Shown here: piece after piece, positions 1 to 64,000 of the stretch | Layout of the letters: every line of letters begins with the position of its first letter | Position numbering within the stretch: the stretch's first letter is position 1 | Position numbers and translations under genes: made by a program | The notes under the pieces: generated by a model | What the model was told of the DNA's origin: nothing | Database searches by the model: none | Seen by the model: the letters and a program-made list of their open reading frames with translations, nothing else | NCBI GenBank assembly: GCA_029936815.1 | Contig: JAPYRX010000002.1 | Coordinates: forward strand, 62,001-126,000 | DNA: 64,000 nucleotides | Origin: Dehalococcoidia bacterium | Lineage (GTDB): Bacteria > Chloroflexota > Dehalococcoidia > Lucifugimonadales > GCA-002694895 | Direction: 5' to 3'

Positions 1-963
1 AAATGGATATTAGAAGCTCAGAACATATGCCTTTCTAAAGGATTGACTGAAGTTCATGATGCAGGAATAAGTTCTATTCAGTACAAATCTTATTTGTCTT
101 TAATAAAGGAAGATAAACTTAAAATTAGGATATACGGAATGGCCAATCAAGAATTTTTTGAGGAAGGTGTAGGTATTACATCTGAAGGACTTTTTGAATT
201 AAGAAGTGTCAAATTAGTTTCTGATGGAGCTCTTGGATCTAGAGGTGCGGCACTGATTGAAAAATATAGCGATGATGATTCTAATGGCATATTGATTTTA
301 GACAAAATTAAGATGCATGATTTATTTAAAAAAGCTTTTGAGCAAAATTTTCAAGTGTGTATTCATGCTATTGGAGATCATGCAAATAAAGAATTACTTG
401 ATTCTTTTGAATCTGTTTTAGACATGGATATTGAATTAAATAATCATAGAACTCGTATTGAGCACGCTCAAATAATAAAAAAAGAAGATATAAAAAGAAT
501 TTCTAATTTGAATATAATAGCTTCTGTCCAACCAGTACATTGTATATCAGATATGTTTATGGCTGAATTCAGATTAGGAGATCGAATAAAGGATTCTTAT
601 TTATGGAAAACTTTGTTAGACAATCAAATTGAAATTATGGGAGGATCGGATTTTCCTGTTGAAGATTCTTCTCCTTTAATTGGGATACATGCCGCAGTTA
701 ATCGAAACAAAATAAATTATGTACCTGAGAATGGATGGGAAGCAAAAGAGAAATTAACTGTTTATGAATCTGTAAAAATGTTTACAGAAGATACGGCTTT
801 TGGTTCTTTCAAAGAAAACTTAAAAGGGAAAATTGCTGTTGGATATATGGCTGACTTTACTTTATTAGATCGAAATATCTATAAAATCAACACTGACGAA
901 ATATTAGAATCTAAAATTGTAGCCACCATAGTAGATGGTGAAATGGTATACAAGGATTTTTAA
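1..963 (+). CDS. Amidohydrolase family 3 (YtcJ-like) metal-dependent hydrolase, 5'-truncated by window edge
   Basis: Reading frame is open from base 1 (KWILEAQNICLSKGLTEVHDAG); GLTEVHDAG, HAIGDHANKELLD, RIEHAQ and GGSDFPVE motifs. Confidence 0.85.
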   Translation, partial: KWILEAQNICLSKGLTEVHDAGISSIQYKSYLSLIKEDKLKIRIYGMANQEFFEEGVGITSEGLFELRSVKLVSDGALGSRGAALIEKYSDDDSNGILILDKIKMHDLFKKAFEQNFQVCIHAIGDHANKELLDSFESVLDMDIELNNHRTRIEHAQIIKKEDIKRISNLNIIASVQPVHCISDMFMAEFRLGDRIKDSYLWKTLLDNQIEIMGGSDFPVEDSSPLIGIHAAVNRNKINYVPENGWEAKEKLTVYESVKMFTEDTAFGSFKENLKGKIAVGYMADFTLLDRNIYKINTDEILESKIVATIVDGEMVYKDF

Positions 964-1673
964 TTTTCTTCTAGATGCAAATCTTTTGCTAAATCAACTA
1001 TCACATCAGTAGCCGCATCAAAACTCATTGCACTAGTATTTAGTACAGCATGATAATTAAATCTGTTGTCAGGGTCTTCGATATCAAAAACTTTTTGAAA
1101 ATATTGCGTTCTTGCTTGATCTCGATTATCCATTAATATTTTCGCTTCATCGAGAGAAACTTTTTCAAATAAAGAAATTCGTCTTATTCTATCTTCTTCT
1201 TCTGCAATCAATCCAACCCGTAAAATTTTCGGGTTGGATTGAAGAATTATGTTAGCACCTCTGCCTACAATTACAATACTTCCTAATTCAGCTAATTGAA
1301 GTACAGTTTGTTGAATTCCCTTCGAATAATCGGCATCATTTAAATGATACTTATCATCATTTCTCTCTGAGGCAAGATCTTCAAATTCATGAGTAAGAAA
1401 TGCCGCTGCTCCAGGACCGAAGTGAGGATCTCCAACAGCGCCTGCAAATGCAGATTTTTCAAGAATTTCAGATATTTTTTGTAAAATTGAATCAGAGAAT
1501 GATGATGGCTTTTCTTCTTTTTTTGTAAATAGTTCAATATCCATTCCACTTTGAAGAGCAGCTTGCTTAATAATGTCTTTATCAACATATTCGATATTTA
1601 ATTTTTTGGCTACTTTGGGTCCTATTATTCTACCGCCACCCGCAGTCAATCCCCCTAGTGCTATAACAGGCAT
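960..1673 (-). CDS. Cytidylate kinase-like family protein
   Basis: N-terminal GGLTAGGGRIIGPKVAKKLNIEYVDKDII and IVIVGRGANIIL, typical of the cytidylate kinase-like family. Confidence 0.75.
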   Translation of the reverse strand: MPVIALGGLTAGGGRIIGPKVAKKLNIEYVDKDIIKQAALQSGMDIELFTKKEEKPSSFSDSILQKISEILEKSAFAGAVGDPHFGPGAAAFLTHEFEDLASERNDDKYHLNDADYSKGIQQTVLQLAELGSIVIVGRGANIILQSNPKILRVGLIAEEEDRIRRISLFEKVSLDEAKILMDNRDQARTQYFQKVFDIEDPDNRFNYHAVLNTSAMSFDAATDVIVDLAKDLHLEEN

Positions 1674-1706
1674 ATTTACCTCACTACAAAAATTATTATG
1701 ATGATA

Positions 1707-4568
1707 TTATATCATTTTTTTATCTAAATGTTTTTTTAAATATTTGCCTGTCAATGAGTTTTTATGGCTAGTTAATTTGTCAATTTTTCCTTCGTAAATA
1801 ATATTTCCACCCTCATCTCCTGCTCCTGGTCCTAAGTCAATTACCCAGTCTGCAGATTTGATAATATCTAAGTGATGTTCAATGATTAACACACTATTGC
1901 CACTATCAACTAATTTTTGGAGTACTTCTATTAATAAACTACAATCTTGGAACGATAAACCTGTTGTAGGTTCATCTAAAATATATAAGGTTTTACCAGT
2001 TGATCGTTTGGATAATTCTGATGAAAGTTTAATTCTTTGTGCTTCTCCTCCGCTTAGTTGTGTTGCAGGTTGTCCTAGTTTTATATATCCTAATCCTACA
2101 TTTTGTAGAGTTAGTAATTTTCGACTTATAGAAGGAATATTTTCAAAAAAGATTAAAGCTTCATCTACACTCATGGATAGAACATCAGATATATTTTTAC
2201 CTCTTACTTTTATTTCCAAAGCCTCTCTGTTATACCTTTTCCCCTTGCATGCATCACAAGTTATTGATATATCCGGAAGAAATTGCATTTCAATATTAAT
2301 AGCACCGTCACCCGAGCAATTTTCACATCTTCCTCCTCTAACGTTGAAAGAAAATCTACCAGGTTTATATCCTCTAGATCTTGATTCCGGAAGGTTTGCA
2401 AAAAGTTCTCTGACAAACGTAAATGTACCTGTATAAGTCGCAGAATTACTTCTAGGGGTTCTTCCTATGGGTGATTGATCAATATTAATTATTTTATCAA
2501 TATTCTCAATTCCTTCTATAGATTCATGTGAGCCAGGCTTATTTTTAGCTTTGTTTATTTTTTGTGCAACAGCTTTATAAATTATTTCATTTACTAGAGT
2601 ACTTTTACCTGACCCTGACACTCCTGTTACTACTACAAACAATCCCAATGGAATTTTCATACTTATGTTCTGAAGATTGTTTTCTGAAGCCTTAATTATC
2701 TTGAGAAATTTTGATTTATTTTCTTTTCGGTCCTTGAAATTATTAATTATAATTTTATTAGATAAATAAGCTCCTGTTAGTGATTTTTTAGAATTGATAA
2801 TTTTATTTAAATTTCCTTGAGTAATAATTGATCCTCCAAATTCTCCTGCCCCAGGCCCCATATCAATTATATGATCAGCGGATCTAATAATAGACTCGTC
2901 ATGTTCAACTACTAAAATAGAATTCCCTAAATCTCTTAGTTTTTTTAATGTTTTTATTAACATTTCATCATCTGCAGCATGTAATCCAATTGAGGGTTCA
3001 TCACAAACATATATTACCCCAGTTAATCCAGAACCTATTTGCGTAGCCAATTTAATTCTTTGTGCTTCCCCTCCACTGAGTGTTCCAGAAGATCTGGAAA
3101 GAGAAAGATATTTAAGTCCTATTCCTAGAAGAAATTCTAATCTTGAATGTATTTCATTGATTAGCCTTTCACCAATCTGAGATTCCCTTTTTGTTAAACT
3201 ATTTTTAGATTTTTTTTGTGAAATGCTTTGAATCCACTTATGCAAGTCAGATATATTCATCAATGTTAAATCAATGATATTTTTTTCTAAAATTTTCACA
3301 CTTAAAGATTCTTTTCGTAGTCTATAACCATCGCAGTCACTACAAATTTCCTTGGACATGTATTTTTCAATATCATCTCTTGAATAATCTGAATTTGTTT
3401 GATTATGACGTCTGCTAAGATTGTTAATTACCCCTTCAAATGATTTTTTATAATTTAATTTTCCAAACCTTCTGGATGTATAGCTAAAATCTAATGTTTT
3501 ACTTTTAGTTCCATACAGGACTATTTTCAAATGGGTTTTGTCTAAATTTTTTATAGGTATATCTAAAGAAAAGTTATAGAATTTTGATAAAGAGTTTAGT
3601 ATTCCTTTATATATATTTGCATATCTTCCTGATCTAAACCAAGGAGCAATGGCTCCCTCGTTTAAACTTATTTCATAATTAGGTAATACTAAATCCGGAT
3701 CTACTTTTAAAGAATGCCCAATCCCAGAACAAATTTCACATGCTCCTTTGGGGCTATTGAAGCTAAAATTTCTAGGCTCAACTTCATCAATACTAATATT
3801 GCAATCAGCGCAAGAAAAATTTTCTGAGAATTTTAATTCTTTATTTTTATCTATATTTATAATTGTTAATCCATTAGATAATTTTAATGATGTTTCGATT
3901 GAATTTGTTAATCTGTCAATATCGATTTTTTTACTCATAACTAACCTGTCTACAACAATTTCGATAGAATGCCATTTGTTTTTATCTAAATCTATTTCAT
4001 CAGATAATTCTTTTATTTCATTATCAATTCTTGCTCTGACAAAGCCGGATCTTTTTGTCATCTTTAATGTTTCTTTGTGTTCTCCTTTTTTATGCCTTAC
4101 AATTGGAGATAGAATCATAAATCTTGTGCCATCAGAAATTGAAAGTACTGAGTCAACTATTTGTTGGATTGATTGCTTACTTACTTTTTTCCCACAATTA
4201 ATACAATGAGGAGTTCCGATCCTTGCAAATAAAATCCTAAGATAATCATATATTTCCGTTGTGGTTCCTACTGTAGATCTAGGGTTTTTAGAAATACCTT
4301 TTTGATCAATTGATATTGCTGGTGATAGTCCTTCTATATAGTCAACATTTGGTTTTTCTAAATTACCTAAAAATTGCCTTGCATAAGCTGAAAGAGATTC
4401 TACATATCTCCTTCTTCCTTCTGCGTATATTGTGTCGAATGCCAATGAACTTTTGCCAGATCCCGACAATCCAGTTATTACTACAAGTTTTTCCCTAGGA
4501 ATATTGATGTCAATATTTTTAAGATTATGTTCTTTCGCCCCGCGAATTATTATATTTTTTGATTCCAA
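1707..4568 (-). CDS. uvrA: Excinuclease ABC subunit A
   Basis: Two ABC cassettes (GLSGSGKSSLAFDT, GVSGSGKSTL), LSGGEAQRIKLA signatures twice, zinc-finger CXXC pairs. Confidence 0.98.
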   Translation of the reverse strand: MESKNIIIRGAKEHNLKNIDINIPREKLVVITGLSGSGKSSLAFDTIYAEGRRRYVESLSAYARQFLGNLEKPNVDYIEGLSPAISIDQKGISKNPRSTVGTTTEIYDYLRILFARIGTPHCINCGKKVSKQSIQQIVDSVLSISDGTRFMILSPIVRHKKGEHKETLKMTKRSGFVRARIDNEIKELSDEIDLDKNKWHSIEIVVDRLVMSKKIDIDRLTNSIETSLKLSNGLTIINIDKNKELKFSENFSCADCNISIDEVEPRNFSFNSPKGACEICSGIGHSLKVDPDLVLPNYEISLNEGAIAPWFRSGRYANIYKGILNSLSKFYNFSLDIPIKNLDKTHLKIVLYGTKSKTLDFSYTSRRFGKLNYKKSFEGVINNLSRRHNQTNSDYSRDDIEKYMSKEICSDCDGYRLRKESLSVKILEKNIIDLTLMNISDLHKWIQSISQKKSKNSLTKRESQIGERLINEIHSRLEFLLGIGLKYLSLSRSSGTLSGGEAQRIKLATQIGSGLTGVIYVCDEPSIGLHAADDEMLIKTLKKLRDLGNSILVVEHDESIIRSADHIIDMGPGAGEFGGSIITQGNLNKIINSKKSLTGAYLSNKIIINNFKDRKENKSKFLKIIKASENNLQNISMKIPLGLFVVVTGVSGSGKSTLVNEIIYKAVAQKINKAKNKPGSHESIEGIENIDKIINIDQSPIGRTPRSNSATYTGTFTFVRELFANLPESRSRGYKPGRFSFNVRGGRCENCSGDGAINIEMQFLPDISITCDACKGKRYNREALEIKVRGKNISDVLSMSVDEALIFFENIPSISRKLLTLQNVGLGYIKLGQPATQLSGGEAQRIKLSSELSKRSTGKTLYILDEPTTGLSFQDCSLLIEVLQKLVDSGNSVLIIEHHLDIIKSADWVIDLGPGAGDEGGNIIYEGKIDKLTSHKNSLTGKYLKKHLDKKMI

Positions 4569-4655
4569 TTTATTATGAAAATATTCTAATATTTCGATTT
4601 TATCAAAAAATCTGTAATAAATAATATAAAGATTGTATTTTATATAAGTTATATT

Positions 4656-4683
4656 TTGGAAATAAGATCACAATTGATATAAT
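4656..4683 (+). promoter_or_regulatory. Candidate sigma70-type promoter for tRNA-Ser/sucCD (TTGGAA-16-TATAAT)
   Basis: TTGGAA at 4656-4661, TATAAT at 4678-4683, about 50 bp upstream of the tRNA. Confidence 0.45.
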
Positions 4684-4735
4684 ATCTTTTTATAATTTAA
4701 AGAAGATTTGTAAGTAAATTTGTTATTTGAAATAT

Positions 4736-4822
4736 GGAGAGATGGCCGAGTGGTTTAAGGCGCTGGTCTTGAAAACCAGTATAATTTTACGATTATCGTG
4801 GGTTCGAATCCCACTCTCTCCG
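4736..4822 (+). tRNA. tRNA-Ser (TGA)
   Basis: Acceptor GGAGAGA/TCTCTCC, anticodon loop CTTGAAA, long variable arm, GGTTCGAATCC T-loop, discriminator G. Confidence 0.95.
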
Positions 4823-4840
4823 AATTATTAAGGATTAAAT

Positions 4841-5998
4841 TTGAAAATACACGAATATCAATCAAAAGAATTGCTAAAATTATTCGGCATTCCAACACCT
4901 GAAAGTATAGTTACTGAGAATAAAATATCATTGTTGAATGCTTTCAAAGAATTTGGAAGCAGAGCAGTTTTAAAAGTGCAGGTGCATGCAGGAGGGAGAG
5001 GGAAATCTGGCGGAGTGAAACTTGTAGAAAACTCAAAAGACGTGAACGATTTTGCTGATAAATTTTTCGGAAAATATTTTAAAACAATACAAACTGGCAA
5101 TGATTCAGTTTTGATTAATAAAATTCTTGTTGAGGAAGTTAGTAATATACTGTCTGAGATGTATTTGGCATTATTAGTTGATGGCAGCCATCAATCAATT
5201 AATATTATTGTAAGCCCGGAAGGTGGAACTGATATTGAAGAAGTTGCATCTAAAAATCCTGAAAAAATTTTAAATTTTCCTGTCAACACAATTTTAGGCC
5301 CGACTGATTTTCAAATCAGAGAGATACTAGATTTTTTATCATTAGATATTAAATCTTTTTCAAAACTAAAAAATATTATTCAAGGACTATACAAATTATA
5401 CTTAGAAAAAGATTGTTCATTAATTGAAATAAACCCTTTGATTGTAGATAATAGGCATGAACTTATTGCCTTAGATGCAAAAATTTCTTTTGATGAAGAT
5501 GCTTTATATAAACATGAAGATATTCTTGACCTAAGAGATATAAATCAAGAAAATGAAATAGAGATCCAAACTGCTGAATTGGGTATAAAGTATGTACAAT
5601 TAAAAGGTAGTGTTGGATGTATAGTAAATGGTGCAGGATTGGCTATGGCTACAATGGATGTTATTCAGTCATCAGGATTGAAACCTGCAAATTTTTTAGA
5701 TATTGGAGGTGGAGCAGATGAAGAAAAAATATCCAAAGCTATGTCGGCTGTACTCTCAGATGTTAATGTGAAAATTGTCTTGGTAAATTTGTTTGGAGGT
5801 ATTTTAAGATGCGACGTTGCGTCAAGGGGATTTATTATGGCGTTAGATAAATATCAATCAAGTGCTCCTAAATTAATTATTAGGATGCAAGGTACTAATA
5901 GTGAAGAAGGTAAAGATATATTAAATGCTACTAATTACAATATCTCTTTTGCAGAAAATTTAGATCAAATTTCTAAAATATTAATGGATAAGGAGTAA
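4841..5998 (+). CDS. sucC: Succinyl-CoA ligase (ADP-forming) subunit beta
   Basis: MKIHEYQSKELLKLFGIPTP, VHAGGRGKSGGVKL, NLFGGILRCD; TTG start. Confidence 0.97.
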   Translation: MKIHEYQSKELLKLFGIPTPESIVTENKISLLNAFKEFGSRAVLKVQVHAGGRGKSGGVKLVENSKDVNDFADKFFGKYFKTIQTGNDSVLINKILVEEVSNILSEMYLALLVDGSHQSINIIVSPEGGTDIEEVASKNPEKILNFPVNTILGPTDFQIREILDFLSLDIKSFSKLKNIIQGLYKLYLEKDCSLIEINPLIVDNRHELIALDAKISFDEDALYKHEDILDLRDINQENEIEIQTAELGIKYVQLKGSVGCIVNGAGLAMATMDVIQSSGLKPANFLDIGGGADEEKISKAMSAVLSDVNVKIVLVNLFGGILRCDVASRGFIMALDKYQSSAPKLIIRMQGTNSEEGKDILNATNYNISFAENLDQISKILMDKE

Positions 5999-6003
5999 GA
6001 ATA

Positions 6004-6879
6004 TTGTCTCTTAGAATAGATGAAAATACAAAAGTAATTGTACAAGGGATTACAGGAAAGGAAGGCGGATTCCATGCTTTACGCTGTATTGAATATGGAA
6101 CTAATATTGTTGCCGGAGTAACTCCAGGTAAGGGAGGGCAATTATTTAATGACTCTATTAACGTATATGATTCTATGAAATCTGCAAAACTGGAAACTGA
6201 TGCAAACACTTCGTTGATTTTTGTTCCTTCGCCCTTTGCTCCAGATGCTATTTTAGAATCGATATACTCTGGAATTAAAACTGTAATATGTATTACTGAA
6301 GGAATCCCTGTAAACGAAATGATTAAAATATATAAGATAGCTAATGATAATAAGGTAACTTTGATTGGTCCAAATTGCCCTGGATTAATTAATCCTTCTG
6401 CAAATTGTAAAATTGGGATTATGCCAGGAGATATTTTTACACCAGGAAGAATAGGCGTTGTATCAAGAAGCGGAACATTAACTTATGAAGCAGTAGATCA
6501 ATTGACAAAAAATGGGATTGGGCAATCATTGTGTGTAGGAATAGGTGGAGATCCAATAATAGGGACTACATTTATTGATGTCTTAGACTATTTTATTAAT
6601 GACACTGATACTGATGGAATTGTATTTATTGGAGAAATAGGTGGGACAAAAGAACAAGAAGCAGCAGAATTTTTAAAATCGGTAAATAATTCAAAACCAA
6701 TTGCAGCCCTTATAGTTGGAGCAAGTGCTCCAGAAGGAAAACGTATGGGGCATGCTGGAGCTGTTATTAGTGGAGATTCAGGAAAAGCAGAATCGAAAAT
6801 GAATGCTTTAAGAGATGCTGGTTGTGAGATTATTGTTCATCCAGGGAAAATTGCAGATACTTTAAAGAAAATAATCTAA
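6004..6879 (+). CDS. sucD: Succinyl-CoA ligase subunit alpha
   Basis: VIVQGITGKEGGFH, VTPGKGG, GPNCPG, GHAGAVISGDSG; TTG start preceded by GGAG. Confidence 0.97.
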   Translation: MSLRIDENTKVIVQGITGKEGGFHALRCIEYGTNIVAGVTPGKGGQLFNDSINVYDSMKSAKLETDANTSLIFVPSPFAPDAILESIYSGIKTVICITEGIPVNEMIKIYKIANDNKVTLIGPNCPGLINPSANCKIGIMPGDIFTPGRIGVVSRSGTLTYEAVDQLTKNGIGQSLCVGIGGDPIIGTTFIDVLDYFINDTDTDGIVFIGEIGGTKEQEAAEFLKSVNNSKPIAALIVGASAPEGKRMGHAGAVISGDSGKAESKMNALRDAGCEIIVHPGKIADTLKKII

Positions 6880-6882
6880 GTA

Positions 6883-6965
6883 TGGGGAAGGAGAGACTCG
6901 AACTCTCACGTTCTATGAACACTTGATCCTAAGTCAAGCGCGTCTACCAATTCCGCCACTTCCCC
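6883..6965 (-). tRNA. tRNA-Leu (TAG)
   Basis: Reverse complement GGGGAAGTGGCGGAATTGGTAGACGCG...CTTAGGA...GTTCGAGTCTCTCCTTCCCCA; class II tRNA. Confidence 0.95.
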
Positions 6966-6969
6966 AAGT

Positions 6970-9900
6970 TTAATTTTTACTTTCAATTATATTTATTTTT
7001 TGATTAGATTTAATATTTTTAATTATTTGTGTTGTTCCACTAGGCCATATTACAGTAATTTTATCAATTATTTCAATATTTCCCAAACCATATTCAAGGT
7101 TTATTGAATTCATTGATAAGTAACTTGACCCTGCTCTAACTTCTTGCATTTGAATAATTTTTTTATTTTCCAAATTTGTTATTTCCACATATACTTTTGC
7201 TCCAATTCCATCTGCATTAGACCCTGTTCCATCTATCCCTTTTCTTCCTTTGAGATTTATATCTATCCAATTATTACTTCCCCCGCCATTAATCCAAACA
7301 AAAAATGGACCAGGAGCCTCATCTAATGTTCCGGACCAAACAGGTCCGCTACTATTTGTTCCTATAAGATCTACATATCCATCTCCATTTAAATCTCCAT
7401 GGGCTAATCCTTTTCCATTTTCATGATATTTTGTATGTATTTTATATTTCAAATTGTATATTTCGTCTGGATAAGTATTTTTTGGTAAATTAGAAAAATA
7501 CTTTTTATAATTTATACCTATAATATCTAAGAGATGTGTTCTAACAGTTACATCTTCAAATTCTAAATTTGGCAATCCCATTAACATTCTTCCTGCTGAC
7601 GGATATATATTTCCTCCAGGCCCTTCACCTCTTCCTACTTCTGATCCTAGCCAATATATGTCTTTTATTGTGTCATTATTAAAGTCGAATGCAGTTACTC
7701 CGTATCCAAAGTCATATGCTCCAATCCCTTTTGGGATTAGAACATCATTTTTAATGTTATCAATAATAGTTGCTTCTGCTGGAAGAAAAGGAGACGCTTT
7801 TATATTTATTTTTTCTGAATATTCTGAAAATGATCCAGGAGTTTCATTTTGAATCAGTAAAGAATGCAAACATGTGCCAATATTGTGTAATTCATGATAT
7901 TTACAATCTCCACCAGGTTTTGGTTTAGGACTATTGATTCCCTCTTTTATTATTCTTGAATGAGGGCCAGCATTAGTTATGAATATGTCTTGTAATAGGT
8001 CATTATTAAAATCAGAAACTGTAAAACCCATCCAATTACCAATAACGTTTAAGCCTAGTTCTTTAGATATATGCTTAAATGTTATATTACTTTCTGTAGA
8101 ATCATTTCTATAAATATGTAGTTGATCTCCATCACTAGCAACCCATAAATCTTGATCACCATCATCGTCATGGTCAAAAAATATTGCCGCGTGTGATGGT
8201 CCGGTGGGGTCTCCTACGATATTTGAATTTTTATCTTTGACTTCAGGATTATATCCCATAAATTCTTTATCGGATGTTTTGTCTTTAAAATAAATACCTT
8301 TTGATTCAGGATTTAACATAATCACTTCTGGTCCTTGTACATTTGCTGTTTTACTAATTTCATCAAATGTAAGGTTCCCATTATTTTTATAAAGTAAATT
8401 ATAGTGCCCAGGATGAGAAGGCCAAAACAAGCTAGACATAAAAAAATCTTCGTCAATTAAATTTGTAACATAAAAATCTAGATAGCCATCATTGTTGATA
8501 TCAGAACATATAATACTACTAGCAGACCTGTGATTTGTATTTGAATTAAAAGCAGCATTAGTTATATCTTTGAATTTTCCGTTTTTTAAATTTAAATACA
8601 ATTTGTCTTCTGTCCCTTTATATTTCTGATTGCTTTCATAAGATCTGTAATCTAATCCATCACCATTGAAACCTTTACCTCCTACGTATAAATCTTGAAA
8701 TCCATCATTATTAATATCGCATGCAACAGCTCCACTTGAATTCAGAATTTTTTCGTCTAATCCAGCTTGTTCAGAAAAATCGGTAAAAGTACCATCTCCA
8801 TTATTTTTATATAATAAATTTGAATGTTCGTATCCGTTGGTTATAAAAAAATCCATATCATTATCTCTGTCATAATCGAAAATCACGACTCCTGGCCTGT
8901 AATTCCATACTTCTGTAGCTCCGTTAAATTTTTCGTAGGTTAATTTTGTGAACGGGGTTATTTGATTGTCATTAGATAAATAGAAATTTTCATTTATTAT
9001 TAACTTTTCATTTGTTTGCGTTTGATTTTTATTATGAACAAAATTTTGATCTTCCAGATTTTTTATAATAGGTTTATTGCTTGTGAGTTTTAACCCAAGT
9101 TCTAAATTGTTATTCCCAGATAAAAATAAAGATATCAATCCGGTTAGAATCCCAAGAACCCAAATTAAGATAGCATAATATACTACAGATCTTTTAGGTA
9201 ATACTTTACCTAACCCCCAAAATGTAATCGGACCTCCTGATGCAGCTGTGAAAAGGAGCGTTGAGGCAGGAGCTATTCCCATTCCCATCAATAGAAGAGT
9301 TACAACTAATGGTATTTCAAATAATAAAGGCACGTTGATAAGTACTCCAATAGTACTAGCAATTATTATACCTTTAAGATTATTACCTAAAAAATTATTT
9401 ATTGTATCTGCAGATAAAAATTGTATTACTAATCCAGCCCCAAACCCGGCGATTATCATTATTGGTCCTAGTTTAATAATATTAGCTAATGTGATTTTAT
9501 AAAAATCAATTAAAGCTTCTTTAATTGATTTTTGAAACGAATCTGTATCTTTAGTATTTATATTGGGCAGAGTACTGATTTTTTCGTTTTTCTGTTTCAA
9601 CCCATATGTTAGCCTTGAAATAATTGGCCCAAATAAAAAAACACTAATTACGCCTGCAATTATTCTGTTAAGTGCTAAATCCGGATTGAAAATAGTGAAA
9701 ATCATTATTATAGATAAGAAATTCAAGGTTGAAGATCCTTGAGTTAAAGCTATAACTGATTCGAGAGAAGAACCTTTGTTTTTAAGTGAATTGACAACAG
9801 GTACTATACATGCAGAACATAAGTTTAGAGCTGGCGCAAGTATATATCCTCTCAACATACCTTTTATTCCAGGCGGAAAAATATTTGTATTGTTTTTTTT

Positions 9901-10209
9901 GGGGAAAATAAATGATTCTACAATCCCTGCGATAGCAAAAGCAAAAATCATTCCTAAAAATACCAACTCCATATATTCAAATGAAAAAGTTAGCCACCTT
10001 GAAAGCAAAGTAGCTTCCGGATCTCCTCCGATACAAAAACCTTGGAAACATTCTCCTTTTCTTGAAGCTGATGCAAAAAGTTCTTCTTTTATGGTTCCAA
10101 GTTTTTGGAATCTGTTTAAATAAAAAAATAAAGGCGTGGAAAGTAAAATTAATATTATGCCAATTAATCTTTTTTTGTGTATATTGTTATTTATATTTAT
10201 AAGTTTCAT
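6970..10209 (-). CDS. Predicted permease (COG0701/ArsP-like) fused to FG-GAP/VCBS repeats and a C-terminal ASPIC/UnbV domain
   Basis: N-terminal permease with NLCSACIVPVVNSLKNKG and GPIMIIAGFGAGL...GGPITFWGLG; then repeated FDYDRDNDMDFF/DINNDGFQDLYV motifs; C-terminal NNWIDINLKGRKGIDGTGSNADGIGAKVYV and ITVIWPSG. Start placed at ATG 10209. Confidence 0.88.
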   Translation of the reverse strand: MKLININNNIHKKRLIGIILILLSTPLFFYLNRFQKLGTIKEELFASASRKGECFQGFCIGGDPEATLLSRWLTFSFEYMELVFLGMIFAFAIAGIVESFIFPKKNNTNIFPPGIKGMLRGYILAPALNLCSACIVPVVNSLKNKGSSLESVIALTQGSSTLNFLSIIMIFTIFNPDLALNRIIAGVISVFLFGPIISRLTYGLKQKNEKISTLPNINTKDTDSFQKSIKEALIDFYKITLANIIKLGPIMIIAGFGAGLVIQFLSADTINNFLGNNLKGIIIASTIGVLINVPLLFEIPLVVTLLLMGMGIAPASTLLFTAASGGPITFWGLGKVLPKRSVVYYAILIWVLGILTGLISLFLSGNNNLELGLKLTSNKPIIKNLEDQNFVHNKNQTQTNEKLIINENFYLSNDNQITPFTKLTYEKFNGATEVWNYRPGVVIFDYDRDNDMDFFITNGYEHSNLLYKNNGDGTFTDFSEQAGLDEKILNSSGAVACDINNDGFQDLYVGGKGFNGDGLDYRSYESNQKYKGTEDKLYLNLKNGKFKDITNAAFNSNTNHRSASSIICSDINNDGYLDFYVTNLIDEDFFMSSLFWPSHPGHYNLLYKNNGNLTFDEISKTANVQGPEVIMLNPESKGIYFKDKTSDKEFMGYNPEVKDKNSNIVGDPTGPSHAAIFFDHDDDGDQDLWVASDGDQLHIYRNDSTESNITFKHISKELGLNVIGNWMGFTVSDFNNDLLQDIFITNAGPHSRIIKEGINSPKPKPGGDCKYHELHNIGTCLHSLLIQNETPGSFSEYSEKINIKASPFLPAEATIIDNIKNDVLIPKGIGAYDFGYGVTAFDFNNDTIKDIYWLGSEVGRGEGPGGNIYPSAGRMLMGLPNLEFEDVTVRTHLLDIIGINYKKYFSNLPKNTYPDEIYNLKYKIHTKYHENGKGLAHGDLNGDGYVDLIGTNSSGPVWSGTLDEAPGPFFVWINGGGSNNWIDINLKGRKGIDGTGSNADGIGAKVYVEITNLENKKIIQMQEVRAGSSYLSMNSINLEYGLGNIEIIDKITVIWPSGTTQIIKNIKSNQKINIIESKN

Positions 10210-12396
10210 ATGATTAATAGGCAATACAAATATTATGTTCTGTACTCACTAATAACTATTATAGTTTTATCTACTATTTATTTAGGTTTAAACTACTTTA
10301 ACATTTCTAATAATAATTTTGTTTTAGATAACATAAATTCATATTGTTTGAATTTAAAAAATAGTTCGAATAAATATGTAGGTATTAAGCAGAGTGAAAT
10401 TTGGGAAGCGAAATTAAAAAATGCAGATGATTTTTTTAATTCTTGGTTTTCGAAAATTGGACTAGCTAATTCTGAGCTTCAGTTAGGAAATTTTCAAAAT
10501 TCTGTGAAAATTATTGAGGGTGTTTTGGAGAAAGATGATTTTAGTAATCTGGATACTACCTCTAAGATTGTTACACTCCAAACAGCTGCGTTAATTTATA
10601 TTAAAACTGCAGAATATGAAAATTGTGTAATTCCTGGCGGATCTATTATATGCCAATTACCTGCAGATAATGAATATAAGCATAAACAGGTTAAATATAC
10701 TAAAAAAGCACTAGGTATTCTAAACAAACTGATTTTACTTGATCCAGGAAATTTAAAAGCTAGATGGTTGTTAAATACGGTACATATGTCATTAGGAACT
10801 TATCCTAATGAAGTTGATGAAAATTTATTGATAGATATTCCAGGGAATAATTTCACTGAACAAAATTTGAAATTTCAAGACATATCTATTGAATCGGGTA
10901 TTTACAATGTTGATTTGGCAGGAGGTGTGATTTTTGATGATTTTAATAGAGACGGGTATCCTGATATTGTTACTAGTTCATGGAATCCTTGTTCAAGTAT
11001 GAAATTTTACCTTAATAATGGGCAAGATGGTTTTGAAGATTTATCTGACGATTCAGGCCTTTCTCGACAATTAGGTGGTTTAAACATTGTAAGTACTGAT
11101 TTTAATAATGATGGTTTTATAGATATTTATATTATGAGAGGCGGATGGATGTCAAAAGAAGGCGAAATGATTAATAGTTTGTTGAAAAATAATGGTGATT
11201 TAACTTTTAGCGATGTGACTGAAAAAGTAGGCCTTGATAAATATTCATATCCGTCTCAATCTTCTGCGTGGGGTGATTTTGACAATGATGGCGACATTGA
11301 TTTTTACAGTTGCAATGAATCAGAAATTGATGAAAATTTGAATACGCAATATCCAAGCCATCTTTTTAGTAATGTTGACGGAAAATTTATTGATGTATCA
11401 AAATTTATGTTTCCTAAAAATGAAAGATATTGCAAATCTGTTGATTGGGGAGATTATGATAATGATGGTGATTTAGATTTGTTTGTTTCAAATTATTCTG
11501 AAGCAAATAGATTGTATAAAAATTTAGGTAACAATCAATTTATTGATGTTGCGCCTGAACTTAATATTACCAATCCTTTATTTAGCTTTACATCTTGGTT
11601 TTGGGATTATGATAATGATGGTGATTTAGATATATTTTCATCTGGATATGAATACGGGATAGATAAATCTATCCATAGCTATTTAGGAAATATTGATGCT
11701 AATTATTCTTTGAAAGTATATAAAAACAAAGGTAATGGAACGTTTATAGAAAGTTCGGAAGTTTTGGATTTAAATAAAGTTCATTCAGTAATGGGAGCAA
11801 ATTACGGTGATTTAAATAATGATGGATATAAAGATATATATCTCGGGACAGGATACCCTTATATTGATTCCATTATCCCTAATACATTTTATTTGAATGA
11901 CAAAGGTAAAAAATTTGTAGATCAAACTCATTTATACGGCTTAGGGCATTTACAAAAAGGACATGGGATAGCTTTCGCTGATTTTGATTTGGATGGAGAT
12001 TTGGATATTTTTCAACAAATGGGAGGGTTTTATTTATCAGATGGTTTTACTAATTTATTATACGAAAACCCTGGTAATCAAAATAATTGGATAGGTATTT
12101 ATTTGGTAGGGAAATCTAATAAAATCTCAGTAGGGACTAAGATTAATATTATATGTAATAATGATTTGATTTATAATTCTATTGTAGATAATGGCGCAAG
12201 TTTCGGATCATCTTCCTTCATTAGAACGATAGGAATTGATGATTGTGATAACATAAGAAAAATAGAAATTGATTGGTTTAACAATCCTATAATTCAAGAA
12301 ATAAGTAATGTAAAAATTAATCAATATATTTTGATTGAGGAATTAAATAAAGATTATAAAAAAATCAACTTTAAAATTGGAGACAGAATTGAATAA
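10210..12396 (+). CDS. Membrane-anchored TPR-like / FG-GAP (VCBS) repeat protein with ASPIC/UnbV-like C-terminus (CRTAC1-like)
   Basis: N-terminal TM segment, repeated DFNNDGFIDIYI/DYDNDGDLDLFV motifs, C-terminal NNWIGIYLVGKSNKISVGTKI; start MINRQYKYY at 10210. Confidence 0.85.
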   Translation: MINRQYKYYVLYSLITIIVLSTIYLGLNYFNISNNNFVLDNINSYCLNLKNSSNKYVGIKQSEIWEAKLKNADDFFNSWFSKIGLANSELQLGNFQNSVKIIEGVLEKDDFSNLDTTSKIVTLQTAALIYIKTAEYENCVIPGGSIICQLPADNEYKHKQVKYTKKALGILNKLILLDPGNLKARWLLNTVHMSLGTYPNEVDENLLIDIPGNNFTEQNLKFQDISIESGIYNVDLAGGVIFDDFNRDGYPDIVTSSWNPCSSMKFYLNNGQDGFEDLSDDSGLSRQLGGLNIVSTDFNNDGFIDIYIMRGGWMSKEGEMINSLLKNNGDLTFSDVTEKVGLDKYSYPSQSSAWGDFDNDGDIDFYSCNESEIDENLNTQYPSHLFSNVDGKFIDVSKFMFPKNERYCKSVDWGDYDNDGDLDLFVSNYSEANRLYKNLGNNQFIDVAPELNITNPLFSFTSWFWDYDNDGDLDIFSSGYEYGIDKSIHSYLGNIDANYSLKVYKNKGNGTFIESSEVLDLNKVHSVMGANYGDLNNDGYKDIYLGTGYPYIDSIIPNTFYLNDKGKKFVDQTHLYGLGHLQKGHGIAFADFDLDGDLDIFQQMGGFYLSDGFTNLLYENPGNQNNWIGIYLVGKSNKISVGTKINIICNNDLIYNSIVDNGASFGSSSFIRTIGIDDCDNIRKIEIDWFNNPIIQEISNVKINQYILIEELNKDYKKINFKIGDRIE

Positions 12397-13342
12397 TCAA
12401 TCTATATATACAATGTTACAAAATGAGTCTTGGACTCCAACTCCATTGTTAAAAGCAAATGTTTTAAGCAAATTGCTAAATTCGGAAATTTGGTTGAAAA
12501 GAGAAGATTGTACTCCAGTAAAATCTTTCAAAATAAGAGGTGCTTTAAGTGTATTGTCAGATGTTATGGATAGTAATCAATCTGTAGAAAAAATTGTAGC
12601 AGCATCAGCAGGGAATTACGGATTGGCTATCGCTGAAGCTTGTAGAAGAAATAATATCCCCTGTGTAATATATGTTCCTGAAAATGCAAATGAATCAAAA
12701 GTAAAGAATATTGAATTGAGAGGATCTGAAGTGGTGAAAATAGGCAGGGATTTTGACGATTCTAAAACATTCGCGGCGAAATACGCCGAAGATTCGGGAT
12801 ATCTTTTTTTGGAAGATGGGGAATTGCCTGGTATGCATATAGGAGCTGAAACTATTGGGCATGAATTGTCAGACGAAAATTTTGATTATGTATTTGTACC
12901 TATTGGAAATGGATCTTTGATATCTGGCATTGGGAAGGCATTAAAAAAATATAGTTCGAACACTAAAATTGTAGGATTGATTCCTTCAGAGTCACTTTCT
13001 ATGTATTTAGCATTAAAAGGTAAAGATCATCAGAATCAAACTGCAGATACAATCGCAGATGGATTATCTGTAAGAATTCCTATAATGCAATCAGTGGAAC
13101 GAGTAAAAGAAGTTGTTGATGATATTTTACTTGTTGAAGAAACATTACTTTTAAAAGCAATGAAATCTTTCATAGATACGGAAAATTTATTAGTTGAACC
13201 TTCTTCTGCAATTACCTTAGCAGGACTTGTTCAATACAGAGATGATTATCCTCTAAATAAAAAAATCTGCCTCATTATTACAGGAGGATTAGTAGATCCT
13301 TCAATGATGAATTCAATTATAAATAGCGACAATATAATATGA
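12389..13342 (+). CDS. Threonine/serine dehydratase-like PLP enzyme (fold type II)
   Basis: TPLLKANVLSKLLNSEIWLKREDCTPVKSFKIRGAL, AASAGNYGLAIA; GGAG six nt before TTG 12389 (ORF track extends to 12377). Confidence 0.85.
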   Translation: MNNQSIYTMLQNESWTPTPLLKANVLSKLLNSEIWLKREDCTPVKSFKIRGALSVLSDVMDSNQSVEKIVAASAGNYGLAIAEACRRNNIPCVIYVPENANESKVKNIELRGSEVVKIGRDFDDSKTFAAKYAEDSGYLFLEDGELPGMHIGAETIGHELSDENFDYVFVPIGNGSLISGIGKALKKYSSNTKIVGLIPSESLSMYLALKGKDHQNQTADTIADGLSVRIPIMQSVERVKEVVDDILLVEETLLLKAMKSFIDTENLLVEPSSAITLAGLVQYRDDYPLNKKICLIITGGLVDPSMMNSIINSDNII

Positions 13343-14334
13343 ATCAATCTTGGATACTTAATAAAAGGCCCTCAGGATATCCTCAAATATCTGATTTTAA
13401 ATTAATCAGTTCTGACGTACCAAAATTACAAGAAGGAGAAGTACTTGTTGAGTCACATTATCTTTCTTTAGATCCTTACATGAGAGGAAGAATGAATGAT
13501 ACTAAATCATACGTTCCATCATTAAAATTAGGAGATATTATGACTGGAGAAGTTGTTGGGAAAGTTATTTCAACTAAAAGCAGACGTATCAATGAAGGAG
13601 ATTTTGTTACTGCACATATTGGATGGCAAAAATACGGGAAAATAGATGCTTCAAGTGTGAGGAAAATAGATCCATCATTAGGGCCGATTTCAACATCTTT
13701 AGGTGTTTTAGGAATGCCTGGATTAACTGCTTATTTTGGTTTTTTGGATGTATGTTCTCCCATGCCAGGAGATACTGTTGTAGTGTCTGCTGCATCTGGC
13801 GCAGTAGGCGGTATAGTTGGCCAAATAGCTAAGATAATGGGTTGTAAAGTTATTGGAATAGCCGGATCAGATCAAAAAACTAGTTATTGTGTTTCCGAAT
13901 TAAACTTTGATCATGTTATAAATTATAAAACTGAAAATGTATTAAATAAAATCAATGAATACGCTCCAGGAGGAGTTGATGTTTATTTTGATAATGTTGG
14001 TGGAGATATTTCTGATAGTGTAATGTCTCATTTATCAGTAGGCGCTAGAATAGCAATATGCGGGCAAATATCTTTGTATAATTTGGAAGAACCTGCGATG
14101 GGAGCAAGAATAGGGAGTACTTTACTGATTAACCAGGCTGTAATGAGGGGATTTTTAGTGTTTCAATTTAAGTCGAGATATCAAGAAGGATTAGACAAAT
14201 TATCTGAGTGGGTATTAGATGGAAAAATAAAATATAAAGAAGACATAGTTAAAGGAATAGATAAAGTTCCTGATACATTTATAGGAATGATGCAGGGTAA
14301 AAATTTTGGTAAATTATTAGTAACTTTTATTTAA
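13339..14334 (+). CDS. NADP-dependent oxidoreductase, MDR superfamily (PTGR/CurA-like)
   Basis: SLDPYMRGRM, VSAASGAVGGIVGQIAKIMGCKVIGIAGS, YFDNVGG. Confidence 0.9.
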   Translation: MNQSWILNKRPSGYPQISDFKLISSDVPKLQEGEVLVESHYLSLDPYMRGRMNDTKSYVPSLKLGDIMTGEVVGKVISTKSRRINEGDFVTAHIGWQKYGKIDASSVRKIDPSLGPISTSLGVLGMPGLTAYFGFLDVCSPMPGDTVVVSAASGAVGGIVGQIAKIMGCKVIGIAGSDQKTSYCVSELNFDHVINYKTENVLNKINEYAPGGVDVYFDNVGGDISDSVMSHLSVGARIAICGQISLYNLEEPAMGARIGSTLLINQAVMRGFLVFQFKSRYQEGLDKLSEWVLDGKIKYKEDIVKGIDKVPDTFIGMMQGKNFGKLLVTFI

Positions 14335-15242
14335 GCAAATCCTCCGGGGCAATAATCAAATTCAATACCTGCTTTGTCAGCAATTAATTTTCTGATTATT
14401 CCAGCATTTTTTCTTCCCCAACCTTTGTTCATTGCTTCAATCATGTTTTGTTCTGCAATATTTGCCATATCCATTGGTACATTGTTTTCTCTTCCCATTT
14501 CGCAAGCTAATTTTACATCCTTTGCTCCCAGTTCCAGGAAAAACGAATATTCATCTGCAGCAAAATCATTTTGAGTAGCATTAATCCAATTTTCTAGAGG
14601 AGGATTTTTCCCAGAAGCACATTTGGATATAGCATTTAATAAAGGTTTTAGTTCCATTCCAGCTTTAATTCCTGATGCTAAAACTTCTGAAGTTATATTC
14701 ATCAACATAGCACTAAATAAATTATGAGATAATTTGCATATAGTCCCACTTCCAACAGGTCCACAGTATATTACTTTATCTCCTATAGCATCAAAAGCAG
14801 AGGAAAATTTTTCGTATATACTTTTTTCACCTCCTACCATTACACATAAATCTCTAGACATTGCTCCCGTTACTCCTCCACTTACAGGACAGTCCATAAA
14901 TGTTACCCCTTTTTTTTCAAACTCTTTACTTAAATGTTTTATCATCGAAAGAGAATTGGTAGAAGAATCAATAACTATAGTATCTTTATCAATTGAATTT
15001 ATAATTCCATTTTCACTAAAGCAAACTTTTTCAACATCCCCTGGCTTTGGCAGACACATGAAAACAACATCTTTCCCGCTTGCACATTGTTCTGGGGTCT
15101 CTGCCCAATTACCTCCATCTTCCAAAATATCTATAGCAGATTCTTGATTTAAATCATTTACTGTGAATTCACTTGCAAATTTTTGCAAATTTTTAGCCAT
15201 AGGCTTACCCATGTTTCCTATTCCTATCCAACCTATTTTCAT
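14331..15242 (-). CDS. NAD(P)-dependent 3-hydroxyisobutyrate dehydrogenase-family (beta-hydroxyacid dehydrogenase)
   Basis: GWIGIGNMGKPMAKNL, FMDCPVSGGVTGA, GPVGSGTICKLSHNL. Confidence 0.9.
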   Translation of the reverse strand: MKIGWIGIGNMGKPMAKNLQKFASEFTVNDLNQESAIDILEDGGNWAETPEQCASGKDVVFMCLPKPGDVEKVCFSENGIINSIDKDTIVIDSSTNSLSMIKHLSKEFEKKGVTFMDCPVSGGVTGAMSRDLCVMVGGEKSIYEKFSSAFDAIGDKVIYCGPVGSGTICKLSHNLFSAMLMNITSEVLASGIKAGMELKPLLNAISKCASGKNPPLENWINATQNDFAADEYSFFLELGAKDVKLACEMGRENNVPMDMANIAEQNMIEAMNKGWGRKNAGIIRKLIADKAGIEFDYCPGGFA

Positions 15243-15399
15243 TTTTTCTCCTAATTGTTTATATATTTATAAATTTTAATCATAATATTTTATATATTGT
15301 AATTAATTAAATCCAATTAAATAAAATTTTCTAGACCATTACAATATAGTATTTGCATACATAATGTGTTAAATTAACCAAAATATCGTTTTGAATGAT

Positions 15400-15471
15400 A
15401 GGCTAGGCGACTGGGCCAATGATCCTATCTGGCAACCTTGATGTAAAGGTGCCCCAGATCATACGTGGCCT
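15400..15471 (+). ncRNA. SAM-I clan riboswitch (SAM-I / SAM-IV / SAM-I-IV-variant type)
   Basis: Core GCGACTGGGCCAATGATCCTATCTGGCAACCTTGATGTAAAGGTGCCCCAGAT; P1 AGGCTA(15400-15405)/TGGCCT(15466-15471); directly upstream of metY-metX. Confidence 0.9.
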
Positions 15472-15495
15472 TAGGAGGTAAGCATTTAATATGAA

Positions 15496-15525
15496 TCTCT
15501 CCGTATAAGGAGAGATTTTTTTTTT
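15496..15525 (+). terminator. Intrinsic terminator of the SAM riboswitch expression platform
   Basis: TCTCTCC-GTATAA-GGAGAGA (15496-15515) followed by a 10-T tract ending immediately before the GGAG of metY. Confidence 0.9.
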
Positions 15526-15535
15526 GGAGAAAAAA

Positions 15536-16717
15536 ATGAAAAATAAAAATTACAAATTAGAAACAAAATTAATAAGAGCTGGTTTGAATAGAACTCAATT
15601 TAATGAAACTAGCGAACCGATCTTTATGACTAGTAGCTATGTATATGATTCACCAGAACAAGCTGAAGCTAGGTTTAAAGGAGAGGACGAAGGATTTATT
15701 TATTCTAGATATGGGAATCCTACAGTCAAAGTATTTGAGGATAGATTAGCAGAAATTGAAAAAGGGGAGAAATGTTTTGCTACTTCTACTGGAATGGCTG
15801 CTGTATTTGCTTCATTAATGTGTTTACTAGAGCAAGGAGATAAAGTTGTTGCTTCTAGAGCTTTGTTTGGCTCTATTTATCAAATATTAACAAATATATT
15901 GCCCAAATATGGTATTGAGACTGTTTTGGTGTCAGGAACAAATTTAGACGAATGGGAGGCAGCTATAGACGATCGAACTAAAGCGGTATTTTTTGAGACT
16001 CCCTCAAATCCAACTTTGGAGATAATTGATGTGTCAGCAGTATGTAAAATTGCGAAAAAACATGGATCTAAAGTTATAATTGACAATGTTTTTGCAACTC
16101 CGATTTTACAACATCCATTAGAATTGGGAGTAGATATAGTTGTTTATTCAAGTACCAAGCATATTGACGGACAGGGAAGAGCACTTGGCGGTGCAATTAT
16201 TTCAGATAATGAATATTATGACAAATTTTTAAAGCCATTTATGAGGCATACAGGTGCGTCAATGAGCCCATTCAATGCTTGGGTGATGTTAAAAGGATTA
16301 GAGACTTTGAAATTAAGAGTCGAGCATCAATCTGACAATGCATTACAAATAGCTAATTATTTAAAAAAACATCCAAAAATTACTAAAGTTATATATCCTG
16401 CTGAACAAACTCATGAACAATATGAACTTATAAATTCCCAAATGAGTAAAGGAGGGACAGTTTTAACTATGATTATAGATGGTGGTAAAAAAGAAGCTTT
16501 CAAATTACTTAATAGTTTAAAACTAATTGATATATCGAACAACCTTGGAGATACGAAATCTTTGATTACACATCCTGCAACTACTACTCATTATTCATTA
16601 GGAGAGTTGGGACGAAAGGAAGCAGGAATTCCCGACGGAATGATCAGATTATCTGTTGGATTAGAAAATGTAGATGATTTGATAGATGATCTTGAATATT
16701 CAATTAATATATTTTAA
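15536..16717 (+). CDS. metY: O-acetyl/O-succinylhomoserine sulfhydrylase (Cys/Met metabolism PLP enzyme)
   Basis: YSRYGNPTVKVFEDRLAEIE, VYSSTKHIDGQGRALGGAI, downstream of SAM riboswitch; GGAG before ATG 15536. Confidence 0.93.
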   Translation: MKNKNYKLETKLIRAGLNRTQFNETSEPIFMTSSYVYDSPEQAEARFKGEDEGFIYSRYGNPTVKVFEDRLAEIEKGEKCFATSTGMAAVFASLMCLLEQGDKVVASRALFGSIYQILTNILPKYGIETVLVSGTNLDEWEAAIDDRTKAVFFETPSNPTLEIIDVSAVCKIAKKHGSKVIIDNVFATPILQHPLELGVDIVVYSSTKHIDGQGRALGGAIISDNEYYDKFLKPFMRHTGASMSPFNAWVMLKGLETLKLRVEHQSDNALQIANYLKKHPKITKVIYPAEQTHEQYELINSQMSKGGTVLTMIIDGGKKEAFKLLNSLKLIDISNNLGDTKSLITHPATTTHYSLGELGRKEAGIPDGMIRLSVGLENVDDLIDDLEYSINIF

Positions 16718-16726
16718 GAGGAATAA

Positions 16727-18490
16727 ATGTTTAAGTCGTCAGATGATATAAGATCTAAGCAATTTTCAGATCATATACGGTACTTAAATTTACCGCAAAA
16801 ATTAATATTGGACTCAGGGTTTGAATTAGATGAGTGTGTTATAGCATATGAAACATATGGTGATTTAAATGAAGATAAAAGTAATGGAATATTAATTTGT
16901 CATGCTATAAGTGGAGATTCTCACGTAGCAAAACATGATGAGAAAGATATTGAAGGTTGGTGGGATATTCTTGTAGGTCCAGGTAAGTATATTGATACAA
17001 ACAAATTTTTTGTAATCTGTTCCAATATACTAGGAAGTTGCATGGGATCTACAGGCCCAAATCATAAAAATAATAAAACAGGAATGTATTGGGGGTCTGA
17101 TTTTCCTGAAATTACAGTTTCTGATATGGTTTTAGCTCAATCGAAGTTAATTGAATATTTAGGTATTAATAAATTAGTGGGAGTTGTTGGCGGTTCTTTA
17201 GGAGCTTATCAAGCTTTAGAATGGGGAGTTCGATTTCCTGGAAAAACCAATAGTGTTTTATCTTTGGCTGGAGGTCCTAGATTAACAAGCCAGGGCATTG
17301 CTTTTGATATCATTGGCAGAAATGCTATAAGAAGAGATCCCAACTTCAATAATGGCCAATATTACGAAAACTCAGAATCTCCAGATACAGGACTAGCTTT
17401 AGCCAGAATGTTAGGACATATTACTTATTTATCGCAAGAGTCTATGAGTGAAAAATTTGATCACGATAGATATGACCCAAGAGATATTGATACTAATTTT
17501 GAAAAACAATTTTCCGTTGGATCGTATCTTGCGTACCAAGGAGATAAATTTGTTGAACGTTTTGATCCAAATTCGTATATTATTTTATCTAATGCTATGG
17601 ACAAATTTGATCTTGGTAAAAACAGCTATGAAATATCTAAAAAATTTAAAGACAAAAATTTGAATTGGTTTTTAATCAGTTTTTCCAGTGATTGGTTATT
17701 TCCTACGAGCATGTCTAAAGAGTTAACTAAATCTCTCTTCTTAGCTAACGAAGAAGTTAATTTTGTTGAAATTCCTAGCAACTGCGGACATGATGCTTTT
17801 TTACTAGAGGATGACATTCATTATTATGGAAATTATATTTCTAATTTTATAGAAAATTTATTAGAACAAAACAAATCTGTTAGTACTGAGGAACCCAAAT
17901 TGAGTTTTGATCATGAATTAATTTTAGATTTTGTTTTAGGATCGAAAAAAATTGTTGATTTGGGATGTGGTGATGGAAAGTTGTTAAACGATATAAAAAA
18001 TTCAAGATATACAGAAAATTTGTTAGGAATTGACAATGATTTAAACGAATTACTTGAGACTAGTAACAAAGGAATACCAATATTGAGTTTAGATCTCAAT
18101 AAAGATTTACATTTGATTGGAGATAAACAATTTGACAAAGCTATATTGTCATTAACTTTACAAGCAATAATAAATGTAGAAAAAATTTTGAATGAAATAT
18201 GCAGAATTTCTGAAGAAGTTATTTTGAGTTTCCCTAACTTTGCTTTTGGCCCACTTAGAGACATGTTGTCAAATCAAGGAAGAGCACCAAAATTAGAAGG
18301 TGTTTTGGGGTACGAATGGTACAATACCCCTAATAAAAGATATATGTCTATTTTAGATTTCGAAGACTTTTGTAATGAAAAAAATTTTAATATTATAAAA
18401 AGCAGATATGTTAATTCTTCTTTAAAGCAATTTATTACAAAAGATTATAATTATCATGCTGATTTAGGTATATTTATAATCTCAAAATAG
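16727..18490 (+). CDS. metX: Bifunctional homoserine O-acetyltransferase (MetX) - MetW fusion
   Basis: MetX part: CHAISGDSHVA, GSCMGSTGP, VVGGSLGAYQALEW, NCGHDAFLLE; MetW part from about 17,900: IVDLGCGDGKLL, LSLTLQA, SFPNFAFGPLRDML...GRAPK...YEWYNTPNKRYMSILDFEDFC. Confidence 0.93.
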   Translation: MFKSSDDIRSKQFSDHIRYLNLPQKLILDSGFELDECVIAYETYGDLNEDKSNGILICHAISGDSHVAKHDEKDIEGWWDILVGPGKYIDTNKFFVICSNILGSCMGSTGPNHKNNKTGMYWGSDFPEITVSDMVLAQSKLIEYLGINKLVGVVGGSLGAYQALEWGVRFPGKTNSVLSLAGGPRLTSQGIAFDIIGRNAIRRDPNFNNGQYYENSESPDTGLALARMLGHITYLSQESMSEKFDHDRYDPRDIDTNFEKQFSVGSYLAYQGDKFVERFDPNSYIILSNAMDKFDLGKNSYEISKKFKDKNLNWFLISFSSDWLFPTSMSKELTKSLFLANEEVNFVEIPSNCGHDAFLLEDDIHYYGNYISNFIENLLEQNKSVSTEEPKLSFDHELILDFVLGSKKIVDLGCGDGKLLNDIKNSRYTENLLGIDNDLNELLETSNKGIPILSLDLNKDLHLIGDKQFDKAILSLTLQAIINVEKILNEICRISEEVILSFPNFAFGPLRDMLSNQGRAPKLEGVLGYEWYNTPNKRYMSILDFEDFCNEKNFNIIKSRYVNSSLKQFITKDYNYHADLGIFIISK

Positions 18491-18497
18491 GAGTGTT

Positions 18498-19733
18498 ATG
18501 AAATCTGTAATTTTTGAAAATTGTAATCTGTTAGATGTAGAGAACTCGCAAATAATCAAAGAGATGAATGTTTTAATTGAACAAAACATAATCTCACAAA
18601 TAAGTGATTCAACAATAAAATCTCAAAATGCAATAATAATTGATTCCAAAGGAAAAACGCTAATGCCTGGATTGATTGATTCGCATGTACATATTACCGC
18701 TACATCTTTAGATTTGGGAAGCTTAAGTAAATATCCTCATAGTTTAAATGTGTTAAAGTCAGCAAAATTAGCAGAAGCAATGTTAATGCGAGGATTTACA
18801 TCCGTAAGAGATTGCACAGGAGCTGATTGGGGATTTCATGAAGCTATTGATAAAGATTTAATTAGAGGGCCAAGATTGTTTTTTGTAGGTAAAGCTTTGG
18901 GCCCAACTGGAGGTCATGGAGATAGAAGGCCAAAAACATACGAAGGTGATCATTGTACTTGTTATCAAGGAACAATAAAGGAGACTTGGACTGTAGATGG
19001 AGTCGCTGAAGTACAAAAAGCTGCAAGAAGAGAATTAAGAAAGGGAGCTCATGCTATAAAGATTTTTGCATCAGGAGGTGTAGCATCCCCTGATGATCCT
19101 ATTTTTGGATTACAATTTTCTGAGGATGAAATTCGTGCTGTTGTCAACGAAGCTAATTCTTGGAAAAAATATGTTCTTGCACATGCGTACACTTCAGAGG
19201 CAATTACAAGAGCAATTAAATGCGGAGTACGAACAATAGAGCATGGAAATTTGATGGATAGAAAAACAGCTAAATATATGAATGATAAAAATGCATACTT
19301 AGTTCCAAATTTAATTACATATGAAGCTATGGATTTGGAAGGAGAGAAGTATGGATTGCCTAAAATAAGTTTAGAGAAAAATAAATTTGTTAAAGATGAA
19401 GGTAAAATTGCTATAGATTATGCATATTCTGAAGGAGTCAAGATAGGTTACGGGACTGATTTATTAGGCGAATTACAAGTATACCAGAGTAGAGAATTTT
19501 TAATGAGACAGAATATTATGCCTAAAAAAGATATATTAAAGAGTGCCACATTGATCAACGCAGAAATTGTTAATCAAAAAGACAAAATAGGAGTTATAAA
19601 AGAAGGATCATTCGCAGATATTTTGGTGATTGACGGAAACCCGTTGGAAGATTTTGAGGTTTTGCAAAATCAAGGAGAAAAATTATTGGTAATAATGAAA
19701 GATGGCAAGTTTTATAAAAATAATTTGAGTTAA
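18498..19733 (+). CDS. Metal-dependent hydrolase, amidohydrolase family (imidazolonepropionase-like)
   Basis: GKTLMPGLIDSHVHI, IKIFASGGV, LAHAYTSEAI, RTIEHGNLMD, GYGTDLLGE. Confidence 0.9.
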   Translation: MKSVIFENCNLLDVENSQIIKEMNVLIEQNIISQISDSTIKSQNAIIIDSKGKTLMPGLIDSHVHITATSLDLGSLSKYPHSLNVLKSAKLAEAMLMRGFTSVRDCTGADWGFHEAIDKDLIRGPRLFFVGKALGPTGGHGDRRPKTYEGDHCTCYQGTIKETWTVDGVAEVQKAARRELRKGAHAIKIFASGGVASPDDPIFGLQFSEDEIRAVVNEANSWKKYVLAHAYTSEAITRAIKCGVRTIEHGNLMDRKTAKYMNDKNAYLVPNLITYEAMDLEGEKYGLPKISLEKNKFVKDEGKIAIDYAYSEGVKIGYGTDLLGELQVYQSREFLMRQNIMPKKDILKSATLINAEIVNQKDKIGVIKEGSFADILVIDGNPLEDFEVLQNQGEKLLVIMKDGKFYKNNLS

Positions 19734-19736
19734 TAG

Positions 19737-19811
19737 TTATAACAATATTCGTATTAGAATTGTTACAAATACTGTAATTATAAAAATATTTATTTTAGTT
19801 CTAGTACTCAT
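19737..19811 (-). CDS. Possible 24-aa hydrophobic micro-ORF (MSTRTKINIFIITVFVTILIRILL)
   Basis: ATG overlaps the TGA stop of the upstream oxidase gene (TGATG); single predicted TM segment. Confidence 0.3.
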   Translation of the reverse strand: MSTRTKINIFIITVFVTILIRILL

Positions 19812-20926
19812 CAGTTAAATCTTGAAATATTAAATAAATCAATGTTGTATTCAGTTTGCCCTTCATTACATAAATCACTAATTATTTCTCCAATTACTGA
19901 GCTAAATTTAAATCCATGACCTGAGCAACAAGAAACTATTATACAATTTTCAGATGAAGGATGTTTGTCTAGTATAAAATCTTCGTCAGGTGTATTAGTA
20001 AACATGCACACTTCATAATTTTCACCTTTTTCGGTGTTTTTAAAATTATTAGAAAAATCTGCCAATATTTTTATATCTTCTGGTGTTATATTTTTATTGT
20101 ATTTATCAGGATGTATTTTTTCATTTAAGTGATTGAATATACCAATTTTCAAGCCGTTATTTCCATATTCAGGAAATCCATACCCATGATTATTCCCATC
20201 GTCTAAAATCCAAACAGGAAAATTATTTTTATCAAATAACGATTTGTTATTACTAGGAAACCAAGCTACAACTTGTCTTATAACAGATAAAGGAAGATTG
20301 GGAATATCAAACAAATTAATATTCCATGCTCCTCCGGCAATTACTAGTTTTTTTGTTTTATATGTTGTTTTAGTTGTTAATACTTCGATGTGAGAAATTT
20401 TATCATCCCATGAAAGAACTTTTTCATTGTAATTAATCATAGCTTCATTCTTAATTGCTAATTGTGTATGTGCTTTCACTGCTTTTTCAGGATCTAAAAA
20501 ACCTCCTTCTTTTAAGAACACTCCATTTAAATCATTAGACAATTCAAATCCTGGAAACTTTGAAATAATTTCTTGATTATTCATTTCTGTATATTCAAGG
20601 TTATGTTTTATCGCAGAATTCAATGTATTTTTGTATATAGGACTGTTTTTGTTACCAATATTAATAATGCCAGTCATATAAAGAATTTGTTCATTATATT
20701 CTTTTTCTAACTCTCTCCATAATTCAAAAGATCTTTTCGCGAGAGGTAGATACGAATCTCCTTCGTACAATCCCATTCTAATAATTCTTGATAAACCGTG
20801 ATAACTGCCATTATTATGTATCTGATCAAATTGTTCTAATCCGAGTACATTCAATCCTCTTTTTGCCAAATGAAACAATCCAGCACTTCCATGTGCTCCC
20901 ATACCTATGACTATAACGTCTAACAT
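19811..20926 (-). CDS. FAD-dependent oxidoreductase, sarcosine oxidase / N-methyltryptophan oxidase-like
   Basis: DVIVIGMGAHGSAGLFHLAKRGLNVLGLEQF, SRIIRMGLYEGDSYLPLAKRSFELWRELE. Confidence 0.85.
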   Translation of the reverse strand: MLDVIVIGMGAHGSAGLFHLAKRGLNVLGLEQFDQIHNNGSYHGLSRIIRMGLYEGDSYLPLAKRSFELWRELEKEYNEQILYMTGIINIGNKNSPIYKNTLNSAIKHNLEYTEMNNQEIISKFPGFELSNDLNGVFLKEGGFLDPEKAVKAHTQLAIKNEAMINYNEKVLSWDDKISHIEVLTTKTTYKTKKLVIAGGAWNINLFDIPNLPLSVIRQVVAWFPSNNKSLFDKNNFPVWILDDGNNHGYGFPEYGNNGLKIGIFNHLNEKIHPDKYNKNITPEDIKILADFSNNFKNTEKGENYEVCMFTNTPDEDFILDKHPSSENCIIVSCCSGHGFKFSSVIGEIISDLCNEGQTEYNIDLFNISRFN

Positions 20927-20928
20927 AT

Positions 20929-21996
20929 TTAAACATATCTCCTTAGAACTCTTTTATTTATTCGTGTCATTAATTCGTCTGCTATTGAACCTATACTTTC
21001 TGCTTGTTCATTTATATCTTGTCCGTATATTTCAACTTCAGTTCCAATGTTAACTTTATTTTTAAGACTATTTGGAATAATTATCATTGTCATATCCATA
21101 CAAATCCTACCTATTATTGTACATTTCTCTCCATCAATCTTCACAGTACCTCCATTGGAAAATCTTCTGTCTAATCCATCTGCATATCCTATAGGTAAAG
21201 TTGCTATTACATCTCCTTTTTTACCTTCAGCCGTTTTGCCGTATGATATAAAAGTATTAATGTTTAATGTTTTTAAAGAAATAATTTTGGTTTTCAATTT
21301 GAATACTGGTTTTAATAATTTTTTTAATGGAGTGTCGAAAAGAAGAATCCCATACATTGATATTCCCGGTCTTACAAAATTACTGTTGGTATATTTGAAA
21401 TATTTGAAAATCCCAGGGCTGTTTAAAATATGTATGAAAGATACATCTTTATTGTCTTCGTATTTTTTAAAGGAATTTATTTGTTGTAAGGTAAACTCAT
21501 CTTCATTTTCGTCAGCGCTTGATAGATGTGAAAATATTCCTTCAATGGTTCCTAATTTATTGTTAGTAATATGCTTTATTGCTTCTTCAGATTCTTCAGG
21601 GAAAAACCCTATTCGACCCATGCCAGTATCGATTTTTATATGAATCAAGGCTTTTTGGAAATTGTTTAACATTTCAAGATTTTCAATATCATTCCATGAA
21701 GATATCGTAATACTAAATCCGTTTTCTATTGCAAGTTTCAGATCATCTTTGTCATTATTCCCCATGATTAATATTTTATTATCCAATCCAAAATTCTTTA
21801 TTTCTAAAGCTTCTTGAAAATTTGCAACAGCAAATAATTTATATTTTTTTTGGCTTAGATATTTAGCTACTTCTATAGATCCTAATCCATAAGCATTTGC
21901 TTTAATTACTGGAATCGCTTTTTTATTCGTTAATTTTTCTATTTCATTTAAATTAAATTCTATATTTTTTAAATTTACTTCTAACCAACTTCTCAT
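20929..21996 (-). CDS. alr: Alanine racemase
   Basis: AIPVIKANAYGLGSIEVAKYL, HIKIDTGMGRIGF, RPGISMYG, GRICMDMTMI. Confidence 0.96.
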   Translation of the reverse strand: MRSWLEVNLKNIEFNLNEIEKLTNKKAIPVIKANAYGLGSIEVAKYLSQKKYKLFAVANFQEALEIKNFGLDNKILIMGNNDKDDLKLAIENGFSITISSWNDIENLEMLNNFQKALIHIKIDTGMGRIGFFPEESEEAIKHITNNKLGTIEGIFSHLSSADENEDEFTLQQINSFKKYEDNKDVSFIHILNSPGIFKYFKYTNSNFVRPGISMYGILLFDTPLKKLLKPVFKLKTKIISLKTLNINTFISYGKTAEGKKGDVIATLPIGYADGLDRRFSNGGTVKIDGEKCTIIGRICMDMTMIIIPNSLKNKVNIGTEVEIYGQDINEQAESIGSIADELMTRINKRVLRRYV

Positions 21997-21999
21997 AAA

Positions 22000-22827
22000 T
22001 TAACTCTCTGTGAATGGTCTGATGAATAATAGAATACCAACAACAAATAGTACTATTCCTAAAATCAATACAAATTTGCTAAGAGAAACCTTACCTGTGA
22101 ACATCGCACCTATATAACTTCCTATCATACCCGTTGAACCCATTGTTAGGAGTAAAGAGTAATTTACTTGTTGTAAATATGCATGCCCTACCCATCCCAT
22201 AATTCCTATGAAAAAACCAATGAACAAATTTGAGCCTGCTGCTTTTCTTGGATCTATTTGAAGTATGTAAATTATTGCAGGTAGCCTTATACTCCCCAAT
22301 ATTAATCCGACGGATCCGCCTAACAATCCTATACTCAGCCCCACTAAAGATTCTAGAATTATACGTGTAGTGGTAAATTTCCCATTTGAATTTTCTAAAT
22401 GAGAACCAAAGATATCACTCATTGTATTACCAGATTTTTTCCTTCCTAGTGCAACAAATTCGTATCCCTGCCATGCTACTAATAAACCTGCAAACATAAG
22501 TAAAAGATTTTCGGGTGCCACAAAAGATAGAAATCCTCCAAAGAAAGCACCTATACAAGCAGGGATGCCTAATATTAAAACTATTCGAATATCCACTCGT
22601 TTATTTCTTATATGTTGAATGGAACCTAAAAATGAAGATAAACTAGAAACTAGAATGTTTGTCCCAGCTGCTATCTTAGGGTTGATACCCATTAGTAACA
22701 TAATTGGAAGTCTAATTGTTCCAAGAGCAAGTCCGACAAAACCACCGAGTAATCCAACAATAAAAGATGTGAATCCTAAAATTAAAATTTCTATATTAAT
22801 TGATGCAGATAAATCCATTAAACTCAC
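22000..22827 (-). CDS. Sulfite exporter TauE/SafE family (UPF0721) membrane protein
   Basis: Duplicated GGFVGLALGTIRLPIMLLMGINPKIAAGTN / GGSVGLILGSIRLPAIIYILQIDPRKAAGSNL. Confidence 0.88.
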   Translation of the reverse strand: MSLMDLSASINIEILILGFTSFIVGLLGGFVGLALGTIRLPIMLLMGINPKIAAGTNILVSSLSSFLGSIQHIRNKRVDIRIVLILGIPACIGAFFGGFLSFVAPENLLLMFAGLLVAWQGYEFVALGRKKSGNTMSDIFGSHLENSNGKFTTTRIILESLVGLSIGLLGGSVGLILGSIRLPAIIYILQIDPRKAAGSNLFIGFFIGIMGWVGHAYLQQVNYSLLLTMGSTGMIGSYIGAMFTGKVSLSKFVLILGIVLFVVGILLFIRPFTES

Positions 22828-24188
22828 ATGATTTTTTCAAGAATTCCACTAGGCATGGTCAGTCTATTAATTAATTGATTTGAGGATTTATCAAATTTGA
22901 TATTTTCTCCAGGTAACCCATAACCTAATTTATCTGTATTTTTAAAAGTATCTTCATCTATATTTTTGAAAACACTCCATTCCGAGCGAGGGTTATGTGT
23001 ATCAGCAGAAAAACTTACTAATTTCGATCCTATATTTGCGATTACCATGTCTCCCCATCTACCTCTATAAATACCATTGTAATTTTTTGTTAATTCTTTA
23101 CCTTCGAATATTTCATTGTTGGAGTTATATAAAAAATCGAAAATTGTATCACTCAATTCTGTAGACAAGTTTGAATTAGTATTAGTGAATACTATAACTT
23201 GTATATCGTCCGACACACTGTTTTTTGATTTGGTAATAAATCCAGGATATCCTCCTCCATGACCAATTAAAAGTTTGTTTTTAATTGGTTCAATATCTAA
23301 TCCTAGCCCATATCCTATATTTCCATTTTTTCTGTCTGTACACCCATGAGATTTAATCATGGCTTTTTTTGATTCCCTATTTAATACACTTTTAGATGAT
23401 TCTAAATTTAAACTTGATAGAAATATTGCAATATCCTTAGTAGTAGACATAAATCCGGTTGCTGATGCATACGCATATGTTTTTGAGTGTTTGAAAACTT
23501 CTCTTTTATTTTCTCCAGGAAAAACCCTTCCATACCCATTGCTAAGAGCAGATGGGATATCATCTGGCAGATCAGAATATGTATGTTTCAAATTCAACGG
23601 AGCAATAATATTTTTATTCATAAAATCTCCATATTTTTCGCCAGAAATTTTTTCAATAATTGCACCCAATGTAGCATAGGCATGATTTGAATATTTAAAA
23701 GTTGATCCGTTTTCAAATATTATAGAATCTTCTGAAATTGTTGTTTGAATGTTTTTAGGAAAATTATGATTATCCCAATGATGAGTGTTCCCATCTCTGA
23801 AAATACCAGATTGATGAGATAATAATTGCCTAATGGTTATATTTTTATTGTTTGAAATTTTATTTTTTCCTTTGAACCAAGGTAGATAATAATTAACTGA
23901 ATCATCAATTTTAAGTTTCCCTTGTTCTTGTAATTGCATAATACCTACTGCGGTAAACATTTTTGAATGAGATGCTATTCTAAATATAGCGTTTTCATCT
24001 ATTCTTATTTTTTTGTCTAAATCACTATACCCGAACGATTTAGAATAAATCGGATTACCCTTATGAGCAATACAAATATTTAGTCCGGGAACATTTCCGT
24101 ATTGAATTTTCATTGGTACCCAAACGTCTAAAATATTTGATATAGATTTTATGTTGAACTTTATTTTCGAATTCATTGTATTCCTCAA
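22824..24188 (-). CDS. Serine hydrolase, beta-lactamase/penicillin-binding family (class C-like)
   Basis: RIASHSKMFTAVGIMQLQEQGKLKIDDSV (SxxK), YSNHAYATLG (YxN), GHGGGYPGF. Confidence 0.9.
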   Translation of the reverse strand: MRNTMNSKIKFNIKSISNILDVWVPMKIQYGNVPGLNICIAHKGNPIYSKSFGYSDLDKKIRIDENAIFRIASHSKMFTAVGIMQLQEQGKLKIDDSVNYYLPWFKGKNKISNNKNITIRQLLSHQSGIFRDGNTHHWDNHNFPKNIQTTISEDSIIFENGSTFKYSNHAYATLGAIIEKISGEKYGDFMNKNIIAPLNLKHTYSDLPDDIPSALSNGYGRVFPGENKREVFKHSKTYAYASATGFMSTTKDIAIFLSSLNLESSKSVLNRESKKAMIKSHGCTDRKNGNIGYGLGLDIEPIKNKLLIGHGGGYPGFITKSKNSVSDDIQVIVFTNTNSNLSTELSDTIFDFLYNSNNEIFEGKELTKNYNGIYRGRWGDMVIANIGSKLVSFSADTHNPRSEWSVFKNIDEDTFKNTDKLGYGLPGENIKFDKSSNQLINRLTMPSGILEKIM

Positions 24189-24196
24189 TTTAACTT

Positions 24197-24268
24197 TGAG
24201 CCGGGAGGGATTCGAACCCTCGACCTAATGATTAAGAGTCATTTGCTCTACCCCTGAGCTACCGGCCC
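24197..24268 (-). tRNA. tRNA-Lys (CTT)
   Basis: Reverse complement GGGCCGGTAGCTCAGGGGTAGAGCAAATGACTCTTAATCATTAGGTCGAGGGTTCGAATCCCTCCCGGCTCA. Confidence 0.95.
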
Positions 24269-24333
24269 GTATAATATGTATTTGTAATTGTATTAAATAA
24301 ATTAATTCTTTGTTGTGATATTATCTAATAAAT

Positions 24334-25137
24334 ATGAGTAGACGTATATATGCAAAAAAATCATTAAGTCAAAATTTCTTGATAGACACGAAAATTAAAA
24401 GTAAAATTATTGAATGTTTGGATTTAAATCACAATGATATTGTTGTAGAAATCGGACCCGGTAGAGGGGCTTTGACTGAAAGGATTTATAATAATGTTAA
24501 TAAATTTTTTGGTATCGAGTTAGATGACGATCTTTATTCGTATTTGCAATTGAAATACCAAAACGAAAATATAGAAATTATTAATGATGATGCAAGAAAA
24601 ATTGATATATCTGATTTTATTAAGAATGACATAGAATACAAATTGGTTGGCAATTTGCCATACAAGTCAGCTAATAAAATAATATTAAATTTTTTAAATT
24701 CTCTTCCTAAACCTAAGTTTATGATCGTAATGGTTCAACTTGAGGTTGCAAAACGTATTATTGGAGACGAGAAATTCAGAGGATTTTTAACAGTATTAAT
24801 TGGAATATATTGTAAATCGGAAATTTTATTTAAAGTGAAACCAACTTCATTTAAACCAAAACCAAAAGTAAATTCTGCAGTTATAAAATTAGTGCCTTAT
24901 GATACTCCAAAAGTCGATGATGAAAATATTGAAGGATTCATGGATTTTGTTGCCAAAAGTTTTGTAAGTAGACGAAAAACTGTTTTAAATAGTATTGCAG
25001 CTGGCAACAAAATTTCAAAAGACATAGTGACTCAACTATTGAATTCATTGCAAATTAACAAAGAATTTAGACCTCAAAATTTAGAATTAGATCAATGGTT
25101 AGAATTATATTATCTTTACAAAAACAGATATGAATAA
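24334..25137 (+). CDS. rsmA: 16S rRNA dimethyladenosine transferase (RsmA/KsgA)
   Basis: AKKSLSQNFLID, VEIGPGRGALTE, VGNLPYKSANKI. Confidence 0.96.
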   Translation: MSRRIYAKKSLSQNFLIDTKIKSKIIECLDLNHNDIVVEIGPGRGALTERIYNNVNKFFGIELDDDLYSYLQLKYQNENIEIINDDARKIDISDFIKNDIEYKLVGNLPYKSANKIILNFLNSLPKPKFMIVMVQLEVAKRIIGDEKFRGFLTVLIGIYCKSEILFKVKPTSFKPKPKVNSAVIKLVPYDTPKVDDENIEGFMDFVAKSFVSRRKTVLNSIAAGNKISKDIVTQLLNSLQINKEFRPQNLELDQWLELYYLYKNRYE

Positions 25138-25984
25138 AAAAACAATTATTAAATCTCCAGCAAAAATAAATTTGACGTTAGAAGTAATAAGAAAGTACAA
25201 AGATGATTTTCATGAAATAAAATCAGTTGTTATGAATTTTGATTTACATGATGAAATTGGGCTGGAAAAATCTGAAATATTTGAAATTATTACTAATTCA
25301 AATATTCCTCAAAATGAAAACTTGATATATAAATCATATTTATTCTTAAAAGAAAAATTTGGCGATTTACCTACAAAAATTTATTTAAAAAAAAATATTC
25401 CACTAGATTCAGGATTAGGTGGAGGAAGTAGTAACGCTGCCAATTTTTTAAAAGCAATGAATCAGTTATGGGAACTTGATTTAAACAATAATTATTTAGA
25501 GAAAATCGGAAAAAAAATCGGATCAGATGTTAATTTGTTTTTTCACCCTGGTATAAATCTTTTGAAAAACACTGGTTCAGATACTGTGAACATACATGCT
25601 AATCTAAAAGGGTCACTTATTATTTTTCACGACGATATTCAGATACCAAAAAAGACTTTTAAAGCTTATAATATTATCAAACCTTCAAGTTTCACTGATG
25701 GTACTATTAGTGAGCAAGTAATTGAATTTATAAAAGATCAATCTATTAATTTAACGGAAATTAATTGTTTTAATGTTTTTAATGAATATATAAATATACT
25801 TTACCCAGACTTACTTGAATTCAAACATTATTTGACTAGATTGATTGGGAAAAATATTCATATGTCAGGAAGTGGAAAATCTTTATTTTGCTTGTTTGAG
25901 GATTTGGAAAAAGCAAAATATATTTATAATAATATTGAAATTAAAAATTATAAAAAAATATTAACCAATTCATGGAAGGAATAG
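25130..25984 (+). CDS. ispE: 4-diphosphocytidyl-2-C-methyl-D-erythritol kinase
   Basis: SPAKINLTLEV, IPLDSGLGGGSSNAANFL, MSGSGKSLFCLF. Confidence 0.95.
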   Translation: MNKKTIIKSPAKINLTLEVIRKYKDDFHEIKSVVMNFDLHDEIGLEKSEIFEIITNSNIPQNENLIYKSYLFLKEKFGDLPTKIYLKKNIPLDSGLGGGSSNAANFLKAMNQLWELDLNNNYLEKIGKKIGSDVNLFFHPGINLLKNTGSDTVNIHANLKGSLIIFHDDIQIPKKTFKAYNIIKPSSFTDGTISEQVIEFIKDQSINLTEINCFNVFNEYINILYPDLLEFKHYLTRLIGKNIHMSGSGKSLFCLFEDLEKAKYIYNNIEIKNYKKILTNSWKE

Positions 25985-26356
25985 ATGGGAGATATACTTG
26001 TCCCAAGCTTATTTAGCGGAGTTATATTAGCATTTATGTACGTGAATTTATTTTTGGCATCCTCATTTATAAATTTGAAAAAAGATAATACACTAGACGC
26101 GAAAGTTAATCCCAAAATTATTTTTTTAAGCGTAATGCTTATCTACCCTGTTTGTGCTGGGTTATCTTTTCTAATTGCCTTAATATATCTCGCAATAGAC
26201 AATTATTTGATTTTTAGTTTTTTGATTATTACATTAAGTTTAATAGTATCTTTTGGAAGTTATATTTTATTTAAATTATTAAGGATAGTATTAATGGGAT
26301 GTTTTGGATTTTTGCTTTTAAATTTGCTTTTACTTCCTTTTATGATCAATGCTTAG
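25985..26356 (+). CDS. Small integral membrane protein of unknown function
   Basis: 123 aa, several hydrophobic segments, tightly packed after ispE. Confidence 0.6.
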   Translation: MGDILVPSLFSGVILAFMYVNLFLASSFINLKKDNTLDAKVNPKIIFLSVMLIYPVCAGLSFLIALIYLAIDNYLIFSFLIITLSLIVSFGSYILFKLLRIVLMGCFGFLLLNLLLLPFMINA

Positions 26357-26365
26357 GATACAATT

Positions 26366-27079
26366 TTGATTTTGGATTTACATTTACATACATTGTTAGG
26401 AAGTAGTGATAGTAGCCTAACTATCGAACAGGCAGCAGAGAAATTAATAGAACGAGGCCTTGATGGAGCATGCCTGACTGAACATAGCAGTATATGGGAG
26501 AAAAAATCGGATCAAATAGAAGATGTGTTCTCGCAATTTAATTTGAAAATCTTTAGAGGTTTAGAAATCACAACAAACTACGGGCATATTATTTCTATAG
26601 GATTTGAACAATATATACCTGGATCGCACGATATTGAATTATTAAGAAAATTTTCTACAGATCACAATGCATTTCTAATATCAGCCCATCCTGCTAGAAG
26701 ATTGTTTGGCAAAGAAAAATTTCAACAAAATTTGTTGTATAAGGGAAGGGAATATATTCCTAGTATTGATGAATTTTCATCTAATATATTGTTTAAATTT
26801 GTGGATGGAGTGGAAGTGTTAAATGGGGGCAATAATTTAGAAGAAAACAATTTTGCTTTTGAAGCAGCAAAATTGAATGGCAAGATAATGACTGGAGGAA
26901 GTGATGCTCATTCAGAATCAGGAGTGGGTATATTTGCAACAAAATTTTCTTTTGAAACCAATGAAATAAATGAAATAGTTAATCAGCTTAAAAGTAATCA
27001 AGTACAGCCAGTTTTATGGAAAGATAATAAATGGATTGCGGTAGATGAACAATATTACAAGGAACATAATATTCAATGA
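26366..27079 (+). CDS. PHP-domain metal-dependent phosphoesterase
   Basis: LDLHLHTLLGSSDSSLTIEQ, CLTEHSS, ISAHPARR, GGSDAHSESGVG. Confidence 0.88.
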   Translation: MILDLHLHTLLGSSDSSLTIEQAAEKLIERGLDGACLTEHSSIWEKKSDQIEDVFSQFNLKIFRGLEITTNYGHIISIGFEQYIPGSHDIELLRKFSTDHNAFLISAHPARRLFGKEKFQQNLLYKGREYIPSIDEFSSNILFKFVDGVEVLNGGNNLEENNFAFEAAKLNGKIMTGGSDAHSESGVGIFATKFSFETNEINEIVNQLKSNQVQPVLWKDNKWIAVDEQYYKEHNIQ

Positions 27080-29844
27080 AATTAAATCATAGAATTGAAT
27101 TTGTACGATCTGTTATTTCTATTGATCTTGAAACTACAGGTCTTTCTCAAGAAAAAGATAAAATCATTGAAATTGGTGCTGTGAAATATGACCAGAGTGG
27201 GATTAAATTGTCAGAATTTGAAACCTATACGAATCCTGAGATAAATATTAGTATTTTTGTTGAAAAACTTACTGGAATTTCTAACAAAGATGTGAATGAA
27301 TCTCCTTTATTTACAGAAATATCTGAAAGCCTAGAAACATTTTTATCTGATTCTATAATTATTGGGCATAACGTAGGTTTTGACAAAGGATTTTTAAATA
27401 AAAATGGTTTAGATTTGGAAAATGTTTTTATAGATACATGGAGATTGGCACAAATTCTTTTACCAGATTTGCAAGATTTGTCTCTAGGAGGCATATGTAA
27501 GTATATTGGAATTGAACAACAAAATGCTCACAGGGCAAAATATGACGCCCAACATACTATGGAAGTATTCATATTTTTGTTGAATAAATTTGATAACTTA
27601 GATCCGAAATTAAAAACTGCTGTAAAAAATACAATTCTTAAAAATGATAAGGAGTTATATTTTTTATTTAATTCTTTGATGAAAGATTACGAATATAAAA
27701 ACGAATTTTTTTCACTTTTAGAATTAATATCAAGTGATAAAAAAAATTCTTCTACAACATATAGTAAAAATCTAAATGAAAATCATGTTGATGAAGTGTT
27801 TCGTGAACAAAATGAAATTCTCAAATCCTTATTGCCGGATTTTTCATATAGAAAACAACAGCACGAAATGTCTAAACTAGTTTTTGAATCAATAAATGAA
27901 AAACGAAAAATAGCAGTTGAAGCGGGAACAGGTGTAGGCAAATCCTTAGCTTATTTATTACCAGCAGCTATATATTCTTTAAATACTTCTAAAAAAGTTA
28001 TTATTTCTACTAATACTATTAATTTGCAAGAGCAACTTTATTCCAAAGATCTGCCAATTATTAATAAGATATTAAAGCAAATTGATTTACACGGAGCTGA
28101 AATAAATTTTTGCACATTAAAAGGAAGAGATAATTATTTGTGTCTTAATACATTGTCAAATCAATTAATTGAAGATAATGAAGATGTAGAATATGGGCGG
28201 TTTTTGGCAAAAATCATAGTTTGGCTTGCTAAAACTGATAATGGTGATAAATCTGAATTAGGATTAAGTAATTATGTAGACATTAATTATTGGAGAAGAG
28301 TAACCCATAAAAATAGTAATTGCTTTGGTAAAAATTCCGGATGCTTTTTATATGAATCTAAATTAATAGCTGAAACAAGTAATATCATTGTTGTTAATCA
28401 CGCTCTATTGATGACCGATATTAAATCTATAAATAACTTGATACCAAATTATGAAATACTAATTATAGATGAAGCACATAATTTAGAAGATGTAGCATCA
28501 CAGCATTTGGGATGGAAAATTGATGAAAGAGAAATTAGGGATTTGATACGATTAGATATTGGGAAAATCAATATTTTGGATACGATAGAAAAAATCTTAA
28601 GAAAAGAATTTAAAGGTCCCAATAACACTGAATATGAACAAAAAGTCAATTTGTATGCAAACAAACTGAAAACTTTTTCTGAAGAATCAGAATTAAAACT
28701 AAAAGATTTTATAAACTCAATTAATATTGCTATAAATTCTGAAGGTACAAAAAATATTGGGCATAAGACTTTAAGAGTTAGTAGTAATGGAAACTTAAGT
28801 AATAAAATTTTGATCTCACAACAATGGAATGAATTCAAACTGTATTGTGATAAATTATCTACAGAATTTTTGAACTCTTTTAGGCATATGAAAAAAACAA
28901 TACAGGAAAATAAATTGTTGATTGATAATTTGAATGATATGTATTTGCAGTGGATAGAAAATTATTCAGTAATAAAATTACAATTGGATGATATGTTTTT
29001 AAATAATTTAGAGGAGAATGTTTTTTGGATCGAAAACAATGAACAATTTAATAATAATGTTTTTTTATGCTCTCCAATTGATGTTTCGCAATTACTTAAC
29101 GAAAAATTATTCTCTAATTTAGATAGCGTAATTCTGACTAGCGCAACATTAAATTCGAATGATAATTTCAATCATATAAAACAAACAACTGGCTTGGACT
29201 TCGATATTTCTAAAACATACGGTTCGCCATTTGATTATGATAATTCAGTAGATATAATTATGCCTCAATCTATTCCGGAACCTAATTCTGAACATTATTT
29301 AGAAGAAATAAATAAAATTATTTATGAATATGTTTATGATACTGGAGGAAAAGCAATGGCTTTATTTACTTCATATAAAGCTTTAAGAGATTCAAGTAAA
29401 ATACTAAAAGAAAAATTAGCCGAACATGATATAAATGTTTTGGCACAAGGAATTGATGGATCTCCATATCAGATAATCAAACGATTCAAAAGAAATCCTA
29501 ATTCACTAATATTAGGTACTTCTAGTTTTTGGGAAGGAGTAGATATTGATAATGGTTCCTTAAATTTGTTAATTATTACCAAATTACCTTTTGATGTTCC
29601 AACTCATCCATTATTTCAAGCTAGATCTGAAAAATATAAAAATTCATTTTATAATTATTCAATTCCAAGAGCAATTATAAAATTTAAACAGGGTTTTGGA
29701 AGATTGATTAGAAATGAAAACGATTTTGGTAAAGTATTGTTATTAGATTCTAGGATTAACACAAAACAATACGGGAAACTATTTATAAATTCATTACCTG
29801 GCGGGAAAATAGATTACAAACAACAAGATTATTTTTTTGATTAA
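27076..29844 (+). CDS. dinG: Exonuclease (DnaQ-like)-DinG family helicase fusion
   Basis: N-terminal SIDLETTGLSQEKDKIIEIGAV exonuclease motif; AVEAGTGVGKSLAYLLP, DEAHNLEDVA, LGTSSFWEGVDI, QGFGRLIRNE. Confidence 0.92.
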   Translation: MKLNHRIEFVRSVISIDLETTGLSQEKDKIIEIGAVKYDQSGIKLSEFETYTNPEINISIFVEKLTGISNKDVNESPLFTEISESLETFLSDSIIIGHNVGFDKGFLNKNGLDLENVFIDTWRLAQILLPDLQDLSLGGICKYIGIEQQNAHRAKYDAQHTMEVFIFLLNKFDNLDPKLKTAVKNTILKNDKELYFLFNSLMKDYEYKNEFFSLLELISSDKKNSSTTYSKNLNENHVDEVFREQNEILKSLLPDFSYRKQQHEMSKLVFESINEKRKIAVEAGTGVGKSLAYLLPAAIYSLNTSKKVIISTNTINLQEQLYSKDLPIINKILKQIDLHGAEINFCTLKGRDNYLCLNTLSNQLIEDNEDVEYGRFLAKIIVWLAKTDNGDKSELGLSNYVDINYWRRVTHKNSNCFGKNSGCFLYESKLIAETSNIIVVNHALLMTDIKSINNLIPNYEILIIDEAHNLEDVASQHLGWKIDEREIRDLIRLDIGKINILDTIEKILRKEFKGPNNTEYEQKVNLYANKLKTFSEESELKLKDFINSINIAINSEGTKNIGHKTLRVSSNGNLSNKILISQQWNEFKLYCDKLSTEFLNSFRHMKKTIQENKLLIDNLNDMYLQWIENYSVIKLQLDDMFLNNLEENVFWIENNEQFNNNVFLCSPIDVSQLLNEKLFSNLDSVILTSATLNSNDNFNHIKQTTGLDFDISKTYGSPFDYDNSVDIIMPQSIPEPNSEHYLEEINKIIYEYVYDTGGKAMALFTSYKALRDSSKILKEKLAEHDINVLAQGIDGSPYQIIKRFKRNPNSLILGTSSFWEGVDIDNGSLNLLIITKLPFDVPTHPLFQARSEKYKNSFYNYSIPRAIIKFKQGFGRLIRNENDFGKVLLLDSRINTKQYGKLFINSLPGGKIDYKQQDYFFD

Positions 29845-30680
29845 TGAATAAAATTAAAATAAATGAAGATATAGATTTACGCAACACTCTTTTCAGTGGA
29901 CAAGCTTTTAGATGGTATCTTAAAGATGATTGGTATTATGGATACATAAACAATTCGTTTATAAAAATTAGAATCATAGATAAACATATGGAGTACGAAA
30001 GTTGTATGGGAAAACCTTGTGAATCCGAAATAATAGAATATTTCAATTTGAAGCTTACTTACAAAAAAATATTTTCAAAAATAGAAGATAAGTATTGTCT
30101 GTTAGCTTACAAAGAATTAAATGGATTGAAAATATTAAATCAAGATCCTTGGGAATGTTTAATTTCATTTATAATATCTGCTTGGTCAAATGTCCCTAAA
30201 ATATCAAAAACTATTAATGATTTATGTGTTGAATTAGGAGATAAACAAGTTATTGGAGACGAAATAGGGTATACCTTTCCTTCCCCAAGTATTATTTCTA
30301 CAAAAAATGAAAAAATTTTAAGAAAATTCGGATTGGGGTATAGATCTAAATATGTTTTGAATACTTCAAGATTACTTTCTGAAAATTTAAATATTATATA
30401 TGAATTGTTTGAAAAAACTTACGATGAGGCGTTAAATGTGTTACTAGAATTTCCTGGAGTTGGGGATAAAGTAGCTAATTGTGTTTTAATTTATTCTTTG
30501 AAAAAACACTTTGCATTTCCTGTTGATTTGTGGGTAGATAGAATACTTGTTCAAGATTATGGGATTGATAAAAAAATGCCGTTGATTAAAAAAAGGAAAT
30601 GGGCTCAGAATTATTTTGGGGATCATGCAGGAATTATTCAACACTTTCTTTTTCATTACAAAAGGAAGTATAATCAATAA
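29844..30680 (+). CDS. 8-oxoguanine DNA glycosylase (OGG-type, HhH-GPD)
   Basis: LFSGQAFRW, DPWECLISFIISAWSNVPKI, LLEFPGVGDKVANCVLIYSLKKHFAFPVDLWVDR. Confidence 0.88.
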   Translation: MNKIKINEDIDLRNTLFSGQAFRWYLKDDWYYGYINNSFIKIRIIDKHMEYESCMGKPCESEIIEYFNLKLTYKKIFSKIEDKYCLLAYKELNGLKILNQDPWECLISFIISAWSNVPKISKTINDLCVELGDKQVIGDEIGYTFPSPSIISTKNEKILRKFGLGYRSKYVLNTSRLLSENLNIIYELFEKTYDEALNVLLEFPGVGDKVANCVLIYSLKKHFAFPVDLWVDRILVQDYGIDKKMPLIKKRKWAQNYFGDHAGIIQHFLFHYKRKYNQ

Positions 30681-30703
30681 AATAAATTATGAGGGTTAAA
30701 CAA

Positions 30704-31621
30704 ATGGTAAGAGTTGAAGATTTACATACTTTTATTAATGGTAATTTTGTTACTGATAAGGATGCTGTGATCCCCATTCATGATGGTGGATTTACTCGAG
30801 GAGATGCTGTTTTTGATACATGTAGGACCTTCAGAGGGGAGATTTATAAACTAGAAGAGCACATTGACAGATTATTTATGTCATTGAAATATATGCAAAT
30901 ACAATCTCCATACACTAAGGATGAATTGATTAAATTCACTCACAAATTACTTGAATTGAATAATCCTTTATTGACTGAAAAAGATGATTATTGGATTTTT
31001 CTAAGAATAACAAGAGGCTCTAGTAGTAATTATTCCTCAGGCGTAAAACCCAATGTTATTATTCATTGTGTTCCTTTGCCCTTACCTGAAAGAAGCGAGT
31101 ATTATCGTTCTGGATTACCACTTATGATTTCATCAGTAAGACGGACTTCACATGAAGCATTAAGTCCAAGAGCAAAGGTAAACCAATATATCAACTTTAA
31201 TTTAGCGGATTTAGAAGCACAAAATTACCAAGGTGGCGCAAAAGCCATATTACTTGATCAAAATGGGAATTTAACTGAGGGATCAGGCACAAATATATTT
31301 ATTGTTAAAAACAATCAAATATTTACTCCTCAAGAAAAATTTGTTCTTGCTGGTATTGGGAGATCTGATGCAATGAATCTTGCAAAAGGATTGGGAATGC
31401 ATGTTAAAGAGAAAGACTTAGATTCTTATGATGCATTTACTGCTGACGAAATGTTCGTTACTTCGACTAGTTTTTGCATTGTACCAGTTGGATCTATTAA
31501 CGGAAGAGAACTTGGTGACGGGAATATTCCAGGTAAGATAACAAAAAGATTACAAGAAGCATTTATAGATGCTATAGGCTTTGATTATGTTTCTCAATAT
31601 TTAAGTAATTTAGATACTTAG
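30704..31621 (+). CDS. Class IV aminotransferase (branched-chain amino acid / D-amino acid type)
   Basis: IPIHDGGFTRGDAVFDTCRTF, NLTEGSGTNIFIVKN; start MVRVEDLHTF at about 30704. Confidence 0.87.
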   Translation: MVRVEDLHTFINGNFVTDKDAVIPIHDGGFTRGDAVFDTCRTFRGEIYKLEEHIDRLFMSLKYMQIQSPYTKDELIKFTHKLLELNNPLLTEKDDYWIFLRITRGSSSNYSSGVKPNVIIHCVPLPLPERSEYYRSGLPLMISSVRRTSHEALSPRAKVNQYINFNLADLEAQNYQGGAKAILLDQNGNLTEGSGTNIFIVKNNQIFTPQEKFVLAGIGRSDAMNLAKGLGMHVKEKDLDSYDAFTADEMFVTSTSFCIVPVGSINGRELGDGNIPGKITKRLQEAFIDAIGFDYVSQYLSNLDT

Positions 31622-32752
31622 AATTTTTAATAATTTGTCTGCTACTATATCAGCCTCATTTGCCTGAAGATTAGAAGTATAGATTTTAACTCCTTTTACT
31701 TCAAAATTGTTCCTTACTCTAATTGATGGGTTCCCATCAGATAATTTTCTTTCTATTTCATCATCAGTCATGTGATTTGAAGAAATAATAATTGATGGAT
31801 GTGTTGAATCCTCATCATTAATGTCGTTAGGATCGGAAGGTGATTTATTGAATATTATATTTATATCTTTCACAGTGTTTTTTATTTTTTCTATAATAAT
31901 TTCACAATCGTTTTCCCATTTTTGCATTATTACAGAATGATCTCTGTCTATAAATAATTCTAAAGCTGTTATTAATCCTATTATTTCTTCTTTGGACACT
32001 TTCGAAACTCTGCCTATCCCTTCATTGTTAGGCGCAGAATTTAAATATGCAGCATCGATCAAATTTTTTCTACCACATAAAATTCCCGTTGATTGTGGGC
32101 CTCTGAGACCTTTACCTCCACTATATGCAACCATATCTGCACCTAGCTTTATAAATTTTTGTAAGTTTTCAACAGGTGGTAACAATGCTGCAGCATCAAC
32201 AATTACAGGTATATTTTTATTGTGAGCAATTTCAATAACTTTTTCTATCTCTATCGAACCATTTTGCTTAGGGCCGTATACATAAATAATCCCAGCTGTA
32301 TTTTCATTTATATTTGATTCAAGTTCCCAATTGTGAGTTCCACCTGTATTTCCTATTTCAATTAATCTCGCACCAGCATTTCTATAATTATGATCATAAT
32401 TTGTTCTGTGAGATCTGTGAATAATAAATTCGTTTTTTAAACCTTCTGTGTCTGGTAATTGATCTATTTTTTTTGGATCGGACCCAGCAATACAAGCAGC
32501 AGTTTGGAGCATTAACCCTGAAGCTGCTCCTGCTGTAACAAGTCCTGATTCAGCTCCTGTGAAATTAGCTATAACTTCTCCGGCAGATTTATTTAATTCT
32601 TTCATATCTACAAACCACTCAGAAGCTTTGTCCATTGCCTCTAATACTTCTCTAGGCATAATACTGCCACCTAACATTGTCAGGTATGATGCGCAGTTTA
32701 TAACTCTCCTTACTCCAAGTTTGTTGTAGTATTCATTCTTCAATATATCCAT
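31610..32752 (-). CDS. SelA/DgaE-like PLP-dependent enzyme (paralog 1)
   Basis: GVRRVINCASYLTMLGGS, VTAGAASGLML, PVIVDAAALLPP, DMVAYSGGKGLRGPQSTG. Confidence 0.8.
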   Translation of the reverse strand: MDILKNEYYNKLGVRRVINCASYLTMLGGSIMPREVLEAMDKASEWFVDMKELNKSAGEVIANFTGAESGLVTAGAASGLMLQTAACIAGSDPKKIDQLPDTEGLKNEFIIHRSHRTNYDHNYRNAGARLIEIGNTGGTHNWELESNINENTAGIIYVYGPKQNGSIEIEKVIEIAHNKNIPVIVDAAALLPPVENLQKFIKLGADMVAYSGGKGLRGPQSTGILCGRKNLIDAAYLNSAPNNEGIGRVSKVSKEEIIGLITALELFIDRDHSVIMQKWENDCEIIIEKIKNTVKDINIIFNKSPSDPNDINDEDSTHPSIIISSNHMTDDEIERKLSDGNPSIRVRNNFEVKGVKIYTSNLQANEADIVADKLLKILSI

Positions 32753-32869
32753 AATTATTTTTGTTCCCGAAATATACTTAATATTTTACGTTTACGGTAG
32801 TAAAATACAAATTTAAATACAAGTGTTAAAAAGCCAAATTTATCAATAATTGGAAGTATTGATTTATAT

Positions 32870-32989
32870 TTAACTACGTCGTGCATTATTGTTTCTTGAC
32901 ATGCCAATTATATATTCATTAGATTGAGATAATTTGGTTGCAAGATGAGTGCCAATCAGACCACTTATCCCAAATACAATATTTTTCAT
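32870..32989 (-). pseudogene. Remnant of a Rossmann-fold NAD-dependent epimerase/SDR gene (39-aa N-terminal fragment)
   Basis: Reverse-strand ORF MKNIVFGISGLIGTHLATKLSQSNEYIIGMSRNNNARRS* keeps the GxxGxxG motif, then stops. Confidence 0.5.
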
Positions 32990-33058
32990 TATTTATACAA
33001 TACTATAAAGATTGATATTAACTATAATTTTAAATTTTCCAAACTTCTGTTAAGAATA

Positions 33059-34171
33059 TTAAATTATATCTGATAAAGATTTGTATGGCATACCAAGCGA
33101 TTTAGCAACAGCTTCAGATGTAATATTATTTTTATAAATATTTACGCCATTAAAAATTTCGATATTATTTTTGAGGGCATATTGAATCCCTTTATTAGCT
33201 ATATATTCAATATATGGAAAAGTAGCTTCATTTAATGCTTTGGTTGCTGTTTGTGGAACAATTCCTGGCATATTGGGGACAGCGTATCCAAATATATTAT
33301 TTTTCAGAGAAACTACCGGATCATCATGACTTGTGGGCGAAAGATTTTCAACACTTCCCCCCTGGTCAATTGCAACATCTATGATAAAACAATTTTGTTT
33401 TAATTTTGCTTGAATTTCTTTAGTTAATATTTTGGGAGCAGTGGCTCCGGGAATATAAATACCATTAATTATAATATCCATTTTTGGTAAATGTTTTGTT
33501 AAATTTTTATTAGAGGAAAATATAGTAATTATATTGTTTTGATCTTCTCTGATTTTTTGTAATTTACTTTCGTCAATATCAAAAACAAATACATTTCCTC
33601 CAAGCCCATTAGAAATTTTTGCAGCATTATACCCAACTGTTCCTCCACCAATAATTGCTATGTTTAAAGGAGGGATCTTCTCTGTTCCTCCTATTAATAT
33701 TCCTAATCCCCCATTTTGTTTTTCCAAAAAGTTGGCAGCTATTTGTGGAGCTAATTTACCTGCTATTTCTGACATTGGTTGTAATAATGGAAAATTTCTT
33801 TTATCTGTAGATACTGATTCATATGCTATGGCTAAAGTGTTTTTGCTTAGTAGGGCAGCAGTCAATTTTTTGTTTGCTGCTAAATGTAAATATGTAAATA
33901 AAATTGATTTAGAATTTAAAAATTTATACTCAGATTCTAATGGTTCTTTAACTTTTAAAACGAGCTCAGAATTGAAAAAAATAAATTTTGGATCGTTTAT
34001 GATTTTACATCCAACAGACAAATAATTTTCATCACTGTATCCTGCGCCTACGCCTGCGTTTTTTTCAATTAAAATTTGATGATTCTGTCTTAGCAGTAAT
34101 TTAGCTTTTTCAGGGATTAAAGCTACTCTGTTTTCGTGGTTTTTAATTTCTTTTAAAATTCCAATTATCAT
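33059..34171 (-). CDS. ald: Alanine dehydrogenase
   Basis: MIIGILKEIKNHENRVALIPEKAKLLL, KVKEPLESEY, IIGGGTVGYNAAKISNGLG, VDVAIDQGG. Confidence 0.95.
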   Translation of the reverse strand: MIIGILKEIKNHENRVALIPEKAKLLLRQNHQILIEKNAGVGAGYSDENYLSVGCKIINDPKFIFFNSELVLKVKEPLESEYKFLNSKSILFTYLHLAANKKLTAALLSKNTLAIAYESVSTDKRNFPLLQPMSEIAGKLAPQIAANFLEKQNGGLGILIGGTEKIPPLNIAIIGGGTVGYNAAKISNGLGGNVFVFDIDESKLQKIREDQNNIITIFSSNKNLTKHLPKMDIIINGIYIPGATAPKILTKEIQAKLKQNCFIIDVAIDQGGSVENLSPTSHDDPVVSLKNNIFGYAVPNMPGIVPQTATKALNEATFPYIEYIANKGIQYALKNNIEIFNGVNIYKNNITSEAVAKSLGMPYKSLSDII

Positions 34172-34288
34172 ACTTTTCCTCACGAATAAAATAAAAACCA
34201 ATTTATAATAACAAATATATAATTAGAAATGGTTAATATTTTATTTGTTTAGTGGCTTTCGAATATATATTTATATTAAATATTAAAT

Positions 34289-34317
34289 TTGATATATTTT
34301 TGATATTTATATATAAT
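34289..34317 (+). promoter_or_regulatory. Candidate sigma70 promoter of the pyr operon (TTGATA-17-TATAAT)
   Basis: TTGATA 34289-34294, 17-nt spacer, TATAAT 34312-34317. Confidence 0.65.
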
Positions 34318-34333
34318 TAAAAAAGTTTACAAA

Positions 34334-34364
34334 CCTTTAAATTAGTACTGTGATACTGGAAAGG
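34334..34364 (+). promoter_or_regulatory. Candidate PyrR-binding-loop hairpin in pyr operon leader
   Basis: CCTTT-AAA-TTAGTA-[CTGTGA]-TACTGG-AAAGG; hexaloop fits the PyrR consensus CNGNGA, 5' A-bulge between the two stems, 3' arm contains the SD of the leader ORF. Confidence 0.7.
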
Positions 34365-34370
34365 ATATTT

Positions 34371-34454
34371 ATGAAAGTTATACAATCGTGTAATAATCAA
34401 CTTCGATTATCTGTATCTAATTTCTTCAAATATTTAATAAATTGGGTAAATTAA
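34371..34454 (+). CDS. Putative 27-aa leader peptide (MKVIQSCNNQLRLSVSNFFKYLINWVN) overlapping the pyrR start
   Basis: ATG six nt after AAAGGA; stop TAA at 34452-34454, overlaps pyrR TTG 34442 by 13 nt; pyrR itself lacks an SD. Confidence 0.55.
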   Translation: MKVIQSCNNQLRLSVSNFFKYLINWVN

Positions 34455-34963
34455 TATTAGATTCAAATGATTTTTCTAGAATGCTTAAACGTATTTCGCA
34501 TGAGATTTTAGAAAAAAATTCTGGTCCTCAAAAATTGGTTTTGATTGGGATGCATACAAGAGGTGTACCAATAGCCAAAAGAATTGCAAAATATATTGAA
34601 GAATTTGAAGGATTAAATATTCCTATAGCACAATTAGATGTTTCGTTTTATAGAGATGATATTGATAAAAAAATAAAAACTGATATTAACCCAACGATAA
34701 TTGAAACGAATATAAATGATTGTAATGTAATTTTAGTTGATGATGTTCTTTATACTGGAAGAAGCATAAGAGCTGCGATGGGTGCTTTGATGGATTATGG
34801 ACGGCCATCTAGAATCCAACTTTCAGTATTAATAGATAGAGGCCATAGAGAATTACCTATTTCTCCGGATTATATTGGTAAAAATATTCCAACTTCACAT
34901 GATGAAAAAATCAGAGTGCTAATTTCGGAAATTGACGGTTCAGATGGAGTTGAAATCGAATGA
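34442..34963 (+). CDS. pyrR: Bifunctional pyr operon regulator / uracil phosphoribosyltransferase
   Basis: GKLILDSNDFSRMLKRISHEILEKN, VLIGMHTRGVPIAKRIA, VILVDDVLYTGRSIRAAM; TTG start. Confidence 0.96.
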   Translation: MGKLILDSNDFSRMLKRISHEILEKNSGPQKLVLIGMHTRGVPIAKRIAKYIEEFEGLNIPIAQLDVSFYRDDIDKKIKTDINPTIIETNINDCNVILVDDVLYTGRSIRAAMGALMDYGRPSRIQLSVLIDRGHRELPISPDYIGKNIPTSHDEKIRVLISEIDGSDGVEIE

Positions 34964-35940
34964 ATCCAGAGAGCCAATTAAAAAAACTGAATCATCTGTT
35001 AGACATTGATCAGCTGACTAGAGAAGATATTTTGTATATTTTTGAATTTACAAACAAGCTTGAATCAATATTGAAAAGAGCTGTCAGAAAAGTTCCGGTG
35101 TTAAGAGGTAAAACTATAATAAATTATTTTTCTGAACCTAGCACAAGAACTAGAGTGTCATTTGAAAATGCCGGTAAAATACTTTCAGCAGATGTTATTA
35201 ATATGTCATCAAGCGGCAGTAGTGACGAAAAAGGAGAATCTCTTTTAAATACAGTAGAAACACTTGAATCAATAGGTGCAAATTTATTGGTTATGAGACA
35301 TTATGATTCTGGGGCTCCGTATTTTGTTGCAAGAAATATAAATATCCCAATCATAAATGCAGGAGATGGTTCGCATGCACATCCTACTCAGAATCTAATA
35401 GATTTATACACAGTCTACAAACAAGTTGGAGATATTGACGGATTAAATTTAACTATACTAGGAGATAATATTCATAGTAGAGTAGCTAGATCTACAACGC
35501 TAGGGTTTTCTGAAATGGGCGCAAATATAACCTTTTGTGCTCCTCCTACAATGGACGCTAAATATTTAAGTAATCATTCAACTGATTTTGAAGGCGTGCA
35601 TTGGCCTAAAGTAACATATACACATGATATTAAATCTGCATTTAATAATGCAGATTTAATTATGGTTTTGAGAACACAATTTGAACGTAAATCGAATTTG
35701 GTTTTCCCTAATATTAATGAATATACAAGGATGTTTAAATTGAATGAAGAAGTTTTAGGATATGCTCCTAAAAATGTAAGAATTTTACACCCTGGCCCTA
35801 TGAATTTAGGAGTTGAAATAGATGGTTATATATCAAATTCAGATAAAACTTTAATTAAACAACAAGTGAAAAATAGTGTATCAATTAGGATGGCATTGCT
35901 GTTGATTTTGATAGGAGATTATTCATTAGATTCAATTTAA
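34960..35940 (+). CDS. pyrB: Aspartate carbamoyltransferase catalytic subunit
   Basis: FSEPSTRTRVSFENA, RHYDSGAPY, HAHPTQNLIDLYT, HPGPMNLGVEID. Confidence 0.97.
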   Translation: MNPESQLKKLNHLLDIDQLTREDILYIFEFTNKLESILKRAVRKVPVLRGKTIINYFSEPSTRTRVSFENAGKILSADVINMSSSGSSDEKGESLLNTVETLESIGANLLVMRHYDSGAPYFVARNINIPIINAGDGSHAHPTQNLIDLYTVYKQVGDIDGLNLTILGDNIHSRVARSTTLGFSEMGANITFCAPPTMDAKYLSNHSTDFEGVHWPKVTYTHDIKSAFNNADLIMVLRTQFERKSNLVFPNINEYTRMFKLNEEVLGYAPKNVRILHPGPMNLGVEIDGYISNSDKTLIKQQVKNSVSIRMALLLILIGDYSLDSI

Positions 35941-35955
35941 GGATAATTAATAAAC

Positions 35956-37284
35956 ATGAGACAATTAATAAAAAATGGTAAAGTATTTGATGGCCAGTCA
36001 GATTCTTTGAAAAATGTGGATATATTAATTAATGGGAAATACATTGAAGACGTGGGGAAATTTGACTTGTCTGAAAAAGATATCGAAATAATAGATGCAA
36101 ATAATTGTATAGTTAGTCCTGGATTTATAGATATACATTCGCACTTGAGAGAACCTGGATATGAATATAAAGAAACTATCGCGACAGGTACGAGGGCAGC
36201 CGCAAAAGGTGGATTCACATCTATTTGTGCTATGCCTACCACAATCCCAGTTTTAGATTCACAAGATTCTTTGGAATATCTTAAAGAACTATGTAATGAC
36301 AAATCTATCATAAAAGTTTTACCTATATCTGCAGTTACAATAGGAAGAGAAGGTAAAGAGATTGTGGAAATGCAATCTTTAGTAGACGCCGGAGCAATAG
36401 GATTCAGCGATGATGGAGACCCCGTGTCAGATGACTATATTATGAAAATGTCTTTAGAGTATAGCAAAATGGTTGGAAGGCCTATAATGAATCATTGTGA
36501 TGACAGAGGTATCAATTATAAAGCTAAAGGAGTAATGAATGAGGGTTTCTTAGCACAGAGATTGGGTTGTGATGGTATTCCAAATGCAGCCGAGGCATCT
36601 ATGTTGTCAAGAGATATGTTATTAACTGAATTGACGGGGGGAAATTATCATGCTTGCCATATATCAGCCTCACAATCATTAGATATTTTGAAGAATGCTA
36701 GAGAAAGAGGAGTGCCTTTTACTGCTGAAGTCACCCCGCATCATTTAACTTTAACGGAGGAATATATACTAGGTTCATCTGAAAATGATAGAAATCAAAT
36801 TGGAAAGAATGCTTACAATACAAATGCAAAAGTTTTTCCTCCTTTGAGGACGAAATCTGATATTCGATCAATGATAAATGGAATAAAAGATGATTTGATT
36901 ACAATAATTGCTACCGACCATGCACCGCATGGTTTTGAAGATAAAATGACAACAATATCTCAAGCAGATTTTGGAATAAGTAATTTTGAAACTGCTTTGG
37001 GATCAGTTCTAGAAATTGTACATTCAAACGAAATTGAATTAGTTAAATTATTAAAATGCATGACTTCTAATCCTGCTAGTTTCCTTAAAGAAAAAATAGG
37101 AAGAATTGAAAAAAAATATCCCGCGGATATTACCATATTTGATAGTAATGAAAAATGGACAGTAGAATCAGACAAATTTATTTCTAAAGGTAAAAACACT
37201 CCTATAGAAGGCAAAGAATTAACAGGTAAAGTTATAACTACCATCGTTGATGGAGAAATAGTATATTCATGTTTTGGAGAATAA
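35956..37284 (+). CDS. pyrC: Dihydroorotase
   Basis: VSPGFIDIHSHLREPGYEYKETIATGTRAAAKGGFTSICAMP, HLTLTEE, ATDHAPHGFEDK. Confidence 0.97.
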   Translation: MRQLIKNGKVFDGQSDSLKNVDILINGKYIEDVGKFDLSEKDIEIIDANNCIVSPGFIDIHSHLREPGYEYKETIATGTRAAAKGGFTSICAMPTTIPVLDSQDSLEYLKELCNDKSIIKVLPISAVTIGREGKEIVEMQSLVDAGAIGFSDDGDPVSDDYIMKMSLEYSKMVGRPIMNHCDDRGINYKAKGVMNEGFLAQRLGCDGIPNAAEASMLSRDMLLTELTGGNYHACHISASQSLDILKNARERGVPFTAEVTPHHLTLTEEYILGSSENDRNQIGKNAYNTNAKVFPPLRTKSDIRSMINGIKDDLITIIATDHAPHGFEDKMTTISQADFGISNFETALGSVLEIVHSNEIELVKLLKCMTSNPASFLKEKIGRIEKKYPADITIFDSNEKWTVESDKFISKGKNTPIEGKELTGKVITTIVDGEIVYSCFGE

Positions 37285-37285
37285 T

Positions 37286-38386
37286 ATGAACACGGGGTAT
37301 TTGGTTTTGTCAGATCAATCAATTTATAAAGGTACAATATTTGGATTTGGGAATATTTCATTTGGAGAAGTAGTTTTTAATACTTCTATGACTGGATATC
37401 AAGAGATATTAACTGATCCTTCATATAGAGGGCAAATTGTAATACAAACATATCCATTGATCGGAAATTATGGAATAAATGAATTAACTAGTGAATCTAA
37501 TAAAATTCAAGTATCTGGTTATGTTGTAAGAAAATATGAAAATTATCCAAGTCATATTTCTTCAAAAATATCTTTGGAGGAATTTTTAATAAAAGAGAAA
37601 ATAATAGGTATTTCAAATATAGATACCCGTGCCATAGTTAAAAAGATTCGATCAGAAGGAGTGATGAATGGAGTGATTGTAAGAGGAGATAACCCTCAAA
37701 AAGGAATAAATTTTTTGAAATCAGCACCTTCTTATGAAACTTTGGATTTGGCTGAAGGAGTATCAAACATTGATATTTTAAATAAAAAATATGGAGATTC
37801 ATCAGATTTTTCAAAATATAAAATTGCTGTTATTGACTGTGGGGTAAAAGAAAATATTTTAAAACTTTTAAATAAACGTAAATGTAATATTGAAATATTT
37901 CCTACAGATTTTAACGTTCAAGACTTAATTGAATTTAATCCCGATGGTATATTGATTTCACCAGGCCCGGGAGATCCTAAAAACATGGATTTTCTTGTCT
38001 CAAAGATCAAAAACATTGTTAAGAAATATCCGATTTTTGGAATATGCTTAGGTCATCAAATATTAGCAAGGTCATTTGGTGCAGAAACTTACAAATTGAA
38101 ATTTGGACATCGTGGAGGAAACCAGCCTGTAAAAGATTTAAGTACTAATAAAGTTTATATTACAGCACAGAATCATGGATATGCTGTAGATTCAAATATA
38201 GATTCTAATGTAATTGAAATTACACATATGAATTTAAACGATGATACTGTGTCTGGATTTAAACATAAATCATTACCTGTTATGGGAATCCAATATCATT
38301 CTGAGGCTTCCCCCGGACCTCGTGACAGCGAGTATATTTTTGACGAATTTATAGCATTAATTGAATTACAGAGGAATAATAATTGA
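37286..38386 (+). CDS. carA: Carbamoyl-phosphate synthase small subunit
   Basis: [64 protein letters not shown]. Confidence 0.97.
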
Positions 38387-41300
38387 AAGTTTTAGTACTA
38401 GGATCAGGGCCTATAATTATTGGACAAGCAGCTGAGTTTGATTATGCAGGAACTCAGGCATGCAGATCATTAAGAGAAGAAGGAATTGAAACTGTATTGT
38501 TAAATTCAAATCCCGCTACAATCATGACAGACATGGATATTGCTGATGTTGTATACATTGAACCAATGACTGTGGAAACTGTGGAGAAAATTCTTGTACA
38601 AGAACAACCTGATGCTATACTTCCGACTTTAGGTGGTCAAACAGGATTAAATTTAGCTATGGATTTGCATCACGCAGATATCTACAAGCAATATGATATC
38701 AAATTATTAGGTTCTCCAATTGATACAATTGAAAAAGCTGAAGATAGAGAAGGATTTAAAGATTTGATGAATAGTATTAATGAACCTGTTCCGGATAGTG
38801 CAGTAGCTGAGTCTGTTCAAGAATCAAAGGAAATTGCACTTTCGATTGGATTGCCTGTAGTAGTTAGACCTGCTTACACACTAGGGGGTACAGGTGGAGG
38901 AATAGCAGACACTCTAGAGGAATTAGAAAAAATTGCAGAATCAGGAATTAAAGCAAGCCCAATAAATCAAATATTGATTGAAAAATCATTGGTAGGATGG
39001 AAAGAATTAGAATTTGAAGTTATGAGAGATTCAAATGATAATTGTATTACAGTTTGTAATATGGAAAATATTGATCCAATGGGAGTGCATACAGGAGATA
39101 GTATAGTTGTTGCTCCGAGCCAAACTCTTACAGATAAAGAATATCAAATGCTCAGAACATCAAGTTTGAAAATCATTAGACATTTGGGTGTGGAAGGAGG
39201 ATGTAATGTTCAATTTGCTTTAAAACCTAATGACCCAAAAGAACAGAGTGAAAGTGATGATTATTATGTGATAGAAGTAAATCCTAGAGTAAGCAGGAGT
39301 TCAGCTTTAGCTAGTAAAGCAACTGGATATCCGATAGCAAGAGTAGCTGCAAAAATTGCAATCGGTAAAACTTTAGATGAAATTGATAATGCGATCACGA
39401 AAAAAACCAAAGCCGTTTTTGAACCTGCTTTAGATTATTGTGTAGTAAAAATACCTAGATGGCCATTTGACAAATTTATATATGGCGATAGAACCTTAGG
39501 AACTCAAATGAAAGCTACAGGTGAAGTAATGGCAATTGATAGAACATTTGAGTCAGCATTTTTGAAAGCACTTAGAGGATTGGAAATTACGGGTAAATCA
39601 TTATTGTGGGAGAATGAAAATTGGACTGTTAAAGATTTAGATAGAAAAGATTTTTATAAACCTACAGATGAAAGACTTTGGGCTATATTATTTGCATTAA
39701 GAAACGGAGTTGATGTGAATTATATTAATAAAATAACTGGAATAGATTTTTGGTTTTTAAATGCATTTAAACTTATAATTGATACAGAAAAAAATGTAGC
39801 TCAATCTGCTTTTGAAAAAGACAAATTGTATGAATTCAAAAGACTAGGATTAAGTGATAAAATAATTGCCGAATTATCACATACATCTGAAGAGACAATA
39901 AGAGAATTTAGAAAGACAAATGAAATTATACCTGTATATAAAATGGTTGATACATGTGCAGCTGAATTTGAAGCAGTAACTCCTTATTTTTATAGTACAT
40001 ACGAGAGTGAAAACGAAGCAATCCCATTGAAAGGATTGAAAGCTGCAGTTTTTGGTAGTGGCCCAATTCGAATTGGTCAAGGCATAGAATTTGATTATTG
40101 TTCTGTTCATGCAGCATGGGCGTTAAATGATATTAATTACAAAAGTATAATGATTAACTCAAATCCCGAAACAGTTTCAACAGATTTTGATACTAGTGAC
40201 AGATTATATTTTGAACCTTTAGATTTTGAATCTGTTGCAAATATTATTGATAACGAAAATCTCGAAAATAATGTTAAAACTATTGTTCAATTTGGAGGTC
40301 AGACTGCTATAAATCTTTCATCCCAAATTGATAATAATAAATATGAGATATTAGGTTCTCCAGTTCATTCTATAAATACAGCTTCTGACAGAGGATTGTT
40401 TGAAGAATTTTTGAAAGATATTAAAATACCCAATCCCCCGGGAGCAACCGCCTCAAATACGAATGAAGCAGAAAATATAGCTAATAAATTGGGATATCCG
40501 GTTTTGGTAAGGCCAAGCTTTGTTCTTGGTGGAAGGGCAATGGATATTGCATATAAAGAAAGCGAATTAGAATCATTGTTAAAAGATGCTTTTGATGCAG
40601 GCGAAGGTAGGCCAGTTTTAATTGATAAGTATATATTGGGTAAAGAAGTTGAAGTAGACGCTGTTTGTGACGGTAAAGATGTCTTCATACCAGGAATTAT
40701 GGAACATATTGAAAAAGCTGGAGTACATAGTGGAGATTCAATGGCAGTATATCCTCCAATAAGTTTAACTGATAATCAGATAAATACAATTGTTGAATAT
40801 ACTACCAAAATAGCTTTGTCACTTGAAGTGAAAGGATTACTCAATATTCAATATGTAATTAACCAAAGCACAGATAATTCTAATCAAGAAGTTTTAGTAT
40901 TAGAAGTCAATCCAAGGGCAAGTCGAACCATTCCGTTTATCTCAAAAGTGACAAATGTCCCATTGGTAAATTTAGCTGTTAAAGTTATGGCTGGTAAAAC
41001 TTTAAATGAGATGGGATATAAATCCGGATTAGGTGAGAATAAAAAATTATATGCTGTAAAGGCTCCAGTGTTTTCCATGTCAAAATTGGTAGGAGTCGAC
41101 ACAACACTAGGTCCTGAAATGAAATCAACTGGCGAAGTTATGGGAATAGACACAGATTTTAATGCGGCAATGTACAAAGCTTTAATTTCTTCTGGTATGG
41201 CAATACCCGACACAGGTACTGTGTTGATTAGTATAGCTGACAGAGATAAAGATGATGTGAAAAAAATTATTACTGAATTAGATACGAAAGGATTTAATAT

Positions 41301-41631
41301 TTTAGCAACGGAAGGTACGAGCAAGCTAATAGAAAATATGGGGATAAAAGTGAATTCCATTCCTAAGGTTTATACAGAAATTCATCCTAATGTAGTTGAT
41401 GTAATTAATCATGGATTAGTCGATGTGGTAATAAATACAGTTACAGGAGAAAGTGAAATGATTAAAGATGGATTTGATATTAGAAGAGCAGCAGCTGAAA
41501 TGGATATTCCATGTTTCACTTCACTAGATGGGGCTTATGCTTCAATTGCTAGTGTGAACAAGAAGAAATTTGAGTATAATGTTAATCCTTTATCTAAATA
41601 TATTGAGGATAGTGATGGCTCCAACAAATGA
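38383..41631 (+). CDS. carB: Carbamoyl-phosphate synthase large subunit
   Basis: [30 protein letters not shown], duplicated ATP-grasp halves, MGS-like C-terminus. Confidence 0.98.
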
Positions 41632-42100
41632 TAATGAAATAAATCAAAAAATCGGTATTTTACTCAGAAGAGAAATCGAAGCGAAATTAATTATTAAGTT
41701 AAGAGATTTTATGTCAAATGAATTAGGGGAAAATAAAACTAGGCATATCATTAGAGAAGTAATAAAAGGGATAGCAATAGATCAAGGAAATGAATTATCT
41801 AAAATCAAAGGGAATTCTCTTGATGCATTTATTGATAGACAAGAACCTTGGACTCGAGATGGATCTTTGGAAACTGAAATAATAAAAAAAGATACTAAAA
41901 GTTATCACTATAATGTTACAAAATGTAAGTATTCAGAAATGTACAAACTCATGGGATTAGAAGAAATAGGCTTTGACCTTTCTTGTAATAGAGATTTTAA
42001 TTTAGTAGCTGGATTTAACAAAAATATTAAATTGAAAAGAACAAAAACTTTAATGCAAGGTGATTCTTATTGTGATTTTAGATATGACGTGGAAAATTGA
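41615..42100 (+). CDS. L-2-amino-thiazoline-4-carboxylic acid hydrolase-like protein
   Basis: ~161 aa with C-terminal [15 protein letters not shown] resembling the ATC-hydrolase family ending; start ATG 41615 overlaps carB end. Confidence 0.65.
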
Positions 42101-42108
42101 ACTAATTT

Positions 42109-44691
42109 ATGATTCCATCTAAATTAACATTAAACAACTTCATGTCTTATAAGGGAAAAACTGATGTTTTGGATTTTGATAGCTGGAACGTTGCATGTAT
42201 TACTGGTGACAATGGGAATGGTAAATCAGCAATTTTAGAAGCAATAACTTGGGTAGTTTGGGGAAAAACCAGAGTTCAAAGCTCTAAAGATCTGGTATCT
42301 AAAGGTGAGAATGAAATGTATGCAGAGTTTGAATTTCATATTGATTATTTAACTTCGGAGTCTTTGAAAAATTCTAAATATAGGATTTTAAGATCATTAA
42401 AATCAAAGGGATCCCAGAGGCTTAATGTAGAGCAATTTAATGGGATAGACTTTATTTCTATATCTGGTAACACCGTAGCGGAAACACAAAATATAATCGA
42501 AAAATTAGTTAACATGAACTACGAAACATTTGTAAATACTTCATATTTAATGCAAGGGAATGCAGATCGGTTCTCAAAATCACAGCCTACTAAAAGAAAA
42601 GAAATATTATCAGAGATTTTAAATTTAAATAAATGGCAAAAACTTTCAGATTTTGCTAGGAAGAAATTGAGTGAAACAAAAAATTCAGTTGAAGTAAACA
42701 AATTTCTACTTGATCGAACAGCTGATGAATTATTGAAATTAGATCCTGATCAATTAGGATTGGGAAATCACAGAAATGAATTGAAGAAAATTAATAATGA
42801 AATTAATGATTTAGAAAAAACTCGAAATGATTTTCAAGAAAACTTGAATTACTATAATGAATTACAAAACAATTCGTCAAGGAATAATGACAAATTATTC
42901 ACTGCAGAAGAAAAATTAAATTTTATTATTAATGAAATAAATTTTATTAATAAGGAAATAAAAGAAGATAAAAAATTGTTGTTGAATACTGACCAAATTA
43001 AAATTGATTACAATAATGTGTTGGAACAATATACAGAACTAAATAAATTAACTAACGTATTTACAACATATCAAGATTTGAATTCTGAATTGGGTGAAAT
43101 ACAATTAAAAATTTCAACTGAGTCCAATCGATTCGAATTTGAATTAAAAAATTTATCTAGCAATCTAAATGATTTGCAAAACAATATAGCCCAAGAAAAG
43201 AATTCATTCATTAACAATCAATTAATAGTTGATAAATTGAATCTTGAAAATGAAGATAGTAAATTAGCTAAAGAACAGTTACAAAACAAAATAAATAATG
43301 AATTGAAATCAATTGACAAAATCAATAATCATTTATTAAAAAATAATGCAATGATCGATGATTTAAATAAAAAAATAGATTTGCTTAATAGCCAGAATCA
43401 GATTTGCCCGCTTTGCAAATCTGATATGGATAATAATTCTAAAAAAAATCTTATTGATAATTTCAAATATGAAATAACTTTTCATTCAGACTTGATTGTT
43501 AAATCTCAAAACAACTTAAGCAATCACCAAAAGCAATATTCTTTTAATAATGAATCAATTGATAAAATTGGTAATGAAATTTTAGATGTAGAAAATAAAA
43601 TACAATTTTTAACAATTGAAAATAACAAAATTAAAGAATTAGGTGAAAATTACAAAAATAAGATTGATAAAATTACTAATGAAATAGATGATATTAAAGA
43701 TTACAAAAAAACTAATAAAGATTTTACAATCTTGAAAAATCAAGAAAAAGATTTGTATGAGAAAATTGATTTTCTTGATTTTGATAAAGACAAATATAAT
43801 TCTTTACAAAAAAAAATTCCAAATATCAAATCAGAATTTGAAAAAGAATTGTTTTATTTAGAGCAAGCTGAAAAAAGATACGACCGTAATATTATTAAAT
43901 TAAATACTATTGATAACAACAAACTCAATATTCAATCAGAAATTGAAATCATTGAACAAAATCTTAAGACGATTCTCGACGAAATTAATTCTATAGATAT
44001 AGATTTAGAAAAAATAAAACTTAACACTACCGAAATTGATGAGTTAACGAATAATAAGCACTTCAAATTAAACTACATTCAAAATTTAGAATCAAAAATA
44101 AAATTATCTGATGAAATTAAATCAAACAATAAAAACCTTTTTCTTGAACAAAACAATTTGGATATTTTGGTTAAAAGTTTTGGCACTAATGGAATTCAAT
44201 CTCAAATTATTGAATATTCTCTTCCGGAATTATCAAGAGAAACAAACAAGTTATTATCTTCCTTAACTGAGCATGGATTGTCTGTCGAATTCAGAAAAGT
44301 AGAAGGAAGGAAAATTAGTGGGACAGAATCTTATTCACAAGAAATTGAAATATTTATAGCAGATCATAATGGGGTTGTGCGTGATTACGAAACATATAGC
44401 GGAGGAGAATCATTTAGAATTGATTTTGCTATAAGAATAGCCTTGTCTAGATTAATTTCTCTTAGATCTGGAGTAAGATCTCCTATATTATTTATAGATG
44501 AAGGATTTGGTTCCCAAGATCAAATGGGACAAGATAGACTTAGAGAAGCAATCCAAGCTGTTAGTGCTTCAGATGATTATATGTTTAAAAAAATTATAGT
44601 CATCACCCACCTTGAAACTTTAAAAGAATCATTTGATAGAGCTGTAGAAGTTACTAAATTAAATGGAATTTCTTCTTTTTCATTAAATTAA
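42109..44691 (+). CDS. sbcC: SbcC/Rad50-like SMC-family nuclease subunit
   Basis: TGDNGNGKSAILEAITWVVWGK, zinc-hook CPLCKSDMD, YSGGESFRIDFAIRIALSRL, coiled coils. Confidence 0.93.
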   Translation: MIPSKLTLNNFMSYKGKTDVLDFDSWNVACITGDNGNGKSAILEAITWVVWGKTRVQSSKDLVSKGENEMYAEFEFHIDYLTSESLKNSKYRILRSLKSKGSQRLNVEQFNGIDFISISGNTVAETQNIIEKLVNMNYETFVNTSYLMQGNADRFSKSQPTKRKEILSEILNLNKWQKLSDFARKKLSETKNSVEVNKFLLDRTADELLKLDPDQLGLGNHRNELKKINNEINDLEKTRNDFQENLNYYNELQNNSSRNNDKLFTAEEKLNFIINEINFINKEIKEDKKLLLNTDQIKIDYNNVLEQYTELNKLTNVFTTYQDLNSELGEIQLKISTESNRFEFELKNLSSNLNDLQNNIAQEKNSFINNQLIVDKLNLENEDSKLAKEQLQNKINNELKSIDKINNHLLKNNAMIDDLNKKIDLLNSQNQICPLCKSDMDNNSKKNLIDNFKYEITFHSDLIVKSQNNLSNHQKQYSFNNESIDKIGNEILDVENKIQFLTIENNKIKELGENYKNKIDKITNEIDDIKDYKKTNKDFTILKNQEKDLYEKIDFLDFDKDKYNSLQKKIPNIKSEFEKELFYLEQAEKRYDRNIIKLNTIDNNKLNIQSEIEIIEQNLKTILDEINSIDIDLEKIKLNTTEIDELTNNKHFKLNYIQNLESKIKLSDEIKSNNKNLFLEQNNLDILVKSFGTNGIQSQIIEYSLPELSRETNKLLSSLTEHGLSVEFRKVEGRKISGTESYSQEIEIFIADHNGVVRDYETYSGGESFRIDFAIRIALSRLISLRSGVRSPILFIDEGFGSQDQMGQDRLREAIQAVSASDDYMFKKIIVITHLETLKESFDRAVEVTKLNGISSFSLN

Positions 44692-44694
44692 TTA

Positions 44695-46503
44695 CTAACG
44701 ATCTATATTTAAAATAGAGAGAAAAGCTTCTTGAGGGATTTCGACTTTACCTAGTTTTTTCAGTCTTTTTTTTCCTTCAGCTTGCTTTGCCAGTAATTTT
44801 TTTTTCCTTGTTATATCTCCTCCATAACATTTTGCAGTAACATTTTTCCTTAAAGCTTTCACAGTATCTCTAGCTATTATTTTTGAGCCTATAGCTGCCT
44901 GAATTGGAACTTCAAATAATTGTCTTGGAATTAGTTCTTTTAATTTAGATACTAAATCTCTTCCGTAATAATAAGATTTTTCTTTAGTTATAAATGTACT
45001 AAGAGGATCAACTTTTTCTTGATTTATAAGGATATCAACTTTCGCAAGATTAGATATTTTGAATCCAATTATTTCATAATCCATAGACCCATAGCCTTGC
45101 GTAGCAGATTTGAGTTGATCGTAAAACCCTACTAATATTTCACCTAGTGGTATTTCGCAAGATACTAATATGCGATTTATACTAGATTCGTTTGTAGAAG
45201 TATTTAGATATTCAATATTAGTAGATGTCCCTCTATATGATGTGAGTAAATCCATCATCTTCCCAATAAATTTGTCTGGGCAAATAATAGTTGCTTTTAT
45301 CCAAGGTTCTTCTATTTTATCTATTTCTGACAAATCTACTGCTGAAGGATTATTAATTAATTTAGTATCTTTGTTTTTTAAAGTGATTTTATATTCGACG
45401 CTCGGAGCAGTCATAATGATTTCAATCCCATATTCTCTTTCAACTCTTTCTTGAATTATTTCCATATGTAATACCCCTAAGAATCCGCATCTAAATCCAG
45501 GTCCCAAGGCTTGAGAAGTTTCTCTTGCGTATATAATTGACGCATCGTTTAATTGTAACTTTGATAAAGCATCATCAAGGTCTAAAAAATCATTTGGATC
45601 TAATGGGAACATTCCAGCAAATACTTTTGGTTTTAATTCTGCTCCAGATATTATAGGTTTAATATCTTCATTGTTTATATTAGAAATTGTTTCTCCTACG
45701 GGTAATGTTTTGAATTCTTTTAATCCCGTATAGATAAATCCTACTTCACCCATTTTCAAAGAATCTTTTTTGGTTTGCTCGGGTGTAAATACCCCTACTT
45801 CACTAGCAATGAAAGTGTTTTTAGAATTGAATGTTTTTAAATTATCTCCAGCTTTTATTTCACCATCAAAAATTCTCACATAATTTATTATCCCTTTATA
45901 TTGGTCATATTTTGAATCAAACACTAAAGCTCTAGTGAAATTGATATCACCTTCGGGAGGAGGAATTATATCTATTATATTTTCAAGTAATTCTTGAACC
46001 CCTTTACCTGTTTTAGCGGAACAATGTAAAATTTCATCTTCTTTGAATCCAAATGTTCCTATTAATTCTTGTGTAACTAATTCTGTTTGTGATGAAGGGA
46101 GATCGATTTTATTTATAACAGGAATAATAGTTAAGCCAAAATCTATAGCTAAATAAGTATTTGCAATAGTTTGAGCTTGTATTCCTTGCGATGCATCAAC
46201 TAAAAGTATTGCGCCATCAGATGCCCTTAAGCTTCTAGATACTTCAGATGCGAAATCTACATGCCCTGGTGTATCAATTAAATTAAGATTATAAGTATCT
46301 CCTTTGATATTTTTGAATGGGAGATTAATTGCTTGAGATTTTATAGTTATCCCTCTTTCTCTTTCGAGATCCATTGTATCTAATACTTGAGCTTTTTTAT
46401 CTTTTTCACCTTTTGTAAATTCGATCAGCCTATCAGCCAACGTTGATTTTCCGTGGTCAATATGAGCGATAATACAAAAGTTTCTAATTAATTTGTTATG
46501 CAT
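44695..46503 (-). CDS. lepA: Elongation factor 4
   Basis: IRNFCIIAHIDHGKSTLADRLIE, DTPGHVDFASEVSRSLRA, C-terminal AIGSKIIARDTVKALRKNVTAKCYGGDITRKKKLLAKQAEGKKRLK; start at 46503. Confidence 0.98.
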   Translation of the reverse strand: MHNKLIRNFCIIAHIDHGKSTLADRLIEFTKGEKDKKAQVLDTMDLERERGITIKSQAINLPFKNIKGDTYNLNLIDTPGHVDFASEVSRSLRASDGAILLVDASQGIQAQTIANTYLAIDFGLTIIPVINKIDLPSSQTELVTQELIGTFGFKEDEILHCSAKTGKGVQELLENIIDIIPPPEGDINFTRALVFDSKYDQYKGIINYVRIFDGEIKAGDNLKTFNSKNTFIASEVGVFTPEQTKKDSLKMGEVGFIYTGLKEFKTLPVGETISNINNEDIKPIISGAELKPKVFAGMFPLDPNDFLDLDDALSKLQLNDASIIYARETSQALGPGFRCGFLGVLHMEIIQERVEREYGIEIIMTAPSVEYKITLKNKDTKLINNPSAVDLSEIDKIEEPWIKATIICPDKFIGKMMDLLTSYRGTSTNIEYLNTSTNESSINRILVSCEIPLGEILVGFYDQLKSATQGYGSMDYEIIGFKISNLAKVDILINQEKVDPLSTFITKEKSYYYGRDLVSKLKELIPRQLFEVPIQAAIGSKIIARDTVKALRKNVTAKCYGGDITRKKKLLAKQAEGKKRLKKLGKVEIPQEAFLSILNIDR

Positions 46504-46596
46504 ATTTAATAATATTTTTTTCAGATCAGATATAATTATCACATAAGCATATAGATATTTATATGATTTTAAAGAAGTAAATTAACGGAGGATTTA

Positions 46597-47304
46597 TTGA
46601 GACCGGATAAAAGAGATAACAATCAACTTAGAAAAATTAACGTAGTTAAAAATGTACAACTGCAATCTGACGGATCATGTTTAATAAGTTTGGGAAATAC
46701 GCAAGTCATATGCGCAGTAAGATACGAAAATAGAGTTCCTTCATTTTTAAAAGGATCTGGACAAGGATGGATAACTGCTGATTATTCAATGCTCCCAGGA
46801 TCAACTAATACTAGAACTGGGAGGAATAATATTAACAGCGGTAGAAGTAAAGAAATTCAAAGACTAATTGGAAGAAGTTTACGTTCTATCGTTAATTTAA
46901 AACAACTGGGAGAGAATTCATTACTCATAGATTGTGATGTATTAAATGCTGATGGAGGTACTAGGACTGCTTCTATTATAGGCAGCGTTATTGCATTGCG
47001 TAACGCTATTGTAAAATTGCAATCTTCAAATACCTTGCCTAATAATATAGACTTTCATCCTATTGGAGCTATAAGTGTAGGAATATTAAATAGTAAGGTA
47101 ATTTTAGATCTGAATTATGAGGAAGACTCCCAAGCATTAGCGGATTTTAATTTTGTTATGGATGAGTTTGGTAATCTTATTGAAGTACAAGGAACGGGAG
47201 AAACCGGGAAATTCACAAAAAGCGAGTTAATTCTAGCTACAGAAATAGCAGATGAAGCGATTAAAGATATAATTTCCATTCAAAAAGAATACTTTGACAA
47301 ATAA
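46597..47304 (+). CDS. rph: Ribonuclease PH
   Basis: RPDKRDNNQLRKINV, GQGWITADYSMLPGST, IDCDVLNADGGTRTASI; GGAGG and TTG start. Confidence 0.95.
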   Translation: MRPDKRDNNQLRKINVVKNVQLQSDGSCLISLGNTQVICAVRYENRVPSFLKGSGQGWITADYSMLPGSTNTRTGRNNINSGRSKEIQRLIGRSLRSIVNLKQLGENSLLIDCDVLNADGGTRTASIIGSVIALRNAIVKLQSSNTLPNNIDFHPIGAISVGILNSKVILDLNYEEDSQALADFNFVMDEFGNLIEVQGTGETGKFTKSELILATEIADEAIKDIISIQKEYFDK

Positions 47305-47352
47305 TATACATAGAAGTTGTGTTATTATTGCATTTATGAAGGTAAAATGCCA

Positions 47353-47381
47353 TTGACCCTAATAATAAAGATTTATATAAT
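47353..47381 (+). promoter_or_regulatory. Sigma70-type promoter of rpmH operon (TTGACC-17-TATAAT)
   Basis: TTGACC 47353-47358, 17-nt spacer, perfect TATAAT 47376-47381. Confidence 0.8.
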
Positions 47382-47402
47382 CTTTTTTTCTAAAATAAAA
47401 CA

Positions 47403-47540
47403 ATGGCTAAGAGAACATATCAACCAAAGAAAAGAAGAAGAGCACGTGTGCATGGATTTAGAGCTCGATCAAGAACTAAATCTGGTAGAAACGTACTAAA
47501 GAGAAGGATGGCAAAGTCGCGTTCTAGACTGTCTCCTTAA
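47403..47540 (+). CDS. rpmH: 50S ribosomal protein L34
   Basis: [45 protein letters not shown] (45 aa); missing from the ORF track because it is short. Confidence 0.98.
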
Positions 47541-47558
47541 ACTTCATATGAGAATTTT

Positions 47559-47900
47559 ATGATTGCTTTTGACAATCAAATTTTAAAATTGAAAAAAAAC
47601 ACTGATTTTAGATTGGTTTGGGCTACAGGTGATAAAAAAGTATCTACAAATTTATTATTAATTTATGTTGATAATAAAGAAAAATATTCTAGAGTAGGAA
47701 TTTCATCTGTTAAAAATTATGGCAATGCAGTTCAAAGAAATAAAATTATAAGGAGAATTAAATCTATTATTCCTATGATTAATATTATTCAAGGAAAAGA
47801 TATTATTATTATAGCAAGGAAAAAAACAAAATATACTAAATTTGAAATTATTCAGAATGAATTAATTAGCCTTTTTAGTACATGTGGATTATCTTGTTAA
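47559..47900 (+). CDS. rnpA: Ribonuclease P protein component
   Basis: Position rpmH-rnpA-yidD; RVGISSVKNYGNAVQRNKIIRRIKSI. Confidence 0.93.
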   Translation: MIAFDNQILKLKKNTDFRLVWATGDKKVSTNLLLIYVDNKEKYSRVGISSVKNYGNAVQRNKIIRRIKSIIPMINIIQGKDIIIIARKKTKYTKFEIIQNELISLFSTCGLSC

Positions 47901-47920
47901 ATCTTAGATTAATTAAATAA

Positions 47921-48130
47921 ATGAAACAAATTTTAATCTTGTTAATTAAATTTTATCAAAAGGCAATATCTGGATACCTTCCAAGTTCTTGTAGATATTT
48001 ACCCAGTTGTTCTCAATACGCCTTGGACGCTCTTTCTAAATACAATTTTTTAAAAGCATCCCATATGATATTCGTAAGACTTTTAAGATGTAATCCATTC
48101 AATAACAGGGGGTATGACCCTGTTCAATAA
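47921..48130 (+). CDS. yidD: Membrane protein insertion efficiency factor YidD
   Basis: LLIKFYQKAISGYLPSSCRYLPSCSQYALDAL...RLLRCNPFNNRGYDPVQ. Confidence 0.96.
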   Translation: MKQILILLIKFYQKAISGYLPSSCRYLPSCSQYALDALSKYNFLKASHMIFVRLLRCNPFNNRGYDPVQ

Positions 48131-49295
48131 ATTATTATTCACATGTTTATTTATATCAATATTTTTGATTTCGTGTACTGGAAATAGATTTCAAGGTTCA
48201 GGATGGTCTTCTCCGTTAGTTGATAATAATGAAGTCTTTATAGCTACTATCGATGGAGAACTTATTTCAATTGATCTTACAAGTGGTAAGGAAAAATGGA
48301 GAGCTACATCACTTGATGATCAAAATGGAAAATATACTTCTAAAGCTATATATTCCAAACCATTTGTATTTGATGAAAAAGTTTTTATTGGAACTCCAGC
48401 TGGAAGAGTATTAGGATTTAATAGATTGTCAGGATTAGATGAAGTATCTTTACAAGATATTGAAGAAAAAATTCTAATGTCTGAAGAATCTTATGGTCCA
48501 ATAATTGTTGGAAACATTATACTTCTAAACAGAAATAAAATAATTGTTCCTTCATCAAATGGTGAAATTTCTATATTTAGCTATAATGAATCAGAAATGT
48601 TTGAACCAACTTGCAATTTTAAAGCAAAAGATGCGATATGGACAACTCCTATAATAGATCCAAATAGCAATCAAATTATTTTCGGATCTATGGATGGGAA
48701 TTTGTATTCTATAGATGAAGAATGTAAATTGAATTGGCAATATAACACTGAATCCAGTATTGTTGGAACACCAATTTTAGATAAAAATGAAGTATATTTT
48801 GGTACTTTAAACAGAACGTTTTATTCACTAAATATTTCTACAGGCGAACTTATATGGAAATTTGATAATGCGAAAGGTTGGTTTTGGGCATCACCTATCA
48901 TGGATTCAAATATTATTTATGCCCCCAATTTAGATGGGAGTATTTATGCATTGAGGAAAAATAATGGACAAATCATGTGGAAATACGATGGTAAAGATCC
49001 CATTGTCTCTTCTCCTGTTGTAATAAATGATTTTTTAATTTTTGTGACAAAAAACGGAGAATTACAGGTAATACACAAAGAATCAAAACGAAAACTTGGG
49101 AATTGCGATATAGATCATAAAATTTATTCTGCTATTGAGAATTATGATGACATGATATTTATACAAGTGTCAGATGGCTCGGTGAGAGGATATAAAATTA
49201 AGAAAAATGGCAATCCTGATGAATTATGGGCAAAACCATTTTTCACCCCTGAAGATGATGATAGAAATAATGAAGATTGGGACCCTTCGTGTTAA
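48114..49295 (+). CDS. PQQ-like beta-propeller repeat lipoprotein (BamB-like)
   Basis: Signal/lipobox FLISC; repeats DGELISIDLTSGKEKWRA, DGNLYSIDEECKLNWQY, DGSIYALRKNNGQIMWKYDG. Confidence 0.88.
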   Translation: MTLFNKLLFTCLFISIFLISCTGNRFQGSGWSSPLVDNNEVFIATIDGELISIDLTSGKEKWRATSLDDQNGKYTSKAIYSKPFVFDEKVFIGTPAGRVLGFNRLSGLDEVSLQDIEEKILMSEESYGPIIVGNIILLNRNKIIVPSSNGEISIFSYNESEMFEPTCNFKAKDAIWTTPIIDPNSNQIIFGSMDGNLYSIDEECKLNWQYNTESSIVGTPILDKNEVYFGTLNRTFYSLNISTGELIWKFDNAKGWFWASPIMDSNIIYAPNLDGSIYALRKNNGQIMWKYDGKDPIVSSPVVINDFLIFVTKNGELQVIHKESKRKLGNCDIDHKIYSAIENYDDMIFIQVSDGSVRGYKIKKNGNPDELWAKPFFTPEDDDRNNEDWDPSC

Positions 49296-49310
49296 TAAAC
49301 AAGGTTAAAC

Positions 49311-50249
49311 ATGGAAATTTTTGCTGACATATGGAATTTAGTATTTATTAGGCCAATGGTAAATAGCCTGATTATTCTTTATATATTTTTAGGGAGTAGT
49401 TTTGGGTTAAGTATTATTTCATTTACTGTTTTCATTCGATTGATTATGTTTCCATTATCTATGAGACAAACAAAGCAAATGAAAGCAATGTCTCTCATTC
49501 AACCGAAAATTAAAGCTATACAAGAAAAATACAAAAATGATCGACAGAGAATATCTAAAGAAACCATGAGTATATACAAACAACAAGGAATCAATCCTGT
49601 TGGATGTTTAGGGCCTTTGATAATACAAATGCCAATTTTCATAGGCTTATATCAAGCTTTATATATTACTCTTCCATCTAGTCCGGAAAATTTAACTCAG
49701 CTGTATGATTCGATATATGGATTTATACCTATCATAAACCAGGCAATTCCTATTGATGGTAATTTTTTATGGTTAAATCTAGAAACAATAGTTGGATCGT
49801 CAGATCTATACACAAAAATTTCTCTTCCGATTTTAGTAGCTGCATCAACATTCTTGATGCAAAAAACAACCGCAACACCAGCTATGGACGACAGGCAAAA
49901 ATCAACTAATAGAATGATGTTATGGTTTATGCCTTTATTATTAGGATATTTTACATTGAGTTTTCCGAGTGGATTAGCCTTATATTGGTTGATATCCAAT
50001 GTTATAGGAACAATTATTCAACTGTTAATTACAGGGAAAATTCAAAACCCGTTTAATTTGAATTCTAAATTGATAGATGAAGCTCCAGATATAATTATTG
50101 AAAATGAAAACAAAAATACAACTATTCAAGAAAAGGATCAAGATGAAAGTAGTAGAAACGTCAGCAAAAACAATAGAAGAAGCAATAGACATCGCTCTGG
50201 TAGAACTAAACGCAAGCAGGGAAGAGGTGGAAATCAAAGTAATAAATAG
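49311..50249 (+). CDS. yidC: YidC/Oxa1 family membrane protein insertase
   Basis: FIRLIMFPLSMRQTKQMKAM, YKQQGINPVGCLGPLIIQMPIFIGLYQAL; basic C-tail. Confidence 0.95.
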   Translation: MEIFADIWNLVFIRPMVNSLIILYIFLGSSFGLSIISFTVFIRLIMFPLSMRQTKQMKAMSLIQPKIKAIQEKYKNDRQRISKETMSIYKQQGINPVGCLGPLIIQMPIFIGLYQALYITLPSSPENLTQLYDSIYGFIPIINQAIPIDGNFLWLNLETIVGSSDLYTKISLPILVAASTFLMQKTTATPAMDDRQKSTNRMMLWFMPLLLGYFTLSFPSGLALYWLISNVIGTIIQLLITGKIQNPFNLNSKLIDEAPDIIIENENKNTTIQEKDQDESSRNVSKNNRRSNRHRSGRTKRKQGRGGNQSNK

Positions 50250-50784
50250 AGGGAAAAGCGGGTTGTTGGGATTTGGAAATGAACAAGCTAAAGTAAAAGT
50301 TGAGAAAAAAACTGATATTCCAGAAAACATTCACAATGCATATGAAATTTTAAGAACTATCTTGAAGCATTTTGATTCTGAAATGAAAATAACTACTAAA
50401 GTTATTACTAACGGTAAAATTTCTGATTCTATACTTTCTTTAGACGGTGATGATGCTGCTCTAATTATTGGACGAAGAGGAGAGACACTTAGATCATTGC
50501 AATATATAGTAAATCTTATGATTCAGAAGAAATTAAATAATAGAGATCAATTAATATCTTTGGACGTAGAAGGATATATTGAAAAAAAATTAACACATCT
50601 TTTTCAACTATCTCAAAGAATGGAAACCAAGGTTATAAAATCAAACAAAAAAGTTTCTTTGGAACCAATGTCAGCATACGATAGAAGATATATTCATAGA
50701 TACTTTGCAGATCATAATAAAATAATTTCTGAAAGTGAAGATTTTGGACGAAACAGGCATGTTGTTTTAAAATTAAAAAATTAG
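50143..50784 (+). CDS. jag: Jag/KhpB RNA-binding protein (Jag-N, KH, R3H)
   Basis: MKVVETSAKTIEEAIDIALVEL, GRRGETLRSLQYIVNLM, EPMSAYDRRYIHRYFADH; AAGGA before ATG 50143. Confidence 0.93.
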   Translation: MKVVETSAKTIEEAIDIALVELNASREEVEIKVINRGKSGLLGFGNEQAKVKVEKKTDIPENIHNAYEILRTILKHFDSEMKITTKVITNGKISDSILSLDGDDAALIIGRRGETLRSLQYIVNLMIQKKLNNRDQLISLDVEGYIEKKLTHLFQLSQRMETKVIKSNKKVSLEPMSAYDRRYIHRYFADHNKIISESEDFGRNRHVVLKLKN

Positions 50785-50804
50785 TTAATTTAATAATAAA
50801 CAAT

Positions 50805-51671
50805 TTGATTGATTTCAATGAAAAAATTGATTTTGACAAATCATATGATTTAGTCATCATTGGTAATATAACGAAAGATTATATTAATGACTCTGAACAA
50901 TATATTTTAGGTGGCTCTAGTCTCTATGCAGGAATTGCATCTGCAAATATTGGTGTCAATACTATGATTATTAGTAATCATTCAATTAATCATAAAGAAT
51001 TACCTGAATTTGAAAAATTACAAATCTTATCATCTGACCATGAATTTACAACAGAGTTTTTGTGGACATATGAAAATGATAAAAGATTTGGTTATTTGAA
51101 TAACAAAACAAAAACAATTGAATTGAATTTCAAGAGAAAATTAAAAACAAAAATGCTTATGCTAGCCCCTGTTTTTGATGAAATCGAAATCAATATCAAA
51201 GACAATTTTGAATATGAAATTTGCTTGTTGTCACCGCAAGGTTTATTAAGAAGTTCTAACGGTAATTCAAAGATTTTTTTAGATAAAAATAATTTACAGC
51301 ATTTAATTTGTGGTGTGCATATTATTAGTTGTTCTGAGGAAGAAGAAAACTATTTATATAGAAATCCTTCTGCCGAAAATTGTTTTGATTATATTTCAGT
51401 TACGTTAGGAAATAAAGGATCTAAACTTTATAATAAATATAATTGTACGCATTTCCCTGGATATATTCCTGACAAAATCATTGATCCTACGGGAGCAGGT
51501 GATGTTTTCTCATTATATTTATTGGTTTTTTATTATAAAACTAATAATATTGAATTTGCTGTTAAAATAGCAAATTGTGCTGCTAGTTTTGTTGTTGAAG
51601 GCTTAGGTATCAGCACAATCCCTAGTTTTAGAAGTGTTAAAAAAAGATTGATGGAGAATATTAATGAATAA
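50805..51671 (+). CDS. PfkB-family carbohydrate kinase-like protein
   Basis: LVIIGNITKDYI, GGSSLYAGIASANIG, IDPTGAGDVFSLYLLVFY. Confidence 0.85.
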   Translation: MIDFNEKIDFDKSYDLVIIGNITKDYINDSEQYILGGSSLYAGIASANIGVNTMIISNHSINHKELPEFEKLQILSSDHEFTTEFLWTYENDKRFGYLNNKTKTIELNFKRKLKTKMLMLAPVFDEIEINIKDNFEYEICLLSPQGLLRSSNGNSKIFLDKNNLQHLICGVHIISCSEEEENYLYRNPSAENCFDYISVTLGNKGSKLYNKYNCTHFPGYIPDKIIDPTGAGDVFSLYLLVFYYKTNNIEFAVKIANCAASFVVEGLGISTIPSFRSVKKRLMENINE

Positions 51672-52404
51672 TGCTGAACCTATTTCTGTATTCAATTCAG
51701 GTAAATATATAATTATTTCTCTAGAAAACGAAATAATTAGTCCTGAAGAAATTTATTATGACCTTAATTCGATTATACAAGAAATTAATATAAATCAAGA
51801 TATATGGGTAGTGGGATTTGATTTAACAAAAGTGGCAAAAATTTGTGATATAAAAAGTAGTTCTGAATCGTTAAACATTAGTTTAACAAAATTAATTCTT
51901 GAAATTAAAAAACCAGTGATTGGATTAGTAAGCGGTGAAATTTCAAATAGATTATTTGAAATGATCCTCCCTATGGATTATAGAATTACTGATAAAAAAT
52001 CAATTTTTATAATGTCTCAGATTTTTAATGATAACATGCAATTTGACGGAGCTACTCAATTGCTACCAAGGATTATAGGGCTTAATAAATCTAAGGAATT
52101 AATAATGTTTGGTAAGCAAATTAATTCGAAAGAAGCTCATGAAATGGGATTGGTAAATATTATTGTAGATGAAGAAAAGTTAAATGAAATATTTACTCGT
52201 AAAATAGAATTATTAACTCAATTCTCCCCATTAGCAATGCAATTTACCAAAAGCGCTATTAATTTTAGTAAAGATACAAATACTATCAGAGGAATGAATA
52301 TGGAAAACGACTTGTATTCAATTCTTTTGTCTAGTAAAGATAGAACTTCTTCGATTAATTCAATAAAAAATAAAAATAAGAGAAAGCCATATTCTGGAAA
52401 ATAA
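51664..52404 (+). CDS. Enoyl-CoA hydratase/isomerase superfamily protein, apparently degenerate active site
   Basis: C-terminal GLNKSKELIMFGKQINSKEAHEMGLVNIIV is ECH-like; canonical GADL oxyanion motif absent. Confidence 0.7.
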   Translation: MNNAEPISVFNSGKYIIISLENEIISPEEIYYDLNSIIQEININQDIWVVGFDLTKVAKICDIKSSSESLNISLTKLILEIKKPVIGLVSGEISNRLFEMILPMDYRITDKKSIFIMSQIFNDNMQFDGATQLLPRIIGLNKSKELIMFGKQINSKEAHEMGLVNIIVDEEKLNEIFTRKIELLTQFSPLAMQFTKSAINFSKDTNTIRGMNMENDLYSILLSSKDRTSSINSIKNKNKRKPYSGK

Positions 52405-53118
52405 ATGAGTTGGGAATATATAAAATTTGATAAAAACGAGCATGTTGCGAAAATTATTTTTAATAATCCTCAAAAAAATAATGCTTTAAATATACTTATG
52501 AGATCTGAGTTTTCGGAAGTATTAAATGCTTGTAGTATAGACGATGAAATAAAAGTGGTTATTATCACAACAAATTCTGAAAATTTTTGTTCAGGAGCAG
52601 ATTTGTCTGAGTTTAATACGTTTCCATCAATAGTGGAATCAAATTTGATATCGAAAAATAATAATTTATGGAAAGATTTATACAATTTTGAGAAACCCAT
52701 TATTTGTTTAACTAAAGGATGGGTTATTGGTTCTGGATTTGAAATTATAATGTTAAGCGATTTTGTTTTTTCTCATACTAGTTCCATATTTAAGATGCCC
52801 GAGGTAGAATTGTCACTCACTCCAATTTCAGGAGGAACACAGACATTTCTAAATAAAACAAATATAGCAATAGCAAAGGAAATAATGTTATTTTCTGAAG
52901 AAATTGATGTTTACAAAGCGTATAATTTTGGAATTATAAATTTTTATTCTGATGATTATAATATATTGATTGAACAGGTACGAAAATTTACAGAAAATAT
53001 TAAAACCATAGATTTGAAAAGATTGAAAATTGTAAAAAAATTATTAAATCTGAGTACAGAAGAAAATTTATATTTAGGGAAACATTGGGAACAATATTAT
53101 TCCACAACCTTAAGGTGA
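52405..53118 (+). CDS. Enoyl-CoA hydratase/isomerase family protein
   Basis: FNNPQKNNALNILMRSEFSEVL, FCSGADLSEF, GWVIGSGFEIIMLSDFV. Confidence 0.88.
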   Translation: MSWEYIKFDKNEHVAKIIFNNPQKNNALNILMRSEFSEVLNACSIDDEIKVVIITTNSENFCSGADLSEFNTFPSIVESNLISKNNNLWKDLYNFEKPIICLTKGWVIGSGFEIIMLSDFVFSHTSSIFKMPEVELSLTPISGGTQTFLNKTNIAIAKEIMLFSEEIDVYKAYNFGIINFYSDDYNILIEQVRKFTENIKTIDLKRLKIVKKLLNLSTEENLYLGKHWEQYYSTTLR

Positions 53119-53122
53119 TTAA

Positions 53123-54682
53123 GTGAACATTTATGATTTGTTAGATATAACTGCGTCAATATGCCCTGATCGTGAAGGGTTTGTATATAAAGATAAATCT
53201 TTATCCTTTACAGAACTTAGAGATGAAGTGCTAACTCTTTCTCAATCTTTAATAAATTTGGGATTAAAAACTGGAGATAGAGTTTTTTATTTTCATACAA
53301 ATACAATTCGTTGGATAACTATAACGCTTGCTTGTGCCAGAATCGGAGTAGTTCTTGTCCCTATTAATTACAGATCTAATCCTGAAGAATTAAGTTTCAT
53401 GTTAGAAGATAGTACTCCCAAAATCATATTTGCTGGAACGCGTTATCATAAATTAATATCTTCAGCAATTAATAAAATAAGTGCTTCTATTATAAATGTA
53501 AACATAGAAGGAGAATTATCAGATGGATGGATAGATTATAAAACTTTAGTTATCAATTCTGATGTAAATGAAATTGAAATACCGGACAATGACAATAATA
53601 TGGCATTATTAGTATATACAGCTGGAACGACGAATACACCAAAAGCTGTGATGTTAAATCATTCAAGTTTTTGTGAGTTTGCTTTGAATAATTTAAACCC
53701 TGCTGATCCGGAATTTATAGAAATTAACCTTTTATCGGTGCCCTTATATCATGTCGCAGGTATACAGACACTAATTTCTGGAATATATTCCGGAAGAACA
53801 ACTGTTATACAAGATCAGTTTGATGCTTTAGATTGGATGGAATTGGTACAAAAACATAAAGTTAATCGAGTTATGGTTGTACCTACTATGATAAAACAAA
53901 TTATTGATAATCAATATTTTGAAAACTATAATTTTAATTCATTAAAAGTTATAACATATGGCGCAGCTCCAATGCCAATTAGTGTTTTAGTAGAAGCTAT
54001 TCGGAAATTTGATAATGCTAATTTCATCAATGCATTTGGTCAAACAGAGACTGCATCTACAATAACTTCTCTAGGACCTGAAGATCATAAAATTGAAGGT
54101 ACTGATGAAGAAAAAGAATTAAAACTAAAAAGATTATCTTCTATTGGGAAACCATTACCTGATGTAGAAGTTAAAATTGTTAATGAAAACGAAGAAGAAG
54201 TTAAGCCTATGATTATAGGAGAAATAATTGCTAAAGGTGTGAGGATAATGTCGGGTTATTGGAATAATGATGAAGCTACGAAGTCAGTACTGAAAAATGG
54301 TTGGCTTTATACGGGTGATTTAGGATATATTGATTTAGATGGATATATATTTTTATCAGGCAGGGAAAAGGATTTTATTAAGCGTGGAGGAGAGATGATT
54401 TCACCTGAAGAAATTGAACAAATATTATATAGACACAATAGTGTTGACGAAGTTGCGGTAATAGGATTACCAGATGATCAATGGGGAGAAGTAGTTACAG
54501 CAGTTATAGTAACTAAGTCAGGAATTGATATAACTGAAAATGAAATAACTGATTATTGCAAAGATAAATTGTCTAGTTATAAGAGACCTGAAAAAATTAT
54601 TTTTGAAAATTATTTACCTAGAAATTCTATGGGGAAAATTCTCAAAAAAGATTTGAGAAAAAAGTATTCTGATTTATTCTGA
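53123..54682 (+). CDS. Acyl-CoA synthetase (AMP-forming)
   Basis: LVYTAGTTNTPKAVMLNHSS, GQTETASTITSLGP, YTGDLGYIDLDGYIFLSGREKDFIKRGGEMISPEEIE, SMGKILKKDLR. Confidence 0.93.
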   Translation: MNIYDLLDITASICPDREGFVYKDKSLSFTELRDEVLTLSQSLINLGLKTGDRVFYFHTNTIRWITITLACARIGVVLVPINYRSNPEELSFMLEDSTPKIIFAGTRYHKLISSAINKISASIINVNIEGELSDGWIDYKTLVINSDVNEIEIPDNDNNMALLVYTAGTTNTPKAVMLNHSSFCEFALNNLNPADPEFIEINLLSVPLYHVAGIQTLISGIYSGRTTVIQDQFDALDWMELVQKHKVNRVMVVPTMIKQIIDNQYFENYNFNSLKVITYGAAPMPISVLVEAIRKFDNANFINAFGQTETASTITSLGPEDHKIEGTDEEKELKLKRLSSIGKPLPDVEVKIVNENEEEVKPMIIGEIIAKGVRIMSGYWNNDEATKSVLKNGWLYTGDLGYIDLDGYIFLSGREKDFIKRGGEMISPEEIEQILYRHNSVDEVAVIGLPDDQWGEVVTAVIVTKSGIDITENEITDYCKDKLSSYKRPEKIIFENYLPRNSMGKILKKDLRKKYSDLF

Positions 54683-55939
54683 AATTATTTTTTTAAAATT
54701 AGTATACTTCCATAAAGTTTCTGGTATATCAATACTTAAGTCTTCATTTTGAAAAGATTCAAGGATAGCAATTATTATCCTTGGTAACGCAAGTCCTGAT
54801 CCATTTAAAGTATGTAAGTATTCTGTTTTAGATTTGGCAGTTTTTTTGTATCTTATGTTAGCTCTTCTACTTTGGAAATCTGTACAATTTGATACTGAAC
54901 TAACTTCTAACCATTCTTTTGACCCAGGAGACCACACTTCAATATCATAGGTTTTATTTGCGCAAAATCCAAGATCTCCAGTACAAAGTAATTTCACTCT
55001 ATAAGTTAGGCCTAGTTTTTTACATAAATTAATACATGTTTCTAACATGGATTCCAACGTTAAATTTGATTTATCCGGTTCAACATATTGATATAATTCA
55101 ACTTTTTCAAATTGATGAACTCTTTTAATTCCTCTTGTATCTTTACCTGCTGCTGCTTTTTCATTTCTGTAACAAGGAGTTTGCGCTACTATTTTTATTG
55201 GTAATTGATCAGAATGTAATATTTCGTTGCTGTATATATTTGTAATAGGAACTTCTGCTGTTGGAATTAACCATAGTTTTGATTCTTGATCACTGAACAT
55301 TGTGCCCTTAAATTTTGGTAATTGTCCAGCACCTCTAACAACAGATTCTTTTACAAGGTTTGGTAAATAATATTCTTCGTAATCATTATCTAAGTGATGA
55401 TCAAGCATCCAATTTATTAACGCTCTTTGTAATTGTGCAGCCTTATTCTTGAGAATATAAAATCTTGATCCTGATAATTTTACTCCTCTTTCAAAATCTA
55501 TCAAATCTAGTTTTGAAGCTATATCCCAATGAGGCAATGGCGTGAATTTATCATTATCTTTATAATTTTCAGAAAATATAATTTCATTAAAGTCTTCGTT
55601 TTTACCTAATGGCACTTCTGAAGATGGAATGTTAGGTATAGTCAAAAGTATAGAAGTAAGCCTTTTGTTTATTTCACTTAATTTACTCTCATCAGATTTT
55701 ATTTTATCTCCTAATTCTCTCATTTCACGAATAATGATCTCAGGCTTATCTTGCATTTGACTTAATTCTTTCGAAGTTTTGTTTCTATTAGATCTTGATG
55801 AGTCTATATGTTCAATTAATTGCCTTCTTTCCATGTCTAGTTTGTATACATTGTCTAAATCTGATTTATCAACATTTCTGTTAATAAGGGCATTAATTGT
55901 ATTTTTATCTTTATTTCTTAGCAGTTCAATATTTAGCAT
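54674..55939 (-). CDS. serS: Seryl-tRNA synthetase
   Basis: MLNIELLRNKDK N-terminal coiled coil; LIPTAEVPITNIYSNEIL, TPCYRNEKAAAGKDTRGIKRVHQFEKVE, LNGSGLALPRI. Confidence 0.97.
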   Translation of the reverse strand: MLNIELLRNKDKNTINALINRNVDKSDLDNVYKLDMERRQLIEHIDSSRSNRNKTSKELSQMQDKPEIIIREMRELGDKIKSDESKLSEINKRLTSILLTIPNIPSSEVPLGKNEDFNEIIFSENYKDNDKFTPLPHWDIASKLDLIDFERGVKLSGSRFYILKNKAAQLQRALINWMLDHHLDNDYEEYYLPNLVKESVVRGAGQLPKFKGTMFSDQESKLWLIPTAEVPITNIYSNEILHSDQLPIKIVAQTPCYRNEKAAAGKDTRGIKRVHQFEKVELYQYVEPDKSNLTLESMLETCINLCKKLGLTYRVKLLCTGDLGFCANKTYDIEVWSPGSKEWLEVSSVSNCTDFQSRRANIRYKKTAKSKTEYLHTLNGSGLALPRIIIAILESFQNEDLSIDIPETLWKYTNFKKIISE

Positions 55940-55960
55940 TTCAATCCTGTTTTTATTAAA

Positions 55961-57091
55961 TCACTTTGATAATTCTATTATGTTGCTCAACTTCTCAGCA
56001 ATAGTATTGATATCATTTTCATTTACTTCGCCCATGCGGAATATTAAGGATTTAGAGTCATTTCCTCTGGCCCAAATACTTGGATTACCAGATTCTAATT
56101 CTTTGGAAATATCTAATGCATTAATATGATTGTTAAATGTAATATTTAACCCTACTGTAGTCCCTGATATTTCAGGTTCTGAAACTATAATATGTGGAAT
56201 TGGACGTATTAATTTAGTTAATATTAAAGCTTTTTTTTCAGCTTCTTCCATGCGTTCCTCATGATTCATTGTTAACCAAGTTTTTAAAGCTACATAAACT
56301 GCAACAACATCTTCTTTATCCATTTTCATGGATCTACCTATAGTTCTCAATTTTCCGAATTCAAATCCGATAAAACTATGCATTTTTGCAGCATCTATGA
56401 TCTCAGACTTTCCTACAACCATGCCAGTTCCATTAAGAGCACCAAAATACTTGGCACCGTAGGCTACTGCATCAGCCCCCATTTTAGTAAATTTTGACAG
56501 TTTGTCAGTAGGATAAACCTGTCCTGCAGCATCTACTATTACGTAAATATTGTGATCTTTTGCAATTTTGATTATTGTCTCTAGATCTAATGCTTTAGTA
56601 TGATCTCCAGAAGAATTAACGCTTTTTCCACCAGGTAAATAATGAATAGCTAATGTATTTTGATTAATTGCATTTGTTATATGTTCAATTGTGGTTTTTT
56701 CTTTTAATCCAACTTCTATTAATTTTGCCCCAGCAACTTCGATTGCTTTATCATAAGGGACTCTTAATTGAGTTTGGATTATAACTTCATTTTTCATTCC
56801 TGAAGTATCAGGTATTTGCTCAATTAAATTCTTGTTTTTACCTGTCATTGCTCCTGCTGTAGCAAGTGTTAGACCTGAAGCTGCTCCAGGTGTAATCAAA
56901 GCAGATTCGCATCCGATAAGATCTGCAATTAAAGAATTACAAGTAATTGTTAAATCTTCCATGCTTACATAATTATTAGAAGCTGATTCTATAGCTTCTT
57001 TTACTTTACCTGAGGGTGTATTACCTCCAAGAACAGTCGAGTTTCCTAGGCAATTAATAATCTTTTTTACTCCGATTTCATTATATATATC
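55961..57091 (-). CDS. SelA/DgaE-like PLP-dependent enzyme (paralog 2)
   Basis: MDIYNEIGVKKIINCLGNSTVLGGNTP, ITPGAASGLTLATAGAM, VIVDAAGQVYP, DAVAYGAKYFGALNGTG. Confidence 0.8.
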   Translation of the reverse strand, partial: DIYNEIGVKKIINCLGNSTVLGGNTPSGKVKEAIESASNNYVSMEDLTITCNSLIADLIGCESALITPGAASGLTLATAGAMTGKNKNLIEQIPDTSGMKNEVIIQTQLRVPYDKAIEVAGAKLIEVGLKEKTTIEHITNAINQNTLAIHYLPGGKSVNSSGDHTKALDLETIIKIAKDHNIYVIVDAAGQVYPTDKLSKFTKMGADAVAYGAKYFGALNGTGMVVGKSEIIDAAKMHSFIGFEFGKLRTIGRSMKMDKEDVVAVYVALKTWLTMNHEERMEEAEKKALILTKLIRPIPHIIVSEPEISGTTVGLNITFNNHINALDISKELESGNPSIWARGNDSKSLIFRMGEVNENDINTIAEKLSNIIELSK

Positions 57092-57167
57092 CATTTTTAT
57101 TCCTTGAAATAAATGTAACAATTTTAGTTATACTTAATATAATTAAATATATTTAAATTATATTACT

Positions 57168-58010
57168 ATGAATATAGTCGATGTACATACACATTTTTTT
57201 CCTAAAGAGATGAACTTGAACAGGTCTAAATTTTGTAAATTAGATAAAAATTTTAACCTGCTGTATTCTGATGAAAAAATTAATATTCCTACTGAAAATG
57301 AATTGTTAGAAATAATAAATAAATTTCCAAGTATAAAATTGGTAGTGCAAAGTATAAGTTATATTGATTACGAATTATCTAAGTATACTAATGATTTTTT
57401 ACTTGAATTATCCAAAAACTATGATCAAATAAAAGTATTTGGATCAATAAATACGAATTGGGGAACGGATAAATGTATTGAAGAAATAAATAGAATAAAT
57501 CAATTAGGTGCAAAAGGAATTGGCGAATTACATCCTGATATACAAGGTTTTGATATTTTGGATTTCAACGCATTTGATCCAATTGTTGAGAATTTAATTT
57601 CTAATAATATGTTAATCAACTTTCATTCTTCAGAACCAGTGGGACATGATTATAAGGGAAAAGGTAAAATGCTCCCTGATATATTATATAAATTTGCTTT
57701 GAATTATAAGAAATTAAAAATTATATATTCACATTTGGGTGGAGGTCTACCTATTTATTACTTGATGCCAGAAATCATAAGAGATTTAAATAATGTCTAT
57801 TATGATACTGCAGCATTAGATTTTTTATACGATCCTAAAATTGTCAAAATTTTCCACGAAATAATTGGAGAAGATAAAATCTTATTTGGTAGCGATTATG
57901 GATTGATAGAAATTGATAGAGCTATAAATAGTATATTGCAATTAGATATAGATTCAAAAGCTAAAGAGAATATTTTATCTAATAACGCATTAAAATTATT
58001 ATCTTGGTAA
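57168..58010 (+). CDS. Amidohydrolase 2-family (ACMSD-like) metal-dependent hydrolase
   Basis: NIVDVHTHFFPKEM, GIGELHPDIQGFD, LINFHSSEP, IIYSHLGGGLP, ILFGSDYGLIEIDRAI. Confidence 0.87.
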   Translation: MNIVDVHTHFFPKEMNLNRSKFCKLDKNFNLLYSDEKINIPTENELLEIINKFPSIKLVVQSISYIDYELSKYTNDFLLELSKNYDQIKVFGSINTNWGTDKCIEEINRINQLGAKGIGELHPDIQGFDILDFNAFDPIVENLISNNMLINFHSSEPVGHDYKGKGKMLPDILYKFALNYKKLKIIYSHLGGGLPIYYLMPEIIRDLNNVYYDTAALDFLYDPKIVKIFHEIIGEDKILFGSDYGLIEIDRAINSILQLDIDSKAKENILSNNALKLLSW

Positions 58011-58070
58011 TTATACTTAATTAGAATATAATATTGGTATTAATTAATAAGTAAGTGCGGAGGATTGAAA

Positions 58071-58286
58071 ATGGCAGAAGAAACTAATTTCCCTAATTGT
58101 ATGAAATGTAATAAAGGTAAACTATTACCTTTCTCAGATTTTGGTAATCATGGAGCGCCTATTCATTATAAGGCTTGGGTTTGTAATGTCCCTGATTGTG
58201 GTTATAATTTAAAGATAAGAAATGGAGATGTTTATATTGACGAACCCATCGCTAGTGGTGAATCTCACGAACCTCGGGTACGTTAA
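58071..58286 (+). CDS. Small zinc-ribbon-like protein
   Basis: 71 aa, CMKCNKGK...WVCNVPDCGYNLK CxxC/CxxxxC pattern; GGAGG before ATG 58071. Confidence 0.65.
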   Translation: MAEETNFPNCMKCNKGKLLPFSDFGNHGAPIHYKAWVCNVPDCGYNLKIRNGDVYIDEPIASGESHEPRVR

Positions 58287-58298
58287 GATATATAAATT

Positions 58299-59078
58299 TT
58301 GAAATTTTCTCAGATATTTTTAAAGTATCGAATTTTTGAGTTTACAGGTCTATCTTTTGTACTTTTATCAATACTATTATATGGATTTATAAAGTTTTCT
58401 GATAGTGAAATAAACAGTTTAAATAATCAATCAAACATAAATGAAATAAATACTGATGAAATAAATGATTCGAATTTGCAAAATAATTTGAATCATATAA
58501 GTATTATCGGTTCGCAAAATGATTCAAATAATACCATTATAAATCAGTCTGAATTTAATGATTCTCCTTACACTAAACTCCCAACAAACTTTAAACTTTA
58601 CAAAAAATCGATTTTAGATTTTTTAGATGATAATACACCTTTGTCTATATCAATTAAAGAAATAGGATTGAACTCAGATATAAAAGCACTCGAAATAATA
58701 GATTTGAAAGATGCTACGTCTTATGAAACACCTAAAAATATAGTAGGACACATCCCTCAAAGTTATAAACCAGGAGAAAAAGGAAAATCTTGGTATTTTG
58801 GCCATTTGGAAAGTTTTATTAAAAAAGAAGGCAATGTATTTCATATGCTTCCTAAAATTCCAGGATTAATGAAAACAGATCCTTATTTATACATTCATAT
58901 CAAGACGAATTCAAGAACATATGTTTACCATATATATAAAACGGAAGTAGTTCCGCGAAATGATTTAGTACTTGAAATTGAATCTGATATTTCTGAAGTA
59001 ATTCTTGTTACATGCGTTCCTAGTTTTCTTTATCATTCAAGATTGTTGGTACATTCTAAATTAATAGGAACTTATTAA
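58299..59078 (+). CDS. Sortase-family transpeptidase
   Basis: N-terminal TM, low-complexity linker, NIVGHIPQSYKPGEKGKSWYFGHLES, catalytic VILVTCVPSFLYHSRLLVHSKLI. Confidence 0.85.
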   Translation: MKFSQIFLKYRIFEFTGLSFVLLSILLYGFIKFSDSEINSLNNQSNINEINTDEINDSNLQNNLNHISIIGSQNDSNNTIINQSEFNDSPYTKLPTNFKLYKKSILDFLDDNTPLSISIKEIGLNSDIKALEIIDLKDATSYETPKNIVGHIPQSYKPGEKGKSWYFGHLESFIKKEGNVFHMLPKIPGLMKTDPYLYIHIKTNSRTYVYHIYKTEVVPRNDLVLEIESDISEVILVTCVPSFLYHSRLLVHSKLIGTY

Positions 59079-59911
59079 AATAATTTATGCAATCTATCTA
59101 AAATAGAACTATTAACTTCTAATTCAAAACTATCTACTTTATAAGATGAAGTAGCTGTTATTCCGTCTACTCCTCCCGCATCTACAAAGTCTTTAATTAA
59201 TTTTTCGTCTTCCAAAATAGAAGGTAGGAGGGGTTTGTTTGTAATTTTAGATAATCCTGCAACCAATCCATATCCTCCCCAATTTGATGTACTTGCTGGG
59301 ATTAATATATCTGTTTCAGTAATACATGGAGGATTAGATAATTTTTCAGAGTTTTTTATTATATGAGTTAAATTACCCATACCAATTTCGTTTCCACCAT
59401 CTCCTATTCCTATACTAGGAATATTATGATTAAGCAAAAGGTCAGCTTTAGAGTTAAATTCCCCGATTTTTTTACCTCTACTATTGAGGTAGTCACCATT
59501 AATTGTAGGGCCACATCTTTCAATTGATATGATTAGGTTAGGATTAATATCTTTAATCATTTTAGCTGCAGTTATTTTGCTTTCGTTACTATTTTGCATA
59601 GGAAAAATTTCAAGCTTATCGTCTCCAGATAGTACTTGCCTTATAGGAGGTTCTGAAAATTCGTCAGTAACATAAGTTACATCATAATCTAATTTTTTTA
59701 GAGCATTCCCAATGGCTATAGCTCCAATTGGGCCGTCTGTTTCAGCAGCTCTAGCAGAAAGAATATAAAATCCAGTTAATATAATAACTTTATTTGGGTT
59801 TTTCAAGATTAATTCTGCTGCGTCTTCACAAACTGTATCTGAGATATGAGGTAATAACATAGATATTCCTCTTTTATCAAGATCTGATATGATATCTTTT
59901 ATTGTTTCCAT
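59075..59911 (-). CDS. DUF4392 / D-glutamate cyclase C-terminal-domain protein
   Basis: GFYILSARAAETDGPIGAIAIGNALKKLDYDVTYVTDE, SIERCGP, IGIGDGGNEIGMGNL. Confidence 0.85.
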   Translation of the reverse strand: METIKDIISDLDKRGISMLLPHISDTVCEDAAELILKNPNKVIILTGFYILSARAAETDGPIGAIAIGNALKKLDYDVTYVTDEFSEPPIRQVLSGDDKLEIFPMQNSNESKITAAKMIKDINPNLIISIERCGPTINGDYLNSRGKKIGEFNSKADLLLNHNIPSIGIGDGGNEIGMGNLTHIIKNSEKLSNPPCITETDILIPASTSNWGGYGLVAGLSKITNKPLLPSILEDEKLIKDFVDAGGVDGITATSSYKVDSFELEVNSSILDRLHKLF

Positions 59912-59920
59912 GTTTTCCTC

Positions 59921-60715
59921 CTAAATTACTGCAATTGATTCATCTCTTGTGCTTGTGACAAACATATAACCAGGAGAATGGGTGATCATTATTGGTGGTT
60001 TTGATTGTAAAGCAACAGCTTGTGGCGTCACGCCACAAGCCCAAAAGACAGGGATTTCATCCTCTTTGATTTTTGATTTTTCCCCGAAATCTGGCAAGTT
60101 TATGTTTTTAATTCCTATTTCGGATGGATCTCCAATATGTATTGGAGCGCCATGTGTGCCCGGAAATCTGCTAGTTACCTGCACCGTTCTAACAAGATTT
60201 TCTTTGTTTATAGGCCTCATTGATACAACTGTTGGGCCACTAAATTTACCTGCAGGTTCAGTTTTGATATTCGTAATATACATGGGAACTGTTGTATCTT
60301 GTTCAATGTGTCTTAGAGATATGTCAGCATTTAACATTGCAGTTTCAAAAGTAAAACTACATCCAATCAAAAAAGATACTAGATTGTCATTCCAATAATC
60401 TATTATATTTTTTGTTTCAGATTTTAATTTCCCATTTTCATATATTCTGTAAAATGCGATATCAGTTCTTATATCTGCGCCTTTTGCAAGAATTTCAGGC
60501 TCAAATTTCCCAGGCTCTAGTACTTCTAGTACTGGGCAAGGTTTTGGATTTCTTTGGCAGAATAGAAGAAAGTCAAATGCATATTCTTTGGGCAATGTGA
60601 CCAAATTTGTTTGCAAATAACCAGGCGCAACACCTGCAGTGGATTTTAAATATTCGTCCTTACGTACCAAATTCCATAATTCTTTGGGTGTGTTAATTGT
60701 TTCTGTAATATTCAT
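59921..60715 (-). CDS. DUF1445 putative hydro-lyase (D-glutamate cyclase N-terminal-domain type)
   Basis: AGVAPGYLQTNLVTLPKEYAFDFLLFCQRNPKPCPVLEV, IGCSFTFE, VFWACGVTPQAVA, ITHSPGYMFVTSTRDE. Confidence 0.9.
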   Translation of the reverse strand: MNITETINTPKELWNLVRKDEYLKSTAGVAPGYLQTNLVTLPKEYAFDFLLFCQRNPKPCPVLEVLEPGKFEPEILAKGADIRTDIAFYRIYENGKLKSETKNIIDYWNDNLVSFLIGCSFTFETAMLNADISLRHIEQDTTVPMYITNIKTEPAGKFSGPTVVSMRPINKENLVRTVQVTSRFPGTHGAPIHIGDPSEIGIKNINLPDFGEKSKIKEDEIPVFWACGVTPQAVALQSKPPIMITHSPGYMFVTSTRDESIAVI

Positions 60716-60942
60716 GTTTACCTCTTAATACAATTGATCAACATTATTACAGTATATCAAACTTCTAATGCATTTAGATAATTTTATTCTAAAAAAAATT
60801 TAATATACGAAAAACTTTTAAATTAGTTCATTTTTTCACAGTTCAGAATAAAGTGAGATATAAAGGGTGGTAACAAAATCAAACATGTGTGATATTATCC
60901 GATTGAAGTAATTAATTATATTTATATTAATTTTATATTTGG

Positions 60943-61407
60943 ATGTTAGAAAAATATACCGATGACTATATTTTAAATATCATTGAAAACCAACATTGTA
61001 AGACTCATACAATGTTATCATCTTTGCTTACTGTTCAAGATGACATTGGTTATTTGCCTAAAAATTCGATAAATGTTGTTGCTGATTTCATGAATGTTTC
61101 AACTAATGATGTTTGGGGAGTTGCTTCTTTTTATCTGAATTTTAGATTTGATCCCCCAGGGAAATATAATGTTGAAATATGTTGGGGGCCCACTTGTCAT
61201 ATTGGTGGCGCATCTGAATTACAACAAATAGCACTAGAGAAACTTAATTTAGTTAATCAAGGCGACACTGAGGATGGTAAAGTTTCACTCAAATTTAATA
61301 CATGTTTGGGAGCATGTCCTCAAGCACCTCTGATTAGTGTTAATCATAAATTACATGGAAAAATGGATGTTAAAAAATTCTCGAAAATATTGGATAAATT
61401 AAATTGA
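60943..61407 (+). CDS. NuoE-like [2Fe-2S] subunit (NADH dehydrogenase/formate dehydrogenase gamma type)
   Basis: GVASFYLNFRFDPPGKYNVEICWGPTCHIGGASE, FNTCLGACPQAPLISVN. Confidence 0.92.
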   Translation: MLEKYTDDYILNIIENQHCKTHTMLSSLLTVQDDIGYLPKNSINVVADFMNVSTNDVWGVASFYLNFRFDPPGKYNVEICWGPTCHIGGASELQQIALEKLNLVNQGDTEDGKVSLKFNTCLGACPQAPLISVNHKLHGKMDVKKFSKILDKLN

Positions 61408-63137
61408 ACTATGAAATTATAAAAAGTGATAGTGATAAAAAATGGGCAGAGTTAACTAATGGATCTATTCCTTGGATTAGAATTAGTGATGCAATGTGCT
61501 GTGGATCATCTCTTGGATCAGATGAAATCATTGATAATCTAAAAAAATATTCTGCTGAAAATAAAATTCAGATAAACATTAGCAGAGTCGGATGCCACGG
61601 GATATGCTATGCAGGCACAATAATTGATGTACTTTTCAACGGTAATCCCAGAATCTTTTGGGGGTATATAAATCCAAAAAATGTTATAAAGACAATTAAT
61701 TCATATATACAAAATGGAGAGATTTTAAAAGATAATCTTTTGGGTTCATATGGAGATGAATTAATAAAAGGCGTTCCAGATTTCTCAGAATTACCAGGGA
61801 TAAAATATCAAAAAAGAATTGCTCTTAAAAATTCAGGTAATATTGCCTTTGACGATATTTTCCAATATATAGCAAATGATGGTTTTTCGGGCTTGAATAA
61901 AGCATTACATTCAATGAAATCTGATGAAGTAATTAGTGAAGTTAAAAACTCCGGGTTAAGAGGTAGAGGAGGGGCGGCTTTTCCTACAGGAGTTAAATGG
62001 AGTTTTATGGCAAACTCGAAAGGCAAGAAGTACATATTATGTAATTGCGAGGAAGGTGATCCAGGAGCTTTTAATGACAAAGGTATTTTGGAAAGTGATC
62101 CATTCACTTTAATAGAAGGAATGATTATTGCTGGATACGCGACTGGGTCAACAAACGGATTTGTATTTATCAGGCATGGTCATGAAGGCCCAATTGTACG
62201 TACTGAACAAGCAATAAAACAAGCTTATAATAATGGATTATTAGGCGAGAATATTTTAGAATCTGGCTTTTCTTTTGATATAGAAGTTTCCTTAACTGGG
62301 GATTCCTATGTTGCCGGAGAAGAAACTGCTTTGATGGAATCAATAGAGGGTAAAAGCTCGAAACCACGATCAAGACCCCCTTTCCCTGCGGCTTATGGTG
62401 TTTGGGGTAAGCCAAGTACAATAAATAATGTTAAATCATTATCATATGTAGCTGAAATAATCAGAAATGGGAGTGATTGGTTTAAATCTACTGGAACGGA
62501 AAGTAGTTCTGGGACAGCGATAGTGTGTCTTTCAGGCAATATTGTTAATCCAGGTATGTATGAAGTAGAGATGGGAGTATCATTGGGAGATGTGATAGAA
62601 AAACTTGGAGGAGGAATACCTGATGGTAGAAAATTAAAAATGCTGCAAACAGGAGGCCCTTTAGGTGGGGTTTTGGGTTCAGATAGTTTAAAGGTGAAGA
62701 TTGATTTTGATGAGATGGCCAAAGCAGGCGCAATTTTAGGATCTGGAGGAATAATAGTTGTAGATGACAGAACTTGCGCTGTTGATTTAACTAAATCATT
62801 AGTTGCTTTCTGTCAGTATGAGTCATGTGGAAAATGTTTTCCATGTCGTTTAGGAATGACTCATTTATTAGAAATAGTAGAAAAAATTTCTAGAGGTGAA
62901 GGGCAAATTGAAGATCTTAGCCTTATGAATAAAATTGGAAAAAATATGCAAGCTGGTTCCTTGTGCGGTCATGGGCAATTAGGATACAACCCTATTAGTT
63001 CCGCGTTAAAACATTTTCAAAATGATTTTGAAAAATGTATGAGCGGAGATTGTCCTACGGGGAGTTGCAAAGAACGAAAAATTGTTTTCCCAATTAATAC
63101 CAGACCAAATGCTTGGCAAGTTAAGGTAGGTATGTAA
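61404..63137 (+). CDS. NuoF-like NADH-binding flavoprotein subunit
   Basis: SGLRGRGGAAFPTGVKWSFM, CNCEEGDPGAFNDKGILESDP, GAYVAGEETALMESIEGK-type motif, ESCGKCFPCRLGM. Confidence 0.94.
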   Translation: MNYEIIKSDSDKKWAELTNGSIPWIRISDAMCCGSSLGSDEIIDNLKKYSAENKIQINISRVGCHGICYAGTIIDVLFNGNPRIFWGYINPKNVIKTINSYIQNGEILKDNLLGSYGDELIKGVPDFSELPGIKYQKRIALKNSGNIAFDDIFQYIANDGFSGLNKALHSMKSDEVISEVKNSGLRGRGGAAFPTGVKWSFMANSKGKKYILCNCEEGDPGAFNDKGILESDPFTLIEGMIIAGYATGSTNGFVFIRHGHEGPIVRTEQAIKQAYNNGLLGENILESGFSFDIEVSLTGDSYVAGEETALMESIEGKSSKPRSRPPFPAAYGVWGKPSTINNVKSLSYVAEIIRNGSDWFKSTGTESSSGTAIVCLSGNIVNPGMYEVEMGVSLGDVIEKLGGGIPDGRKLKMLQTGGPLGGVLGSDSLKVKIDFDEMAKAGAILGSGGIIVVDDRTCAVDLTKSLVAFCQYESCGKCFPCRLGMTHLLEIVEKISRGEGQIEDLSLMNKIGKNMQAGSLCGHGQLGYNPISSALKHFQNDFEKCMSGDCPTGSCKERKIVFPINTRPNAWQVKVGM

Positions 63138-64000
63138 ATGATCAAAAAAAACATTGATAAAGTTGATATAATTATTGACGGAAAAAAAATAAAGGCAAAA
63201 AAAGGTACAAATATTTTACAAGCTGCAATGGATGCAGGTATGTATATTCCTTATTTATGTTATTACCCTGGTATGAAGTCTTACGGAGCGTGCAGAATGT
63301 GTGTGGTCGATGTTGAAGGCGGAAGGGGAACTCCGGCTTCATGTACTACTCCTGTTACTGATGGTATGAAAATAAATACACAGACTGATGAATTAGTTGA
63401 TTTAAGAAAAGGCATAATGGAACTTCTATTATCAGAACATCCGCATGGATGTTTAACTTGTCATAGAATTGATTTATGCGGCCCGAGTGATATTTGCTTA
63501 AGACACGTATCTGTTAACGATAGATGTATTACTTGCCCAAAGAACGAAAGATGCGAGTTGAAAGATACAGTTAGAAGCTTAGATATGGAAATGAATAGCC
63601 CGTTGACTTATAACTATAGAGGGGAACATGTAAAAAATGATGACCCACTATGGGACATGGATATGAATTTGTGTATTGTGTGCGCAAGATGTGTAAGAGT
63701 ATGCTCAGAGGTAAGAGTTGATAATGCTTTGACTGTCAAAGAAAGAGCAGGAAAAGTAATAATTGGAACATCTATGGGAGATAGTTTGGTTGACGCAGGT
63801 TGTGAGTTTTGCGGAGCCTGTTTAGATGTTTGCCCAACAGGAGCAATTGTTGAGAGAGACTACAAGTGGGAAAAAGCAGAAAATAAAACCACCTCTATAT
63901 GTAATTATTGTCCGGTTGGATGCACAATTGATTTGGAAACCAATTCAAAAGACAAATTAATAAGAATAGGTAGTAACTTACAAGGACCTACAAACAAAGG
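63138..64000 (+). CDS. NuoG/formate dehydrogenase alpha-like Fe-S molybdopterin protein, 3'-truncated by window edge
   Basis: Open frame from ATG 63138: YIPYLCYYPGMKSYGACRMCVVDVEGG, CIVCARCVRVCSEV, CEFCGACLDVCPTGAI, CNYCPVGCTIDLE; not in ORF track because no stop occurs in the window. Confidence 0.9.
   Translation, partial: MIKKNIDKVDIIIDGKKIKAKKGTNILQAAMDAGMYIPYLCYYPGMKSYGACRMCVVDVEGGRGTPASCTTPVTDGMKINTQTDELVDLRKGIMELLLSEHPHGCLTCHRIDLCGPSDICLRHVSVNDRCITCPKNERCELKDTVRSLDMEMNSPLTYNYRGEHVKNDDPLWDMDMNLCIVCARCVRVCSEVRVDNALTVKERAGKVIIGTSMGDSLVDAGCEFCGACLDVCPTGAIVERDYKWEKAENKTTSICNYCPVGCTIDLETNSKDKLIRIGSNLQGPTNK

Follow-up and report, generated by a model that had tools for sequence, protein, structure and literature searches.

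The window analysed here, a stretch of 64,000 nucleotides from a Dehalococcoidia genome, carries on its minus strand a single reading frame that runs from an ATG at 10209 to a stop codon at 6970-6972 with no internal stops. As the sequence-only reading had held, this frame encodes one covalent protein in which a permease of the COG0701/ArsP_1 group is followed by an FG-GAP/ASPIC ectodomain (Table 1). That reading had left the strand unstated and had put the product at 1080 aa; the one long frame is indeed present, and the figure includes the stop codon, the true length being 1079 aa. It had also proposed an HMM scan as a check, in which ArsP_1, FG-GAP repeats and UnbV_ASPIC were all matched, the ArsP_1, FG-GAP_3 and UnbV_ASPIC matches exceeding the curated Pfam cut-offs. 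The permease scores 87.4 bits with PF03773 against a gathering score of 32.3, placing it in the ArsP_1 superfamily, and FG-GAP_3 is recognized in five stretches (5.5e-31), with repeats starting from residue 445. A search of PHROGs gave no match, and in the PDB no sequence related to the permease was found up to an E value of 10. AlphaFold2, run with only four sequences, yielded pLDDT values of 29 for the full protein and 34 for the permease alone, too low for the models to be of use.

Table 1. Positions in the window of the fusion gene, its parts and its divergent neighbour.
Feature	Position	Strand	Basis
Fusion gene, 1079 aa: 1+4+4-type permease, then FG-GAP/ASPIC ectodomain	6970..10209	-	Open frame, Pfam, genomes of the genus
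First transmembrane segment, residues 16-34, extra to the ArsP_1 core	10108..10164	-	Mean hydropathy of 39 relatives; K/R-rich N-terminus
CFQGFC, a CX4C loop motif at residues 54-59; predicted position outside the membrane	10033..10050	-	Conservation in 39 relatives
ArsP_1/COG0701 permease core, residues 79-359	9133..9975	-	PF03773, 1.2e-24
Membrane CSAC (CxxC) motif, residues 131-134	9808..9819	-	Cys pair kept in all 39 relatives and in three Rhodobacterales fusions
Membrane glutamate E298 in NVPLLFEIPL	9316..9318	-	Conserved without exception in 39 relatives; replaced by Asp in Rhodobacterales
Variable polar linker, residues 366-414	8968..9114	-	Alignment gappy, conservation poor even inside the genus
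FG-GAP region, residues 415-1000, acidic DxNxDGxxD-type sites	7210..8967	-	PF13517/PF01839; 19-sequence alignment
UnbV_ASPIC domain, residues 1001-1072	6994..7209	-	PF07593, 5.8e-18
Divergent neighbour, 728 aa: N-terminal TM, FG-GAP repeats, UnbV_ASPIC	10210..12396	+	Pfam
CATATG, abutting divergent start codons, no intergenic bases	10207..10212	.	Sequence

The window genome is a draft of 1.46 Mb in 35 contigs, a circumstance under which an assembly or annotation artefact could have joined two genes. However, the same fused architecture is found in all four of the other genomes of the genus, at 74-77% identity, and the joined frame recurs in dozens of cases across the order as well as on Rhodobacterales plasmid records labelled complete sequence. 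Misassembly is ruled out by these independent assemblies, the chance of any artefact is practically negligible, and the earlier claim that the frame does not represent two adjacent genes is upheld. The genome size and the G+C content, which is 30% in the window, resemble those of streamlined euphotic members of SAR202 (PMC11994032), and the window genome appears to be of SAR202 type. The fusion is its sole ArsP_1 match.

The permease and the propeller/ASPIC parts each belong to known families. Within the permease, C131, C134 and E298 are invariant in 39 permeases, as are both cysteines, the glutamine and the glycine of the CX4C loop. Three Rhodobacterales fusions retain the cysteine pair, as CVNC or CANC, and carry an aspartate at the glutamate position. 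Since the CxxC motif and the membrane glutamate are invariant in the 39 relatives, most members are likely to be working transporters, in which these residues would probably make up a transport site that accepts thiol-seeking metals or metalloids, or else a small compound. Three degenerate permeases (two at locus L067, one at L078) have lost both CxxC and Glu and have kept the CX4C loop and the ectodomain, so that transport would not always be needed; the CX4C loop, for its part, seems to be tied to the ectodomain. The degenerate fusions, whose permeases fall below Pfam thresholds, are located at L067:6446-9697 and 9817-12972 (minus strand, in tandem) and at L078:6756-9419 (minus strand).

The families to which the permease is related, namely ArsP_1, SaoE and the SO_0444 Cu/Zn efflux proteins, are annotated as movers of soft metals or organoarsenicals. 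This, together with the membrane CxxC and the outer CX4C loop, would accommodate an ArsP-like efflux of organoarsenicals or of another soft metal, in which the outer domain acts as a metal trap or as a calcium-dependent gate against back-flow. The likeness to ArsP (TC 2.A.119) consists of the PF03773 match over 281 residues and of cysteines located in the same membrane segment. Nevertheless, the ArsP proteins surveyed have C(S/T)C within a transmembrane segment (PMC4435449), whereas the window protein has CSAC, and in addition carries the CX4C loop and an outer domain of 700 aa. The NCBIfam models SaoE (NF040736, 1.8e-16) and SO_0444 (NF033936, 9e-10), both without an outer propeller, are HMM relatives of the window permease, but the scores of 60.3 and 38.2 bits lie far below the equivalog cut-offs of 325 and 300, respectively. 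Finally, no ars operon or other arsenic gene was recognized by eye near the window gene. Efflux of this kind is thus quite unlikely, and arsenical export by the window permease is unproven.

The ArsP plan comprises 4+4 transmembrane segments, and a homologue with a 1+4+4 arrangement has been described (PMC7176098). The hydropathy of the window protein, although some segments are of low hydrophobicity, is compatible with the latter, that is, with 4+4 preceded by an N-terminal helix, and the putative duplication of halves that the sequence-only reading had proposed for the permease would fit both the hydropathy and the ArsP plan. In the mean of 39 relatives, K/R residues are concentrated at the N-terminus, in a loop around 104-120 and in those flanks of the 201-250 loop that lie close to the membrane; the loops at 35-70 and 265-277, as well as the linker past the last helix, are acidic. 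This positive-inside pattern, taken with the ArsP 4+4 plan and the additional N-terminal helix, suggests that the N-terminus lies inside and the C-terminus outside, and thereby predicts the extracytoplasmic position that had been proposed for the propeller. SAR202 isolates have monoderm envelopes (PMC10444878), and the ectodomain would therefore face the medium, outside the cell.

The ectodomain, in which FG-GAP repeats precede a C-terminal UnbV_ASPIC domain, has the arrangement of CRTAC1-like proteins, and residues 452-584 match cartilage acidic protein 1 (PDB 9etn) at 1.2e-8. On the basis of family membership, the FG-GAP region probably adopts a beta-propeller fold. To judge from its motifs, it probably also binds calcium: the ectodomain has eight sites of the form [DN]x[DN]x[DNS]xxx[DE], where shuffled sequences average 0.8 and never exceed 7. 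The window ectodomain differs from CRTAC1-family proteins in being longer, in having four invariant cysteines within the FG-GAP region (497, 568, 769 and 780, in an alignment of 19 sequences), and in being anchored by a multi-span permease rather than exported by a signal peptide.

It is this last feature that raises the question of whether the permease could be a mere membrane anchor, standing in place of the lipoprotein anchor of an ordinary secreted ASPIC propeller, with function residing entirely in the surface domain. Ectodomains of the window type (type 1, ASPIC1) are commoner as standalone proteins than as fusions, about 67 against 31 by our own count, and where standalone homologues were examined, most proved to have a lipoprotein-like export signal; the window protein has the permease where such a signal peptide or lipoprotein anchor would be. 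The degenerate permeases of L067 and L078, which still bear the ectodomain, would also suit an anchor. On the other hand, an anchor would have no need of CxxC and Glu, which never vary among the other 39 permeases, and L074, L075 and L090 have standalone permeases with no domain fused to them. A purely anchoring role is thus fairly unlikely. In one family, lipoprotein-like standalone propellers (L094:7702-10017, minus strand; L128, L129 and L130) bear CVQGVC near the N-terminus, an instance of the CxQGxC motif found in the permease loop.

Pfam scans and sequence comparison show that the permease has several partners. These include the long type 1 propeller, as in the window protein; a shorter, CRTAC1-like ASPIC propeller (type 2); and, in L081 and L082, of which L082 was scanned, a chain composed of a PD40 propeller, TIG and ASPIC. 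On well-supported branches of the permease tree, a quick tree with many open forks, the partner changes at least three times for type 1 and at least four times for type 2. L074 encodes its permease and its propeller in two genes that overlap, whereas the sister locus L076 has the fused form (support 93). A DUF3179 domain replaces the propeller at L091:7404-9578 (plus strand), and a region of beta-helix-like repeats, with no Pfam family above cut-off, does so at L096:6775-9144 (plus strand).

The exchange of the outer domain for unrelated folds argues against one fixed substrate. An unchanging membrane part that bears swappable outer domains also resembles the design of receptors, and one could imagine that the propeller senses a ligand and that the permease-like membrane part relays a signal. 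The fusion, however, has no cytoplasmic signalling domain recognized by Pfam, and the transport-site residues are conserved, which makes a receptor improbable.

The gene that lies head to head with the fusion encodes the only other UnbV_ASPIC protein of the window genome; it includes a region of approximately 230 aa without a Pfam match, TPR-like by eye, and is the probable partner of the fusion protein. Orthologues of this neighbour are present in 17 of 247 genomes, and eight of these adjoin an ASPIC1 propeller gene, as judged from coordinates: four belong to the genus, three are divergent (G033, G083 and G086), and one is on the same strand (G043). The start codons of the two window genes abut, and promoters must therefore lie within the reading frame of the opposite gene, or the transcripts be leaderless. 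TATAAG and TATTAA are found just upstream of the two divergent starts, and the start coordinates abut likewise in another genome (G003:C1:95083-95084).

In other families, genes of oligopeptide-type ABC importers (SBP_bac_5 or BPD_transp_1) lie beside the permease gene at ten loci (L063, L065, L079, L081, L082, L087, L088, L089, L097 and L101), on the same strand in all but L079; in GC-rich loci the ORF caller favoured antisense frames, and L063 was corrected. Among 68 near neighbours, SBP_bac_5 occurs in eight, where the approximate background is 0.4-1.1% of genes, with gene numbers estimated from genome size. The binomial probability of 5e-8, calculated at 0.75%, takes no account of relatedness and therefore makes the enrichment look stronger than it is. 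Standalone ASPIC1 genes in L093 and L094, as well as the split pair of L074, are likewise near ABC importer genes, and in the window no such genes stand beside the fusion. A link between the fusion and the importers is suggested by genomic association. The neighbour at L064, considered as a further solute-binding protein, was rejected, being a trypsin-like peptidase.

For the protein as a whole, the reading that we tentatively prefer, at a little short of an even chance, is that of a transporter of the ArsP_1/COG0701 superfamily equipped with a surface FG-GAP/ASPIC module for ligand binding or docking. The C-terminus of the permease would exit on the outer face and carry the probably calcium-binding propeller, and this outer domain would bind either a ligand or a partner protein. 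Here the partner would most likely be the ASPIC protein of the divergent neighbour gene; for several relatives it would be the solute-binding protein that belongs to the oligopeptide-type ABC importer. Capture on the outside would thus be held beside transport. The earlier suggestion that substrate capture or sensing is coupled to export or uptake fits the conservation of the transport-site residues and the ABC-importer operons, the coupling itself being putative; the substrate, the direction of transport and a coupling to the importers are matters of speculation. A broader proposal, that one permease module serves as a chassis for swapped surface-binding domains and, paired with oligopeptide-type ABC importers, gives SAR202-type bacteria a general means of keeping organic or metal-bound solutes, once captured, at a transporter's mouth, is rather doubtful.

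The permease is present in 58 of 250 genomes of the order (E <= 1e-30), and about 57 of its 69 genes there are long frames of 868-1304 aa, according to a hand count of the listed genes in which domains were scanned for part of them. The remainder includes seven standalone genes (380-432 aa), two cut by contig ends, and other cases. One more genome of the class has a candidate frame of 1105 aa, and the wider phylum yielded one distant family only, in 2 of 400 genomes with four matches each, mostly long frames. A contig scan with a single-sequence query gave matches confined to the genus.

Beyond the phylum, the search covered plasmid records, where the match spans at least 80% of the query in eight records, and where Rhodobacterales proteins that combine ArsP_1, FG-GAP and UnbV_ASPIC are annotated merely as ‘FG-GAP-like repeat-containing protein’. 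Three of these (UWQ93519.1, WP_076630843.1 and WP_282302541.1; 1002-1032 aa) share the membrane CxxC and show 22-24% identity with the window protein across the permease and the first repeats. They differ in that they lack the CFQGFC loop and have another ectodomain with a Cys-rich stretch of its own. The fused design is thus widespread in the order, present in two phyla and, as far as searched, uncharacterized: in the open literature searched, no description of it was found. The sequence-only reading had regarded the architecture as non-standard; it is in fact common in the order and extends to Rhodobacterales, and what stands is that the open papers searched contain no characterization of it.

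As far as searched, the fusion is undescribed, and so are the swapping of outer domains and the association with importers. The architecture has no name in the databases searched, and its occurrence in culturable Rhodobacterales makes work on it feasible; a transporter with exchangeable outer domains, tied to importer operons, offers a concrete protein for testing how solutes are selected at the surface.

Two minor observations concern individual relatives. In the Rhodobacterales fusions of L102, L103 and L105, which have the Cys-rich stretch in the ectodomain, the N-terminal helix is followed by SRYPxL, similar to NRFPKL in SAR202. In G130, a one-contig genome of 3,094,136 bp, a standalone ASPIC1 gene (C1:1815708-1817708, minus strand) contains one in-frame TGA, and an intact fused copy lies approximately 24 kb away.
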